Source: Hericium rajendrae (lineage: Eukaryota; Basidiomycota; Agaricomycetes; Russulales; Hericiaceae). Taken from it: 64,000 bases of DNA. A model generated the notes under the pieces. The model was given only the letters and a program-made list of their open reading frames with translations, was not told the DNA's origin and ran no database searches. This document shows positions 1 through 64,000 of this stretch, piece by piece. Each line of letters begins with the position of its first letter. Position 1 is the stretch's first letter. Position numbers and translations under genes: made by a program. The stretch covers positions 2,356,001 to 2,420,000 of the forward strand of contig CM065883.1 in assembly GCA_033439255.1 (NCBI GenBank). Reading direction: 5' to 3'.

Positions 1-1210
1 GGATGATCAGCAAAAAGATGTCAAGTCTTGCTGTTGTAGCAACAATGCTGTAGCAACAAGACCTGACAGGCATTGTGGGCCTTGCAGTTGCAGCGCTAGA
101 CTGGCACTGTGCATGCTCTTACTGTTGTGAGTGGGAATTAAATTTCTGGTGCACATGAGTGCTGGTTGTCGAAGATGGGTGAGGGCCGGTTGGCTGGTTG
201 ACCTGTTGATGAGGACGATGGGAGAAGCACAGATGGTACACGAAATATGGTGGATGATGTCAAAAAATGGTGGAATGTCATGAAACTCATCAAACATCAT
301 GAAACCTGTCGAAGAACAGTGAAAAATGAGAGCCTTGCCTGTTATCGAGTGAGACTCCTGAGATCAGCACAGTACAATGAAATAAAAGGCTTTTGGACTC
401 ACCTAGAAGCCTCTCGAATCTCCATAACACCCATCCTGCCATTGAATTGAGGAGATATGGTGAAAAGGGAAGGATTAAGATGAAAAAACAAAGAGGAGGG
501 CATCGTAAAAGTGAGACACAACTTTAAGACCAACTGACTTGCAAGTGATCTGTGATGTCACAGATACCTGACCTGCAGCTCCAGATCACCCAGTGGTGCA
601 AATCTGCATGGATCCAGGTCAGCACCTTGGACAGATTGAATACCTGTGAGTTCAGATCTAAGTCACCCACGAGTGCACTTGTGTTGAACCCTAATATACT
701 TAAAGTGATGTTTGCACAATTGATGCTCTCAGGCATTTGTATAAGTTTTTTGTTACTCTAAACCTTCATGCTAATCGACAGGCAATTTTACCAGAAAGTA
801 GTTGCCATATTTGGTCACTAATTTCTGCCAGTATACAAAATATGATTTGAAGGTAAGAATTCAATTTTTATAGTATTTTATGCATGTAAAATAGAAAAAT
901 ACTGACTAGATTATACATTGAAGAGATATAAGCTCTATTAAAAAAAAAACTGATATGATTTATGTTATTTTTTGTAAAAGTCAGAAAAAAAATCCAAATA
1001 TAGAAATTAAATTCTGCCTTTGGTGCTAGCAGCAATGCATACAAATCAATAGAAGGTACACAGGCTAACAGAAAATGTATGAGATAGTAGAAGCATACAT
1101 AAGTTTGTTGTGATGCTCATAGGTTGATACATGTGTAAGCTAATCAACAAAAGTATGCATAGGTCAAAAAATGTGAGCCAAGAGTGCATATATGAGTTGG
1201 TGTAGTGTGT
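1..1210. other. AT-rich non-coding repeat-island sequence
   Basis: No coding region can be supported here. The longest open frames are under 100 codons, overlap on both strands and have no recognisable domain. Part of the stretch (about 680-945) is an inverted copy of sequence near 7 kb. The remainder looks like eroded repeat sequence with poly-A/T runs. Confidence 0.6.
680..945 (+). repeat. dispersed repeat, inverted partner of 6990-7232
   Basis: This stretch reads almost base for base as the reverse complement of 6990-7232, including the words GTGACCAAATATGGCAACTA and CAATGTATAATCTAGTCAG on the partner. The two arms are about 6 kb apart and enclose the L0 and L1 elements and the first SINE-like unit. 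No coding capacity is visible. It may be an older repeat family or one end of a segmental duplication. Confidence 0.7.
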
Positions 1211-1212
1211 AT

Positions 1213-2410
1213 CATCTGAAAAATTGAAATTTCATATAGCCCAGTATTGATCTATATGTTTTATCATAGCACTATAAGGTCTATCACTATTTATGCCACC
1301 ACAGTTCTCAACTATGTAAGACTATGAGGCCTATCATAGCTATCATAACAGTAGTTGGACACTATATAGTGCTACATGTTTCTGAAGGATAGCTATAGTT
1401 GTTGTACAAATCATATAAATTCAAAGGCTTGCTCTGATCTATATGGTCCCTACTATGATCTCTGCTATTAGTACTGTCTCAGATCAATCAGGTACAAGAG
1501 ATATAAAGCCAAAATCAATTATATTTCATACAGCTACTAGTACAATCAAGTATATTACAAGTTCAAACAGTGCACACATGCACAATGGTACACATCATGT
1601 ACAGGTAGAGCTATGTGCAGGCATGTGTGCACTGGTAAGGCACAACAAAAGTACATATGTGCATAAGGCACTAGGTTCATGCACAAGGCATGATAAGTGT
1701 CATAGCTGTGCAGGAGGTCCAGTGGCCATGCTCACCAATATCAAGCTGTAGTGGGCCTATATATAAGATGCAATGTGCAGTGAGGATGTGTGAGATATTG
1801 AGAGCCATGCATGAGGCATAGAGGGTGAGCATAAGGCATACAGGCCCATATGTAAGGCTGCTACTAGCTTGTACAGGAGATCAACAGGGTGTGGTGGCCA
1901 TGCACAGGATGCTGCAAGCATGTGCAGAGTGTCAAGATGCTGTGGGCCTGTACATGAAGTACAGTAAGCATCTATAGGATGGTGGCTTGTATGCAAGATG
2001 TAGTGTAGCATGATGAGCATGCATAAGGCACTAAGCCTATGCATAGCTTGGTATGTCTGTGTATGAGGCATGAGGCACAAGGTACAGGCAGGTGACACAC
2101 CTGCACATAGCAACACACAATGCATGTATATAGTTATGCTGGCTGACATGCTCACATTTAGCTGTAGTCATCTCTAAGCTGTCACTGGCCCATCCACAAG
2201 GTACATCGAGATGTGGTAGATCAACATAGGGTGTGACCAGTGAACATGAGGCATAGTGAGCTGGCATGAGGTGTAGCAGGCATGCATGAGGCACTGGCCC
2301 CAGCACAATGCTACATGCCAAGTATAAGACATGAGGTACAGGCCTGCATGCAAGATGTCAGTATACCTGTACATGGCCATACATGATGGTAATTTATATA
2401 GCTTCATTGA
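1213..2410 (+). mobile_element. L-type non-coding element, 5' part (L0)
   Basis: It begins with CATCTGAAAAAT, the terminus shared by the L elements. An AGCTATNATAGCT-rich stretch (about 1255-1420) follows, and then a CATGCA-rich block (about 1560-2390). The block matches the layout of the GC-rich blocks in other L copies but is strongly CpG-depleted (TG and CA in place of CG), so it is probably an old copy. The 3' half and 3' terminus are not found next to it. The short frames across 1443-2669 are not credible genes. Confidence 0.6.
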
Positions 2411-2423
2411 TGATAAAAAAAAA

Positions 2424-2467
2424 GGAATCGTTTTGCCATGCACAGCATTGGCCCTCTTCCACCAAGT
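2424..2467 (+). repeat. conserved 44-bp tail motif
   Basis: The motif starts GGAATCGTTTTGCC and ends GGCCCTCTTCCACCAAGT. The same motif occurs at 7448-7491 (opposite strand), 46186-46229 and 48405-48448, with a partial copy at 56566-56589. At 46.2 and 48.4 kb it closes the E repeat. It also sits exactly where L1 stops, so it marks an element boundary. Confidence 0.7.
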
Positions 2468-2469
2468 AA

Positions 2470-5234
2470 TAAAATGAGCAAACAACAACGACGAGTGAGC
2501 AAATGATGACGATGAGCAAGCAAATGATGACAAGTGAGCAAATGATGACAACAAATGTGTTGATGTGGCAAGGGATGGTGGGGGTTAAAGAGCAAGAGGT
2601 AAAGCACATCGTGCCAGCCTTATATAGGAATCCCAGACAGAACTGGGATTTGTGGTTGCTGGGTGCCACTTGCCGAGTGTTGTGGCAGAGACTGGATGCC
2701 AGACTTTACTACGTTGATGCTGCTGCTCACAGATTCACAGTCCAGTAGATACACAGTGTTCTCATACATTCTAATTAAATGTATAATCTATCACTGTCCT
2801 TTTTTTCGTTGAATTTATACAAGTTTATTTGATTTGCTGAGGCTTGAGCAACAAAGCTTTGCTCATTCAGTGGCTGAAGCACCGAGTTTAACATGTCGAG
2901 ACTTCACTCCTTTTTACCAGTCTCCCTTCCCCTCCTTCGTGTTTCCTCCTCCAGCCTCCTTCCTTCCATTTCTTTCATTCTCTATTGGCTTTCAATACAG
3001 CTGGGATGGTTTTTTTTAGCAGATACTTAGAGGGCCTTAGGTGAGTAAAAAAAAAGCCTCTTATCATTTTTTCATACTAATCAAGAGAGTGTCAATCGTT
3101 TTTCGAGCAACACTCTTGATATCTTTTATTCTGTTGACCCCACATCCCCGCACTACCATCCTACAATCCTGCCACCTTTTTTGCACTCTCATCGCCCCTT
3201 CCTCGGCCTGTCTATGCTACATCCACGCCCCGCGCACAGCTCGTACACCCCATGCCTGACTCCAACAGGCTGTGACCCCTGCGCATGCCTCCGACCACCA
3301 TTCCCTTCCACGTGCACCAGCGTGCACAAGGCTACAGCATGCACACATGTGTGTACCATGTGACATCGTCTGCATGACGTCAACAACATGTGCACACGGG
3401 CCACATCAGGAAGGTTGACAACTTTCTGATTGACCTGACAATTTCTAACCCTACTGACAGCTTCTGATTGACCTGATCCACCTGAAAGCAATCTTGGGAA
3501 GCAAATATCTGATCAGACTTTTACATTCAAGAAAAGACATTTATTGTCAGATATATAAGTTTTTAATCTCTAACTAATAGATATATCAAAATCTTTGATA
3601 TCTGAAATTTTTGAAAATCTGAGAGTGTCTGATTTCAAATCTGGAGGTCAAATATCAGTCAGATGGATCAGACAGTGTCAGACACCATCAGATGCTCTCA
3701 GACAGTTGCAGATAATTTTCAGATATTTGACCTCCAGATTTGAAAAAAAAATCTCAGATCAGACACTCTCAGATTTAGAAAATTCCAGATATCAGAGATT
3801 TTGTTATATCTATTAGTTAGAGATTACAAACTTATATATCTGACAATAAATGTCTTTACTTAAATGTAAAAGTTTGATCAGATATTTGCCTGTAAAGATT
3901 GCTTTCAGATGGATCAGGTCAATCAGGAGCTATCAGTAGGGTTAGAAATTGTCAGGTCAATCAGAAAATTGTCAACCTTCCTGATGCACATCATCGCCCA
4001 TGCCCCACGTCCGTGCATGTGCATGCACCGTAGTCCCATTGCCATGGCAATGGGACTCGGACGTCATTCATGCCTATCGGCCATGACCCTGCATGCTCGC
4101 CTCAATCCCCGCAAGGCCTCATGCTCGCATTCAACACCGTGCACACTTGCAACGTCCTGTCTGCGTGCTCAAGCCCCCACACCCACTCACAACACCCTGC
4201 ACCTGCTCACAATGCCTCGGACATGCATGCCACACCCAGTTGCATGTATGCTCCTGCACCTGCTCAACTCAACATGCCCTGCGTGTGTGCACAACGATCT
4301 GCACAGGTGCACAACAATCACACATGTGTGACGTGCCATACAGTGCCTCTTCGTGCATGCAGAATGTTCTGAATGCCCGCTCCAGGCCTCCTGCACATGC
4401 TCGACACCTACGCGTGCCCGACATCCCCCGCACGTGCCCAGCTCCACCTCTGCATGCGCACAGATGCTAGTGCATGGCGGCACTGCAAGACTCCATCCCA
4501 CAACAATGCACGCACGACACCCAGCATTCGCACTCAATGCCACTTGCCTACAATGCCCTGCATGCACGCATACTCCCACATGCCCGCTCAACACCCCGCA
4601 CCCTCCAGATGCTCTGCGTACATGCGCAACATCCCACACGCATGTACGCAACCTGCACACATGCACGGCAGCCCTGACCCCATTTGTGGGCATGGCCACC
4701 TGCACACAGCTACACATGGTCCGGCTTGCCGTGCATGGACTATGTATGCTGTGCGCAGCCCATGCCTACCCCTGTGCCCTCTGTGCCGGCATTTGTGCAT
4801 GTCGCACCACCTTTTGTGTGCCCATGCTGTCTTTGCACCTGTGCCTGCACCCTCCACAGCAACTTGCATGCCCTCTGCATCCTGTGCCCTACGCAGTAGC
4901 TCGACTAGCTTACATATGTATGGTAGTAGATTTATTACAATTTATTATGATAAATTCTGACTTGTAATATCTGGTGCTTATCTGACTTGTGGTAGTAATC
5001 ATAGGCATCATAGTAGCCATAGCACACCTTGTTAATCATGATAGCCCTATGTATATCAGACTACAGGCTATAGAGGCTATGATAACCCTATGAATGTCAC
5101 ACTGTCTGCTATGTAGGCTATGATAGCTCTCATAGCTCTACATAGCTGGATAAGCAAACTTCATAGCTCTGATAGCTCAATGATAGCACCTATAATGTAA
5201 CCTGCAGCTATGTCAAATTCAAATTTCTCAGATG
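2470..5234 (-). mobile_element. L-type non-coding element (L1), 3' truncated
   Basis: The 5' terminus is at 5234 on the minus strand and reads CATCTGAGAAATTTGAATTT. Reading away from it come an AGCTATG array (about 4960-5200), a GC-rich CATGCA block (about 3130-4930), the hairpin word CATTGCCATGGCAATG (4027-4055), a second hairpin near 3085-3120 and TATATAAGG (complement of 2618-2626). L1 breaks off at about 2470, inside a GAGCAAATGATGAC-type short repeat. It matches L5 at 43.1-45.3 kb throughout, except for the extra 583-bp element at 3404-3986. The frames of 100-204 codons in the GC block overlap on all strands and are low in complexity. Confidence 0.75.
3404..3986. mobile_element. CATCAG-ended palindromic MITE in L1
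   Basis: This is a near-palindrome. The left end reads CATCAGGAAGGTTGACAA and the right end is its complement, ending CTTCCTGATG. Inside are TCAGA/TCTGA-rich arms and a mirrored TATATCTATTAGTTAGAGAT. The flanking CA at 3402-3403 and 3987-3988 is a 2-bp target duplication. The matching part of L5 (near 44.4 kb, minus strand) has the uninterrupted site GGCCACATCATCGC, which fixes the boundaries. No transposase is encoded. Confidence 0.85.
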
Positions 5235-6360
5235 AAGATCTTGAAAGGAAGATCTCAGTTTCGAGTTTTGATTTTTGAGTTCTGGGCAGATTGGGGTCTA
5301 TGTAGCATGTCTGGAATGCGATTAATCAGTACATTCTAGTGCATTTTAGAACAATTAAATCAGTGGAGAACTGCCAGACTTACCTTAAGGTCAAGATCTT
5401 GGGGGGGAGATCTTAGTTTTGAGTTTTGATTTTCGAGTTCTGGATGGTTTGGGGGCTATGTAGAATGGCTGAAAAGAGATTAATCAGTAGAGTTGAACGC
5501 ATTTTAGAACGAGAGAATCGGTGGAGAATTGAAGGACTTACCTCAAGGTCAAGATCTTGAGGGGGTAATCTCAATTTCGAGTCTTGATTTTCGAGTTCTG
5601 GATGGTTTGGGGGCTATGTAGCATGGCTGGAAAGCAATTAATCAGTAGAGTTGAACACATTTTAGAACGAGAGAATTGGCAGAGAATTGATGGACTTACC
5701 TCAAGATCATTAGAATAATGATAATTGGTTGATTTTCAACTAGGCAGATAGGCTAGCATAGCTCAGAAGGCCTCATCTGGAAGCAGCTATCAATATCATT
5801 TTGATAAGCTCTAATATACCTTAGTTGGTGCTAGATTTAGAGACCCATAAGTAAATTAGTCTGCCAGCTCAGCAAGTTAGATACATACAAGACGACCAAG
5901 GTGAGCCGTCAGGTCGAGTACCTCCTGGTTCCAAACCGTCAACCACTCAGCAGATGACTTGGAGATACCCGTCGAGCCTTGCAGCCAACATGACAAGCAT
6001 GCAGGATGTAAAGCTCATGAGAAAGCAAGACTTTACTGCTGGTGCTTCAAAACTGAAATTTTGATTATATAATCAGTCTTCAAAATTATAGATTTTTAGG
6101 CATTTCTGTACTTATAATATACTATAAGAGTAGACATTGTACTAATGCTAATTGCTCATTGATTATATTATTCTTAGTATTAAAAAATATCAAAAAAGTC
6201 TGGCATGAACTGGAATTGAACTTGCAAACTCAAGAGAACTCACACTTCACCACTGAGTTTTGATTATGTAATCATCACATGATCACCACCATGGTACGGC
6301 CATACCATGGTGAAGTGCTCATGTGATCACAACCATGGTACAGCTGTACCATGATGAAGT
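5235..6360 (-). repeat. E repeat copy, including ~157-bp tandem units
   Basis: On the minus strand this copy matches 29.1-29.5 joined to 42.26-43.14 kb, and also 47.5-48.3 kb. Positions 5235-5705 hold about three diverged tandem units of roughly 157 bp, each containing the word TTTTGATTTTCGAGTTCTGG. A unique-looking body follows, and then a tRNA-like B-box word (complement of GGAATTGAAC at about 6209-6218). L1 interrupts the copy at 5234 at the same site where L5 interrupts the 43-kb copy. The uninterrupted word TCATCTGCTGAGTGG (complement, near 5955) is the empty KDZ target. No coding region is seen. Confidence 0.75.
6285..6355. repeat. CCATGGTACGGCC-type hairpins
   Basis: Two adjacent short inverted repeats are built on ACCATGGTACGGCCATACCATGGT and ACCATGGTACAGCTGTACCAT-like words (quoted only in part). 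A paired arrangement of the same words occurs at 29118-29190. They sit at the junction between the SINE-like tandem block and the E repeat in both duplicated copies. Confidence 0.65.
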
Positions 6361-6985
6361 GCTTCACATTCTATGAGTTCTGCATGGATCAAAATGCAAA
6401 AAATATGGTTCGAAAGCTATAAATGAGTAGTATTCGATCCACTTGAGAACGAGTGAATCGGTGGAGAATTGATTGAGATAACTAAGAATCAAGCATACTA
6501 GGAGAAAAAATACAGAAGTACTTCGTGTTCTACGAGTTCTGCACAGATCAAAATGCATAAAATATGGCTAGAAAACAATGAATGAGTAAATTCTGATACA
6601 TCTAAGAATGAGTGAATCAGTCAAGAACTGACTGAGTTAGCTAAGGATCAAGCATACTAGGGGGAAAAATACAGGAATGCTTTGCATTCTGCAAGATCTG
6701 CATGGATCAAGATGCATAATATATGGCTAGAAAGCGATAAATGAGTAGATTCTGGTGCATTTGAGAATGTGTGAATTGGTCAAGAACTGACCAAGTTACA
6801 GTAAACACAGTGTAAAAGAAAAAGTCTGGCCAGAGCTAGAATTGAACCTGCAAACTCATTAGATTGAAGATGTGTGATTCTATAAGCCAACTGCCTAATG
6901 GGCATAGTCATCGTTTTGGTGTCGTTTTCACTATGAAAAGGCGATATAGAGTAAACGATTCTAAGGAATCGTAACTAGTTTTTTT
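6361..6985 (-). repeat. SINE-like unit: ~157-bp tandems plus tRNA-like head (T1)
   Basis: On the minus strand the head comes first (6985 down to about 6830). It has an A-box-like TTAGGCAGTTGG and a B-box GGTTCAATTC followed by GCTCTGGCC. Three tandem units of about 157 bp follow, each carrying CTAGTATGCTTGATCC. The start GTTTACTCTATA(T/C)CGCCTTTTCAT is shared with the copies near 9.1, 10.8 and 28.2 kb. The promoter boxes fit RNA polymerase III transcription and point to a tRNA-derived SINE. No protein is encoded. Confidence 0.7.
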
Positions 6986-6989
6986 AATA

Positions 6990-7232
6990 GAGCTTATATC
7001 TCTTCAATGTATAATCTAGTCAGTATTTTTCTATTTTACATGCATTAAATACTATTAAAATTGAATTCTCACTTTCAAATCATATTTTGTATACTGGCAG
7101 AAATTAGTGACCAAATATGGCAACTACTTTCTGATAAAATTGCCTGTCAACTAACATGAAGGTCCAGAGTAACAAAAAACTCATACAAATGCATGAGAGC
7201 ATCAATTGTACAAACATCACTTTAAGCATATA
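6990..7232 (-). repeat. inverted partner of 680-945
   Basis: This is nearly the exact reverse complement of 680-945 and lies directly beside the start of the T1 unit. It is non-coding. Confidence 0.7.
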
Positions 7233-8027
7233 AAAAAACACTATTTAATCTAATCTAATCATGAGTAGTTCAGCTCCTACCTCTGATAACTCTACATTTT
7301 CTGCTATGTCATATATCTTAGCAAATTATTTTATATATAATCTTGTGTGTTATATAGTACACACTTGTCATATCTTATTCTACTCAGCTCGATATATGAT
7401 ATACACTATTATATATACTTATACTATAGATACTTGTAATATCTACAACTTGGGGGAAGAGGGCCGATGCTCTGCACGGCAATACGATTCCTTTTGAATT
7501 GTTCTAACTTTGTAGTGTTATGCTTACAGAATTGATAACAGAGAATTGAATATACTAGTATTGTAATGCTGCAAAGATCTCCATCTTCAAAGTATATTTT
7601 TTACACTTATCTCTTATTTTAAAACTTTGTTACCAGCAAGAGTTGAACTAATGACAAAATAATGGTCACGTGCAATAGCGAGCCCGGTCAGGCTTGCTGT
7701 TGCACGTGACTTCTCAAAAATTGTGTTTACATTTATGAAGTACATAAGTGTGGTCTTTGAAGGTCTGTCAACTGTTGTATGTTGTCTAGATTGATTTTAT
7801 TTTTGCCTTCTAGGGGTCTGAATCAGTAATTTGGCTATATCTCTGTCAATTCTCTAGCTATAAACATAAACTCAAGTGTTTCTGAATAGTACTATCAATG
7901 GCCATATTAACACGATTTTTACTGATTTTTTATGCTACTCAGTATGTGTCTATTCTCAGATGATTTGATGATTTGCCCTAGACTTGAATGATTTTTTCGA
8001 TTTTTTCCTGCTTATAAATCGCTTATG
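7233..8027. other. non-coding repeat sequence with hairpin and tail motif
   Basis: No supportable gene lies here. The stretch contains the 44-bp tail motif in minus orientation (7448-7491) and an inverted repeat GTCACGTGCAATAGCGAGCC / GGCTTGCTGTTGCACGTGAC around 7668-7713. The 78-codon frame beginning at 7261 is low in complexity and ends inside the tail motif. Confidence 0.55.
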
Positions 8028-8117
8028 TAATCCGCAGCACGGGCAAAATGACGTACTCCCGTCCCCCTCATGATGTCATGGGACGGGAGTATGTCATTTT
8101 GCCCGTGCTGCGGATTA
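8028..8117. repeat. 90-bp near-perfect palindrome
   Basis: A 38-bp arm starting TAATCCGCAGCACGGGCAAA at 8028 is repeated in inverse from 8080 to 8117 around a 14-bp centre that is itself nearly palindromic (CATGATGTCATG). One or two mismatches are visible. It could be a tiny foldback element or extrude as a cruciform. Confidence 0.85.
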
Positions 8118-8945
8118 TGTAAAATCTTGAAAATAGTCAAATAGGAGGTTTTGTGATAATTCGAGTGTACCTCCTTAAGTACTGGAGATATCATCGGTCC
8201 CTTGATTGCGTCAGAAAGCTCTCCATTATACCTTTTCAACAATGCTAGGTACACTACAATTGGATGAGTCAATAAAAAGATATGGCCTCAACAAGTTTGC
8301 CCCTACCTCTAATACCAACCCTTCAGTAATTGCTACCGCGTTTTCTCAATATGTATCCGATCGTCTTGTATAATATGCCGTTGGAAAGATACGAATCAGA
8401 CCTTTCCAACGGTATCTTTAGCGTGTAAATAGCACCACTCATTGCTCCACTACAATGCAATCACTATGATCTCCTCCTCAAGGATATCTTTGAAGTGATT
8501 TGCTCATATCTCAGTCATTTCTGGACCTATTGTTATGAAAACAAATGTTCTGAGGAGGTAAAATTTGCTCTCATTATATTACCATACATCATACTCACTT
8601 ACATCAATAAAAAGATACAGACTTTACTATGAGGTACATTTATCCACTATCTTGTAACAAGTTTGCACTTTTTCATACTGAGAACTTCTGGTCCTAATAT
8701 GACTAGCATTGACTTTCATATGCATATAGTCTAACAATGATTTAGTTAGATTTCAAAGACTGAACATCTCTAAGAAATATCCAAAATTATAAGAATGGCA
8801 ATTGACAGAATCAAACTTATAATCTCACTTTATATGAGAAATTAGTTAGAGTAAATGATTCCAAGAAATTATAATGAGATATAAATGTTATGTATAATGA
8901 TTGTGAACAGTGACAGTGAGATATGTTGATTGTAAAATGAAATAA
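8118..8945. other. AT-rich non-coding sequence
   Basis: There is no gene. A short inverted repeat of CCGTTGGAAAG/CTTTCCAACGG lies at about 8382-8412. Otherwise the stretch is A/T-rich and has no repeat partner that I recognise. Confidence 0.5.
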
Positions 8946-9108
8946 AAGAATTCAAGGTTGAACTGGAATTGAACCTGCAAACTCGTCAGATTGTTGACTT
9001 CTGATTATATAAGCCAACTGCCAAATGGGGATGGTCATCGTTTTGGTGTCGTTTTCAATAGGAAAAGCTGGTATAGAGTAAACGATTCTAAGGAATCGTA
9101 ATTATAGT
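8946..9108 (-). repeat. tRNA-like SINE head without tandem tail
   Basis: On the minus strand it carries the same start (GATTCCTTAGAATCGTTTAC), an A-box-like TTTGGCAGTTGG and the best B box of the set, GGTTCAATTCC. The ~157-bp tandem units are not attached. It is probably a solitary or truncated SINE copy rather than a functional tRNA, because the arms do not fold into a convincing cloverleaf by eye. Confidence 0.65.
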
Positions 9109-10129
9109 AGTAGTCTAGTTGTATGTCTAATCAAACAAGATTCAAGATTGAATATATGATCAATGTCAAACATTGTATTGTTGAACAAAGCTAATGGCCA
9201 ATCACATGATCAATAGCAGACCTTGTTCGGCCGCACAAGGTCTGGTGGCTGTGCTTAGCTTATGTCAGCAGTAGTTGATGTTGCGCTCTCTGCTTTCTCT
9301 TCTTTTCTTCAGATAACTTTGAAGTCAGTGTGATACTACCAGTAGTGCACACTGACTACAAGGCTTGGACACACCCAGTTCCCATCTACAGCGAGTTGCG
9401 GCTGAGGTGTCCAATGATGGTGTAGGGCCATCACCAACTTTCTGGATCTCTTCTGATGATGTGGCATAGAGATTGCACCATGGCCCTCTCAATACCACAT
9501 GAATCAGAATGAGTGAAAGCTTGTTGGAATCAGATTTAGAATAGCTTTAGAATAGTGCCATAAACAGCAAGATAACATGGCAAAATGCTGATCTATTGAA
9601 CTATATGTCCGTGATGATGTGGCAGACTAATTGCTTTATAGCTCTGCTGATACTGCATCAATCATGATGTATGAGGGCTTATTGAAATTGGATTTACAGT
9701 AGCTTTCTAACAGTATAGTTTACAACATTATAGCACCACTTGTTGTTGAGATAGGAGACAATACTGTTTTGCTGATGTGGCACATAAATCGAGAAATATC
9801 TCTGCTTGGAGTGATCCGATTTTCATATTCTAAATTGGGTTGGAAAGATGTGATCAAAGGTATTTGAACACAATTTACCGTTTGTCGATTGATTGCTTCG
9901 TTGCAGAGCTATAAAGCAATCACTGTATACAGTGTATTGGCTCTCTAGGCGACTTATGCTTATGTAAGCGGGTGCTAAGACCTTGTTCGGCTGCACAAGG
10001 TCTTGTAGGATCACATGACCAAGTCTCAGGACCCATTGCTACCGATAAATTGCATTGTTTTGCTCATTTTATCAATAAACAGTATGTACATTTGTTTGCT
10101 GTGTATCATTTTAGTGGCTGTATCTTTCT
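9109..10129. other. non-coding sequence with two related hairpins
   Basis: No coding region is supported. The word GACCTTGTTCGGC(C/T)GCACAAGGTC appears twice (about 9222-9245 and 9982-10005), each time as a near-perfect palindrome. The intervening sequence contains several diverged GATGTGGCA(T/G)A words, suggesting old internal duplication. Confidence 0.5.
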
Positions 10130-10860
10130 GTGAGCAGTAAATTGTGTTGGAGACCAGCTTTCTGATATATTAGGATGCATTTGAGAACAAGTGAATTGGC
10201 TGAGTACTGATTAAGTTAGCTGGAGTTCAAGCATTCTAGGGGGAAAATGCAGAAACAATTCGCATTCTGCGAGTTTTGCACCGATCCTGACGCATGAGGT
10301 ACTGTCAGAAAGCTATCAATAAGTAGATTCTGATGCACTTTAGAACGAGTAAATCGGTTGGGAATTGACCTAGTTAGCTAGGGTTCAAGCATTTTAAAAG
10401 AGGAAAAAAAGAAACACTTTGCATTCTGCAAGTTCTTAACCGATTTGGATGCATAAAATATGATAGCAAAGCTATAAGTGAGTAGATTTAGATGCATTTA
10501 AGAACAAGTAAATCAGTGGAGAATGCACTGAGTTAGCTCAAGTTCAAGTGTCATAAAGGGGAAATGTAGAAATTCATTGCATTCCATGAGTTCTGCACAG
10601 ATCCAGATGCAAAAAATACTGTCAGAAAGCAATAAATTAGCAGATCCAGATGCATTTGAGAACAGGTGAATTGGTCAAGAACTGATCAAGTTACATTAAA
10701 TCAACAAAGTTTGGCCAGAGCTGGAGTTGAACCTGCAAACTCGTGAGATTGAAGATGTGTGATTATATAAGCCAACTGCCTAATGGGCATAGTCATCGTT
10801 TGCATGTCGTTTTCACTATGAAAAGGCGGTATAGAGTAAACGATTCTAAGGAATCGTAAA
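10130..10860 (-). repeat. SINE-like unit with tandem tail (T2)
   Basis: The head lies at about 10708-10860 on the minus strand and is followed by about three and a half tandem units of roughly 157 bp ending near 10130. The head words are GGTTCAACTCC (B box) and TTAGGCAGTTGG (A-box-like). It directly abuts the decayed retroelement fragment that starts at 10867. Confidence 0.7.
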
Positions 10861-10866
10861 TACCTC

Positions 10867-11058
10867 ATCAAATGGAAGAGATTTTCTGATGCAGAAATGT
10901 CATGGGAACCAGCTGGAAATGTTGCAAATGCCAAGAACAAGATTGCAGAGTACCATTGAAAGCACCCAGGTGCTCCAAGGCCCATCAGAAGTCTTGAAAT
11001 TGAGGCCGAGTCCTTTCATCAATCACTGCAAGAACCCTTTACTGCTAGCACATAAAAA
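10867..11058 (+). pseudogene. retroelement chromodomain C-terminal fragment
   Basis: The frame beginning IKWKRFSDAEMSWEPAGNVA continues with an NAKNKIAEYH...KHPGAPRPI motif. This is the end of the chromodomain found at the C-terminus of fungal Ty3/gypsy integrases (a W-GF-D-EMSWEP-type strand and helix). It is broken by TGA after EYH and TAA near 11055. The rest of pol is absent upstream, where the T2 SINE-like unit abuts. It is a relic of a different gypsy lineage from the element at 13-21 kb. Confidence 0.7.
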
Positions 11059-11183
11059 GGAGCCTCACGAGTCCTTTTCAAACTAGCATTCAAACTGGAT
11101 ACTACCACCACCACACTCCTTGCCCTCAACTTCATCCTCAGCCTCCTCACTCTCACCCTCACCTTTCTCATCTATTCTCAACA

Positions 11184-11946
11184 ATGCCTACTCTTACCTT
11201 CCCTGCCATCCTCTCTGCTGCAGGCCTCTCTGCCCCCAGCCTTCCATCCTCAGCTGCTGCTTCCCAGGACTCCCTCCCCAACCTCATTACACCAGATGAC
11301 TCTGAACCCGCTGCTTTGCCCAGTCCTTTGGCGGCCCTCACCCTCAATGACATCGAGTCTAGCAACAGAGTCTACAGCCTGAGGGCCCATTCCTGGGCTG
11401 CATCTGAATGGCGCATGGATGAGCAACAGGGAAGATTCGACCCTGTCATCGTCAACATTATCACAACCATCAGTGATGATCGCCCCATCATCTCACACCC
11501 TGTACCCTCCTCCAATGCCACACCTGATGCACCCCCCACCACCTCAGCCTTTTATGCCAAGAAACCCTTCTGCTTCTGCTGCTACAGGCTGGGGCACATC
11601 ATGAGGGACTGCAGAAGGCAACATCGTCGAGACACCCAGAGAGCCCAGTGCTCAGAAGGACCACCACCTGCTCCTGCCCAACCAACTCTGTCCACTGGGA
11701 CACCCACTATGAGGCTTGGGATTTAGTTTTCCCTGTCAACCAATGCCTCGATCCCACTGCCAGAGTCTTCCACGAGCATTAGGAGCTTCTCTGCAACTGC
11801 CTTCACAACACTGATGCTGCCATCGACAAGTTGCTCAAGGAGCAGAAGTACTGGTCAGACCGACTGTGGGAGGTGGAGTGGAAGAACCCACCTCGCCCCT
11901 CGAAGGAGAAGGTCTGTGGAACTCGACACGGCTGGAGAGACGAGGA
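11184..11946 (+). pseudogene. retroelement Gag-like protein with CCHC zinc knuckle
   Basis: An open frame starting MPTLTFPAILSAAG runs 180 codons to 11726. It contains the zinc knuckle CFCCYRLGHIMRDC (C-x2-C-x4-H-x4-C) near residue 132, the nucleic-acid binding motif of Gag. A shift to another frame then continues a plausible C-terminus (DTHYEAWDLVFPVNQCLDPT, then AIDKLLKEQKYWSDRLWEVE) that is broken by a TAG near 11779. An AT-rich TATA-like word and pyrimidine-rich leader (11060-11183) precede the start. The protein ends shortly before a polypurine tract and an LTR, so it belongs to an LTR element although it sits downstream of a chromodomain relic. Confidence 0.65.
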
Positions 11947-12028
11947 GGACCAGTGTGACCTGAGCTGAGGCCTCCCTGGATGGGACTTCTAGGACACGTC
12001 AGGTCGATGCATCGTAGAAAGGGGGTGG

Positions 12029-12547
12029 TGTTAAGAACTGTATGTTTCATTTCTTAACTTGACATCACTCCCTTCGACATCCCCACCATGGTCGATGCCC
12101 CATTGCTCTATTCCCTTTATTTAACCATATTTACATGCACACATGGACGCTATTGCACTGCCTCGATCCACTATCTATTTCCATCATGATTGTTGCAGTG
12201 CTACCCTATCTACTCCTCCATCATGTTTCATTCTCATCATGCACAGTATGATGCTGTGCAATGCACAATTACTACTATCACCTTAGATACAACTCATAGC
12301 TGTGCATCCTCCTGTATTTAACTGGTTGAGCTGAGTCCCTTAGACCTCAGCTTAACCACTTTGCAACTCTATAGGATTTACCTCCTGTCAGTCGCCAGTG
12401 CCCTTTAAATCCCTCCGCTTTGCACTTCCCTCTCTCAATCACTCTCGACTCTCTTCATTGTTGATCATCTCTTGAGCAGGTCAGCCTTTGTTGTTTGTGT
12501 GTAGCCTGAGCTCCTACTCGATCACTACAGGACGTCGGTCCTTAGCA
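12029..12547 (+). mobile_element. long terminal repeat (single copy)
   Basis: It starts TGTTAAGAACTG just after a polypurine tract (AGAAAGGGGGTGG, 12016-12028) and ends CCTTAGCA, giving the imperfect inverted TGTTAAG/CTTAGCA ends expected of an LTR. The length is about 519 bp. It follows the Gag remnant in the same orientation, so it is read as the 3' LTR of that element. No matching 5' LTR is seen in the window. Confidence 0.6.
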
Positions 12548-12960
12548 GTTGCTAATGTACATACTTCTTGGATGCTTTGTGCCTGTCAAGACTGGGTTCA
12601 GGGGAACAGTGAAGCCATCCAAGTCATCCCAAGGGATCAAGGATTAAAGAGCAGAGGATGTCATAGAGAGTAGAGACAGGCTGTGAATGTCTAAGGTACA
12701 ATGAGACTGGGTAGTTAAGTGGACAAATTGAGAAAGCCAGTCAGGAAGGTAGCCCTATATATACTGGAAGGACAGTCCAAAGGGGAACAAGGGATATTCT
12801 AAAAGGAGAACAAGGGGAAGGAGAACAAGGGATGTCCCAAAGGGAAACAAGAGATATTCTAAAGGGGAACAAGGGGACATAACAAGGGAGTATCCATATA
12901 GGGAACAAAGAGAATGAAGAAGACCAATGGGTGATTCATGACAGTGCCCAGGTAATGCAC
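12548..12960. repeat. repeat related to 56200-56575
   Basis: The word CCATCCAAGTCATCC and neighbouring sequence recur in inverse at 56.5 kb. The AAGGGGAACAAGGGATATTCT-like short tandem (12775-12900) also recurs in inverse near 56.25-56.35 kb. Both copies carry TATATATA beside the tandem. The structure (promoter-like TATA plus short tandem) would fit an LTR U3 region, but neither terminal motifs nor a target duplication could be fixed. Confidence 0.5.
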
Positions 12961-13051
12961 GGTGCTCTGTGCCCCCAGGAACAGCACCTCCGGCTCTTTT
13001 ATATCAACAAACACGATATCTTCATCATCATCTTGAGCATGCTGTGCTCTC

Positions 13052-13690
13052 TGTCATGGATTGCTCCATTTCTCTCTGCCTTCTTCTCTGCCATCAAGGC
13101 ATCATGTCGGTCATGTGCTCCAGCAGCTCCATCACATGTTCACTTCCTCACATGACCTGGGGCTATCCTTCACCCATGCCCTTGTTCCTCTTTGGGACAT
13201 CCTATTGTTCTTCCTCTCATTGTTCTCCTTTTGGCCACCATTGTTCTCACTCTATTGTTCGACCCATTATGGTGTCCATTGTTCTTTTCCCATTGTCGTT
13301 CCAGTACTTATAGGCTCTCTCATCAGCAAAATCCAAAATTTCTGATTCTGGTCTGAATTTTATCTGAAATAATCTGAAATGCTCTGAATTTGCCTTTTAG
13401 ACAATTTCAGACTATCAGACCATCAGGCAAGTCTTGTTTTTCTCAGACATAGTGCATATTCAGATAAAAAAAGATACAAAAAAGATGCTCTCAGATGCTC
13501 TCAGAGCAATCAGAAATTTTGGGTTTTGCTGATGCTGTCGCTTGCCTGTTTCCCTAGATTGTCCATTTTGTCTGTACCATACTGTACCTCCAATACAGGT
13601 CACTGTGCTGCTAGTCGCTCTCTGCTCTCTCGCTCTCATTATCACTAGTGACTTGGGTGGTTCTCTGCTGTCTATGACTGAGTCTTGACA
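13052..13690 (+). repeat. 5' LTR of the gypsy element, interrupted
   Basis: It matches the 3' LTR (423 bp) along its whole length once the nested 214-bp element at 13321-13534 is removed. Visible differences are mostly single transitions, so the two LTRs have diverged by several per cent. Confidence 0.9.
13321..13534. mobile_element. CATCAG-ended MITE in the 5' LTR
   Basis: The ends are CATCAGCAAAATCC and GGGTTTTGCTGATG, with TCTGA-rich arms between. CT on both sides (13319-13320, 13535-13536) is the 2-bp target duplication. The 3' LTR of the same retroelement carries the intact empty site GGCTCCCTGTCGCTCGCC, so the boundaries are exact and the insertion is younger than the retroelement. Confidence 0.9.
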
Positions 13691-14310
13691 CCTGGACAAT
13701 CTCTCATACACTCGTCTTACCTCCCTACTATCGCCCATCATACCTCTCTTCTTTGAACCCTTCACCGTTGACATCTTCACTGTATCTCGACATCCATTCC
13801 ATCGACCTCATCTCCCCTTCCCCATCGCCAACACCATCGAGGGCAGTGCACTCATTTCCCTCCTCCGCTATTGTGCTGTGAAGCGTTGGGAAGCCGAAAG
13901 AGTTTGGTTTCGATTGAGATCATGGAAACCACATGCAGGTGCTATCTCCATTGCCTTATACATTCGAATTCGAGTTGCTTTTGACGTCAACTTGTAAGAA
14001 TTCATGTTTGGTGCCTCGGACATCGCCTACCACTGTTGCCAACCCAACCGAGGATCCCCTGCAAGCATCCTGCCATCGACCTCGTTCCCCTTTTGCACAC
14101 TAGGTTTTTTCACCCCAGAACCCTCGCCTGAGCCTGTGTGGGCCAGAGAACACTTTGACCACTGATTTCTCAGAACCCCATACTCAGATCCCCTGTACCC
14201 TCATGCTCTTGGTCGTTGCCCAGTTGCAGCTGACTTCCTCTAGACATCACCATTGATCCCACCGACCCCCGTTATCAGACCACAGAACCATACCCACTTG
14301 GCATCTTCAG
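13691..14310 (+). pseudogene. gypsy upstream internal region, decayed Gag N-terminal frame
   Basis: A broken frame (for example LISLLRYCAVKRWEAERVW and then FTPEPSPEPVWAREHFDH) is interrupted by TAA, TGA and TAG stops. It leads into TTEPYPLGIFS, which rejoins STSLNEYFIYT after the nested element. It probably encodes the N-terminal part of Gag or a leader ORF. Which ATG was used is not clear. Confidence 0.5.
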
Positions 14311-15543
14311 CATCAGGTACCCTTACAACTTTCTGATGCATCTGAAAACCATCTGAAACTGTCTGAAACATATCTGAAACTGTCTGATTGTCTGATGTGT
14401 CTGATTTTTTGAAGTTTCTGATGAAATTTTCTCAGATACATATCAGATCTGTCAGACATACATCAGATACATTCAGAATTTGTAGAATTGATCAGATATC
14501 AATCAGATTCTTTTCAGATACCTTTAGATTCATATCAGATTTAAATACAATTTCAGAGTAATATCAGATTGATATCAGATCATTACAGACTTTAAGCACA
14601 ATATCAGATCAGTATCAGATTGATATCAGATTATTATAGATTTTCAGTACAATCTTGAATCAATATCAGATCAAATCAGAAATACTAAAAAGTTTCAGAG
14701 TAATATCAGATCACTTCAGAACTATTCAAGTTTTTCAGATGTAATACAGAAATTAGTCAGAAATTATATAAATAATCAGACTCAATTCAGATTATAGTCA
14801 GACATAATCAAAATAAAACATACTATCAGATGTACTTCAGAGAATCATCAGATTTTAACATTACTGTCAGATAGAATCAGAAGCTATCAGATTTGAGATT
14901 TATCAACAGACTTGAGTCAGATATTAATCAGATGTAAGCTTTACTGTCAGAGCTAAGTCAGATATTAATCAGATTTTTGTTGTACTATAGACATAATCAG
15001 ATTTTTACTTTGTAAGTCAGACTTTAATCAGATGATATTCAGATTTACTTCAGATCTACACACTTATATCAGAACTGTATCAGACTCAATCAGATTTATC
15101 CTCATCTGTCAGAGTTAAATCAGACATCGATCAGACTCTTATCAGAAATTTGACAGAAATCAAGAACAATCAGATGATATTTTTATACTCAGACTATCTT
15201 ATTTCTGATCTGAGTGAAATTTCTGATCTGAGTGAAATTTCTGATCTGACTGAGATTTCTGATCTGACTAAGAATTCTGATCTGATGAAAATCTTTAATC
15301 TGAGTGAGGTTCCTGATCTGATTAGAATTTCTGATCTGACACCAATCTGACTAATCTGATCTCAGACAAAAATCTGAAAGCAAAAATTCTTCTGATTAGC
15401 AGATTGTTTATCTGATGTCAGAAGGCAGTTCTGATGTCAGACTTATTTCTGACTTTCTGAGTGTCTGATATCAGAAAAAGTTCTGATAACAGACAAGTCA
15501 GACACATATCAGATGCATCAGAAAGTTGTAAGGGTACCTGATG
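14311..15543. mobile_element. CATCAG-ended 1.2-kb TCAGA-array element
   Basis: The inverted ends are CATCAGGTACCCTTACAACT and its complement. The interior is almost entirely ATCAGA/TCTGAT words at irregular 8-20 bp spacing, including an 18-bp tandem at 15195-15290. Splicing it out restores the Gag frame (GIFS to STSLNEY). The right flank is CA. The left CA appears to have lost 2 bp, because TTCAGCATCAGG is seen where TTCAGCACATCAGG would be expected. The 66-codon frame with repeated ISDLSE is a by-product of the array, not a gene. Confidence 0.85.
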
Positions 15544-17154
15544 CACCTCGCTCAACGAATACTTCATCTACACCCTTTCTAACATCGTTTGAGTAGACTT
15601 TGTCACTCCGAATGAGGACGACGACACTCCTGCACGGTGGTACTTCCCTGATCATGACGATGAGGCAGACCTCGAGCTTAACGACTTCGACGTCGCAGCT
15701 ACAGAACACCGCCGCCAACACCCCGCTACCCCACCACTTCCCACTGTTGCTCTTTCTAGTGCAGATTCTCCCCCTGCTCGCACCGCACCACTTGTTGTTC
15801 CCCCAGGTATTACCTTCAACCTGGTAACCAACAACTACTATGCATACCGCTCTGACACCAATCAGCTTGTAGTCAGTTGGAGACCCAGCCTCGTAGAAGA
15901 AAGTGACCTGTGGTTTTGGCAGGCCAGTACCCTCTTCTTAACTGCTGCAGAACTTGCACTCTCTCAGGCAGTTATAGAGAATCTCACTCAGCAACAAGCT
16001 ACCCACCTCAATATCCTTCGAGTTCCACTACCATCACCTGTTTCAACCCCTACCCCAGTACCAGTCCCCTCACCTGCTCCACCTGTTGCCGCTGTTGCAT
16101 CGACATCCACCGTCAATGTCAAACCAATCATCACCCCAGCTCCCCCTGTCCAGCTGTCCATCAACATGTCCAACCCTGAGATCGGTGTCAAACCTGCTCC
16201 CTTTGAGGGAGATCGTTCCAAGTCCAAGGAATTCTAGCTGCGTATTCACTTATTCCTTCGCGCCAACTCTGTCAGGTATAAAGATGATACCGCCCAGATC
16301 CCCCTCTTTTTCAACCTCTGCCAGGGCCCCATTGCCAGCCAGTGGGCCACCCAGCATGTCGAGGAGATCCTTGAGGATGACGACCTCATAGCTGCAAATT
16401 CATCTTCACCCCATGTCTCTCGCTATGCTGACCTCACTACCCTTCAAACTCACTTCAACTTGGACTTCTCCCCCCTCGACAACTCCAAGGATGCCTCCCA
16501 CGCTATCCAGACCCTCCAGATGGGCACGCACCCAGTAGTCGACTACATCACTGAGTTTGAGTCCTTCGCTCCTCGCACCGGCTACAATGATGTGGCCCTA
16601 ATTGACTAGTTCCTGCATGGCCTAAACAGCACCCTGCGGGATGATTGCCAGTGCAGCTACCCCATGCCCACCACCCTGGCTGAGTGGAAGGTGAGGGCCC
16701 ATGACAGGAATGCTGCCTATCTCATGTGCACCTGGTTCCAGAGTCCCCACCCTACAACTGGGCACACCCCGGTGAGCACTCACTCCCCTCAGTCCACATC
16801 TACTGGCCAATCCTGCACAGTTGCTGCTACAGGTGCCCAACTGCCCAAACTCTCGAAGCCTGACTGTGAGCACCTCAGGCATGAGGGTGGTTGCTTCTGC
16901 TGCCGCCAGAAGGGCCATGGCTTTCGTGACTACCCCCTCAATGCTGACTCCAACCCCCATACCCCAATTCCTCGTGTCCGAGCACTAGAAACTGGCTCTG
17001 CCCTGGGAGTAGCTCCAAAAGATGCAGCTGCCGCCCTTGCTGTCCCCACCATCAACAGGTCTATCACCGACTTATCGTCGCAGTTGAAGGACTTGAGCGA
17101 GGAAGAGAGGGAAGAGGTGAAGGCTGCATTAAAGGACATGGTTGAGGGTTTTTA
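15544..17154 (+). pseudogene. gypsy Gag polyprotein
   Basis: The translated frame holds the Gag-like stretch from NVKPIITPAPPVQLSINMSN through FEGDRSKSKEF and LFLRANSVRYKDD to the C-terminal part. A zinc knuckle near 16893 reads CFCCRQKGHGFRDY, in which the last Cys has become Tyr (TGC to TAC). TAG stops lie at 16235-16237 and 16607-16609. Gag packages element RNA in virus-like particles; this copy cannot be translated as one protein. Confidence 0.75.
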
Positions 17155-17178
17155 AAGCGCCCCCCGTTCACGTCATCC

Positions 17179-17880
17179 GTGGGTGGCAAGAAACATTTCT
17201 TTGATCCGTCGAATCACTTCTCTGTACTATCTGATCCCTGTGAGCAATCGTATCCATTGTCTTTGTGCATGTCCGCTATCACACCCAACTGTCAGACACT
17301 GTCCATTACACTCCAGGCCAAGATTATCACTGCCCCGATTAAGAAACAAATCGATGCTGAGGCACTTCTCGATAGTGGTGCAGAAGGCATCATTATGCAC
17401 CCCGAGTTTGCCAAAAAACACCAGTTCCCCCTCAAGAAACTCCCTAAACCCTTTTCTGTTCGCAATGTGGACAACTCCAAAAACATCATGGGCTGGGTCC
17501 GCTATTCAGTCAACCAGAACATTCGCATTTATGCCAAGGACTCGATGTCCTTCTATGAGGAGACAGCTAAGTTCTATCTCATTGACATTGGTGACTACGA
17601 CATTATTCTTGGGACCGATTGGTTACAGGAGCACAACCCTGAAATTGATTGGGTCTCTCATCGTGTCGACATGACTCGCTGCCCTCCCTCTTGCACTCTG
17701 AATAAACCCCTGGTCAAGAACCTGTCCACTTGCACTGAACGTCGCCAGTCAGCCCCTCATCCGCCAGTCCTCAGTGCTGCTGCTGTACTGCTTCCTCCAC
17801 CTTGCCCTCCTCCATTGCTTCCACTACCCCTGCCATTTGTTGCTGCTCCACTTTCCAAATACGTGATCCCCGCTCACTGA
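17179..17880 (+). pseudogene. gypsy retropepsin-like aspartic protease segment
   Basis: An open frame of 233 codons contains EALLDSGAEG near residue 70, where the family has D-S/T-G-A, and YDIILGTDWLQEHNP. This is the protease core that matures Gag-Pol. The frame ends in TGA at 17878-17880 at a position where CGA would continue into the reverse transcriptase frame (VQGVRLRHIHLS), so the stop is probably secondary. Confidence 0.8.
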
Positions 17881-20067
17881 GTCCAAGGTGTCCGCCTTCG
17901 TCACATCCACCTGTCCAAAGTCCCTGCACGTCTATTCACCGAGGACGATGACCCACGACCTAACATCGATGATGACTGGGTTGAAGAGGGCCTTCGCCTA
18001 GCTGATGTTCTCTCTGACTGGGACACACCACCCCTACCAGACGATGACCCTGACTACCAACACACCATCCGTATCCATCGCTCTTTCACCAATGCTCAGA
18101 AACTGGCTGAGCGTGTGGCCACTTGTGTTGCAGAGAAGTCCTTTGCTGAGATGGTTCCCCCTCAGTATCAGGATTTCCAACCTGTCTTTGATGAGGAATC
18201 CTCACATCGCCTCCCCGAACGTCGCCCTTGGGATCATGCCATTGATCTGAAAGATGATTTTGAACCCCGCTCTTGCAAGGTCTATCCCATGGCTCCTACT
18301 GAGCAGAAGGACCTCGATTCATTCCTTGATGACCAGGTCAAGAAAGGCTACATCTGTCCTTCTAAATCTCCTATGGTGAGTCCCTTCTTCTTTATCAAGA
18401 AAAAAGATGGAAAACTACGCCCTGTCCAGGACTATTGTACCCTCAACAAAGGCACCATCAAGAATGAATATCCCCTGCCCCTCATCTCTGAACTCGTTGA
18501 CAAGCTCAAGGGTGTCAAGGTCTTCTCCAAGATGGACATTCACTGGGGTTACAACAATGTTCGCATCAAAGAAGGTGATGAATGGAAAGCCACCTTCAAG
18601 ACCAACCGTGGTCTCTTTGAACCCCTGGTGATGTTTTTCGGCCTTAAGAACTCCCCTGCCACGTTCCAAGGAATGATGAATAAACTTTTCAAGGATCTCA
18701 TTGACACGGGCAAAGTTGTCATTTACATGGACGATATCCTCATTTTCACTGAAACCCTCGAAGAACATCGCGACCTTGTGCGCAAGGTCCTCCAACACCT
18801 CCAGGACAACGACCTTTTCCTCAAGCCAGAGAAGTGCTCATTTGAGCAGCCCTCAGTTGAGTTCCTCGGTCTCATTGTCTCCCATAACATGCTCACCATG
18901 GACTCTATCAAGGTTGCAGGCATCGCTGAGTGGCCTGCTCCTCGTAACGTCAAGGACATCCAGTCCTTTGTCAGCTTTGGCAATTTTTATTGGCATTTTA
19001 TCCAGGACTTCTCCAAAGTCGCCCGCCCCATGTTCGACCTTACCAAGAAAGACCATCCTTGGGCCTGGTCTGCTGAATGTCAACATGCCTTTGAGGCCCT
19101 TAAAGCTGTGTTCACCTCATCCCCAGTTCTTATCATGCCTGACCTGTCCAAACCCTACCTGGTTGAGGTCGATGCTTCAGACTATGCTACAGGAGGTATC
19201 CTATCTCAGCGTGGGGAGGACAAGCAATGGCACCCAGTTGCTTACATCTCCAAGGCCTTCACTGCCCCTAAATGCAACTACGACATCTATGACAAGGAAC
19301 TCCTGGCCATCATCCGTGCCCTCGAAGCCTGGCACCACTACCTAGAAGGTCTTCCCCATACTGTAGAGATCTGGACTGGTCATAAGAACCTGGAATACTT
19401 CAAGTCTGCTCAAAAGCTGAGTCATCGTCAGGCTTGTTGGGCTCTCTTTCTCACTCGTTTTGACTTCACCTTGATCCACAAGCCCGGTATTCATCACCGG
19501 CCAGACGCCATGTCAAGACGACCTGACCATAGAGAGGGGGTGGATGACAACAACTCTGATCGTGTCCTCCTCGACCCCAAGTACTTCCAGATCTGTGCTA
19601 CACGTCCAGCCGCTGTCAAGTCCATTGGCAATGCTAATCTTCGCCAATGCATTCGCAATGCCAAGACCAAGGACATTGAGGTCGTTCAAGCCCTTGATGT
19701 GATCCTGAACAATGGTCCTTGCTCCCTTGTCAAGAACCTCCAAGAATGGAACTACGAGGATGGCCTCATCCTCTTTCATGGCAAGGTTTACATCCCTGCT
19801 GACAAGGACCTTCATCGGGACATCGTCAAGCTACATCATGACACACCCATAGCTAGTCACCCAGGATGCTACAAGACCTATGAGCTCCTTAGTCGCAACT
19901 ACTGGTGGCCCGGTATGTCTGTCTTCGTTCGTGATTATGTTGATGGCTGTGCTACCTGTCAGGCCACCAAGGTTCAAAATCACTACCCTCATATTGAAAC
20001 AATTCCCAATGCCATCCCTACCCGGTCAAACTCCCAGAATGCCAAGGCTATGACTCCATCAATGTAG
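17881..20067 (+). pseudogene. gypsy reverse transcriptase, RNase H and integrase N-terminus
   Basis: An open frame (650 codons from 18115) carries reverse transcriptase motifs PVQDYCTLNKGTIKNEYPLP, FGLKNSPATFQ and the catalytic YMDDIL. RNase H follows with VEVDASDYATGG and DKELLAI; the usual DH before KNLEYF is GH. Next come the PD-MSRRP linker and the integrase HHCC zinc domain (CYKTYELL...YWWPGM...CATCQATK). The frame is lost at about 20030-20067, before the integrase catalytic core. Confidence 0.9.
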
Positions 20068-21150
20068 TCGTTGACTGTTTTACAAAGCACATCTCCTTCA
20101 CTCCTTGTAAAGAGACCATTACCAGTGATGGCACAGTCGACATCCTTTTTGACAGGATTTATCGGAACTACGGCCTCTGGGAACGCCTCATCTCTGATTG
20201 TGGCCCACAGTATGCAGGCAAAGTCATGCGTGGCATCTTTGACAAACTTGGTATCAAGTCCTCTCTCAGCACCACCTATCATCCACAGACTGACGGCGAG
20301 TCTGAACGTGTCAATCAAGAACTCGAGCAGTTCCTTCGCACCTTCTGCAACTACCGTCAAGATGATTGGGTCCAATGGCTCCCTTACGCTGAGTTCTCGC
20401 ACAACCACTGTATCCACAGTGCCACTAACTGAGCTCCATTTGAAATGCTCCTCGGCTATATTCCCACTACCATCCCCACTGTCAACCCCACATCGTCTAC
20501 ACCCGCTGTCGAGGATCGTTTCCGTCATCTCGAACAGCTTCGCACTGAGGTCCAGGCCAGCCTTCAAACAGCCGCTGACCTCATGAAGTGCAACAACCAG
20601 GACCATATGCACGACACCATCCACTTCCAGGTTGGTGACAAGGTCTGGCTCGATGGCAAGAGCATCAAAACCACATGGCCCAAAGCTAAGCTTGCTGATC
20701 GATGCCTGAGACCTTTTGAAATCACTGATGTCCTGGGCCCAGTCTCTTATCAACTGAAGCTGCCGCCCACCTGACGTATCCACCCAGTGTTCCACACATC
20801 CCTGTTGTCCCCTTACAAGGAAACCAATGCTCATGGCCCCAACTTCCCTGCACCACCATCTGACCTTGTGGAGGGCGAGGAAGAATATGAAGTTGAGTCT
20901 GTCCTCGATGCTCGTCTCACCTGGAACAAACGCGGCATTGAATATCTCGTCAAATGGGCAGGCTACCCTGATTCAGAAAATCAGTGGCTTTCACATACCT
21001 CCCTTTCCAATGCCCATGGTGCAATCACCGACTTCTACACCCACTATCCGCATGCACTCAAGGCTTCCAATCTTCGTGGACTCATCTACCTTGACCCTGT
21101 CCATACTCATCATGCACTCCAGGCGAAAGTGCATCTTAGAGAGGGGGTGA
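20040..21150 (+). pseudogene. gypsy integrase core and chromodomain
   Basis: Picked up in another frame, this part has an integrase core (VVVDCFTKHISF, LISDCGPQYAGKVM, TTYHPQTDGESERVNQELEQ), a GDKVWLD-type C-terminal barrel and a chromodomain (YEVESVLDARL, IEYLVKWAGYPDSENQW). TGA stops at 20430-20432 and 20772-20774 interrupt it, the latter where CGA would be expected. The chromodomain directs chromovirus integration to heterochromatin, which fits its place in this island. Confidence 0.85.
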
Positions 21151-21573
21151 TGTCATGGATCGCTCCATTTCTCTCCGCCTTCTTCTCTGCCATCAAGGCA
21201 TCACGTCGGTCATGTGCTCCAGCAGCCCCATCACATGTTCACTTCCTCACATGACCTGGGGCTATCCTTCACCCATGCCCTTGTTCCCCTTCGGGACATC
21301 CTATTGTTCTCCCTCTCATTGTTCTCCTTTTGACCACCATTGTTCTCACTCTATTGTTCAACCCGTTATGGTGTCCATTGTTCTTTTTCCATTGTTGTCC
21401 CAGTACTTATAGGCTCCCTGTCGCTCGCCTATTTCCCTAGATTGTCCATTTTGTCTGTACCGTACTGTACCTCCAATACAGGTCACTGCGCTGCTAGTCA
21501 CTCTCTGCTCTCTTGCTCTCATCATCGCTGGTGACTTGGGTGGTTCTCTGCTGTCTATGACCAAGTTTTGACA
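21151..21573 (+). repeat. 3' LTR of the gypsy element
   Basis: The 423-bp repeat runs TGTCATGGATCG to AGTTTTGACA. It is uninterrupted and serves as the empty-site reference for the 214-bp insertion in the 5' LTR. Confidence 0.9.
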
Positions 21574-22647
21574 CTCCCAGGTAAAGCGCCTCTGACTGCT
21601 TCATGCCCAGAAAGATGATATCTTCGTTGTTTTGAACATGCTGGGCCCTCACATCTCCAGCTGCTTCATGCCAACAAAGACGATATCTGAGTCCTCATGT
21701 TGGTCAATGTTAGAAACTCCCTGTGCAGCCTAATTAGCAACCGAAGTATGGATTGCATTTTTTATTACCACATCTGAGAATTGAACTAAATTTTATATAG
21801 CTGCAGGTCAAATTATGGGTGCTATGGTTGAGCTATCAGAGCTATGTAGTTTGTTTATCTAGCTATGTAGAGCTATGAGAGCTTTTATAGCCTCCATAGC
21901 TACTAATGTCAGTTATATGATGTTATCATAGCTTTCATAGCTAGCAGTTTGAAATATATAGCACTATTATACACTATCATACTTAGTAAGGTGAGCTATG
22001 ACTACTATTAGTACTACTAGTACTATGTTAAGTCAACCACTTAGGTACGAAAATATTCAAAGTCAAAATTATATTTTATATGATTACTACTACAGACAAG
22101 TACAGTACAATTGCCATGGTACAACAAGGTGTGCACATGCACGAGGCGTGACACAGCACGGCAGTCGGTCATGTATGATGCGACAGTCGTGTGCGAGGTG
22201 TATGGGGGGCCCATGCGAGAGACATGTGCAAAAGAGGGCGAGGCACGGTGAGATGTTGGTGGGTGACTAGAGGCACCACGCTCAGGGCAGCGGGGCACAT
22301 GCAAGGTACAGAGGCTAGGCACGGGGCATCAAAGGTGGTGCGAGATGGTGGTGGGTGGCGGTGGACCTGTGCACGAAGTGTGAAGCAAGGAAGGCTGGGT
22401 GCGAGGCATGTGCGATGTGGCAAGGCCCATGTGCGATGTGGTAGGCCTGTGCGATGTGGTAGGTCTGCATGCCAGAGGTGACAGAGCTGGGGACATGCTA
22501 TATGCAGCAAGCGGGTGCAGCTTCAGGAGGCCACGTGAGGTAGGCACGAGACTTGCAGGGCGGCACAAGGCACGCGGTGGGTGCACGACACCTGCAGGGT
22601 GTGGCAAAGTGTTGGGCTGTGGCGGGTTCCATGCATGAGGTGCAGGG

Positions 22648-25376
22648 CATTTGAAAAATGTACCAATGCTATGTTGTCCTATGTTGCTTACATAGATCTC
22701 ATAGTTCCATAGCAATCCCCTTTTATACATAGAGCCCCTATAGCTGAAAGGCAGTCTATGACAAGCTATGTAGTCAAATAGGATTGTTTTGTCTAGCTAT
22801 GATAGCTATGATAGCTACTAGAGCATAAAGCATAGCTATGGTAGCTATAAAAGCTATGTCAGTTATGCTATGTATGACCATTATCATATCATATCTAGCT
22901 TAATAGGATTGCTATCTAATCTATATCATCTCTGACTGATATGTTACTTAGAAATACTATAAATATATTTCAGATATATGAGCTCTTTTATAGGTTTATA
23001 TTACTTTTATTACATCTTATATCTTATATCAAAACATCGAAATTTAAAAGCATTATATTTATTCTCATAATACTAATACAAACACTACAAAAGTAAGACT
23101 ACAAGAGTCCTATGCTAATATAGAAACTATAAGAAAAAGCTATGCAACATTACCAAACATGAAGAAAAAGCGAAAATAATCTATAAGAATAACACATCAT
23201 TAGTACAAAGTAACAACAAACATAAGAAGGAACTAAAGACTTACTCAAAGATCATAAAAGCAAAAATGAAGTCTACAAAGTCAAGACATTAGTAGTATCA
23301 ACATCAAAGAAGATTATAGACTTACCAACAACATATAAATGTTGAAGTAGTATAGGAGAGAGAAAAGAGAAAGACGACAGAATGTCGAAGGGAGATGGTG
23401 GTGGTTGAGAGGAAAGAGAGGTCACGCGTCACACGGCCTTATATTGCCAGCGCAGAGCGGAGCCTGAAATGCAGCTGCCGGGTGTTGTCGGGTGCCGCGC
23501 GAGAGGCTGGTGATTTAGATTTCACTAAGTTGACTCACATGCCCAGCAACATACAGTACTGCAGATGGATACATAGCTCATTCATCATGTAGAACTAACA
23601 AATTTATGCTGGCTGTGTTTTTTTCGGATTTGTTCGGATTTTATTTGGTTTGTTGGACTCGAAACCGCCAGCCGTGCGAGTCTGTGGCTGCACTCAACGC
23701 ACGACTCGGTGCATCTTTTTTCTCCATCTGCCACTCGTCTCCCCTCGTCTCCCCATCTCTCTTCCTTTACACAGGCAACGTACGGCATCGACGGACAGTC
23801 GGGAGGTGAGCAGGAGGGCCGAGGGGCTATAGGTAAGTAACTATCACATTCTTTTTTTAGTCTTCGTGCTAATCAAACGAGTATCGTTCGTCCAAACGAA
23901 CGATACTCGTATCCTTTCTTGTGACCTCGCCTTCAACGCCCCACGGCCATGCCCTACATCATCCCACCCCACTCCCTCGACATCGCGGTTGTCGACGACG
24001 TCAGGTCTCGTTGCCACGGCAACGAGACCCGACTAGACGTCGTACGACATGCTCGCCCTTTACTGCAAGACCAATGCAAGCCCCGACCCCTCTTCCACCT
24101 CCCCCCTGGCTCGCCCTCGCCCCCTCACTACCAGCGAAGACGCATGCCGCGGCCCCGTCGGCGTGCTCGGGCCACGCGCGCCGGCAAGTCTGCGCGCACG
24201 GTGGCAGACGACGGCCAGCGCATCCGTGCATGGTGGTGGATGACCGTGCCAGTGCATACGGGCAGTCACGGACGATCCGGCCAGCGTGCGCATGCACGCG
24301 GGGCTACTCGCAGCTGCAGGCGACCCCAACGGCCGCGGACTGCCCCACCAGCCCATGCACGGCGCGGGCAGCCATGCATGGCCTCGCTAGCATGCAGGCT
24401 GTCACGCACGCCCCGCCCCCACCCTCGCACGGTCGCAGACGACCGCGCCAGCACCTATGCGCATGCACGCACAGCGAGCGCCGCAGCGCGCGGCCTTGCC
24501 AACGCGTGGGTGGTCGCCCGCGGCTGCGCCCTCGCTGCTCGCGGCCACGCCCTCACTGCTCGCGGCCGCGCCCTCGCTGCTCGCGGCCGCGCCCTCGCTG
24601 CTCGCGGCCGCGCCCTCGCTGCTCGCGGTCGCGCCCCGCCTGCACACGGCCGTGGACGACCGCGCCACGCACGCATGGCACGGGCAGCTGTGCACGGCCC
24701 TGCCAGTGTGCGGGCTGTCACGCACGGTTCCACCCTGCGTACGGCCACAGACGACCGCACCAGCGCGTGCACGCGTGCACGCACGGCGTGCGCAGCCACG
24801 TATGGCCCCGTCTGCGTATGCACGGTCATACTTACTGTGCCAACGCACGCATGCGATGACAGTGCAGGCAGCTACGTACGGTGCTTTCTGCGCGTGCGAG
24901 ACCACGCATGGCGCCATCTGCACGCGTGAGGCCACGCACACCGGCGACGACGCGCGGAGCCACACATACCAGCGACGGCATGTGCATGGCGGTCCCGACG
25001 ACGGGCACCATGTTGTCTGCGCATGCCCTTGTGCATGCATGCCAGGTCTTTAATTAGCAACTTAGTTACTTTAAATAGACTGCTTGTAATGTCTCTGTCT
25101 CTTCCCTTAAATTTCAGATTTTTTTTATGTCTATCTCATTGAATATAGCTAGTGTAGTAATCATAGGAGCCATAGCTCCCCTTACTAAGTAGTATAGCTC
25201 TATGTATCTAATACTACTAGCTATAGAGACTATATATTTTACACTGCCTGCTATAGAGGCTATGGTAGCTGCCATAGCTCTATATAGCTTGACAAGTCAA
25301 AGCCATAGAGTCCATAGCTCACCTATAGAACTCATAGGTTGACCCTTTGCTATATAAAAATCAGGTTTTTCAGATG
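22648..25376 (-). mobile_element. complete L-type element (L3), CpG-rich, nested in L2
   Basis: The ends are CATTTGAAAAATG at 22648 and TTTTTCAGATG ending at 25376, flanked by GG on both sides. It lies in reverse orientation within the GC block of L2, which continues on the other side. It contains the hairpin words CGTTGCCACGGCAACG (24009-24024) and TATCGTTCGTCC/GAACGATA (23882-23906), ATATAAGG (complement of 23437-23444) and AGCTATG arrays. Its GC block (23.9-25.05 kb) keeps many CpGs that are TG or CA in L4. Frames up to 326 codons in the block overlap in several frames and are repetitive. Confidence 0.85.
24529..24634 (+). repeat. 21-bp GC-rich tandem repeat
   Basis: About five units of GCCCTCGCTGCTCGCGGCCGC with single-base variants. 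It lies in the GC block of L3 and is not expanded in L4, so it is a local amplification. It has several NotI-type GCGGCCGC words. Confidence 0.9.
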
Positions 25377-27367
25377 GGGGCCATACATGATGCAGCAGGC
25401 CCTGCGTGCTGAAAGCGTGAGGTGCAAGGGAAGGCACACAAGGTGCGAAGGATGTGCACAAGTTGTTGCAGAAATTACTGCCGCAGGCCCGTGCATGACG
25501 TGGCAAGCCTGTGCGTGAGGCATACTGCACGCAAGAGGGCTGCATGAGATGTGAGGTGTGGAGGTCAGGCTGAGGCACACCTGCACACAGTCATACATGA
25601 TGTGTGTGCATGCATGCCCATGCCACGTCATGCTGCACATGTTCCCATCGCAATTGCATGTGCATCGTGCATGCCGACATTCGTACGTGGCTGTGGCCAT
25701 CCACTGGCCATGCTTACAGACCTCAACAGGCTCACGCACAACACATTGGTCCCTGCGCAAGACGAGGCAGCCACGCACTGCGAGTCTGGCCTATATGCCA
25801 GGAGCAGTGCCGTTCACGGGACAGCGGGGCCATGTAGGAGGGGTGAAGCCTGTATGTGGGGCAGACCCACATACACGTTGTTGGTGGTGTGTGTGTACCA
25901 GCACATGCAGTCGCAGTGGTGTGCGTGCACCAGCGCACATGGTCATAGTGGTTGGAGATGGCACACCAGCCACTGGAGCTTGATGGTGATGTCGGGGGGG
26001 TGGGTCGACGAGTGGGAGATGGCGGCGGGAGGCGAAGGGGAGGGAGAGGCACACGAGAGGAAAGATGTGAAGAGTATCACTCGTTCGAGCGATACTCTCC
26101 ATGTTAGCACAAATAAACACAATGAAAGTTTTTTTAACTCACCTTATGGGCCCTCAACTTCCTATTGCCCTTCTGCAGCCTTCATTTTGACAGAATAGAG
26201 GGACAAGATGGAAGAGGAGAGGAGAGGAGAGGAGAGGAGAGGAGGAAGGGGAGTGGTGATGGGATGAGTTGCACTTCGACACATGTTTGGTGCTCCAGTC
26301 ACCGAACGAGCAAAGTTACGTTGCTCGAGCATCAGCAAGTCAAATAAAATTGTGAAAATTTAGAGAAAAACCTTACCATGGTATATCATATATTACACCA
26401 GAATGAATGAAAATTCAATATGTCTACTGCACCATGAATTGCTGAGCAGCAGCATCAATGTACTAAGATCTAGTGCCCAGTCTCTGACACGACACTCAGC
26501 AAGTGCCGAGCAACCACAAATCCTGGCTCCGTCTAGGATTCGTATATAAGGCTCGCACGATGCGCATTGCCTCTTGCTCTTTAACCCTCACCATCCCTTG
26601 CCACATCGATGCCTTTGTCATTGTTGTTTGCTTGTTGTCATTGTTTGCTCATTGTTGTTGTTTGCTCATCATCATTGCTCCTTCTCTTGTCGTTGTTGTC
26701 TCATCTAAGGTAAGCTTTTATTCTTCATATCTTAGAGCTTATACTAATGTTTTTATTCTTATTATACTACTACTGTAGTCTTACTTGGTAAGCCTTATTA
26801 TGTCTTATACTGATGTCTTCAGATTATCTTATAGGATTTCACTTTGTTTTGGATAAGTTCTCATGTATTATTTTTGTGATCTTTGAATATTAATATCTCT
26901 TGATTTTTGCTTTTTATAGTTGTTGTAAGTTTGTTATCTTTTGTATTATCTAGTAGTTTTTGTAGCTTTCATCATGTTTATAATAATAAAAATATAATGT
27001 TTTTTAATTTTCAACATTTGTGACTTTTGATATATAAGATCATTGGACCTATAATCTTTTATATTGCATGCTAGAACAATATATTGAATAGAGATAACAT
27101 AGAGTAGATAGAAGTCTTGCTAGCTAGATATAATATAAGAATGAAGATATAATATGTAGTTAGCATAGCTTCTATAGCTATTATATACTATAATGGCTAT
27201 GACAGCTATGATACCTTACACCTATGCTATAGTAGCTATGACAGCTATGATATCTTATACTCTATGCTATGATAGCTTAGCATTACTTAACTGCTATGAG
27301 ACTGCTATGTAGAAAAGAGGACAGCTATGGACCTAAGAAAGCTATATAGCTTACATAGCCTTATATA

Positions 27368-27650
27368 CATCAGGAAACCTGGAATGTTCTGATTATTGTC
27401 TGATTTTGTCTGATTTTGTCTGATTTTGTCTGATTTTGTCTGATTCCAGATGATCAGACAGAAGTTAGGTAGGTCTCTATCGTCCAGGTGCTTGTCAGAC
27501 AAGTCTGATATCAGACTGAAGTCTGAATCTATCTGAATTTTATATAAAAATAACCTATATAAAATTTCATCCATATGTGGGTCAGAGGTCTAGACATATC
27601 AGACAAGAGTCAGACAGTCAAAAAGTCAGACATTTCCCCTTTTTCTGATG
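27368..27650. mobile_element. CATCAG-ended MITE in L2
   Basis: It starts CATCAGGAAACCTGG and ends CCCTTTTTCTGATG, with TA on both sides as a 2-bp duplication. The interior includes a five-fold 10-bp tandem (TCTGATTTTG, about 27400-27445) and TCAGAC words. The terminal repeats match over roughly 20 bp with some mismatches. Confidence 0.8.
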
Positions 27651-27674
27651 TACTAGCGGTAAATTTCTCAGATG

Positions 27675-28224
27675 CAAATCCTGCATAGCATGCTACACCC
27701 CAAGGTACAGCACTTCTGACTGCCTAACACTCACAAAAATGATATCTGAATTGTCATCTGGGTCGATGTCTGGTCCCATCTGGTTAGCAGGAGATGCGGC
27801 AGTGCATCCTTGAGAGGTACTATTGCGTAGTTTCAATGACAAAAAAGAAAAAAAGACAGCTAAGAAGGCACGCACCATTCATCGAGTCCAGGCATGCTTG
27901 GGTTCTCCTGACAGCTGCAAGAACTTACTTCTCCTACTTGAGTCTGGAGATTAGAGAATGTAACAACCTTAAAGAGTATAATGCTTACCCATGGCTGAAT
28001 AGAAGACTTGACAACCAAATGCTAAGCAAAGGGACAGCCTGCTGGCACAGCATGCTTGTGGGCTACACTCAGCATGGATGCAGTCTGCACATCAGAGAGC
28101 AACTGTTTGTGGGCTGCAGATACTCTTCTATGCCTGTATTACGTCCTGCAAGGTCACATGCAAGTTGCAAGCAGCCTTTGTCATTACATCAGTAAACGTT
28201 GTCATTTTTATGGCTCACTGGAAG
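27675..28224. other. unassigned non-coding sequence
   Basis: The first 130 bp (GTACAGCACTTCTGACTGCC and following) resemble the flank of the gypsy element at 21.58-21.7 kb. The remainder has no repeat partner that I recognise. A 133-codon frame at 27794-28195 has no known domain, is A-rich at its start and shows no splice context, so I do not call it a gene. Confidence 0.45.
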
Positions 28225-28970
28225 CAATTACGATTCTTTAGAATTGTTTACTCTATACCGCCTTTTCATAGTGAAAACGACATGCAAACGATGACTATGC
28301 CCATTAGGCAGTTGGCTTATATAATCACACATCTTCAATCTGATGAGTTTGCAGGTTCAATTTCAGCTCTGGCTGAACTTTTTCTTTTACACTTTGTTTA
28401 CTGTAACTTGGTCAGACATCAAAATCTGATCATTTATTGCTTTTTAGTCATATTTTATGCATCTTGATCCATGCAGAACTTGCAAAATGTAAAGCATTCC
28501 TGTATTTTTTCCCTAGTATGCTTGATCCCCAGCTAGCTCAGTCAGTTCTTGACCGATTCACTTGTTCTCAAGTGCATCAGAATTTACTCATTCATCACTT
28601 TCTAGCTGTATTTTATGTGTGTTTATCCATGCAGAACTTGTAGAATGCAAAGCACTTCTGTATTTCTCCTCCTAGTATGCTTGATCCTTAGTTATCTCAG
28701 TTCATTCTTCACTGATTCACTTGTTGTCATGTGGATCAGATGCTACTCATTCATAGCTTTTGAACCATATTTTGTGCATTTTGATCCATGCAGAACTCGT
28801 AGAACACAAAGCACTTCTGTATTTTTCCTGCTAGTATGCTTGATCCTTAGCTATCTCAGTCAATCCTTCACTGATTCACTTGTTCTCAAGTGGATCAGAT
28901 GCTACTCATTCATCACTTTCTAGTCATATTTTATGTGTTATGATCCATGTAGAACTCACACAAAAACTCG
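28225..28970 (+). repeat. SINE-like unit with ~157-bp tandem tail (T3)
   Basis: The head (28229-28378) has TTAGGCAGTTGG and GGTTCAATTTC, and three to four tandem units follow with CAGAACTTG-type words at 28474, 28631, 28789 and 28950, a period of about 158. This is the plus-strand counterpart of T1, and both are followed by the hairpin words and then by the E repeat. Confidence 0.75.
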
Positions 28971-29511
28971 GTTTTGTGATCTATGTTGCTCAATCATTTT
29001 TAGTATACATTGAGCATACTCAATAAGTATATATACTATATAGCAATATACTATGTGATCAAATCATTTAATGACTGTTGAAAGATTCAATCTTAGTATG
29101 AGCTTCAATGCAGCAGTGCTTCACTATGGTATGGCCGTACCATGATGAAGGTGGTCACGTGTCGTTCACCATGGTACGGCCGTACCATGGTGGTGATCAC
29201 ATGATGATTACATAATCAAAACTCGGTGGTTCTCTTGAGTTTGCAAGTTCAATCCCAGTTCATGCCAGACTTTTTTGATATTTTTTCATACTAAAAATGA
29301 TATAATCAATGAGCAATTAGCATTAATACAATGTCTACTCTTATAGTATATTATAAGTACAGAAATGCCTATAAATCTATGGTTTTGAAGACTGATTATA
29401 TAATCAAAATTTCAGTTTTGAAGCACCAGCAGTAAAGTCTTACTTCTTCATGAGCTTTACATCCTGCATGCTTGTCATGTTGGCTGCAAGGCTCAACGGG
29501 TATCTCCAAGT
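28971..29511 (+). repeat. hairpins and first part of an E repeat copy
   Basis: The stretch has the ACCATGGTACGGCCGTACCATGGT palindrome (near 29168-29190, quoted in part elsewhere) and a weaker one at about 29125-29140, then a B-box-like AAGTTCAATCCCAG and the body of the E repeat. The E copy resumes at 42262 after the KDZ element. The same sequence runs uninterrupted at 47.5-47.8 kb and, inverted, at 5.9-6.2 kb. Confidence 0.7.
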
Positions 29512-29518
29512 CATCCGC
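29512..29518. repeat. KDZ target-site duplication, left
   Basis: CATCCGC directly precedes the left end and is repeated exactly at 42262-42268. The uninserted relatives at about 5955 (complement) and 47740 read AAGTC(A/T)TC(C/T)GCTGAGTGG, consistent with one copy before insertion. Zisupton-type elements usually make 8-bp duplications; the eighth base does not match here. Confidence 0.85.
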
Positions 29519-30464
29519 CACCACTGTGACACCGTTAGTCAGCCTACTTAGCCTGGTGATCCGGTAAGGTTCACCCAGGCTAAGTAGGCTCGGGGCACTC
29601 TTATCGGGTGGTCGGCGCAGTGCCTCGGAGCCTCCTCGACTTGAGGCCTCTCGTCGTCGCTGTGCATACGTCATCGGCTGATGGGGAGGCCCTGGGTGCT
29701 GCCGGGACCGGTTCCCGAGCTTGCCGGGCGTCTGTCTGTCGTCCCGTCCCCCTCCGCGTATGTAATCGCCATCAAACGTTGTCGGCGCCGTCGCCCCCGG
29801 CGCCAAACACCCCTTGCTCGTCGTCGGCGACGATGAGCACGCATTCCCGGCCTCCTGATGTATAAAATACGATGATTTGTACACCATTCGAAAGCGTTTT
29901 CGAAGCGCTTTCACAATATCCACATCCCGCAGCGATCCGGTAAGTGTACGGTGTCCTTCCACCCAGAGGCCCCGCGCACAGGCCCATTGAACCGTGTACG
30001 TGATTCATCTGACGTATTGCGTCTCGGCCCAGGGCCTGTGCCTGGCCCGTCAGCGTACGTCAGCACCATCAAATGGCCTCGGTGCCCTGTCAACGAGCTG
30101 CTTCCTCGGCGCCTAACGCCCTGCAGCAGCTCGTCGTCGTCGTCCCTGGCGCTTAAGGCCTCGTCGTCGTCGTCGGTGACGATGACGATGAGTATTCCAC
30201 CCCGCGGTACCGTAGATAGACATGTAAATACACATTCCGGAAGCGTTTTTCACGCTGAATCCAAATATTGCAGTCTCGAAGCCGTCCGGTGGGCGCCTCT
30301 CACTCTGCGTGCAGCATACGACTGCGGGGCGGGTCAGCCATCATGTGCATGTGACCCGTCGCGTCGCGTCGCGCCCGCGACTCCGTCTTGCGCTCGCTCG
30401 AGGCTCCTGCCCTCAATTCTTGACGAAACACCATGCTTTATACACCGTTCGAAAGGTATTTCAA
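29519..30464. repeat. KDZ left terminal inverted repeat
   Basis: This is about 946 bp with roughly 99% visible identity to the complement of 41314-42261. It contains a subterminal stem-loop at 29541-29590, clusters of CGTCGTCGT, and TTTCGAAAGCG-type words. The 85-188 codon frames inside it are present in both repeats and have no splice or domain support. Confidence 0.9.
29541..29590. promoter_or_regulatory. subterminal stem-loop in KDZ left end
   Basis: AGCCTACTTAGCCTGG (29541-29556) pairs perfectly with CCAGGCTAAGTAGGCT (29575-29590) over an 18-base loop. The mirror copy lies at 42190-42239. A perfect 16-bp stem 22 bp from each tip is a plausible transposase recognition site; that role is inferred. 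Confidence 0.6.
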
Positions 30465-30614
30465 TTTGAAACTAAATTTATGTAAGAAGTTCTTGCTCTG
30501 CCTCATCCCTGTGAGTAACTCTCGAGCCTCGTCCGAGATAGAGCCCTTTTTGCAGAGTCTGCAGTTTGGGCCAGCGGTCAGGCAAGAAAATGGAGCAGCA
30601 AGTAATCTCACCTT

Positions 30615-32100
30615 CTATTCAGCATTGTCCTCGTCCTCCCCGTCACTCATCTCAGAGTCTGTTGGTATAATTTCCACGCTCTTCCCCGCCCTGCTGCTCC
30701 GGCGTCCCTTGCTGCCCCGAGCGTTAGTCTTTCCCTGTCCTTTGGAGGAAGCAGCCTTGGCGTTCTTCGATGTGCTGCTGCTTGCTTTGCCTGCACCAGC
30801 AAGCAGGGCCCGCTCTCGCACTGCCTTGCGCTCACCCCACTCCTCTGGCGTAAGGTTTCGCCAATGGCACGTTTTATTCCGCAGGGCAATGGCAATGCGC
30901 TCAACCTCTGGGGTATTATAGCTTGTGTCCCCTGGCGACTTCACGCCTCCAGGCTCAGGCCATCCAACAAGCTCGACACCCCACTTGGTAACGAGCTCTT
31001 CGTATTGCTCGTAGGATATGCGAGGCAGCTTGTTGGAGTCGATGCCGCGGTCAAGGAGGATAGCTTCTGTGGGTGCAGGTGAGTATTTTGTGGTATGACA
31101 TCCATCTGCATGGCTTACCGAGGCCCTTCGTAACCAGGTCCCTTGCTTCGCCCCTCAAAGCACTCTTCTTTTTACCACCAGAGCCCCAGATCATGCCTGA
31201 GAAGAACGACATTGATGCCATTGTCAACAATGTTCACACCAAGATTGAGAAGCACGTGCACCTGCGAGACCACACGTTGAGTAGGATTGGAGCTTGAGGA
31301 CCATATCTTCAGGTACAGTTTTGTACATATCTTTCACCGCATTCTTCATCTTGTCCAAAGCCATAACCTGTGGGTTCCAGGTCTCCGTTACATCGTCATG
31401 GACGATGAACACGAGAAACTGGGCACCCGTGCGCTTCGAGAGCCCCACAAGCTAGCAATAGAAGTGGTCAGAGAATTGCGCACAGAGGTCTCAGCAACAT
31501 ACCTCTGCTTCGATGAGCACGCCCGTGCGTCCGACGTCATGCGAGGCATGCACGCCTCTCACACGTCGAACCGTCGGATCCTCATGTTTCTTCTGCAGAT
31601 CCTTCAAGATGGCCTCCTTCTCCTCCTCAGACAGATTTTTCCAACCCTCATCCTTTGCCGCTTGAGCAGACAGCTCGGGCAACGTGCGCCGCCCATTGCC
31701 CTCGACCCCTGTGCAGTTCATAAAATATGTGAGTCCACAGCGAAAATCCACAGGGCGGCGAACATTTACCATTATCTTTGTTTTCCTTCGCCTTCGCGTG
31801 GAGATAAGCATTGTACAAGTTAGGCTTACGCTTCTTCTTCAAGAGCCTTCCACCTCCAAAAACCTGCATGGATGCCCATGTCTCAGTCCTGCAGTGCATT
31901 ATCAGCGGACGGAGAAATATTAAAATATGAGCCAGTACATACTTTTGGAAGTCCTTAGAGATGGAGATAATTTTCTGCTGTAGATAGTCCCGCAGAAAAT
32001 TGATTTTGCTCCACATCTCTTCCGAGTGTAGTCGAGAAGCAGCCTTCTGCTCCTTGGTGAGGCGGGCTTTTTTCTTCGATGGTGGTTGTACCCGGACCAT
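30615..32100 (-). CDS. KDZ-associated HMG-box-like protein
   Basis: Six exons joined by GT-AG introns give about 400 residues starting MVRVQPPSKKKARLTKEQK. Residues about 70-130 (NLYNAYLHAKAKE, then RRTLPELSAQ, then WKNLSEEEKEAILKDL) resemble an HMG box. A middle region (GVLIEAELVGLSKRTGAQFL, VHDDVTETWNP) is of a type seen in KDZ-linked basidiomycete proteins. The C-terminal part has YEQYEELVTKWGVELVGWPE and a Lys/Ser-rich acidic tail (SEMSDGEDED). It is probably nuclear and DNA-binding. It lies 271 bp downstream of the TET/JBP gene on the same strand, suggesting co-mobilised cargo. The intron phases I worked out join every exon in frame. Its biochemical role is unknown. Confidence 0.8.
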
Positions 32101-32371
32101 TGTACTGAATGTTTTCCACAGGTGAGTGCGGCGGGGGGGAAAGTAAGGAGTGGGGAGCAGGGAAAATCAGTCGACCTCCCGCCCCTGCCCGTGCGCGTAC
32201 AGACTCCTGTTAGCTCCAATTATTTCAATCCCCGATGCCCTGAATCAATCGAGGGCTTGGTTGAAACTTAACCCTACGGACACTTGATTCCTGTCTCCCT
32301 CACCCCGGGCCGTCAAGAAAAAGGGTTCAATTGATACTAGCGAATAGGAAGATAATACTAGATTTTAGTAA

Positions 32372-34343
32372 CTACGCTTTGCCCTGCTCCCATCGCACCA
32401 GCCACTCACGGTCCGCCTCAAGCTCATCATATTTCGACAGCCGGCCCAGCACCTCTGCCCACCATCCCCTGTGGTCTCCATCAATGCCCGCGCGCTCAGC
32501 CTTTGATAGCGACGAAGCAGGGCGCAGGCCGTGGCGCACCCAGCGCAGCAGACCGCCGGGACAGTACTGCGTCATGGAAAAGCGCTGTTCATCCGGCTGG
32601 ATGGGCAGGTTGCCGTGGCGCATGCTTGCTGATGACAAGAGGATGGTGGTGCCCGGAGGGAATTTGATGATGAGTGCCAGGTCCCAAAGATAAAGCTCCC
32701 CGCCTTTGTCCGGGTCGAACTGCCCGAGTGCAGTTATTGCACAGGGGACATCCGGCGCGTTGTTGCAATCGTTGTGGTCGAGGCATACGGTGTCTGGCCC
32801 AAGGTTGAATGTGCACGTCGGGTACACGCTCCCCCCGCGGAAGTTGCGGCGCAGTTCCCGTTGGCTCCGAGACAGCTCGCCGAGAGAGTCATAAACGTGC
32901 GCATAGACCTTGGGAAAATAAGATGCCAAGGCATCTGGCCGATGTTCGTTAGCGCAAGCCATAGAGGCCGAAGGGAAGGGACCCACCGCTCTGAAAGTTC
33001 GCGATGCGAGAGACGTCGGCGTCGTCTGTGAGGTCGCGCAGCATGTCTTGGTGCTGCTTTGTGTGTCGCAGATTTCCCGGTTTCTGTGTGATGCCTGTAA
33101 GCTAGGGGCGGCGTAGGACATGCAGTGTGCTTACCTTCTGCCCACCCCCGTACGAAACCCCGGTCGCGATGGCGGTAAAGTTGCCGCGGCGATGCGAGGT
33201 CTGCTTAGCGGAGAAAGACCCCTCCGCGGCCTCACGCTTGCTCTCGAAGAGCTCCCCAACACGCTCCATGGCCGATGCCCAGCGCTCCTCCTCGGGGCGG
33301 CGATCATCCTCCAAGGGCGGGGGAACAAGCACCGCAATCACGCGGTCCTTGTTGTCGAGGATCACATAGGCGACGCTGGAAAGAGCGGAGATGTGAGAGC
33401 CACAACCGTGCCGGCACTGCAAATCACTTACCTTCCACACCACGCAAAATATTGAAAACCCCGCGCATCGAGCTCGACTCGCTCCCAGGGCACAGGGTTC
33501 AACGAGTCCAGGCGACGCGCGGTGTAGGCGCCGTTCGTGACCTTGTAGTCCACAGACGCGTCTGCAGCGTTGGCCTTCATCGTCGCGGGCAGAGGGCGGT
33601 TGGTGAAGGTGGCGCCATGCGTCTTGGGTGGCGCGGTCCAGTCCTTCACGGCTGCAGCCTTCGCTCGCTCCGCTGCACGTGCCTCCCTGCGCCGGCGTTT
33701 TCTGCCCTCCAGACGCCCCGCGTTCTGCTTCCGAGGCTTCTTCGTGCGGGAGCGCTTCCTTTTCTTACTAGGGGCATCGGCGTGAGCGGAGGCGGGGCGC
33801 GCATCGGGGCCAAGCGCTGCCGTGCGCTGTGCATTCGGTGGAGGAACGGCGGCGCCCTCGTCGTCATCGTCGTCATCACCGTCGTCCTCAAGCTCCGGCA
33901 TATCGGAGAGATCTTCGCCATCTGAGAGGCCTTCCCCACTCGACGGGCGGAGTGGTGGGCTGGAGGGAGGCGTGGACAGGGGGGATGCGCCGAATACTGG
34001 CGTTGACGGGACCGATGGGCTACCAGGCGCGGTGGAGAGCGGCGACAGGCTGACGGGCGACCATTCGCCTGGCGTCGAGCCGTCGCCACCCGTGCCCACG
34101 TTGTTGTTGTGGCCAGACGCGTGAGCACCCTCTTGAGCGGCGAGGGCGGCGATCTTCTCGTTGAGCTCGCCTAGGAAGTCGTCGACCTTGAGGGCCTTCT
34201 CCATGAGCTCTTCGTAGCGAAGATTGGTCTTGAACGCATTCGCGGCCATCGGAACGGCATATTGACGGCCAGAGCGTAGCTAGAACGAGGAGGGTCAATG
34301 CGTTGAGGCATGAAGATGCTGAGGCACACACCTGCATGCACAT
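32372..34343 (-). CDS. TET/JBP-type 2-oxoglutarate/Fe(II) DNA dioxygenase
   Basis: Five exons with GT-AG introns (34331-34280, 33431-33376, 33134-33084, 32986-32935) give about 586 residues. The N-terminal half is disordered, acidic and then very basic (SKKKRKRSRTKKPRKQ), a likely nuclear signal. The catalytic half contains VAYVILDNKDRVIAVL, TAIATGVSYGGGQK, RIANFQS, the iron ligands His453-x-Asp455 (LDHNDCNN) and His506 (MRHGNLPI), and Arg517 (EQRFSMTQY) for 2-oxoglutarate. This is the fungal TET/JBP family, whose members oxidise 5-methylcytosine. The frame is intact. A 12-nt first exon (MCMQ) leading into LRSGRQYAV is my preferred start; the ATG at 34249 is an alternative. Substrate and activity are inferred. 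Confidence 0.9.
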
Positions 34344-34448
34344 CTTGCTGCGGGATACGGACGCGAAATACTAGTAACATGATGTGGGTCAGCTTCGAGC
34401 GGGAAGAGTATGGAGCGGTGGTGGGTGCATAAAAATTTGCGAGCAACG

Positions 34449-34534
34449 CGCGGCAGAACCTTGGAGAGATTCAACCACGCAAAGCTCGAAAGAACAAAGC
34501 GCCGCGGCAGGGCCTTGGAGAGACCCAACCGCAG
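34449..34534. repeat. short direct repeat upstream of the TET/JBP gene
   Basis: Two related copies of GCGGCAG(A/G)(A/G)CCTTGGAGAGA (about 34450 and 34503) lie 100-200 bp before the start of the TET/JBP gene. They could be promoter elements or part of a small local duplication. Confidence 0.4.
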
Positions 34535-34934
34535 CACGGGGCGTTGGAAAGAAAAAGGGTGGGGACGAAGCCTGAGTAGAAAACTTACAGGATGTCTGTG
34601 GTGGAGGTGGGACGAGACTTGAGCACAACGGGGAACTCACTGTTTATGCCATGATGGACGCGCTTTTGAGTTTGACAGCGGGGAAACAATGGTGGTTGAT
34701 TGAATCATGTGACCGCGACGCGACGCGCCGGTGACTTGGCTCAAGCATTATTATGAGCCGCATGTCGAAGGTGTAGACAGAGAACAAAAGGGCGGCACAG
34801 CTGTACCATGCCCCAAAATCCCTAGGTACAATATAGCGTAGAAAATCTATCTATTTTTCTACCCAAAAAAAACTGACATGCATGAGAGTGCCAGTCACCA
34901 CCCGTACAATTGCTCGAACGCAGCGCGGTCCACT

Positions 34935-35560
34935 CTATGCTGCTCGGTCAGCGACGAGGTTGAGCGACAGATGATAAACGTACCGGTTTCCCTCCAAGAC
35001 CAAGACCCGATTCCTGATCGCCTCCTCATATGCCTCGTCCCCTCACCCGAGAAACTCGAGCTCCTGGTGGTAGCCTGCAACAAGGCGGCGCTGGCGGTGC
35101 AGGAACTTCTCGTCGCGAAGAGCAAACGGGTTGGTTTTGAGGTCCTCAAGGTATTCCTTCGTCTTCTCAACAGCGCTGATGAGCTGTACCTCCACCTCAC
35201 GTGCATACGTCGCCCGCGCTTGCTTTCACGTGGGTTGTTCTGAATGTAGCAAGGACAGCCGAGCGCGAAGAGCAACGCGGCGACTCTGCTCGACCTGGCG
35301 CACCTCTGCCTTGACGGATGGGTCATATCCCCTCCAGGCCTTGGGCACGATGCTGGCCAGGTATCGGCTACCAGGTTGTCAGCACCGGGGCGACGGCACA
35401 AAGAAGAGGTACGTACCCCTCGATCCCATGGACCTCCAGACGGCGGCGGGCCTCCAGAGTGAGCCACGCTGCTGCACTTACCTTTCGCCGTCCACAGCGC
35501 TTTACATAGTTGTAATCACGCTGGTTTGCCTTGAGGCCAGCGTGGTTTCTGCACGTTCAC
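34935..35560 (-). pseudogene. decayed fourth KDZ cargo gene
   Basis: On the minus strand a coding-like frame reads LKANQRDYNYVKRCGRRK and continues, after a GTACGT...TAG intron, as YLASIVPKAWRGYDPSVKAE, then EVRQVEQSRRVALRARLS, then EVEVQLISAVEKTKEYLEDL and ALRDEKFLHRQRRLVAGYHQ. It ends with the TAG at 34935-34937. Two in-frame TGA codons (35226-35228, 35043-35045) interrupt it, each one change from CGA. The charged, helical character suggests a real protein, but I recognise no family. It is otherwise collinear in frame over about 145 codons. Confidence 0.55.
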
Positions 35561-37644
35561 ACCTCGCTCAGCAAAGGTTCACCTCAGCAATGCAGGGAAG
35601 ACTTACCGTGCATAATACCGCACGTTTTTCGAGGCTCCTATCAAATGTGGTGTTACGAGGTCGTGGCGAGCACACGGGGAGTCCATATTGAAAAGAGTCG
35701 TGGTCAAGGGTATGGTTCAAGTGAGGAAAGAAGAGGAATTTAGCATCACGGAAAGCTCCGGCGTAGAGTATAAAACATTTCATGTATGCCCCCTAGGAAG
35801 TATATGATCAGTGATTATAATCAAAATACCTTGGATGAACTTGGATAGTATGCCCCATGCAGGAAAAATAAAAAATATGATGCTGGTGCTCGGAGAATCC
35901 GTTGAGTTGCTAGATTATTGTCAGGACCCGGCCGAAAGCCCACCTTCGCAAGGATGAAACGACACGGCATCAGTTCGCACCCTTGACGCAGGTGGTATCT
36001 CCCACTTTCCTATGCTGCACCTCTCACAAATCTCGAATCACCAGTCCATCGTCAATCTTACATGTAGAGATCCTGAACTCTCAACTCCATACATGTATTA
36101 AACCCCAGAATTAATTATTTTCGAGTGACCCAACTTGAAGCCAATGCATGCAGTGTAGCGACAGACATCTCTATCCGCTGAGGTGCCGGGATGTCGCACA
36201 GTTGAGTCAAAATTTCTTGTATGAGATACTACAGTGTTACTTTACAACAACATATGAGCTCTGCCGGAGAGGAGAGTTACAAAACTACATGGCAATTAGT
36301 GGATGCAAGCATTGGCCGGCATGCCGCTCACATGAGTGCCATCTCAAGGACAAGGCAGCCCGGCGGATGCTCGGACGATGCACCACCGCAGCGCCGTCTT
36401 GTCTACGCAGCCATAGGGTCGCCGAGGACTGCACTAAAAGTCTGTATCCTGTCGAGACCTGGCCAGCGCGCCCTATCATATGCCCCGTAGGTACGTACCT
36501 GCTTTTGCCTGACCGCCGCTGCCGGGGCACGCGCAGGAAAACCCGTGCAGCATCCTCGCACGTATGTGCGCGCAGGGCGTGGGTGGGGCTCAGAGCAGCA
36601 GCTCGTAGCCAGCGGCGAATGGGACGTGCCTCCACAACACATTCCCGCCATTCGATCATCGCGCGGCCGCCGATGAGGCAGAGTAAAGGTGAGGCTGCAA
36701 AACGGTGTTGGTCGACATTGTTGTTCAGCGTGGTGCTAGGTGGAAGCCAGCATTGTGTGGACATACCTCCGCACGGGTACCAAACGCAGCGCGATCCACC
36801 ATAGCGTCCTCCGCACCCATTGTGCACACCACCAGACCTTCATCCCCCCTCAAAACGTTCCACCAGGCCCGACGTTAAATTCGGGGGAGCGGCGCTGTCT
36901 GTCGCACAGGGGTAATGACGGTGGACGCGGGCGCTGCGTGGACATACCGCCGTCAGTTGCGTGCTTCCATCCGTGCGAGGCATGGCCGCAAGTCCTCAGC
37001 ACCGGGAGCATGCAGATTAAAACGCCATTTAAACAATGAAGTAAGGAGCTCACCGCTCTGTATTGCAGGTAATGGCGTGGTGGACGGGCCCATCGCCATC
37101 GCGGCGGACACTCGAAGGCGGAGCCGGTATGTCGCCCAGTCCAGGCATCCCATGTCCACCAACCGTCTACTCCCTGGCTGCTGGTCCATCAGCTGGCGCG
37201 ATGCTGAGAAGAACTCGCTCAACGTACCTAAGGAAGGCCCCTGAAGTACGATGCCAAGCGCCGAGAAGTCGGCGGGGCAGCTCGAACGTAAGCTGAGTGG
37301 GCACATGGCACCGTCATGCTGCTACAGAGAACAAGTAAAAGGGTAAGCGCACGCCTAACCATAGGTTGAAATCTCACTATCACTGTTGTGTTCATAGGTT
37401 CGAGGAGTAACGCAGACCACGAGCACCGTAGGCGCCTGTGGGCGCTCGCGCCCGCCGGCGCTAAGGTTTCAAGCTTCATCGATGGATCCTATCGATGTTG
37501 CACCGGGATCTCGCAGCGAATTCCCGAAGACCGAAGACGCTGTGCCGTGGGTAGCTGCCTGTTGAAACTTGAGAATCAGTGCCGGTGAGTACAGTCTTCT
37601 ATGGGTATTGACTGACAGTGCTCAAAGGTGCAGGGACTACTTAC
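35561..37644. other. KDZ internal region with fragmentary coding potential
   Basis: No gene model can be completed. The minus strand holds exon-like pieces, for example FSALGIVLQGPSLG and then RRLVDMGCLDWATYRLRLRV (37081-37306), and AMIEWRECVVEARPIRRWLR (36500-36690) bounded by TTTTGCAG and GTACGT. They may be upstream exons of the decayed gene at 34.9-35.6 kb. Near-repeated words GGTATGTCCAC at 36755-36770 and 36935-36950 (complement) hint at internal duplication. The start of the transposase may also lie within its 3' part. Confidence 0.4.
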
Positions 37645-40600
37645 ATGCCGAAGGTCCGCACGAAAACCAAGGTTAAGTCCAGTTATGCCGGTTCAGATGG
37701 CAGAATTTCTACTGCAGTGAAGACCGGTAGTAGAATTGCCGTTGAGCGAGATGAAGCGTTGCTCAAGAGATCACAGCAAATACAGGGTCAGCTCATACAA
37801 CTGGTTGAGCCTATGCTTTACACTAACTACCTTGGATTTTTTCGCAGCCTTTCCTTCTGACGTCCGGCGTGCCATTGATCGCGAAGTGCAGAACAATGGA
37901 GCACCGCCCGACGACCTCACGGGTGTGCCTATGGAGGTAGAAGACCTGTACGGCAACCCGGACTGGGTGGACGACGACGACGAAGACAGCGAACTGCCGG
38001 AAATCTCCCATGAGGGCGGAGAGTTAGAGGATAGACTCCGCGTAGCGTTCGAACTTACGAACGCGGCATACGGGTGAGCACACAAGCCTGGCTCCCTTGG
38101 CATGTTTACTAACATTTTTTACTTGACAGAAAACAAAGATTTCGCCGCCCTTGGGACCTGCGGACGCGCCGTGAGCGGATCCGTGCCCTCCACCGAAACT
38201 GGGAGGCAGAAATGCCCTTCCTGGTGGAGGAATATCTCCACTGGAAGCACGCATGTCCCGGTCAGGCTGGCCAATCCACAGCCATGGGGGGGAATTCAGG
38301 CAGGGCAACTGGTGGATGCGGGGCCGAGGGAGAAACTGCGGCGGGTTTGCACACTGAAGAAGTGGGTTCTGACGGCGGCGTGGAGGCTGAGGTGCGCGTC
38401 GAAGCCGGTGCAAGACACCACTTCCATGTATGCGGTGTCCGCACTTTTAGTGAGTCACAGAGTTCCTACATCGCTGCGCCATGTCTGATTAACTGTATGT
38501 GCTCTAGAACGAATTCCAGACATGTCAGTAGCACAGCATGACAACGAGTCGGCCAACGTCTCGCTGCTTCGTATGGGGTTTCTCGGATGTGCTCCGCTGC
38601 AGCCATCTGTTGCGTTCGACCTGCGCACGCTCGAATTGTACCACCGCCTTCGACGGCGCCACTCTGGGCTTGGGTTGCTGCCGATGGCCCGCGCCCTGTG
38701 TGATCTCCACGACGTATGTACCACCATTGTTTGTACAACATGTTCCGGGTGCATGCTCACTCATCTCACTGCAGGTGGACTACCGCTCGTCGTTTCGCGA
38801 GCAGCTTTCGATCGCATTCGATGCGTATCTAGAAATCTTACGGCGTGTCAAGCAGCAGGTAGATGCTGCACTTGGGCGCAGCGATCCATTGTGGAGGCTG
38901 AAGAATTCGTGCCCGCCATGTAGCTTCAAGGTACCTTTGTTGAATTGTTTTCAGCGTCATCGAGCTCACACGCTCTCCTCCTCCTCATAGCTCAAGGATG
39001 AGCTACCACTCGTTCCCTCTCGCCTGGGTTGCATTGATGGCAACAATTCAGCAAAACGTGTTGCGTCTGCCGGAGCACAAGACCTGCGCAACTTCGAGAG
39101 CCCCTACTTCCTGACGCGCGAGCAGGTGGACCGGTATAAGGATGAGGTGCGGGGTAAACGAGTGCTAGAGGCGTTGGGTCAGGTGTGTAATCAGATGCTG
39201 CTCGTACTGTGGAGTCGGCTGATGTACGTTCAGGACGACGTTGTGGAGGATGCGCCATGGGCGCCCGATCCCGACAGCCCAGGGGATCCCACTGATGGGC
39301 AAGATGGTGTGACATCCTGCACGGAGCGATGGAAAGCCAGTGCAGCTGAGCATATGAAGAGGGCGCTGGACGTGTACGACATCACAGGGATATTTGGTGG
39401 CTCATGCCGGCACGGCTTGATAACACTGTTCTGTGAAATGGTACGAAGCGGCGAGCTGTAAGTGATGTGTGCTCAGCTCAGTTATTTTGCTGATCCCTGC
39501 CATTCTCCAGAGCAAAATATCCGCTGGCAATTACTGACCATACACTAGATGCACATGACGAGGAGGACGAGGGCATCGCCTTTGACATTGGCTGCGCGTT
39601 CGAGGGCACCGTACAGCGCAGCCCGCTAGTAGGCCCCAACGCGTTGAAGCGGCGTTTACAAGTCTTTGTCAATGCGTTCCATGGTTGGGCTCACAACCGC
39701 CTCTGTCAGCTGTCTCACCACCCTCTATATCGCACCGGCGTAGGGTTAGAGGACCTGGAGGGGATGGAGCGCGTGTTCTCGGCGTCGAATGCCGTTGCGC
39801 GTGTCGTTCGATATTCAAGCCGCTTTCATTGGATGCAGGCCTTGGACCTCCATTTTCAACAATGGGACGAGGATAAATATGCAAACCTCAGTAAGTCTTG
39901 TGCCTCTCAATTCATGCTGTTCTTATTTGCTGTCTCTTGAACGTGCAGGCCGTTTTCTATTGAACAACTACCGTCAAGCAAACTCCATCATCCTTGACTA
40001 CATGCGCGACGTCAATGATATGCTTACGTGTCTCAACATCACAGAGGATGCCGTTCGACAGTGGCTACAGGAGGAGGAGAAGTTCCTGCGAGACCTTAAA
40101 GACGAGCCCGAGGAACGTCTTTTGGAGTGCTCCTACGTGGAGGCACTTTTAGCGCAAGAGAAAGCAGAGTAAGTGCCATCTGCTTTTCAGCAATAGCACC
40201 ACTAACGGCACGTCACGCTACCAGTAAGAAATGGGATGCGACATCGCAAATCTTTGTCTCTACGCCCCTTACTCAAGGTGCAGAGGGCTCTCGGGCATAT
40301 TCAGCAGACCGACGCAAGACAGCTCGGCTTGAGGCTGCACGTCGTGCTGCTCTCACTCAGCTGAGCATTGCAAACCGAGCGGTTGAAGATCTAGAGGCGA
40401 AGCTCGAGGTCGATTCAAGGTGGACTCCACACGATGCAAAGTATCAGGAGGTTTTGGAATACCTGCAGAAGCGTGAGTTTCACAAAGCGCTAAACAAAGT
40501 CCAGCAGCTGGTTGTGCAGAGGCTCTTCGAGATGTCGAAGGCCAACATTGCTGGGATGGGTATGTTTTTTGCGCCATCATTCTGGCGGCTGCAGAATTTT

Positions 40601-41276
40601 TTTCTCACCATTGATGGCAGGATACAAGGTTCGAACGTCAATCTGGAAGCACCTCAAGACACGGGGGAAGGCGATCCGCACAGCGCTCACAAGCTACAAC
40701 AACATAGCCAGCAAAATGAAGCTGCCTGCTCCAGTTCTCGAATGGAAGAGCGTGGTGAATTTTAGTTTTGTTGCTGAGTTTGACATCCTCCGCCATTCAC
40801 ATGCCGACATAGATTTCGCAGCAAAACCATGGATGTCGCCAGCTAACCGTGAAGTTGTGAACAAGCTCTTCAAGATCCTCCGTGCTCGTGAAGAAATAAC
40901 ACGTCTTAATGTCGAGATCACGCGCCTTCGCACGTTCCTCTTCTCTGAGGATACCACGTACCTTGATGCAATCACTGTGCAACAACAGGCAGGAAAGCAT
41001 CTTCTCGCTCTAGAGATCGAGGCACAGTACAAGTCACGCTTCCATGTTAACAAGGTTCATCACACCGTCCTCAATACAATAGAGGCACTTCCTGGGTTTA
41101 CTGGTACCCAAGGTGGTGGTTTTCCTGCCAGTGGTTCAGCAGATGGTGCATGGGAGGATGCTGATGAGTCTGGAGATGCCGAGGTTGAAGCTGGTCTCGA
41201 GGATGCTGACTTACAGGAGCAATGTTTTAGAATGACCGAAGTCATGGAGGATCTTGCAATGGAGGGTGATCTCTAG
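37645..41276 (+). CDS. KDZ (Kyakuja-Dileera-Zisupton) transposase
   Basis: Ten exons joined by GT-AG introns give 1036 codons without a stop. The start MPKVRTKTKVKSSYAG at 37645 is the first that keeps the frame. In order come a basic N-terminus, an acidic linker (GNPDWVDDDDEDSELPE), a CxC1-type cysteine-cluster region with MPFLVEEYLHWKHACPG, GFLGCAPLQPSVAFDLRTLE and MARALCDLHD, and then the catalytic core. Core motifs are CIDGNNSAKRV (Asp near 366), YPLAITD and AFDIGCAF (Asp near 531), HGWAHNRLCQL, and GLEDLEGMERVFSASN (Glu near 592), followed by FLLNNYRQAN and a helical tail. The protein would cut and join the element ends. It is intact, so the element may be autonomous. Expression is unknown. 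Confidence 0.9.
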
Positions 41277-41313
41277 ATTAATACATCATAAATATTCTCG
41301 AATTAATGTAGCA

Positions 41314-42261
41314 CTTGAAAATATCTTTCGAATGGTGTATAAAGCATGGTGTTTCGTCAAGAATTGAGGGCAGGAGCCTCGAGCGAGCGCAAGACGGAGT
41401 CGCGGGCGCGACGCGACGCGACGGGTCACGTGCACATGATGGCTGACCCGCCCCGCAGTCGTATGCTGCACGCAGAGTGAGAGGCGCCCACCGGACGGCT
41501 TCGAGACTGCAATATTCGGATTCAGCGTGAAAAACGCTTCCGGAATGTGTATTTACATGTCTATCTACGGTACCGCGGGGTGGAATACTCGTCGTCATCG
41601 TCACCGACGACGACGACGAGGCCTTAAGCGCCAGGGACGACGACGACGAGCTGCTGCAGGGCGTTAGGCGCCGAGGAAGCAGCTCGTTGACAGGGCACCG
41701 AGGCCATTTGATGGTGCTGACGTACGCTGACGGGCCAGGCACAGGCCCTGGGCCGAGACGCAATACGTCAGATGAATCACGTACACGGTTCAATGGGCCT
41801 GTGCGCGGGGCCTCTGGGTGGAAGGACACCGTACACTTACCGGATCGCTGCGGGATGTGGATATTGTGAAAGCGCTTCGAAAACGCTTTCGAATGGTGTA
41901 CAAATCATCGTATTTTATACATCAGGAGGCCGGGAATGCGTGCTCATCGTCGCCGACGACGAGCAAGGGGTGTTTGGCGCCGGGGGTGACGGCGCCGACA
42001 ACGTTTGATGGCGATTACATATGCGGAGGGGGACGGGACGACGGACAGACGCCCGGCAAGCTCGGGAACCGGTCCCGGCAGCACCCAGGGCCTCCCCATC
42101 AGCCGATGACGTATGCACAGCGACGACGAGAGGCCTCAAGTCGAGGAGGCTCCGAGGCACTGCGCCGACCACCCGATAAGAGCGCCCCGAGCCTACTTAG
42201 CCTGGGTGAACCTTACCGGATCACCAGGCTAAGTAGGCTGACTAACGGTGTCACAGTGGTG
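41314..42261. repeat. KDZ right terminal inverted repeat
   Basis: This is the mirror of 29519-30464 with only scattered single changes visible. It contains the matching stem-loop at 42190-42239 and begins 37 bp after the transposase stop codon, so the polyadenylation signal must lie in the repeat. Confidence 0.9.
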
Positions 42262-43140
42262 CATCCGCTGAGTGGTTGACGGTTTGGAACCAGGAGGTAC
42301 TCGACTCGACGGCTCCCCTTGGTTGTCTTGTATGTATCTCACTTGCTGAGCTGGCAGACTAATTTCTTTATAAGTCTCTGAATCTTGTACAAACCAGTAT
42401 GTGTTAGAGCTTGTCAAAACCACATTGACAGCTGCTTCCAGTTCATATCTTCTGAGCTGTGATAGGCTATCTGCCTGGTGAGCAATCAACCAATCATCAT
42501 CATCTGAATGATCTTGAGGTAAGTCCCTCAGTTCTTCACCGATTCAGTTGTTCTAAATTGGGCTGGAAAGTACTAATTAATCGCTTTCCAGACATGCTAA
42601 ATAGACCCAAATCTGCCCAGAACTCGAAAATCAAAACTCGAAACTGAGATCTCCCCCCAAGATCTTGACCTTGAGGTAAGTCTGGCAGTTCTCCACCGAT
42701 TTAATTGTTCTAAAATGTGCTGGAATGTACTGATTCATCGCTTTCCAGGCATGCTACATAGACCCCAATCTGCTCAGAACTCGAAAATCAAAACTCGAAA
42801 CTGAGATCTCCCCCCCAAGATCTTGACCTTGAGGTAAGTCTGGCAGTTCTCCACCGATTTAATTGTTCTAACATGCACTGGAATGTACTGATTAATCGTG
42901 TTCCAGACATGCTACATAGACCCCATGCCACCCCAAACTCAAAAATCAAAACTCGAAACTGAGATCTCCCCCCCAAGATCTTGACCTTGAGGTAAGTCTG
43001 GCAATTCTCCACTGATTTAATTGTTCTAAAATGCACTGAAATGTATTGATTAATCACTTTCCAGCCATGCTACATAGGCCTCAGTCCATCCAGAACTCAA
43101 AAATCAAAATTCGAAATTGAGATCTTCCTTTCAAGATCTT
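42262..43140 (+). repeat. E repeat, second part, with ~157-bp tandem units
   Basis: The first 7 bp are the KDZ duplication CATCCGC. A unique body follows to about 42515, and then four tandem units (GAGGTAAGTC at 42519, 42672, 42831 and 42988, a spacing of 153-159). Each unit runs GTAAGT, then TACTGATT(C/A)ATC, then CTTTCCAG, which looks like an intron of about 75 bp. The copy stops at the L5 insertion and resumes at 46080. Confidence 0.8.
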
Positions 43141-46079
43141 CATCTGAGAAATTTGAATTTGACATAGCTGCAGGTTACATTATAGGTGCTATCATTGAGC
43201 TATCAGAGCTATGAAGTTTGCTTATCCAGCTATGTAGAGCTATGAGAGCTATCATAGCCTACATAGCAGACAGTGTGACATTCATAGGGTTATCATAGCC
43301 TCCATAGCCTGTAGTCTGATATACATAGGGCTATCATGATTAACAAGGTGTGCTATGGCTACTATGATGCCTATGATTACTACCACAAGTCAGATAAGCA
43401 CCAGATATTACAAGTCAGAATTTATCATATCAAATTGTAATAAATCTACTACCATACATATGTAAGCTAGTCGAGCTACTGCATAAGGCACAGGATGCGG
43501 AGGGCACGCAAGTCACCATGGAGGGTGCAGGCACAGGTGCAAAGACAGTGCAGGTACACAAAAGACAGCACGTGCACACAAAAGGTGGCGTGGCATGCAC
43601 GAATGCCAGCACGGAGGGCACAGGAGTAGGCATGGGCCACGCACAGCATACATGGTCCATGCATGGCAAGCCGGACCATGTGTAGCTGCATACGGGTGGC
43701 CATGCCCACAAATGGGGTCAGAGCTGCCGTGCATGTGCGCAGGTTGCGTACATGCATGTGGGATGTTGCACACGTACGCAGAGCATCTGGAGGGTGCGGG
43801 GTGTTGAGCGGGCATGCGAGAGCATGCACGCATGTAGGGCGTTGTAGGCAAGTGACATTGAGTGCGAATGCTGGGTGTCGTGCATGCATTGTTGTGGGAT
43901 GGGGTCTTGCAGTGCCGCCATGCGCTGGCATCTGTGCGCATGCGGAGGCAGAGCTGGGCACGTGCAGGGGATGTCAGGCATGCATGGGTGTCGAGCATGT
44001 GCGGGAGGCCTGGAGCAGGCGTGCGGGACATTCTGCATGCACAAAGAGGCACTGTACAGCACGTCATGCACGTGTGGTTGTCATGCACCTGTGCAGGTCA
44101 TTGTGCACACACGCGAGGCATGTTGAGTTGAGCAGATGCAGGAGCATACATGCAACTGGGCATGGTGCGCATGTCTAGGGTGTTGTGAGCAGGTGCGGGG
44201 CATTGTGAGTGGGTGTGGGGGCTTGAGCACACAGATGGGATGCTACAAGCTTGCACGGTGTTGAACGTGAGCATGAGGCCTTGTGGGGATTGAGACAAGC
44301 GTGCAGGGTCATGGCTGATAGGCATGAACAATGTCTGAGTCCCATTGCCATGGCAATGGGACTACGGCACATGCACATGCATGGATGTGGGGCATGAGCG
44401 ATGATGTGGCCTGTGTGCACATGTCGTTGACATCGTGCAGATGATGTCACGCGGTACATGCATGCATGCACGCTGTGGCCTTGTGCACACTGGTGCACGT
44501 GGAAGGGGATGGTGGTTGGAGGCATGTGCAGGGGTCGTAGCCTGTTGGAGTCAGGCATGGGGTGTACAAGCTGCATGTGGGGCACAGATGTGGCGTAGAC
44601 AGGCTGAGGAAGGGGCGATGAGAGTGCAAAAAAGGCAGCAGGATCATAGGATGGTAGCGCGGGGATGTGGGATCAACAGAATAAAAGATATCAAGAGTGT
44701 CGCTTGAAAAACGATTGACACTCTCTTGATTAGTACGAAAAAATGATAAGAGGCTTTTTTTTTACTCACCTAAGGCCCTCTAAGTATCTGCTAAAAAAAC
44801 CATCCCAGCTGTATTGAAAGCCGATAGAGAACGAAAGAAATGGAAGGAAGGAGGCTGGAGGAGGAAACACGAAGGAGGAGAAGGGAGACTGGTAAAAAGG
44901 AGTGAAGTCTCGATGTGTTAAACTCGGTGCTTCAGCCACCAAACGAGTGAAGCTTCGTTGCTCGAGCCTCAGCAAATCAAATAAACTTGTATAAATTCAA
45001 TGAAAAAAAGGACAGTGATAGATTATACATTTAATTAGAATGTATGAGAACACTGTGTATCTACTGGACTGTGAATCTGTGAGCAGCAGCATCAACATAG
45101 TAAAGTCTGACATCCAGTCTCTGCCACAACACTTGCCAAGCACCCAGCAATCACAAATCCTGGTTCTGTCTGAGATTCCTATATAAGGCTGGCACAATGC
45201 GCTTTACCTCTTGCTCTTTAACCCCCACCATCCCTTGCCACATTGACACATTTATTGTCATTGTTTGCTCACTTGTCATCATTTGCTCACTCATCGTCAT
45301 CATTTGCTCACTCGTCGTTGTCATTTGCTCATTTTATTATTATTGTTCTCTTTGTTGTTAAAGGTACACTGTTATTCTTAATTATCTTATAACTTATACT
45401 AATGTCTTCATACTTATTACACTACCATGTAGTCCTACTAGGTAAGCTTGATTGTTTCTTATACTGATGTCTTCAAATTGTCTTGTACATTTTTGCTTTT
45501 TTGTTAATCTGGTAAGTTTTCATATATTATCTTTGTTATCTTCTAATACTCATGTCTTTTCTTATTTGTATCTTTTGCTTTTTGTAGTCATTGTAAGTTT
45601 GTTACCTTTTGTAGTTCTGTAGTAGTCTCTGTAGCTATAGTAATGTTTTGTAATAAAATTGTTTGAGTAATATAATTTATCCAATTTTCGATGTTTGTGA
45701 CTGTAAAACATCAGACTATTGAATCTATAATATATTTATTTTATATGCTATTTTAACATATTTGATAAAAGTAATATAGAGTAGATAGAAATCTTACTAG
45801 CTAGATATAATATAATGATAGAGATATATTATATAGTTAATATAGCTTCTATAGTTATCTTATACTAGAATAACTATGACAGCTATGATAGCTTATGCCC
45901 TATGCTATGGTAGCTATGGTAGCTATGATAGCTTATGTCTTATGCTATGACAGCTATGACAAACTATGATAGCTTTGCATAGTTTACTTGACTGCTATGT
46001 ATAAAAGAGGACAGCTATGGACCTAGGAAAGCTATGTAGCTAATATAGTGTTATATACCAGTAACATATTTCTCAGATG
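43141..46079 (+). mobile_element. complete L-type element (L5)
   Basis: The ends are CATCTGAGAAATTTGAATTT and CATATTTCTCAGATG, with TT on each side. The related E copy at 48.29 kb shows the empty site CAAGATCTTGATCTTGAGA. The 2939-bp interior has an AGCTATG array, a GC-rich block (43.48-44.67 kb), CATTGCCATGGCAATG (44343-44358), a hairpin near 44700-44730, TATATAAGG (45180-45188), short GTCATTTGCTCA tandems, GGTAAGC donor-like words and a second AGCTATG array. Frames of up to 191 codons in the GC block are low in complexity and overlap on both strands. Confidence 0.85.
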
Positions 46080-46229
46080 TTGACCTTGAGGTAGCTATAA
46101 ATTTTATAGAGATTTATAATCAATCTGACAAGTGAGACTTTACATCATTTATGCACTGTTTCTAAATATAACTAACAATAAAAAAGGAATCGTATTGCCG
46201 TGTGAAGCATCGGCCCTCTTCCACCAAGT
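46080..46229 (+). repeat. E repeat, terminal part with 44-bp tail motif
   Basis: It continues the E repeat after L5 (TTGACCTTGAGGTAGC) and ends in the conserved GGAATCGTATTGCC...CCACCAAGT motif at 46186-46229. Confidence 0.75.
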
Positions 46230-47220
46230 TATCTGAGATTATCTGAGTCTTTTTAAAAAAACTGACTATCTTAATATCTGAATGTCTGAAAATGTCCTGT
46301 TCAGACCCATTCAGATGCATTCAGACCATTTTAAGCCATTCAGAAAAATGGTCAAGTTTACTGTTGAACACCTTTATCAATATGTCAAGCCCATGCTCCA
46401 CTCCCATCGTCCACGAACTGGGCTCATGCGCACAATGTTCTATCGCCCGCTCACCACCCTAAGTGTACACACGCTCCATGCGTGATGCATGGATGGCCTG
46501 CAACAAGAATGGTCAAGCCTCATTGCTATAGCAACAAGATCAATCGCCTTCTGTTTATCACCCGTGCAGGACTGCATGTGCTGATTTTGACACTTGTCTC
46601 TGTGTTCGTCTACATGCCCTTCAACAGCGAGCCATTGCCAGTGCATGGCTCTGCATGCTGATAGTTTGCACTTATCATTAGCGTGCACTTATTCACACAT
46701 GTCTGCTGCTCATGCCCCATCCGCAACCCATCATCAATGCCTCCGTGCCCCATCTGGCATGGGTATCGTGCATTAAGATGCCTGCATGTACATCACAATC
46801 AATGCACTCATGTCTCGCCTTCAATATTGCATACTCACATCTCTATACCGCTCATGCCTTGCCAGTGCAAGCACGTGAATGTGCCCCTGACTGCCTAGCC
46901 CCATCCCCACATGTATGATTATGCACACCACAGATGTGTGCACTGCCACATATGCCACATGATGCAGACACCCCATGCCTATTCCCCGCTCATGTTGCGA
47001 GTAATGACTTATAAGACTCAGCAGTGTGAAGGCTGCATGTGCCAGCTTCCATACCGTGTCTGTGTCTGCCTCACCCTCCACATGTCCCTCAACAGCACGC
47101 CGTCACCCACACATGGCTTTGCATGCCTGCAAAGGGTACACCTGCGCTCACGCCCTGTGAGCACATGCATGTGTATAGCGGTGAGCCTTAATGACCATAC
47201 ACAGAACTTCAGAAGCACTG
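46230..47220. repeat. CATCAG-element remnant and GC-block relic
   Basis: Positions 46236-46390 are TCTGA/TCAGA-rich and end with GAAAAATGGTCAAGTTTACTG, the arm of the 52.9-kb element, so this is a damaged copy. Positions 46390-47220 resemble the CATGCA-rich block of the L elements, including the hairpin CATTGCTATAGCAAC at 46530, but have lost most CpGs. No gene is supported. Confidence 0.55.
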
Positions 47221-47540
47221 GCAGCAAGCAGCAGTAAGTGAATACAGTGGCAGCAGTAACTCGAAGAGGGTTGAGTATATCACATACATAGATTGAAAAG
47301 TTCCATGTATATACTGTAGATGTACATACTTGAGTAATATCCCAGTAAAGCACGATTCATGAATAAATACTGGACCACAGGTCACCTGCAGGTCACTTGT
47401 GGGTTTGTGCATTTTAGAAAAAGCTTGACCTGGATCTGGATGAGTCTCAGCCACCGGGTGATCCAGATCCATGGGTCAGGAACCCGCAGGTAAATTTTGT
47501 GGGTATACCTGTATTGACCTGCGGGTGACTCTGACTCGTG
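47221..47540. other. short non-coding segment with inverted repeats
   Basis: The stretch holds GGATCTGGATGAG / ATCCAGATCCATG and ACCTGCAGGTCACTTGTGGG / TTGACCTGCGGGTGAC arms (47375-47545), suggesting a decayed foldback element. No gene is seen. Confidence 0.45.
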
Positions 47541-48448
47541 TCCAACCCTAGTACAATATCTACTCTTATAGTATATTATAAGTACAGAAATGCCTATAAA
47601 TCTATGTGTTGAAGACTGATTACATAATCAAAACTTGGTGATGAATTGTGAGAGCATTAAAGTCTTGCTTCCTCATGAGCTTTACATCCTGCATGCTTGT
47701 CATGTTGGCTGCAAGGCTCGATGGGTATTTCCAAGTCTTCCGCTGAGTGGTCGACGGTTTGGAATCAGGAGGTACTCGACTCAGCAGCTCACCTTGGTCA
47801 TCTTGTATGTATCTCACTTGCTGAGCTGGCAGACTAATTTACTTATAGGTCTCTGAATCTTGCACAAACCAGTGTGTATTAGAGCTTATCAAAACCACAT
47901 TGACAGCTGCTTCCAGTTCATATCTTCTGAGCTGTGATAGGCTATCTGCCTGGTGAGCAATCAACCAATCATTATCATCTGAATGATCTTGAGGTAAGTC
48001 CATCAGTTCTTAACCAATTTACTCATTTTAAAATGCATTGAAATGTACTGATTAATCACTTTTCAGACATCCTACATAGGCCCCAGTCTGCTCAGAACTC
48101 GAAAATCAAAACTCGAAATTGAGATCTCTTCCCCAAGATCTTGACCTTGAGGTGAGTCTGTCAGTTCTCCACTGATTCACTCATTCTAAATTGTGCTCAA
48201 ATGTACTAATTTATCACTTTCCAGACATGCTACATAGGCCTCAGTCTGCCCAGAACTCGAAAATCAAAACTCGAAATTGAGATCTTCCTTTCAAGATCTT
48301 GATCTTGAGATAGCTACAGATTTTATAGAGATTTATAATCAATCTGATCAGTGAGACTTAACATCATTTATGCATTGTTTCTAAATATTACTAACAATGA
48401 AAAAGGAATTGTATTGCTGTGCAAAGCATCGGCCCTCTTCCATCAAGT
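47541..48448 (+). repeat. E repeat copy lacking L and KDZ insertions
   Basis: This copy is collinear with the 29.3/42.3-43.1/46.1-46.2 kb copy but uninterrupted at both insertion points. It therefore provides the empty site for KDZ (CAAGTCTTCCGCTGAGTGG) and for L5 (CAAGATCTTGATCTTGAG). It has only two ~157-bp units (GAGGTAAGTC and GAGGTGAGTC near 47991 and 48150) and ends in the 44-bp tail motif. Confidence 0.8.
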
Positions 48449-50861
48449 CAAAGTATCTAAGTTCCTAATTAAAGACCTTGCATGTGCATACAGGGCATGC
48501 ACAGATAGTGTGGCACTCGTTGTTGAAACCGCACCATTGCTGGCATGCATGGCTCTGTGCACCGTTGCCGGCATGCATGTCTCCACATGCACAGAGGGCT
48601 GTTTGCACTGTGCATGCACCGTCGCCAATGTGTGGGGCCTCACACATGTGCATGGTCATGCATGCACCATTGTCAGCATGCGCAGCCTCTGATGCACAGA
48701 TGGCATCGTGTGCGGCTATCTCGCTGTATGTGCATATGTGTGCTGGCTTGGCTGTCCATACGCAGGATGAAGCCGTGTATGACAGCCCGCACACTGGCAG
48801 GGCCGTGCACAGCTGTCCGTGCCATATATGTGTGGTGCTGTCATCTGCAACCGCATCCAGGTGGGGCGTGGTCACAAGAAAGCAGGGCACAGTCATGAGA
48901 AGGTGGGGGCATGGTTGTGAGAAGGCAATGGCATGGCTATGGGGGACCACCCGCATGTTGGCAAGGCCAGGCACAGTGGTGTTTGCCATGTGTGCATGTG
49001 CATATGCACTAGCACAGTCGTCTGCAGCTGAGCGAGGTGGGACAAGGTGAGGGCAGGATGGAGCTGACAGCCTGCATGCTAATGAGGCCATGCATGGCTG
49101 CCCGCACTGTGCGTGGGCTGGCGGGGCAGTTTGCAGCTGTTGGGGTCACCTACAGCTGTGAGTAGTCCCATGCATGTGTGCATGCTGCCCAGATCATCCA
49201 TGGCTGCCCACACACGAATGCATGCACCAGCGTGGTCGTCCACTGGCATGCACTGCCCACAGCTGCCCATGTAGCATGTGCATGTGCAGATGTGCTGGCG
49301 ATCGTCTGCAGCTGTGCATGCAAACTTGCCAGCACGCATGGCCTGAGCACATCAGTGGGGCCACGCACATGCATCTCTGCTGGCAGTGAGGGGTGAGGGC
49401 GAGTCGGGGGCAGGGGTGGAAGTGGGGCTGGAGCTGAGGCTTGTGTGTTTGTGTTGCAGTGAATGGCAAGCACGTTGTACAATGTTCAGTCAGGCCTCAT
49501 TGCCATGGCAATGAGACCTGACATCGATGTTGATGACGGCATTGTTGAGAGAGTGGGGTGGGTTGATGTCGGGTGTGGCCATGGAATATCGAATGCATGG
49601 TCACGAGTAAAGATACAAGTATCGTTCGTACCAATGAACAATACTTGTTTGATTAGCACGAAGACAAAAAAAGAATTGATAATTACTTACCTATAGTCCC
49701 TCGGCCATCCTGCTGACCTTCTGACTGTCCATCGATGCTGTGCATTGCTTGCATAAAGGAAGAGGGGTGGAGAGATGAGGTGAGATGAAGTGGGAGATGG
49801 AGAAGACGCACCAAGTCGTGTGTCAAGTGCAGTCACACAACTCGTGTGGCTGGCAGTTTTGAGCCGAGCAAACCAAATAAATTCTTTTAAAATTCAGAAA
49901 AAAAAAACAAGACAAGCATAAATTTGTTAGTTCTACATGATGAATGAGCTAGCTATGTATCTGCAGTACTGTATGTTGCTGAGCATGCAGGTCAACTTAG
50001 TGAAATCTAAATCACCAGCCTCTCACATGGCACTCAGCATCACCTGGCAGCTGCATTTCGAGCTCCACTCTGTGCTGGTGATATAAGGCCACACAATGCA
50101 CATCGTCTCTTTTTTCTCAACCACTACCATCTCCCTTTGACATCCTCTCATCTTCCTTCTCTCTCTCTGCTATTCTACTTCAACATTTGTATGTTATTGG
50201 TAAGCCTCTTATCTTCTTTGTTGTTGATAGTACCAATGTCTTAACTTTGTAGACTTTATTTTCGCTTTTATGATCTTTGAGTAAGTCTTTAGTTCTTATG
50301 TTTGTTTTTACTTACTTTAATAAAGTGTTATTCTTGTAGACTATTTTTGCTTTTTCCTAATGTTTGGTAATGTTGTATGACTTTTTCTTCTTAGTTCTCC
50401 TATTAGTATAGTATCTTTGTAGTCTTACTTTTGTGATGTTTATAGTAGTACTATGAAATTTAATATCATGCTTTCAAATTTCAATGTTTTATTTTCTGAG
50501 ATAAAAACTATTAAGCTTTTAAAAGAGCTTAGATATCTAAAATATAATCATAGTATTTTTAAGTAACATATCAGTCAGAGATGATATAGAATAGATAACA
50601 ATCTTATTAAGCTAGATATAATATAATAATAGACATACATAGTATAACTAACATAGTCTTTATAGCTATCATAGCTATGCTTTATACTCTGGTAGCTATC
50701 ATAGCTATCATAGCAGGACATAGCAATCCTATCTAACTACATAACTTATCATAGACTGCCTTTGAGCTATAAAGTCCTCTATATAAAAGAGGATTGCTAT
50801 GGAGCTATAACTTCTATGTAGCTTATATAGAGCAATATAGCACTGGTACATTTTTCAGATG
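48449..50861 (+). mobile_element. L-type element (L4), 5' truncated
   Basis: It starts mid-element at a point matching L3 (TAATTAAAGACCT) and ends TTTTTCAGATG at 50861. The GC block (48.48-49.55 kb) aligns with L3 in inverse. The hairpins CATTGCCATGGCAATG (49498-49513) and TATCGTTCGTACC (49619-49642) are present, as are ATATAAGG (50081-50088) and AGCTATG words (50.65-50.84 kb). Most differences from L3 are CpG against TpG or CpA. Confidence 0.8.
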
Positions 50862-51139
50862 TACTGACCCACACTAGCTGTGGCACCTGAAATGATAACG
50901 TTTTGAGCTTTGCAGTTGTCAGACCTTTTGTTCTCATCTTCACCTGCCTGCACAGGCTGTGAGGCCTGAAACAATAATGTTTCAGGCCCTACAGATGTGC
51001 AGAATTTTAACTATGGTGTCTTGTCCATGCCAGCTGTGGGGCCCAAAACAATAATGTTTCAGACCCTACAGCTTCACAGGCCTTCTGTTTTCATCTCTAC
51101 CTGACAGGCTACATTTGATGCTTTACTTGTCACCTCTTA
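50862..51139. repeat. imperfect ~100-bp tandem with hairpin core
   Basis: Three diverged copies share (C/A)CTGAAA(C/T)(A/G)ATAA(T/C)GTTT(C/T)AG, a short palindrome, at about 50890, 50970 and 51045. Nothing coding is present. Confidence 0.5.
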
Positions 51140-51713
51140 GTGAATGACATGGGTATGGGTAACCCACAGTGGGTCATAGATATGGGTATTATGGGTATGG
51201 GTATGGGTCAGCCTTATGCAACCCATGAAAAACCCATACCCATACCATGGGTCATGGGTTTTTCTATATTGAGAATGATTAGTTCAAAGTATATTATCAA
51301 GATGCAAACCATACTATATACTAAATCAAGCAACAATCAGACTAATGTATTAAGGGTGGCTAACATGGCAGATGCTCCAAAAGATAATAAAATAGATAAT
51401 AAAGAGTCTGAGATGAAAAAGAGATACAATATAATAGAACTTTCTTGATTTTTTTGACTGATCAGTGTTAACTGCTACAATATTATTGATGTGTGTCTGC
51501 TTATAGAGATATTTATGACATAACAAGACTATAGTCTCTCAATACATGTTACAACCCTTGGGTAACCCATAAACCCACAGCTACCCATGAACCCATATCC
51601 TACCCATACCCAACCCACAAAAAACCCATACCCATAGCATGGGTGTGGGTTTTGATGGGTATGGGTATGAGTTAGCTCAAAAGTACCCAAGGGTTACTCA
51701 TGCCATTCACTAT
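51140..51713. mobile_element. GTGAATG-ended MITE with ATGGGT repeats
   Basis: The ends are AGTGAATGACATGGGTATGG and its diverged complement, ending CCCATGCCATTCACT-like sequence at 51713. The arms are dominated by ATGGGT hexamers and their complement. A TA may flank each side, but this is uncertain. The 102-codon frame within it is not a gene. Confidence 0.6.
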
Positions 51714-52480
51714 CACCTTTATATAAGGTGTTCATGATGCACAATCTCTCTCTTTTCCATACCACTACCATCTCTTGTCATTTGTCAGTTTCTTCTCTTT
51801 TGCTTCAACCTTGTTATATTCAGTACATTGTTATATTGTTTTTATGATGTTTGGTTGTTCACCAATCTGAATGTTATTTGTGAACTTTACATATTTGCTT
51901 CTATTTTCTTCAGTTAGTCTTATGATTTCATATATGTCTTTATCTTGTATACTAATTTGTTGACTTTATCTTGTAAATTATTTTTATTTTTTCTGATCTT
52001 TGAAGTAAGTCTTTTATCTTTGAGAGGATTATTTTATCTCTTATCTTTTATTATTATCTTATCTTTTATCTTTCTAATATTATCTTATCTTGTCTTTTAT
52101 CTTTAGTATTATTTTCTTTTGTAGTATTATATTGTAGTAATGTTTGTAGTAATATGCTTGATGTGTTGTAATTAAATATTGTTTGAAATATAATGCTTGT
52201 CAAATTTCAATATTTTAAATATCTCAAATATATTATAAACTATTGTTATTTTCTTTTTGATAAATCTATAATATTTTGTAATCAATATTGTTGTCAGAGA
52301 TGATATAGAGTAGATAGCAGTCTTACTAGCTAAACTCAATATGATATGCTACATAGCTATCATAGCTCTATATAGATTACTTCACTACCATAAAGGAGCT
52401 ATGTAGAAAAGAGAACCCCTAGCTCTATTAGAGCTATGTAGGATATATAGTGCTACACATTACTGTTTTTTTTTTCAAGT
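51714..52480 (+). mobile_element. L-type element fragment (L6), 3' part
   Basis: TATATAAGG at 51720-51728 is followed by CCACTACCATCTCTTGTCA, donor-like AAGTAAGTC words and an AGCTATG region (52340-52450), as in the 3' third of the other L elements. The terminus is degenerate (TTTTTTTTCAAGTG). Confidence 0.6.
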
Positions 52481-52667
52481 GATAGCAATTAAATAAAAAT
52501 TTATCATGGTTGTAGCTATTTAAAAAAAAGCATAGTTTATACATTCTACTAATAAATTTGTATTGTAAAAATAAAGCAATATAAAGATATTTGTTTTACA
52601 AAATTAAAATTCTTATTGTTTAATTAGAGCACTTGCATATAATAAATTGCTTTTATATTATAATATA
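52481..52667. other. AT-rich spacer
   Basis: A/T-rich sequence with no repeat partner or frame of note. Confidence 0.4.
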
Positions 52668-53945
52668 CAATGATGCAAAAAGAATGCACACTCTGTTACT
52701 TCAATGAAAAAATGTAAACTCAAGTAGACTAAGCAAGTATTATAGAAACTTCAGTGAATAGATCTTGTAGCTAAACATGTAAAGATTCAGTAGCAAAAAA
52801 TGGAGAAAAAGTACTAACAAATGGTCAAGATATCAATGTGTATGTGCTACATCAGTAAACTTGACCATTTTTCTGAATGGCTGAAAGTGGTCTGAATGGA
52901 TCTGAATGAGTCTGAACTTCATCTGAAACCTAAAAAATAATCTGAATGGTCTGATTTTAAATCTGAATTCATCTGAATTCTAATAAATCAGATCATATTC
53001 AGACAGTCAGACTCATTCAGACCCATTCAGACCACTTTCAGCCATTCAGAAAAATGGTCAAGTTTACTGATGTATATAACCGTGTGATGTTGTGTTTGAC
53101 ATGATATGATATAGCAGTTTTTGCTAGCATATCACACTCATTTTTATATTATATCACCCCAATCTTTTTGCATACACTTCATTCTTATCCTTTCTCACTC
53201 ATGATAGTCTGCACACCTACCAAACATGTACAAATCATTGATTATTGAGCTCAAGGTCTCACCTAGTCTGAAATTGGTGAATGACTCAGAATTGACTATA
53301 CCATAGTGGAGCACAACTATCAACAGTTGCAACAAAATTCTGATCTATACTATTGAGTTTTAATTTTAAGCTGTTCCTATGCTGTGAGCTCTCATTCAGC
53401 ACATTGTGCAGCCTAAGCTATTGCCACTGATCAGGTGGTCAATGCAACAGATACTCAATGTCAGCTTTTTTCTCATCTTCATTTCACAATAGTTCATAGA
53501 ATGTTGATTTGCATGGAGCTCTATGGTCATGTGCATTACAGCAAGTCATTTTTCTTCAAAGTTTACTGCTACAAGTACTGTATTTGGGCTGAAGCTCATG
53601 CTGATTAGACGATAAAGGATTGACAGCAGGTTGTGTTCTCAGATGAGTTCAAATTTAATCTCTGGGGTTCAGATAGGAAATATTATTGTAGGAGGAGGCC
53701 TGAAGAGCAATTTTTGAATAGAAATGTGAAGAAAACAGTCAAGTATAAAGAAGAATCTTTGTAAGTCTGAAGCTGCTTGACAGCACATGTGACTGATCAA
53801 CTTCACTAGATGGAAGGACAAACAAATAAATACAGCCTAGTTTTGTGTTATTCTCGAAGAGTCGCTCAAGGGCTCTCTCTTTGATCACTAGCTGGATCCC
53901 TCCACCATCATATATCAGCAGGATCTTGATTCCAAACATATCTTT
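52668..53945 (+). mobile_element. Tc1/mariner element copy A, truncated and heavily decayed
   Basis: The left end CAATGATGCAAAAAGAATGC follows TA and matches the terminal repeat of copy B. The transposase relic (about 53205-53945) reads VCTPTKHVQIIDY...AEAHAD, then VVFSDEFKFNLWGSDRKYYC, with many TGA/TAG stops. It retains the Trp codon at FNLW where copy B has a stop. The 3' end is missing beyond the DLDSKH region. A 223-bp CATCAG element is inserted at 52850. Confidence 0.75.
52850..53072. mobile_element. CATCAG-ended palindromic MITE in Tc1 copy A
   Basis: CATCAGTAAACTTGACCATT is mirrored by AATGGTCAAGTTTACTGATG, with TA at 52848-52849 and 53073-53074. The rest is TCTGAATGG-type words. The matching position in copy B (GTGCTGCACAACTACG) is empty, confirming the 2-bp duplication. 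Confidence 0.9.
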
Positions 53946-54315
53946 AATAAGAAAAGTAGATATAAAATAAATAATTTTAAGATATTGTAATTATTATAAT
54001 TTCAAAAATTGTTATATAGAGCATTAGTTCTTTTTTAGAAAGTAACAATTAAGAGAGAATAGATACATAAGAGTATATAACTTATATATATGTATTTTTA
54101 TTGATTTTACTAAAGCACTTCTTAGCTCATGCTAACTAAATTATAGATATTTTCTAATCTTATTTTGATTTACTTATACTAATATATCTTGAGACTTCTT
54201 TCTATTATGAACTAAAGTATTTATTATATTCTAAGTCTTCTTGAGTATAGTTTATCAGTTTTTTTCCTAGATTTAGCCTATAATTATCAGATCTACCCTA
54301 ATCTTATAACAGATA
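53946..54315. other. AT-rich non-coding sequence
   Basis: Very A/T-rich; no gene, and no repeat that I can match. Confidence 0.45.
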
Positions 54316-54317
54316 TA

Positions 54318-55915
54318 CAGTGGCATGTGAAAAGAATGCACACTCCACTACTTCGATATAAAAATGTAAATTCAAGTAGATCAAGTGAGTATTATAGAAA
54401 CTTCAGTAAATAGATCTCGTAGCTAAACCTCTAAAGATTAAGTAGCAAAAAAATGAAGGAAAAGCGCCAAGAAACAGCCGAGATATCGATGAATATGTGC
54501 TGCACAACTACGTGATGTCATGCTCGATGCGTCACTGTGTCGCAGTTTGAGGGTATTAAACAATTTCAGAAAAAGTCCAAAAAAAATCAATAATGTGTGT
54601 AACAACCCCTAGCTGCCTTTAGTGCCTTCACCCAATCTGGAAGTGATCTATAAAGTTTCTGAATGACCCTAATATCCAAATTCTCCCATTTCTCCTTCAA
54701 AGCAAGCCACAACTCCTTTATGTTGTGTGGACGGACTGGTCGGTGGCAGACAGCATGATCTACAAGGTCCTATGCATGCTCTATAATATTCATGTCTAAA
54801 GAAGAGGATGCTCAGAGGAGTAAATTGATATGATTCTTGGTGAACTACTGTGCAGCTCGGTGGGATGTGTGCTTGAGATCAAGATCCTGCTGGAAAATGA
54901 TGGCTGAGGGATCAAGCTGGTGATTAGAGAGGGAGCTCTTGAGGGATTCTTCCAGAATGGTACAAAACTGGGCTGCATTCATTTGTCCTTCCACCCGGTG
55001 AAGCCGACCAGTCTCCTGTGCTGTCAAGCAGCCCCAGACCTGCAAAGATCCTCCTCCATACTTGACTGTCTTCTCTACATTCCTGTCCAGAAATTGCTCT
55101 CCAGACCTCCTCCTACAGTACCGTCTCCCATCTGAACCTCAGAGATTAAATTTGGACTCATCAGAGAACACAACCTGCTGCCAATCCTCCATGGTCCAAT
55201 TGGCATGAGCTTCAGCCCAGATGCAACACTTGTAGCGGTGAATTTTGGAGAGAAATGGCTTGCTCCAGCATACACAGCCATAGAGCCCCTTGCAAATGAA
55301 CATTCTGCGAATTGTCATGGGATGAAGGTGAGGGAAAAGCTGGCACTGAGCATCTGTTGCATCAACTACCTGGCCAGTGGCAATAGCTTGGGCTGCACAA
55401 TGTTCTGAATGGGGGCTCACAGCACGAGGACAGCCTGGGATTGGAACCTGATAGTATGGATCAGGATTTTGCAGCAACTGCCGATAGTTGCATTATGCTG
55501 TAGTGCAGTCAATTCCAAGTTGATCACCAATTTCGGACCAGGTGAAACCTTGAGCCTGATAATCAATGATCTGTACACGTTTAGTGGGTGTGCAGACCAC
55601 CATGAGTAAAAGAGAATCAGAATGAGTGTGTGTGCAAAAAGATCGAGGGGATATAATATGAAAATGAGTGTGATGTGCTGGCAGGAACTGCTGCATCATG
55701 TCGCATCAAACACAGCATCACATGGTTGTGCAGGACATGCTCATCAATATCTCGACTGTTTCTTGGCACTTTTCCTTCATTTTTTTGCTACTTAATCTTT
55801 ACATGTCTAGCTACGAGATCTATTTACTGAAGTTTCTATAATACTCGCTTGATCTACTGAAATTTACATTTTTATGTCAAAGTGGCAGAGTGTGCATTCT
55901 TTTCGCACACCACTG
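54318..55915 (-). mobile_element. Tc1/mariner element copy B, full length
   Basis: It is flanked by TA (54316-54317, 55916-55917). The ends are CAGTGG(C/T)(A/G)TG(T/C)GAAAAGAATG, and the inverted repeats extend over roughly 140 bp. The length is 1598 bp. One transposase pseudogene fills the interior on the minus strand. Confidence 0.9.
54587..55603 (-). pseudogene. Tc1-type DD34E transposase with in-frame stops
   Basis: It starts MVVCTPTKRVQIIDYQAQGF (helix-turn-helix part) and runs about 339 codons. Catalytic motifs are VVFSDESKFNL (first Asp), IIFQQDLDLKHTSH (second Asp; the usual QDNDPKH is altered) and SLDMNIIEHAWDLV (Glu; the usual PDLNPIE is altered). In-frame stops lie at 55493-55495 (TAA), 55139-55141 (TGA for the Trp kept in copy A) and 54846-54848 (TAG). 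It cannot be active. Confidence 0.85.
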
Positions 55916-55917
55916 TA

Positions 55918-56199
55918 AACTTGTATAAAATATATAAGAGCTTATTCTTTTTTTTTTAAATATAAATTATTATTTAATTTGTATATATCTATACATTCTT
56001 GCCTCAATTAAAATAATTTACATAGCTAAACAAAAGTTATAAAACATATTTTGTTTTTTTTGAGTTTTGATATATTTACACAAAATGTTCCAAACTAAAA
56101 AGACATAATTTCTCTCTATTACGAGTGATACCATAAAGTTAACAAGTAAATATATATATTATTTTGTTGTATAGAGCATTTGTTGTGAATTGTTCACTG
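55918..56199. other. AT-rich spacer
   Basis: Nothing is recognised beyond A/T-rich sequence. Confidence 0.4.
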
Positions 56200-56589
56200 G
56201 TTTTCTTCATTTTTTTTGTTTTTATATGGTTACTCTCTTGTTATCTCTTCTTGTTTTCTGATAAGATATTTCTTGTTCCCCTTTAGGATATCTCTTACTT
56301 TGAGATATCTCTTGTTTTTTTTTTTCTCTTGTTCTCTTTTCAGAATATTTCTTATTCTCCTTTGAGCTATCCTTCCTATATATATATAGAGCTACCTTTT
56401 TGACTGGCTTTTTCAGTTTGTCCATTTGACATTTTAGTTCTACTGTATCCTGATATTTCCATACTGTTCTTATGCTCTACTCAATATATCATCCTCTGCT
56501 CTTTGATCCTTAATTATTTAGGATGACTTGGATGGTTTCACTGTTTTTCTGAACTCAGTCTTGATAGCATTGGCCCTCTTCTTCCAAGT
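56200..56589. repeat. diverged inverse copy of the 12.55-12.96 kb repeat
   Basis: It contains TATATATATA (about 56378-56387), short TCTTGTTCTCYTTT tandems, GGATGACTTGGATGG and a partial tail motif GGCCCTCTTCTTCCAAGT. The order is the reverse of 12.57-12.9 kb. It could be a solo LTR. It is the last clear repeat before the host genes. Confidence 0.5.
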
Positions 56590-57167
56590 TTAGTTAAAAT
56601 TTGAGCAGAAGTGATCACTAAAAAATAGATCAAAATTAGTTGAACTAACTGCTTAACTTCTAGTTATAGATCAACATCTTGACTCAGAGATTCTCTTGCA
56701 TCAAATTATCTACAACTACCTTCAGTTATCTGATGCTGACTGATATTTTGATCTTCTTATATCCTATTTTATTTTGGATTTTGATTTTGATTTTAAGTAT
56801 CATCTCCATTTTCAGAGCTCACACATTGACATTACATGTCAGATATCAAGCCAGATTTGTTGTTGTTGCTCTTTTAAAATTGAGATCTAACATATGATAT
56901 AATACATTTAATATATTACACAATTGTCTAATACAAGTCATGCACCAGACAAATGTGAATTATTTGTCCATTAGCAGCCTTCATAGTTATGTGTAACAAT
57001 GAAATAAGTACACTCCTGCAAGAATCTGCAGAACTCAAAAGTCAAAGTCTCCAACAGATCAGATTTAGCTAGAACTGAAACAAGAGAGCACAAAGTTACT
57101 ACAGCCTCATGGTGAGAAAGATAACTAGTATCCCTCAACGAATGCATCTCGCTCCACCAGCGAGGAT
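56590..57167. other. transition from repeat island to host genes
   Basis: No gene or repeat is recognised. CpG content and coding density rise sharply just to the right. Confidence 0.45.
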
Positions 57168-57949
57168 TCAATCTGTATTATCCTTCATCAATGCATACAT
57201 GTCCGACTTTGGCCTCCTCGTCGAACTATCCGCCAGGCTTCTACCGTGGCGCTTTGCGAGCGACAGGGTCCGAGCTATAGCATGGACGTGAGTTCTCAGC
57301 GAAATGCGGCCCGACGTCTGAGAAGCTTCACAGGTGCCTTGGGATTTGCGTGGCTGTGTCAAGTGTGGGAGACCCGGAAGGTGAGGCACGGAGGGGGAAG
57401 GTGAGAGGGGCGGTGCCGCAGTTATAAGCTGTGTTGGAAGGATGTCCGCAAACGTGGTGGGACTTTGCGGCTGACCATGTAAAGCAGCATGGTAACTAGG
57501 TGGAGCGGAAGAAGATCCTGAGTTCGATGATACTGGGCTTGATGGCGAGCGGTCCAACTCTGGCGTTGCCGAACGAGATGTCGTGTGCACGGAGTCGCCG
57601 TCCGCGAACAAGACAGGTCTATCATAAGCCGGACCTGCAGGGGTAACAAGATAAGATATTTCTTGAAGTAATGGCTGGAGCAGTAACGTACGGTGAAGTT
57701 TCTGCCCATCACCCCTACTTGGATACCTAACATGGCCTATGGGAACCATGACTCCATACTCCTCGTCTGGCTCCCCGACGTAGGCCTGACCTGTGTTGTC
57801 GCGAAACGCATATCGTCGAGTTTTCTCGTCATACCCGGTGCGCTGGAAGCCTTCCGGGAGTCGATCGACATCCTTTGTACTCATTATAAGGACGGACCAA
57901 GGGCAAGCGGGAAAACAGTACATACCCCATCGTCCTTGAAAGGAGCCAT
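57168..57949 (-). CDS. basidiomycete protein of unknown function
   Basis: Three exons (57949-57926, 57872-57692, 57634-57168) give 223 residues. The start MAPFKDDG is followed by DRLPEGFQRTGYDEKTRRYA and FRDNTGQAYVGEPDEEYGVM. This is a short LPEG-x-x-x-x-GYD-x-x-T-x-x-Y-x-FRD module that I have seen in uncharacterised basidiomycete proteins, sometimes annotated loosely as carbohydrate-binding. The rest is Ser/Pro-rich and probably disordered, with a basic C-terminus (TLSLAKRHGRSLADSSTRRP). No signal peptide is visible in this model. A longer unspliced frame from 58142 exists but reads through the first intron. I cannot assign a function. Confidence 0.65.
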
Positions 57950-58500
57950 TGCAGTAACCGACCGCTAGTGCCACTGAGAGTACAGAATGAAGATGGGCGA
58001 TAGTTATCTCTTGCTGGTAGAAAGAATGGGTGCAACGTGGTAGGTGGTAGAAGAGAGTTGGTGCAACGAGGTTGCCAACGCGCACTTCTTGATTCTTGCT
58101 GCGCGGCAATCCGTCACCGTTGCTGCAGTGCTTCAGCTGCACGACGGCGTAATGTGACTTCCCTTTACAGACGCACCAAACCGAGATAAGATCTCGCAGT
58201 CACGCAATAGCAAAGATCATCCCTCCAAGCTCACAAAGAGAAAAGGCGTTTGTCGTAGGAGCATCCCAGGACTGCTGAGACACGTTTTGTTCCCGGGCAC
58301 ACGAGCATTGAAAGGAACTTTGAAATTGCTGTGCGCTGACAGGAAGCGTAGCGCCGACCCCTAAGAAGGAAATGGATAAACACGATCAAATACCGACGCG
58401 AGCTGACGCGTCTCGCGAATTACAGTATTGAGCTCTTGCTCATCCTTTCATACGACATCCGGCACCCTTTCCTCGTTGCACACCCCCACCCTACTTCACG
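57950..58500. promoter_or_regulatory. divergent intergenic region upstream of RPN10
   Basis: This 551-bp gap lies between two divergently transcribed genes and presumably holds both promoters. No clear TATA box or known proteasome-element match (GGTGGCAAA-type) was found by eye. Confidence 0.4.
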
Positions 58501-59713
58501 ATGCCGCTCGAGGCGACCATGATTGTCATTGACAACTCCGAATATATGCGGAATGGAGACTATGCCCCTACACGCTTTGTAGCGCAGAGTGACGCCGTGA
58601 ACATGATCTTCCAAGCCAAGATCGACTCCAATCCCGAAAACACGGTTGGAGTGATGACAATGGCCAACAAAGGGTGAGTTATTGATGTTAGCGCTATGAA
58701 TCAGCCCTGACTGACATACGCTGCCAGACCAGAAGTACTTGTAACACATTCCAAGGATCTCGGTCAGATTCTGGGTGCCCTCCACAAAACATCCACGCAT
58801 CTCGGTGGTGATGTTACCCTTGAGACGGCCATCGCCGTCGCACAATTAGCTCTTAAACATCGACAGAACAAGAACCTCCGCCAACGTGTTGTCGTATTCG
58901 TCGGCTCGCCACTCGAAGCAACTGCAGACGAGCGGGCACTAGTTCGCCTGGCCAAACGACTAAAGAAGAACAACGTCGCACTCGACGTGATTGCTTTCGG
59001 AGACGGCATCGAGGAGAGCGGTGAAGGCGGGAGAAGCGTGCTTCGCGCATTTGTCGAGGCTGCGAACAGCGGAGACAACTCGTACGTCTTCCTCATCTCT
59101 ATTGCCAGTTCTTCTCTAAAGCATGCCGCCCTCGACCAGACATTATCTTGCCATTCCATCCGGTATCGGCGGCCTCACTGATGTGCTGAACGGCTCGTCA
59201 ATTCTCGCGGCCGACCGCGGCATCCCCGAGGAGGCGATGGCCGAGGCTGGTCCCGCCGCGGCAGGCGGCGCAGGCGGCGCTGGATACGAGTTTGGCGTAG
59301 ACCCCAACCTGGATCCCGAGTTGGCCATGGTGCGTGTACCCCTGCTACTATCCCGCGCAACTTACGAACAATATGTATAGGCTCTACGCATGTCTATCGA
59401 AGAAGAGCAAGCTCGCCAAGCCGCAGCCGCACCCCCGCAACCTGAAGTGCCTACTGCAGCCCCTGCCCCTCCTGCCCCCGTGTCTGCACCACCTGCTGCT
59501 GGTGCGCCACCACCTGCGGCTGTAACAAGCGACGAGGAAGAGGCAGCGCTGCAGCAAGCATTGTCCTTATCAGAAACGAGGGATGTCGAGATGTCAGAGG
59601 CAGGCGCGCAAGGCCAAGCGGGCCAAACAGGGGAAGAGGAAGAGCTGACGGAGGAAGAGATGATCGCTCGAGCCATCCAGATGAGCATGGAGGGTGAAGA
59701 GGAGAAGAAGTAA
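58501..59713 (+). CDS. RPN10: 26S proteasome regulatory subunit RPN10 (ubiquitin receptor)
   Basis: Four exons (58501-58673, 58728-59081, 59140-59329, 59381-59713) give 349 residues. The N-terminal von Willebrand A domain begins [20 protein letters not shown] and continues with VVVFVGSPL and LDVIAFGD, ending with [16 protein letters not shown]. The C-terminal part has ubiquitin-interacting motifs: [16 protein letters not shown] (about 233), [15 protein letters not shown] (about 286) and [18 protein letters not shown] (about 329). RPN10 bridges base and lid of the 19S particle and binds polyubiquitin in nucleus and cytosol. The Ala/Pro-rich spacer between motifs is longer than in yeast, as is common in basidiomycetes. 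Confidence 0.95.
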
Positions 59714-59974
59714 CGCGTGTGGCTCAGATTCATCCTTTTGTATTTCAGCCTGCATCATGTTCCGTACTCGATACCATCTTCCCCATTGCACCATGTACCA
59801 GGTTTCGTGCGGTTACTTGCAGGCAAAGATGTGTGCTTGGGGCCAATATAAGGAAAACGCAGTCCACCAAGGGCGTGTAGATGGAAGACAGCGAAGGGAG
59901 TGTAATAAGGTACAATGAGTGGTGATATAACTAATCAAAAATATGCAATGGTGCAAAGCCAGAGACGTACGTGT

Positions 59975-61000
59975 CTACGTGAGCTTGCCCCTCTCCTCCT
60001 TCCACTCGCCCACCTCGCGCTTCACCCTCTCCACGACATCCTCCACACTGCTCGACTTCCCAAACGCGTCCACGAACTTGCCATCCGGGTCCATGAAGTA
60101 GAAGAAGATGGAGTGGTCGACAAGGTAGTCGTCGGTCGGCTTCGCGTCTGGTGGCGTTGAGAAGTACACGCGGTACGCCTTGCATGTCTGCTTCGCGGTC
60201 GCGTAGTCGCCCGTGAGGCCGACGAGACGCGGATGGAAGTCAGAGACGTAGCGCTGCATCTGGCCCACCGAATCGCGTGCGGGGTCTACGGAGATGAAGA
60301 TAGGCTGTACGATAGGCCCGAATTGCTTGTCTGCACACTGGTCAGAAGAGCTAAATGAGGGTGGAAGACGGAGACACACCGAGCTCATCGACGGCTGCGC
60401 TCATTTTGTCAAGCTCATCGGGGCAGATATCAGGGCAGTTCGTGAAGCCGAAGTAGATGAGGTTCCATTTTCCGAGAAGGTCTTTATCCGAGAACGGTTT
60501 GCCCTCATGGGTCGTCATCTGGAATGGTCCGCCCACATGAGCACGTCCGACTGAGCGGGATTCACGCTCCTTCTCTAGAGGAAATTGGACGTGAGTATAT
60601 GCTGAGAATAACACGTTTTGCGCGTAGACCACGCACGCTTCTGTTCAAGGAGCCTCTGCTTCTCCCAGCGGAAGTATAAGAAAAGTCCGGCGCCGGTAAG
60701 GACAAAAAGGGCGGCAGCCTTTGGTGTGAAGACCTGGATAATTCGTCAGATATCAGGGTAAGTCCAACAATGTGCGCCAGAAAAACGATGGCTACGCACC
60801 CCTACCGCTGACCTATCCTGCTCCCCGCTCGACGCGGTGCCCTGCGAGTAAGTGCGGCGCGCATCTCCTAATTTTCGAGCATCACTGCGACCCGAGATGT
60901 TCCTTGCAGTCAGTGATGTTATTGAACGAGATGGCTGGGCTCGTGAACAGGGACGAGCAGTTCGGAGAGAGCGCTGCAGGGAGAACTTGGTAGCGTTCAT
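59975..61000 (-). CDS. SCO1: mitochondrial cytochrome c oxidase assembly copper chaperone SCO1
   Basis: Four exons give about 283 residues. The Arg/Ser-rich N-terminus ([20 protein letters not shown]) is a mitochondrial targeting sequence, and a single membrane span ([15 protein letters not shown]) follows. The thioredoxin-like domain starts at [20 protein letters not shown]. Copper ligands are the CPDIC motif in [15 protein letters not shown] and the His in [30 protein letters not shown] is another family signature. The protein sits in the inner membrane facing the intermembrane space and delivers copper to the CuA site of Cox2. Introns are GTGCGT...TCCAG, GTGCGT...CTCTAG and GTGTGT...TGCAG. 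It is convergent with RPN10, with about 260 bp between stops. Confidence 0.93.
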
Positions 61001-62443
61001 GTGAAAAGATATATTGCCTTTTCCAGACGCGAAACCTTCCTCTCCCGGTACTGTCCCCCGCCTTTCTAAGTTAGTGGCCTCGGTCGGGTCGGCTAGCCTT
61101 TTTCGTTTTCGAAGACTACTTTATACACCATGTTCATATCTCGTACTCCCCGGCCCAAGTTGAGGGAACTATCCACCTTGGTCCGTGGAGCGAATATCAC
61201 GAACTGTGCGTGGGTCGTCCATGTGTGACATATACAAGAACAGTACAAGAACATCCGTCCCTCGAGACCGGTCGTATGAGGGGCGCCAGCGGACAAAATT
61301 ACTGAGCTTTTGAGGACGACTTGGGATTTGGAGACAGGAATACGCTTTGCGAATAGCGTGGGTTTGGCACTAGGATTGCGTGACTTGTCGTTTTCGGTGT
61401 TGAAGATTCCGCTTTGGGCGCGCGGATCAGGCTTTCAGCGGCGTACTTTGGCTTTCAGGTTCGTTTTTGAAGCACATACTTTCCTTAGGGGCATTGACTT
61501 GTATTTGGACTAGAAGTATAGCAAGCAGACACTCCCTCGTAGATAACACGCATCTTTGCAGAACATATCCTGTCGGAGCAACGGCTTCAAACGGCCAGGA
61601 GCGGCCGGGAATAGTTGCCTCAACGAGTGCTTAGGTAAGGGGCATACCCGGGCGGTCGGCCACGGTCACCTGGCAGGATCTCGTATCTCTGACACAGAAA
61701 AGAGCTCGAAAAATGTCAAAATACTCAGGCTTGCTACTCATGAGGTTCCAGATTGTATGAACCCTTCTAAAGTCTTCCACAATGCCAAGCAAGCAATATC
61801 AACTGTGGCGCGCTCGGCGCAGAACGCCGTGACCTGCCACAATGGGAATCCATCGGGACACATCCGGCTGTTGCCGAAAGCCAAAGCCAAACGGCGTAAG
61901 TCAAGTCGCACCCACTCAAGTCGAAATCCCATGCGAACTTCCGATGCGCCAGGCTAACATACTTTTGTCCGCTCCTGTACGGTATACGGTCGTCGAGGAT
62001 CTTAATCGTTATGTGATTCATGCGACTTGTGAGTGGTCTTTGGCTCAATGATCTTTCAGTACCACAACATGATACCTGGTGTTTCCTAGGCTGACTTTGG
62101 ATGACTGAGACTTCGCAGGCGCTCTTCTATTCTTGTCGTCAAACAGCATCTTCTGTACTCTCAATCTAGCGGCACTCATGTGGATTGTCCGACAACATAG
62201 CGTCAGTGCTGATGTCATTGCTGGCTGTGGATTGAACAGATCCAGCTTGTTTCCTTCCACCTCTATGGATCCACACTTACAACCCTCCACCCTATACCCT
62301 TGACTAATGCATTCTGGAGCAAGTCTGGATCGCTTGTCTCCGTCATGATGGTAAGGTTTCTAGTATAAAAGGGCTACGATGGACTGCAGTCGACCTAAGT
62401 CATACACACTCACACAATTCACTCCTACTTTCACAGTTTAACC
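61001..62443. other. intergenic region, no gene seen
   Basis: Frames up to 133 codons on both strands lack domains or splice support. The last 100 bp contain the promoter of the reductase gene. Confidence 0.5.
62364..62370 (+). promoter_or_regulatory. TATA box of the reductase gene
   Basis: TATAAAA lies 80 bp upstream of the ATG, and a C/T- and A-rich leader (CATACACACTCACACAATTC) lies between. The spacing fits a fungal core promoter. Confidence 0.7.
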
Positions 62444-63818
62444 ATGTCGATTCTCGTGAGTGCCCTATACAAATCATTCCCCATTGAATATGTCTCTAAA
62501 TATGTCTCTTTCTAGGTTACTGGCGCGAACGGATTTCTCGCATCTCACATAGTCGATCAGCTACTTGACGCAGGTCATCGCGTTCGTGGGTGAGCATAGA
62601 CGATATCACAATCCATCACATTCTCACCGATGACATTGATTCAGGTCCGTGCGATCCGGAAAGGAGGACGGCCTTCGATCCGCTTATGCGTCATACGGAG
62701 AGAGATTTGAAGTTGTGGTCATTGACGACATCGCCACGTCTGATCTAGAGCCTGCGTTCCAAGGTATGGGTGTATATCTTCCATGCTCGCAACTCTAGTA
62801 TTCCTTACATTGTAACTTCAGGCGTACGAGCCGTCATACATTCAGCAACAGCAATTCCTCAGAGCGCAAATGCAGAACATACACTGGAGGTCGGTGTATA
62901 TCATTACATTCTTATGGAAGCCTTCCACTCACTTAAGCGACAACTGAACCAGACTGCGATAGACGGCACTCGCCATATACTTCGGGCCGCTCGAGCTGCC
63001 AATGTGAGGAACGTCGTTGTGACGAGTAGTCTTGCCGCTCTCTTTGTGAACAACATGGAGGACGGTCAAAAGGATGCTACAGTGGACGAGAATTGTGAAT
63101 ATTCAGCCATTTTCTGGGACTCACTGGACACACTACTAATGACGCCTACGTTAGCGTGGAATCCACTCACCATGGAAGATGCTCTTCAGCCGGGAGTTGA
63201 CCCTGTAGTGGCGTACGGGGTCTCAAAAAAGCTTTCCGAACAGGCGGTCTGGCAATTCGCAAACGACAACCCAGATATCGACGTGGTCACTGGTGCGTCT
63301 AGACAAGTCATTCTGCCCGGCCATAAACTAACAATTGTGCAGTTATACCCCCATGGTGCATTGGACCCATCAGCCCCCACTCCTTGAACCCTGCAGAAGC
63401 CGTGAAGACCTACTCGAACCGAGTCATCTACAACATGATAAATGGATTCGAAGGCCGCCCATTCCGGGAATTTGCCGAGCATCATAAGGACTACATCCCT
63501 GTCTTCGTCCACATATCGGACATCGCTCGGGCCCACGTTCTGGCACTTGAGTCGGCTCCATCGTCTACGCCGAAGCGGGTCGTTGTCAGCGGCGGCTATC
63601 TCTACTTGAGCGATGCCGTCCGGCATATCGCAATTGTCAGGCCTCAGCTCAGGCACCGCTTGCCGGTGACAGACGAGGCCTTCCAGGAGGATCGCGATCA
63701 CATCAAAGTCGATGCGAGCAGCGCAAGCAAGATCTTGGGGATGAGGACGTACAAGAGTTGGCAAGAAACAGTAGAAGAGACAGTGGATGATATTCTCCGT
63801 GTACAAGGGCGGAACTGA
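62444..63818 (+). CDS. extended SDR NAD(P)-dependent reductase (DFR/Gre2-like)
   Basis: Six exons give about 362 residues. The start MSILVTGANGFLASHIVDQL has the TGxxGFxA Rossmann motif near residues 6-13, followed by GHRVRG and then SVRSGKED, an Arg-containing loop typical of NADPH preference. VVVTSSLAAL supplies the catalytic Ser. Tyr179-xxx-Lys183 (VVAYGVSKKLSEQAVW) completes the SDR triad. IPPWCIGP and FVHISDIARAH are signatures of the dihydroflavonol reductase/Gre2-like ketoreductase group. Such enzymes reduce aldehydes or ketones in the cytosol; the substrate cannot be told from sequence. A 75-bp GTCGGTG...AACCAG intron could be read through in frame as an isoform, though it would add an unusual insertion. 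Confidence 0.9.
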
Positions 63819-64000
63819 GCACATGATACTTAGACGGCTTCGTCGGAGAGGATGCAATATCTCAGGGTCGCGCTGTATCTTCCAGACGAAGTTTTGGCTT
63901 TTGGTCGCATGATGTCAACACTTCTGCGAATACAGTATACATAAGTCACACGATGTAGCCTTCCAGCGTGGTCAGTCAATGCTTCTTAACGGCATGCTCA
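63819..64000. other. 3' flank of the reductase gene
   Basis: This is the reductase 3' untranslated region and intergenic sequence up to the window end; no further gene start is seen. Confidence 0.5.

Follow-up and report, generated by a model that had tools for sequence, protein, structure and literature searches.

A structurally complete KDZ-type transposon with TET/JBP-like and HMG-like genes in Hericium rajendrae

The window, a 64,000-nucleotide stretch of the Hericium rajendrae genome, contains a structurally complete KDZ-type transposon at positions 29519-42261. Its boundaries and the corresponding empty sites show a single, precise insertion of the element into one of the copies of an abundant repeat. 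Three genes are predicted within it, for a KDZ transposase, a TET/JBP-like dioxygenase and an HMG-like protein. The reading preferred here, with a probability of about 0.58, is that of a KDZ-class DNA transposon with one precise insertion, whose ends would be bound by its transposase for movement of the element, whose TET-like enzyme would oxidise the methylated cytosine of the element, and whose TET gene would have been acquired. How mobile DNA escapes methylation can be tested naturally on transposons that bring along an enzyme of the demethylation type.

Boundaries, insertion site and copy number

The element is delimited by two terminal inverted repeats of 943 bp, the left one at 29519-30461 on the plus strand, starting with CACCACTGTGACACC, and the right one at 41319-42261 on the minus strand, finishing with ...CAGTGGTG. 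The repeats differ by nine mismatches, all of them transitions, and the element termini are CACC..GGTG (end sequences CACCACTG...CAGTGGTG). A palindrome with perfect 16-bp arms (29541-29556 and 29575-29590) lies in the left repeat. Both flanks carry the exact 7-bp direct duplication CATCCGC, with the left copy at 29512-29518 and the right copy at 42262-42268 (neither with a strand). The earlier note had described the same duplication and a pair of terminal repeats of about 946 bp; the duplication and the pair were found again, and the length is corrected to 943 bp. The region around the element is rich in repeats.

The target of the insertion is uninterrupted elsewhere in the genome. An empty-site query, made by joining the left and right flanks directly (159 + 181 bases), matches at least 40 places at 89-97% identity, which is a lower bound, as 40 of 104 candidates were scored. 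In every match at least 332 of the query's 340 bases are aligned, so that the insertion junction is crossed. All ten empty sites retrieved hold a single target copy, which is CATCCGC in eight cases and CATCTGC in two.

The outer 543 bp of the terminal repeat match the element's own two ends in the genome (plus a small palindrome inside each), one further place at 76% (C12:1797143) and a 135-bp fragment (C14:958012), and the 2.9-kb middle part (34700-37640) has itself as its one genome match. In these terminal-repeat and middle searches no second copy was found in the genome: the element is single-copy, and its mobility is therefore shown just by one precise insertion. The element had been proposed as a good candidate for a living transposon, which the open frames and the 99% identical ends favour, but the genome-wide copy search with its single copy does not.

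Judging from the transitions at CpG in its terminal repeats, the element did not prevent methylation there. In the target repeat, counted in the same way as a control, 160 of 740 transitions fall at CpG, where the null is about 0.19, which is hardly an enrichment; counted per site, changes amount to 0.304 for CpG, 0.177 for CpC, 0.05 for CpA and 0.049 for CpT. The control consists of ten copies, all compared with the one window flank, so that the ten comparisons are non-independent.

Predicted genes and the branch of the dioxygenase

The transposase gene (37645-41276, plus strand) is predicted to have 10 exons and to encode 1035 aa. Its PF18758 domain scores 244.7 bits against a cut-off of 26.6, and the acidic residues D366, D531 and E592 are each at least 90% conserved among 45 aligned proteins. 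A CxC1-like cysteine cluster at about aa 245-294 reaches 23.3 bits, with the cut-off at 26.9; in the genome search, neighbours included, CxC1 scored 26.9 bits. The window element gave no CxC2 match.

The dioxygenase gene lies at 32372-34343 on the minus strand and is predicted to encode 586 aa in five exons (34343-34332, 34279-33432, 33375-33146, 33094-32987, 32934-32372), of which the first, with four codons, is the least certain part of the model. The HMG-like gene, also on the minus strand (30615-32100), would encode 400 aa in six exons (32100-31943, 31888-31770, 31708-31503, 31451-31262, 31196-31119, 31066-30615). All introns in the three predicted models are GT..AG, and the models reproduce the spliced frames of 1035, 586 and about 400 aa given earlier. 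For the HMG-box-like protein of the earlier note, the open 400-aa frame is retained, but the HMG_box_2 match (E 0.0028, 18.8 bits) is below the Pfam cut-off of 22.4, and the label is therefore limited to HMG-like; the HMG box of the protein P0004 scores 16.5 bits.

Between the divergent starts of the TET-like and transposase genes lies a 3.3-kb stretch (34344-37644, no strand), which presumably holds promoters and may hold an undetected gene. A fourth gene recognised by Pfam was not found above cut-off among four of the longer ORFs at 34.7-37.6 kb, the best match being RING-like at E 0.035, below cut-off.

The dioxygenase retains the Fe/2OG residues H453-x-D455, H506 and R517, the last of which we take to be the 2OG arginine, together with Asn458 and Cys464. 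With D366, D531 and E592 of the transposase, these account for the catalytic residues previously claimed for both enzymes. The window protein has no match to Pfam Tet_JBP (PF12851) even at E=5, three of its 54 homologs match at E<=0.01, and none of the solved TET structures, CcTet included, matches its sequence at E<=10. The fold was instead assigned with a structure model of P0001, a homolog 76% identical, chosen for modelling in place of the spliced window protein. In the comparison with PDB, the top 16 rows are CcTet, NgTET1, TET2 and CMD1, and the predicted model thereby shows a TET fold for this close homolog.

The branch to which the dioxygenase belongs comprises 56 merged loci in the genome, some of them fragments, and differs from that of the genome's 46 Tet_JBP matches. 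Near its KDZ transposases the genome contains TETs of two dissimilar branches, a large one of which is missed when fungal TET genes are counted with Pfam Tet_JBP. Part of the branch may have been described by Iyer et al. in 2014. The TET tree covers 23 of the 56 loci, namely that of the window plus 22 more, together with 53 of the 54 homologs, P0053 being excluded as its match was too short; a pattern search for the HxD motif failed in one of the 22 genome loci. Purifying selection on the branch is shown by sequence comparison, in which the nearest TET relative has saturated synonymous sites and an estimated dN/dS of 0.06; in two of the eight pairs dS was too large to be measured, and the ratio of 0 given for these is meaningless.

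Related loci, proposed mechanism and alternatives

At least nine transposase loci like that of the window, which is included, occur in the genome, a lower bound with 44 of 64 candidates scored; the loci, the HMG places and the other accessory gene were merged by hand from separate searches. An HMG-like gene is nearby in seven of these nine. Among them TET is present only at the window locus, and none was found within 12 kb of the eight others. The locus at C12:1798-1810k is broken. The locus on C16 is a second complete element, with similar ends and its own 7-bp duplication, which has no TET and carries another gene between transposase and HMG. As only one of nine loci has TET and the C16 element carries another gene, TET was probably gained by ancestors of the window element. 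The transposase kin in the genome are distant (37-70% identity to that of the window), and a weakly supported tree of 131 columns (excluding five CxC2 sequences as well as P0055 and P0098, which lacked a usable stretch) places the window transposase nearest to Polyporales proteins, apart from the genome kin, with the C11 locus elsewhere; the gain is therefore read from the presence and absence of TET.

In the proposed mechanism, the transposase would bind the repeat ends and move the element, while the TET-like enzyme would oxidise methylated cytosine on the element DNA, to which the HMG-like protein possibly brings it. As a result, host CpG methylation would silence and mutate the element less. 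Ancestors of the element would have acquired TET, a gene found elsewhere in this genome with KDZ transposases of another kind (CxC2). Most related elements without TET have a different gene between transposase and HMG. Since the genome has one complete element of this kind with TET and a related one without it, the two can be compared in their methylation, mutation and spread. A tentative elaboration of this reading is that a TET/JBP branch largely hidden from Pfam, with a TET2-like Asn in its base pocket, exists beside a CcTet-like branch in mushroom genomes, was passed from CxC2-KDZ elements to CxC1/HMG-type KDZ elements (in which a different accessory gene otherwise mostly separates transposase and HMG), and could form with the HMG-like protein a two-gene anti-silencing module oxidising 5mC on transposon DNA.

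It is rather doubtful that the element is an ordinary TET+ Kyakuja member (Kojima 2025), different just in detail. TET+ Kyakuja resemble it in the KDZ transposase, the 7-bp target duplication, the 5'-CA..TG-3' termini, the occurrence in Agaricomycetes, with Russulales among the orders, and the TET/JBP gene within a complete element (PMC12730594). However, the two Laccaria Kyakuja families for which this is stated are without terminal inverted repeats, in contrast to the 943 bp found here, the Kyakuja TETs of AG type carry Gly/Ser331 and Asp337 (CcTet numbering) where the window TET has Asn458 and Cys464, and HMG is not mentioned in the main text (PMC12730594). The window element differs also in its CxC1-like cysteine cluster and its HMG-like gene. 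Kyakuja membership from the shared duplication and end motif was not accepted because TET type and inverted repeats differ.

Another unlikely explanation is that TET was trapped as a host-useful or passenger gene and serves the fungus or nothing, rather than transposition. A CxC2 cluster lies within 6 kb of 25 of the 56 branch loci and 36 of the 46 Tet_JBP loci, which speaks against trapping, while the remaining 31 of the 56 have none at this distance. TET and cluster share the strand in all 61 adjoining cases, unlike at the window, where TET is on the strand opposite to the transposase and therefore might be a passenger; the single copy of the element points the same way. Against this, the TET and HMG parts adjoin in Hericium alpestre too.

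The preferred reading further involves 5mC, and it is improbable that the enzyme acts instead on another substrate (6mA, thymine, or a hypermodification as in CMD1). Such a substrate is favoured by Cys464, kept in 53 of 54 homologs, which sits at the position of CcTet Asp337; according to one report this Asp is required for 5mC, substitutions there having abolished 5mC activity. Against it speaks the Asn that the window enzyme has at the human TET2 Asn1387 position, which in other Tets is reported to bind 5mC and hinder 6mA (PMC11040006). The Asn/Cys pocket is unlike that of the enzymes compared, and the substrate is therefore uncertain. The putative 5-methylcytosine oxidase of the earlier note stays plausible through this Asn, but lacks the Tet_JBP match and the CcTet Asp337; 5mC oxidation is what we infer.

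An assembly error or a coincidence of unrelated repeats and nested genes, which the repeat-rich region might favour, is highly improbable given the exact duplication, the near-identical ends, the ten of ten clean empty sites and the element on C16, which resembles it in end motif and is flanked by a separate 7-bp duplication.

Comparison with known systems

KDZ1-KDZ3 of Cryptococcus neoformans are elements of 9-11 kb with a KDZ + CxC1 transposase and inverted repeats of 139-241 bp, whose insertions were observed (PMC12810828). The KDZ transposase and the long inverted repeats are common features. In contrast, the target duplication is 8 bp for KDZ1 and 4-8 bp for KDZ2 and KDZ3, against 7 bp in both the window element and its C16 relative, and a TET gene is not mentioned in the passages considered (PMC12810828).

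CcTet of Coprinopsis cinerea (PDB 7vpn, 8jkk) has the same fold, as judged from the P0001 model, and the same Fe(II)/2OG residues as the window TET, but differs in Gly331/Asp337, where the window enzyme has Asn458/Cys464. The HxD motif is kept as HND, unlike the HxE of PE-type TETs. The structural alignment with human TET2 gives 11% identity, with Cys at the position of Thr1393.

Literature searches found just Kojima 2025 for Russulales TET-dioxygenase transposons, and just one brown-alga paper for HMG with KDZ and TET. TET-carrying KDZ transposons are already known (Kojima 2025, PMC12730594), in agreement with the KDZ-TET/JBP linkage that had been called established in basidiomycetes. New here are the TET branch, the long inverted repeats, the HMG partner and the likely gain of TET.

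Boundaries, insertion site and genes of the element

The KDZ transposon claimed in an earlier note, at 29519-42261 of the window, is a real element: its inverted repeats (943 bp, 9 differences between the ends) terminate in CACC..GGTG, and the 7-bp target CATCCGC is duplicated on either side. Its three open spliced frames were likewise reproduced as predicted models, whose GT..AG introns measure 51-65 bp, namely a KDZ transposase on the plus strand (1035 aa) and, on the minus strand, a TET-like protein (586 aa) and an HMG-like protein (400 aa). The HMG box of the last scores below the Pfam cut-off. The transposase matches Pfam KDZ with 244.7 bits and CxC1 with 23.3 bits, under the CxC1 cut-off of 26.9; its D366, D531 and E592, each with a conservation of 90% or more across an alignment of 45 transposases, presumably form the catalytic triad.

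The genome (46.8 Mb, 19 contigs), in which the window occupies positions 2356001-2420000 of contig C6, was searched with an empty-site query made of 159 left-flank bases, including one target copy, followed by 181 right-flank bases. At least 40 matches were obtained (40 of the 104 candidates were scored), each covering at least 332 of the 340 bases at 89-97% identity, and the target was single in all ten empty sites fetched (CATCCGC in eight, CATCTGC in two). The element is therefore inserted into a repeat abundant in the genome. Tandem arrays of 158-159 bp occur in the window at 5235-5709, 6362-6798, 10174-10693, 28440-28957, 42509-43140 and 47984-48309; two of them lie within about 600 bp of the element, one on either side, and are perhaps part of the target repeat. 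Palindromic arms of 16 bp at 29541-29590, located 22 bases inward of the element end, are a possible transposase binding site. They are kept with one mismatch in a 76% relative at C12:1797143 (C numbers denote contigs of this genome) and not clearly kept in the related C16 element.

Identity of the dioxygenase

Pfam Tet_JBP (PF12851) does not match the window dioxygenase; it has 46 matches in the genome, 38 over the cut-off and none in the window. The window domain itself finds 62 matches, merged into 56 loci, and nowhere in the genome do loci of the two sets (46 vs 56) lie within 5 kb of one another. One of the genome's Tet_JBP proteins matches CcTet, the Coprinopsis cinerea enzyme, at 1.8e-22, and CcTet's Gly and Asp are present in all three such proteins translated. 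In the window type these positions are occupied by Asn and Cys, each of which 53 of the 54 homologs in other fungi retain. The position of CcTet Gly331 is that of human TET2 Asn1387, which holds 5mC, and CcTet depends on Asp337 instead (PMC11040006).

The structure model of a 76% identical Hericium alpestre protein (pLDDT 90.9), standing in for the window protein, matches CcTet, NgTET1 and TET2 with scores clearly higher than those of the remaining entries shown; CMD1 (12.0-12.8) scores barely more than FTO (11.8). Comparing profiles with three CcTet-like proteins gives a concordant result (E 7.6e-6). From the model, the profiles and the Asn/Cys residues we conclude that the dioxygenase belongs to the TET/JBP enzymes, in a branch separate from the AG and PE types as these appear in the consulted parts of Kojima (PMC12730594), and we infer a TET function for it.

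The closest relatives of the window TET are from H. alpestre (Russulales, Hericiaceae), which makes a Russulales mushroom the probable host. In H. alpestre one predicted protein holds both TET (64%) and HMG (52%) parts, so the pair predates the insertion in the window. In the tree, the window TET belongs to a well-supported group of 17 rows (100/99), the other 16 being copies on C14, C4 and C3 and proteins from Hericium, Dentipellis, Artomyces, Auriscalpium and Peniophora. Among eight pairs of window-branch copies, dS ranges from 0.72 to beyond measure, and dN/dS is 0.044-0.074 in the six with finite dS, so protein changes are rare. The C14 relative carries TET and a repeat fragment; neither HMG nor transposase was found in the 13 kb read.

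Related transposases with and without TET

Window-like transposases (37-70% identical, merged by hand) occur at at least nine places in the genome, window included. Seven of these nine, again with the window, carry an HMG-like homolog no more than 12 kb away, and no CxC2 match lies within 26 kb of any of the seven HMG places; among the nine, TET is present at the window only. A CxC2 cluster is found within 6 kb of 25 of the 56 window-branch TET loci vs 36 of the 46 Tet_JBP loci, and TET and cluster share a strand in all 61 loci within that distance. Tet_JBP matches of identical score occur at about nine places and in two further sets of four (examples are C8:692159, C8:776884, C10:1569937, C10:2205177 and C14:1999969); such multi-copy families mostly adjoin CxC2-KDZ genes and give the impression of more recent activity than the window element.

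At five of the six remaining HMG-bearing loci, none of them with TET, the transposase and HMG genes are separated by a further gene (C16:20377-21021, C8:180018-180663, C12:354142-354787, C10:1863551-1864057 and C10:1688652-1689059), and the genes share one strand; for the C16 frame Pfam gives no match at E<=1. A second complete element with these three genes and without TET lies at C16:16687-26002, with inverted repeats of 479 bp (one difference), the 7-bp duplication GCGCTGA and ends beginning CACCTGTGTGACA.. vs CACCACTGTGACA.. in the window element. Related elements thus exist both with and without TET. TET was most simply gained in the window element's lineage, gene order and strands changing with it. 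In a weakly supported 131-column transposase tree, the window transposase is not grouped with C16, C8 and C12, and its nearest rows by path are Polyporales proteins. This tree gives no support to a close common lineage, which calls for caution over the gain of TET and slightly lowers the odds of both the main explanation and its more novel version.

CpG methylation, age and known systems

The CpG content of the window element is about as expected (0.98), while the flanks, taken over 10 kb each, have 0.68 and 0.40, and CpG transitions make up 8 of the 9 differences between its ends (null 0.34, P 0.0011). In the target repeat, CpG is the fastest-changing context by a per-site count, and CpG transitions are hardly enriched by a simpler count. 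Transitions per site among the ten copies of this repeat compared are 0.304 for CpG, 0.177 for CpC and about 0.05 for CpA and CpT. Host DNA_methylase homologs are present (5 exon-level matches). Together, these data are read as a fairly recent entry of the element and its exposure to CpG methylation despite TET; nine differences are few.

In the consulted parts of the literature on TET/KDZ transposons, we found no description of the window TET branch, of its position beside a CxC1-like transposase and an HMG-like gene, of inverted repeats as long as 943 bp, or of a comparison of elements with and without TET. TET-bearing KDZ transposons as such are already published, including Kyakuja with 7-bp duplications, as is the occurrence of Kyakuja in Russulales (PMC12730594), and insertions of CxC1 KDZ elements with inverted repeats of 139-241 bp have been observed in Cryptococcus neoformans (PMC12810828).
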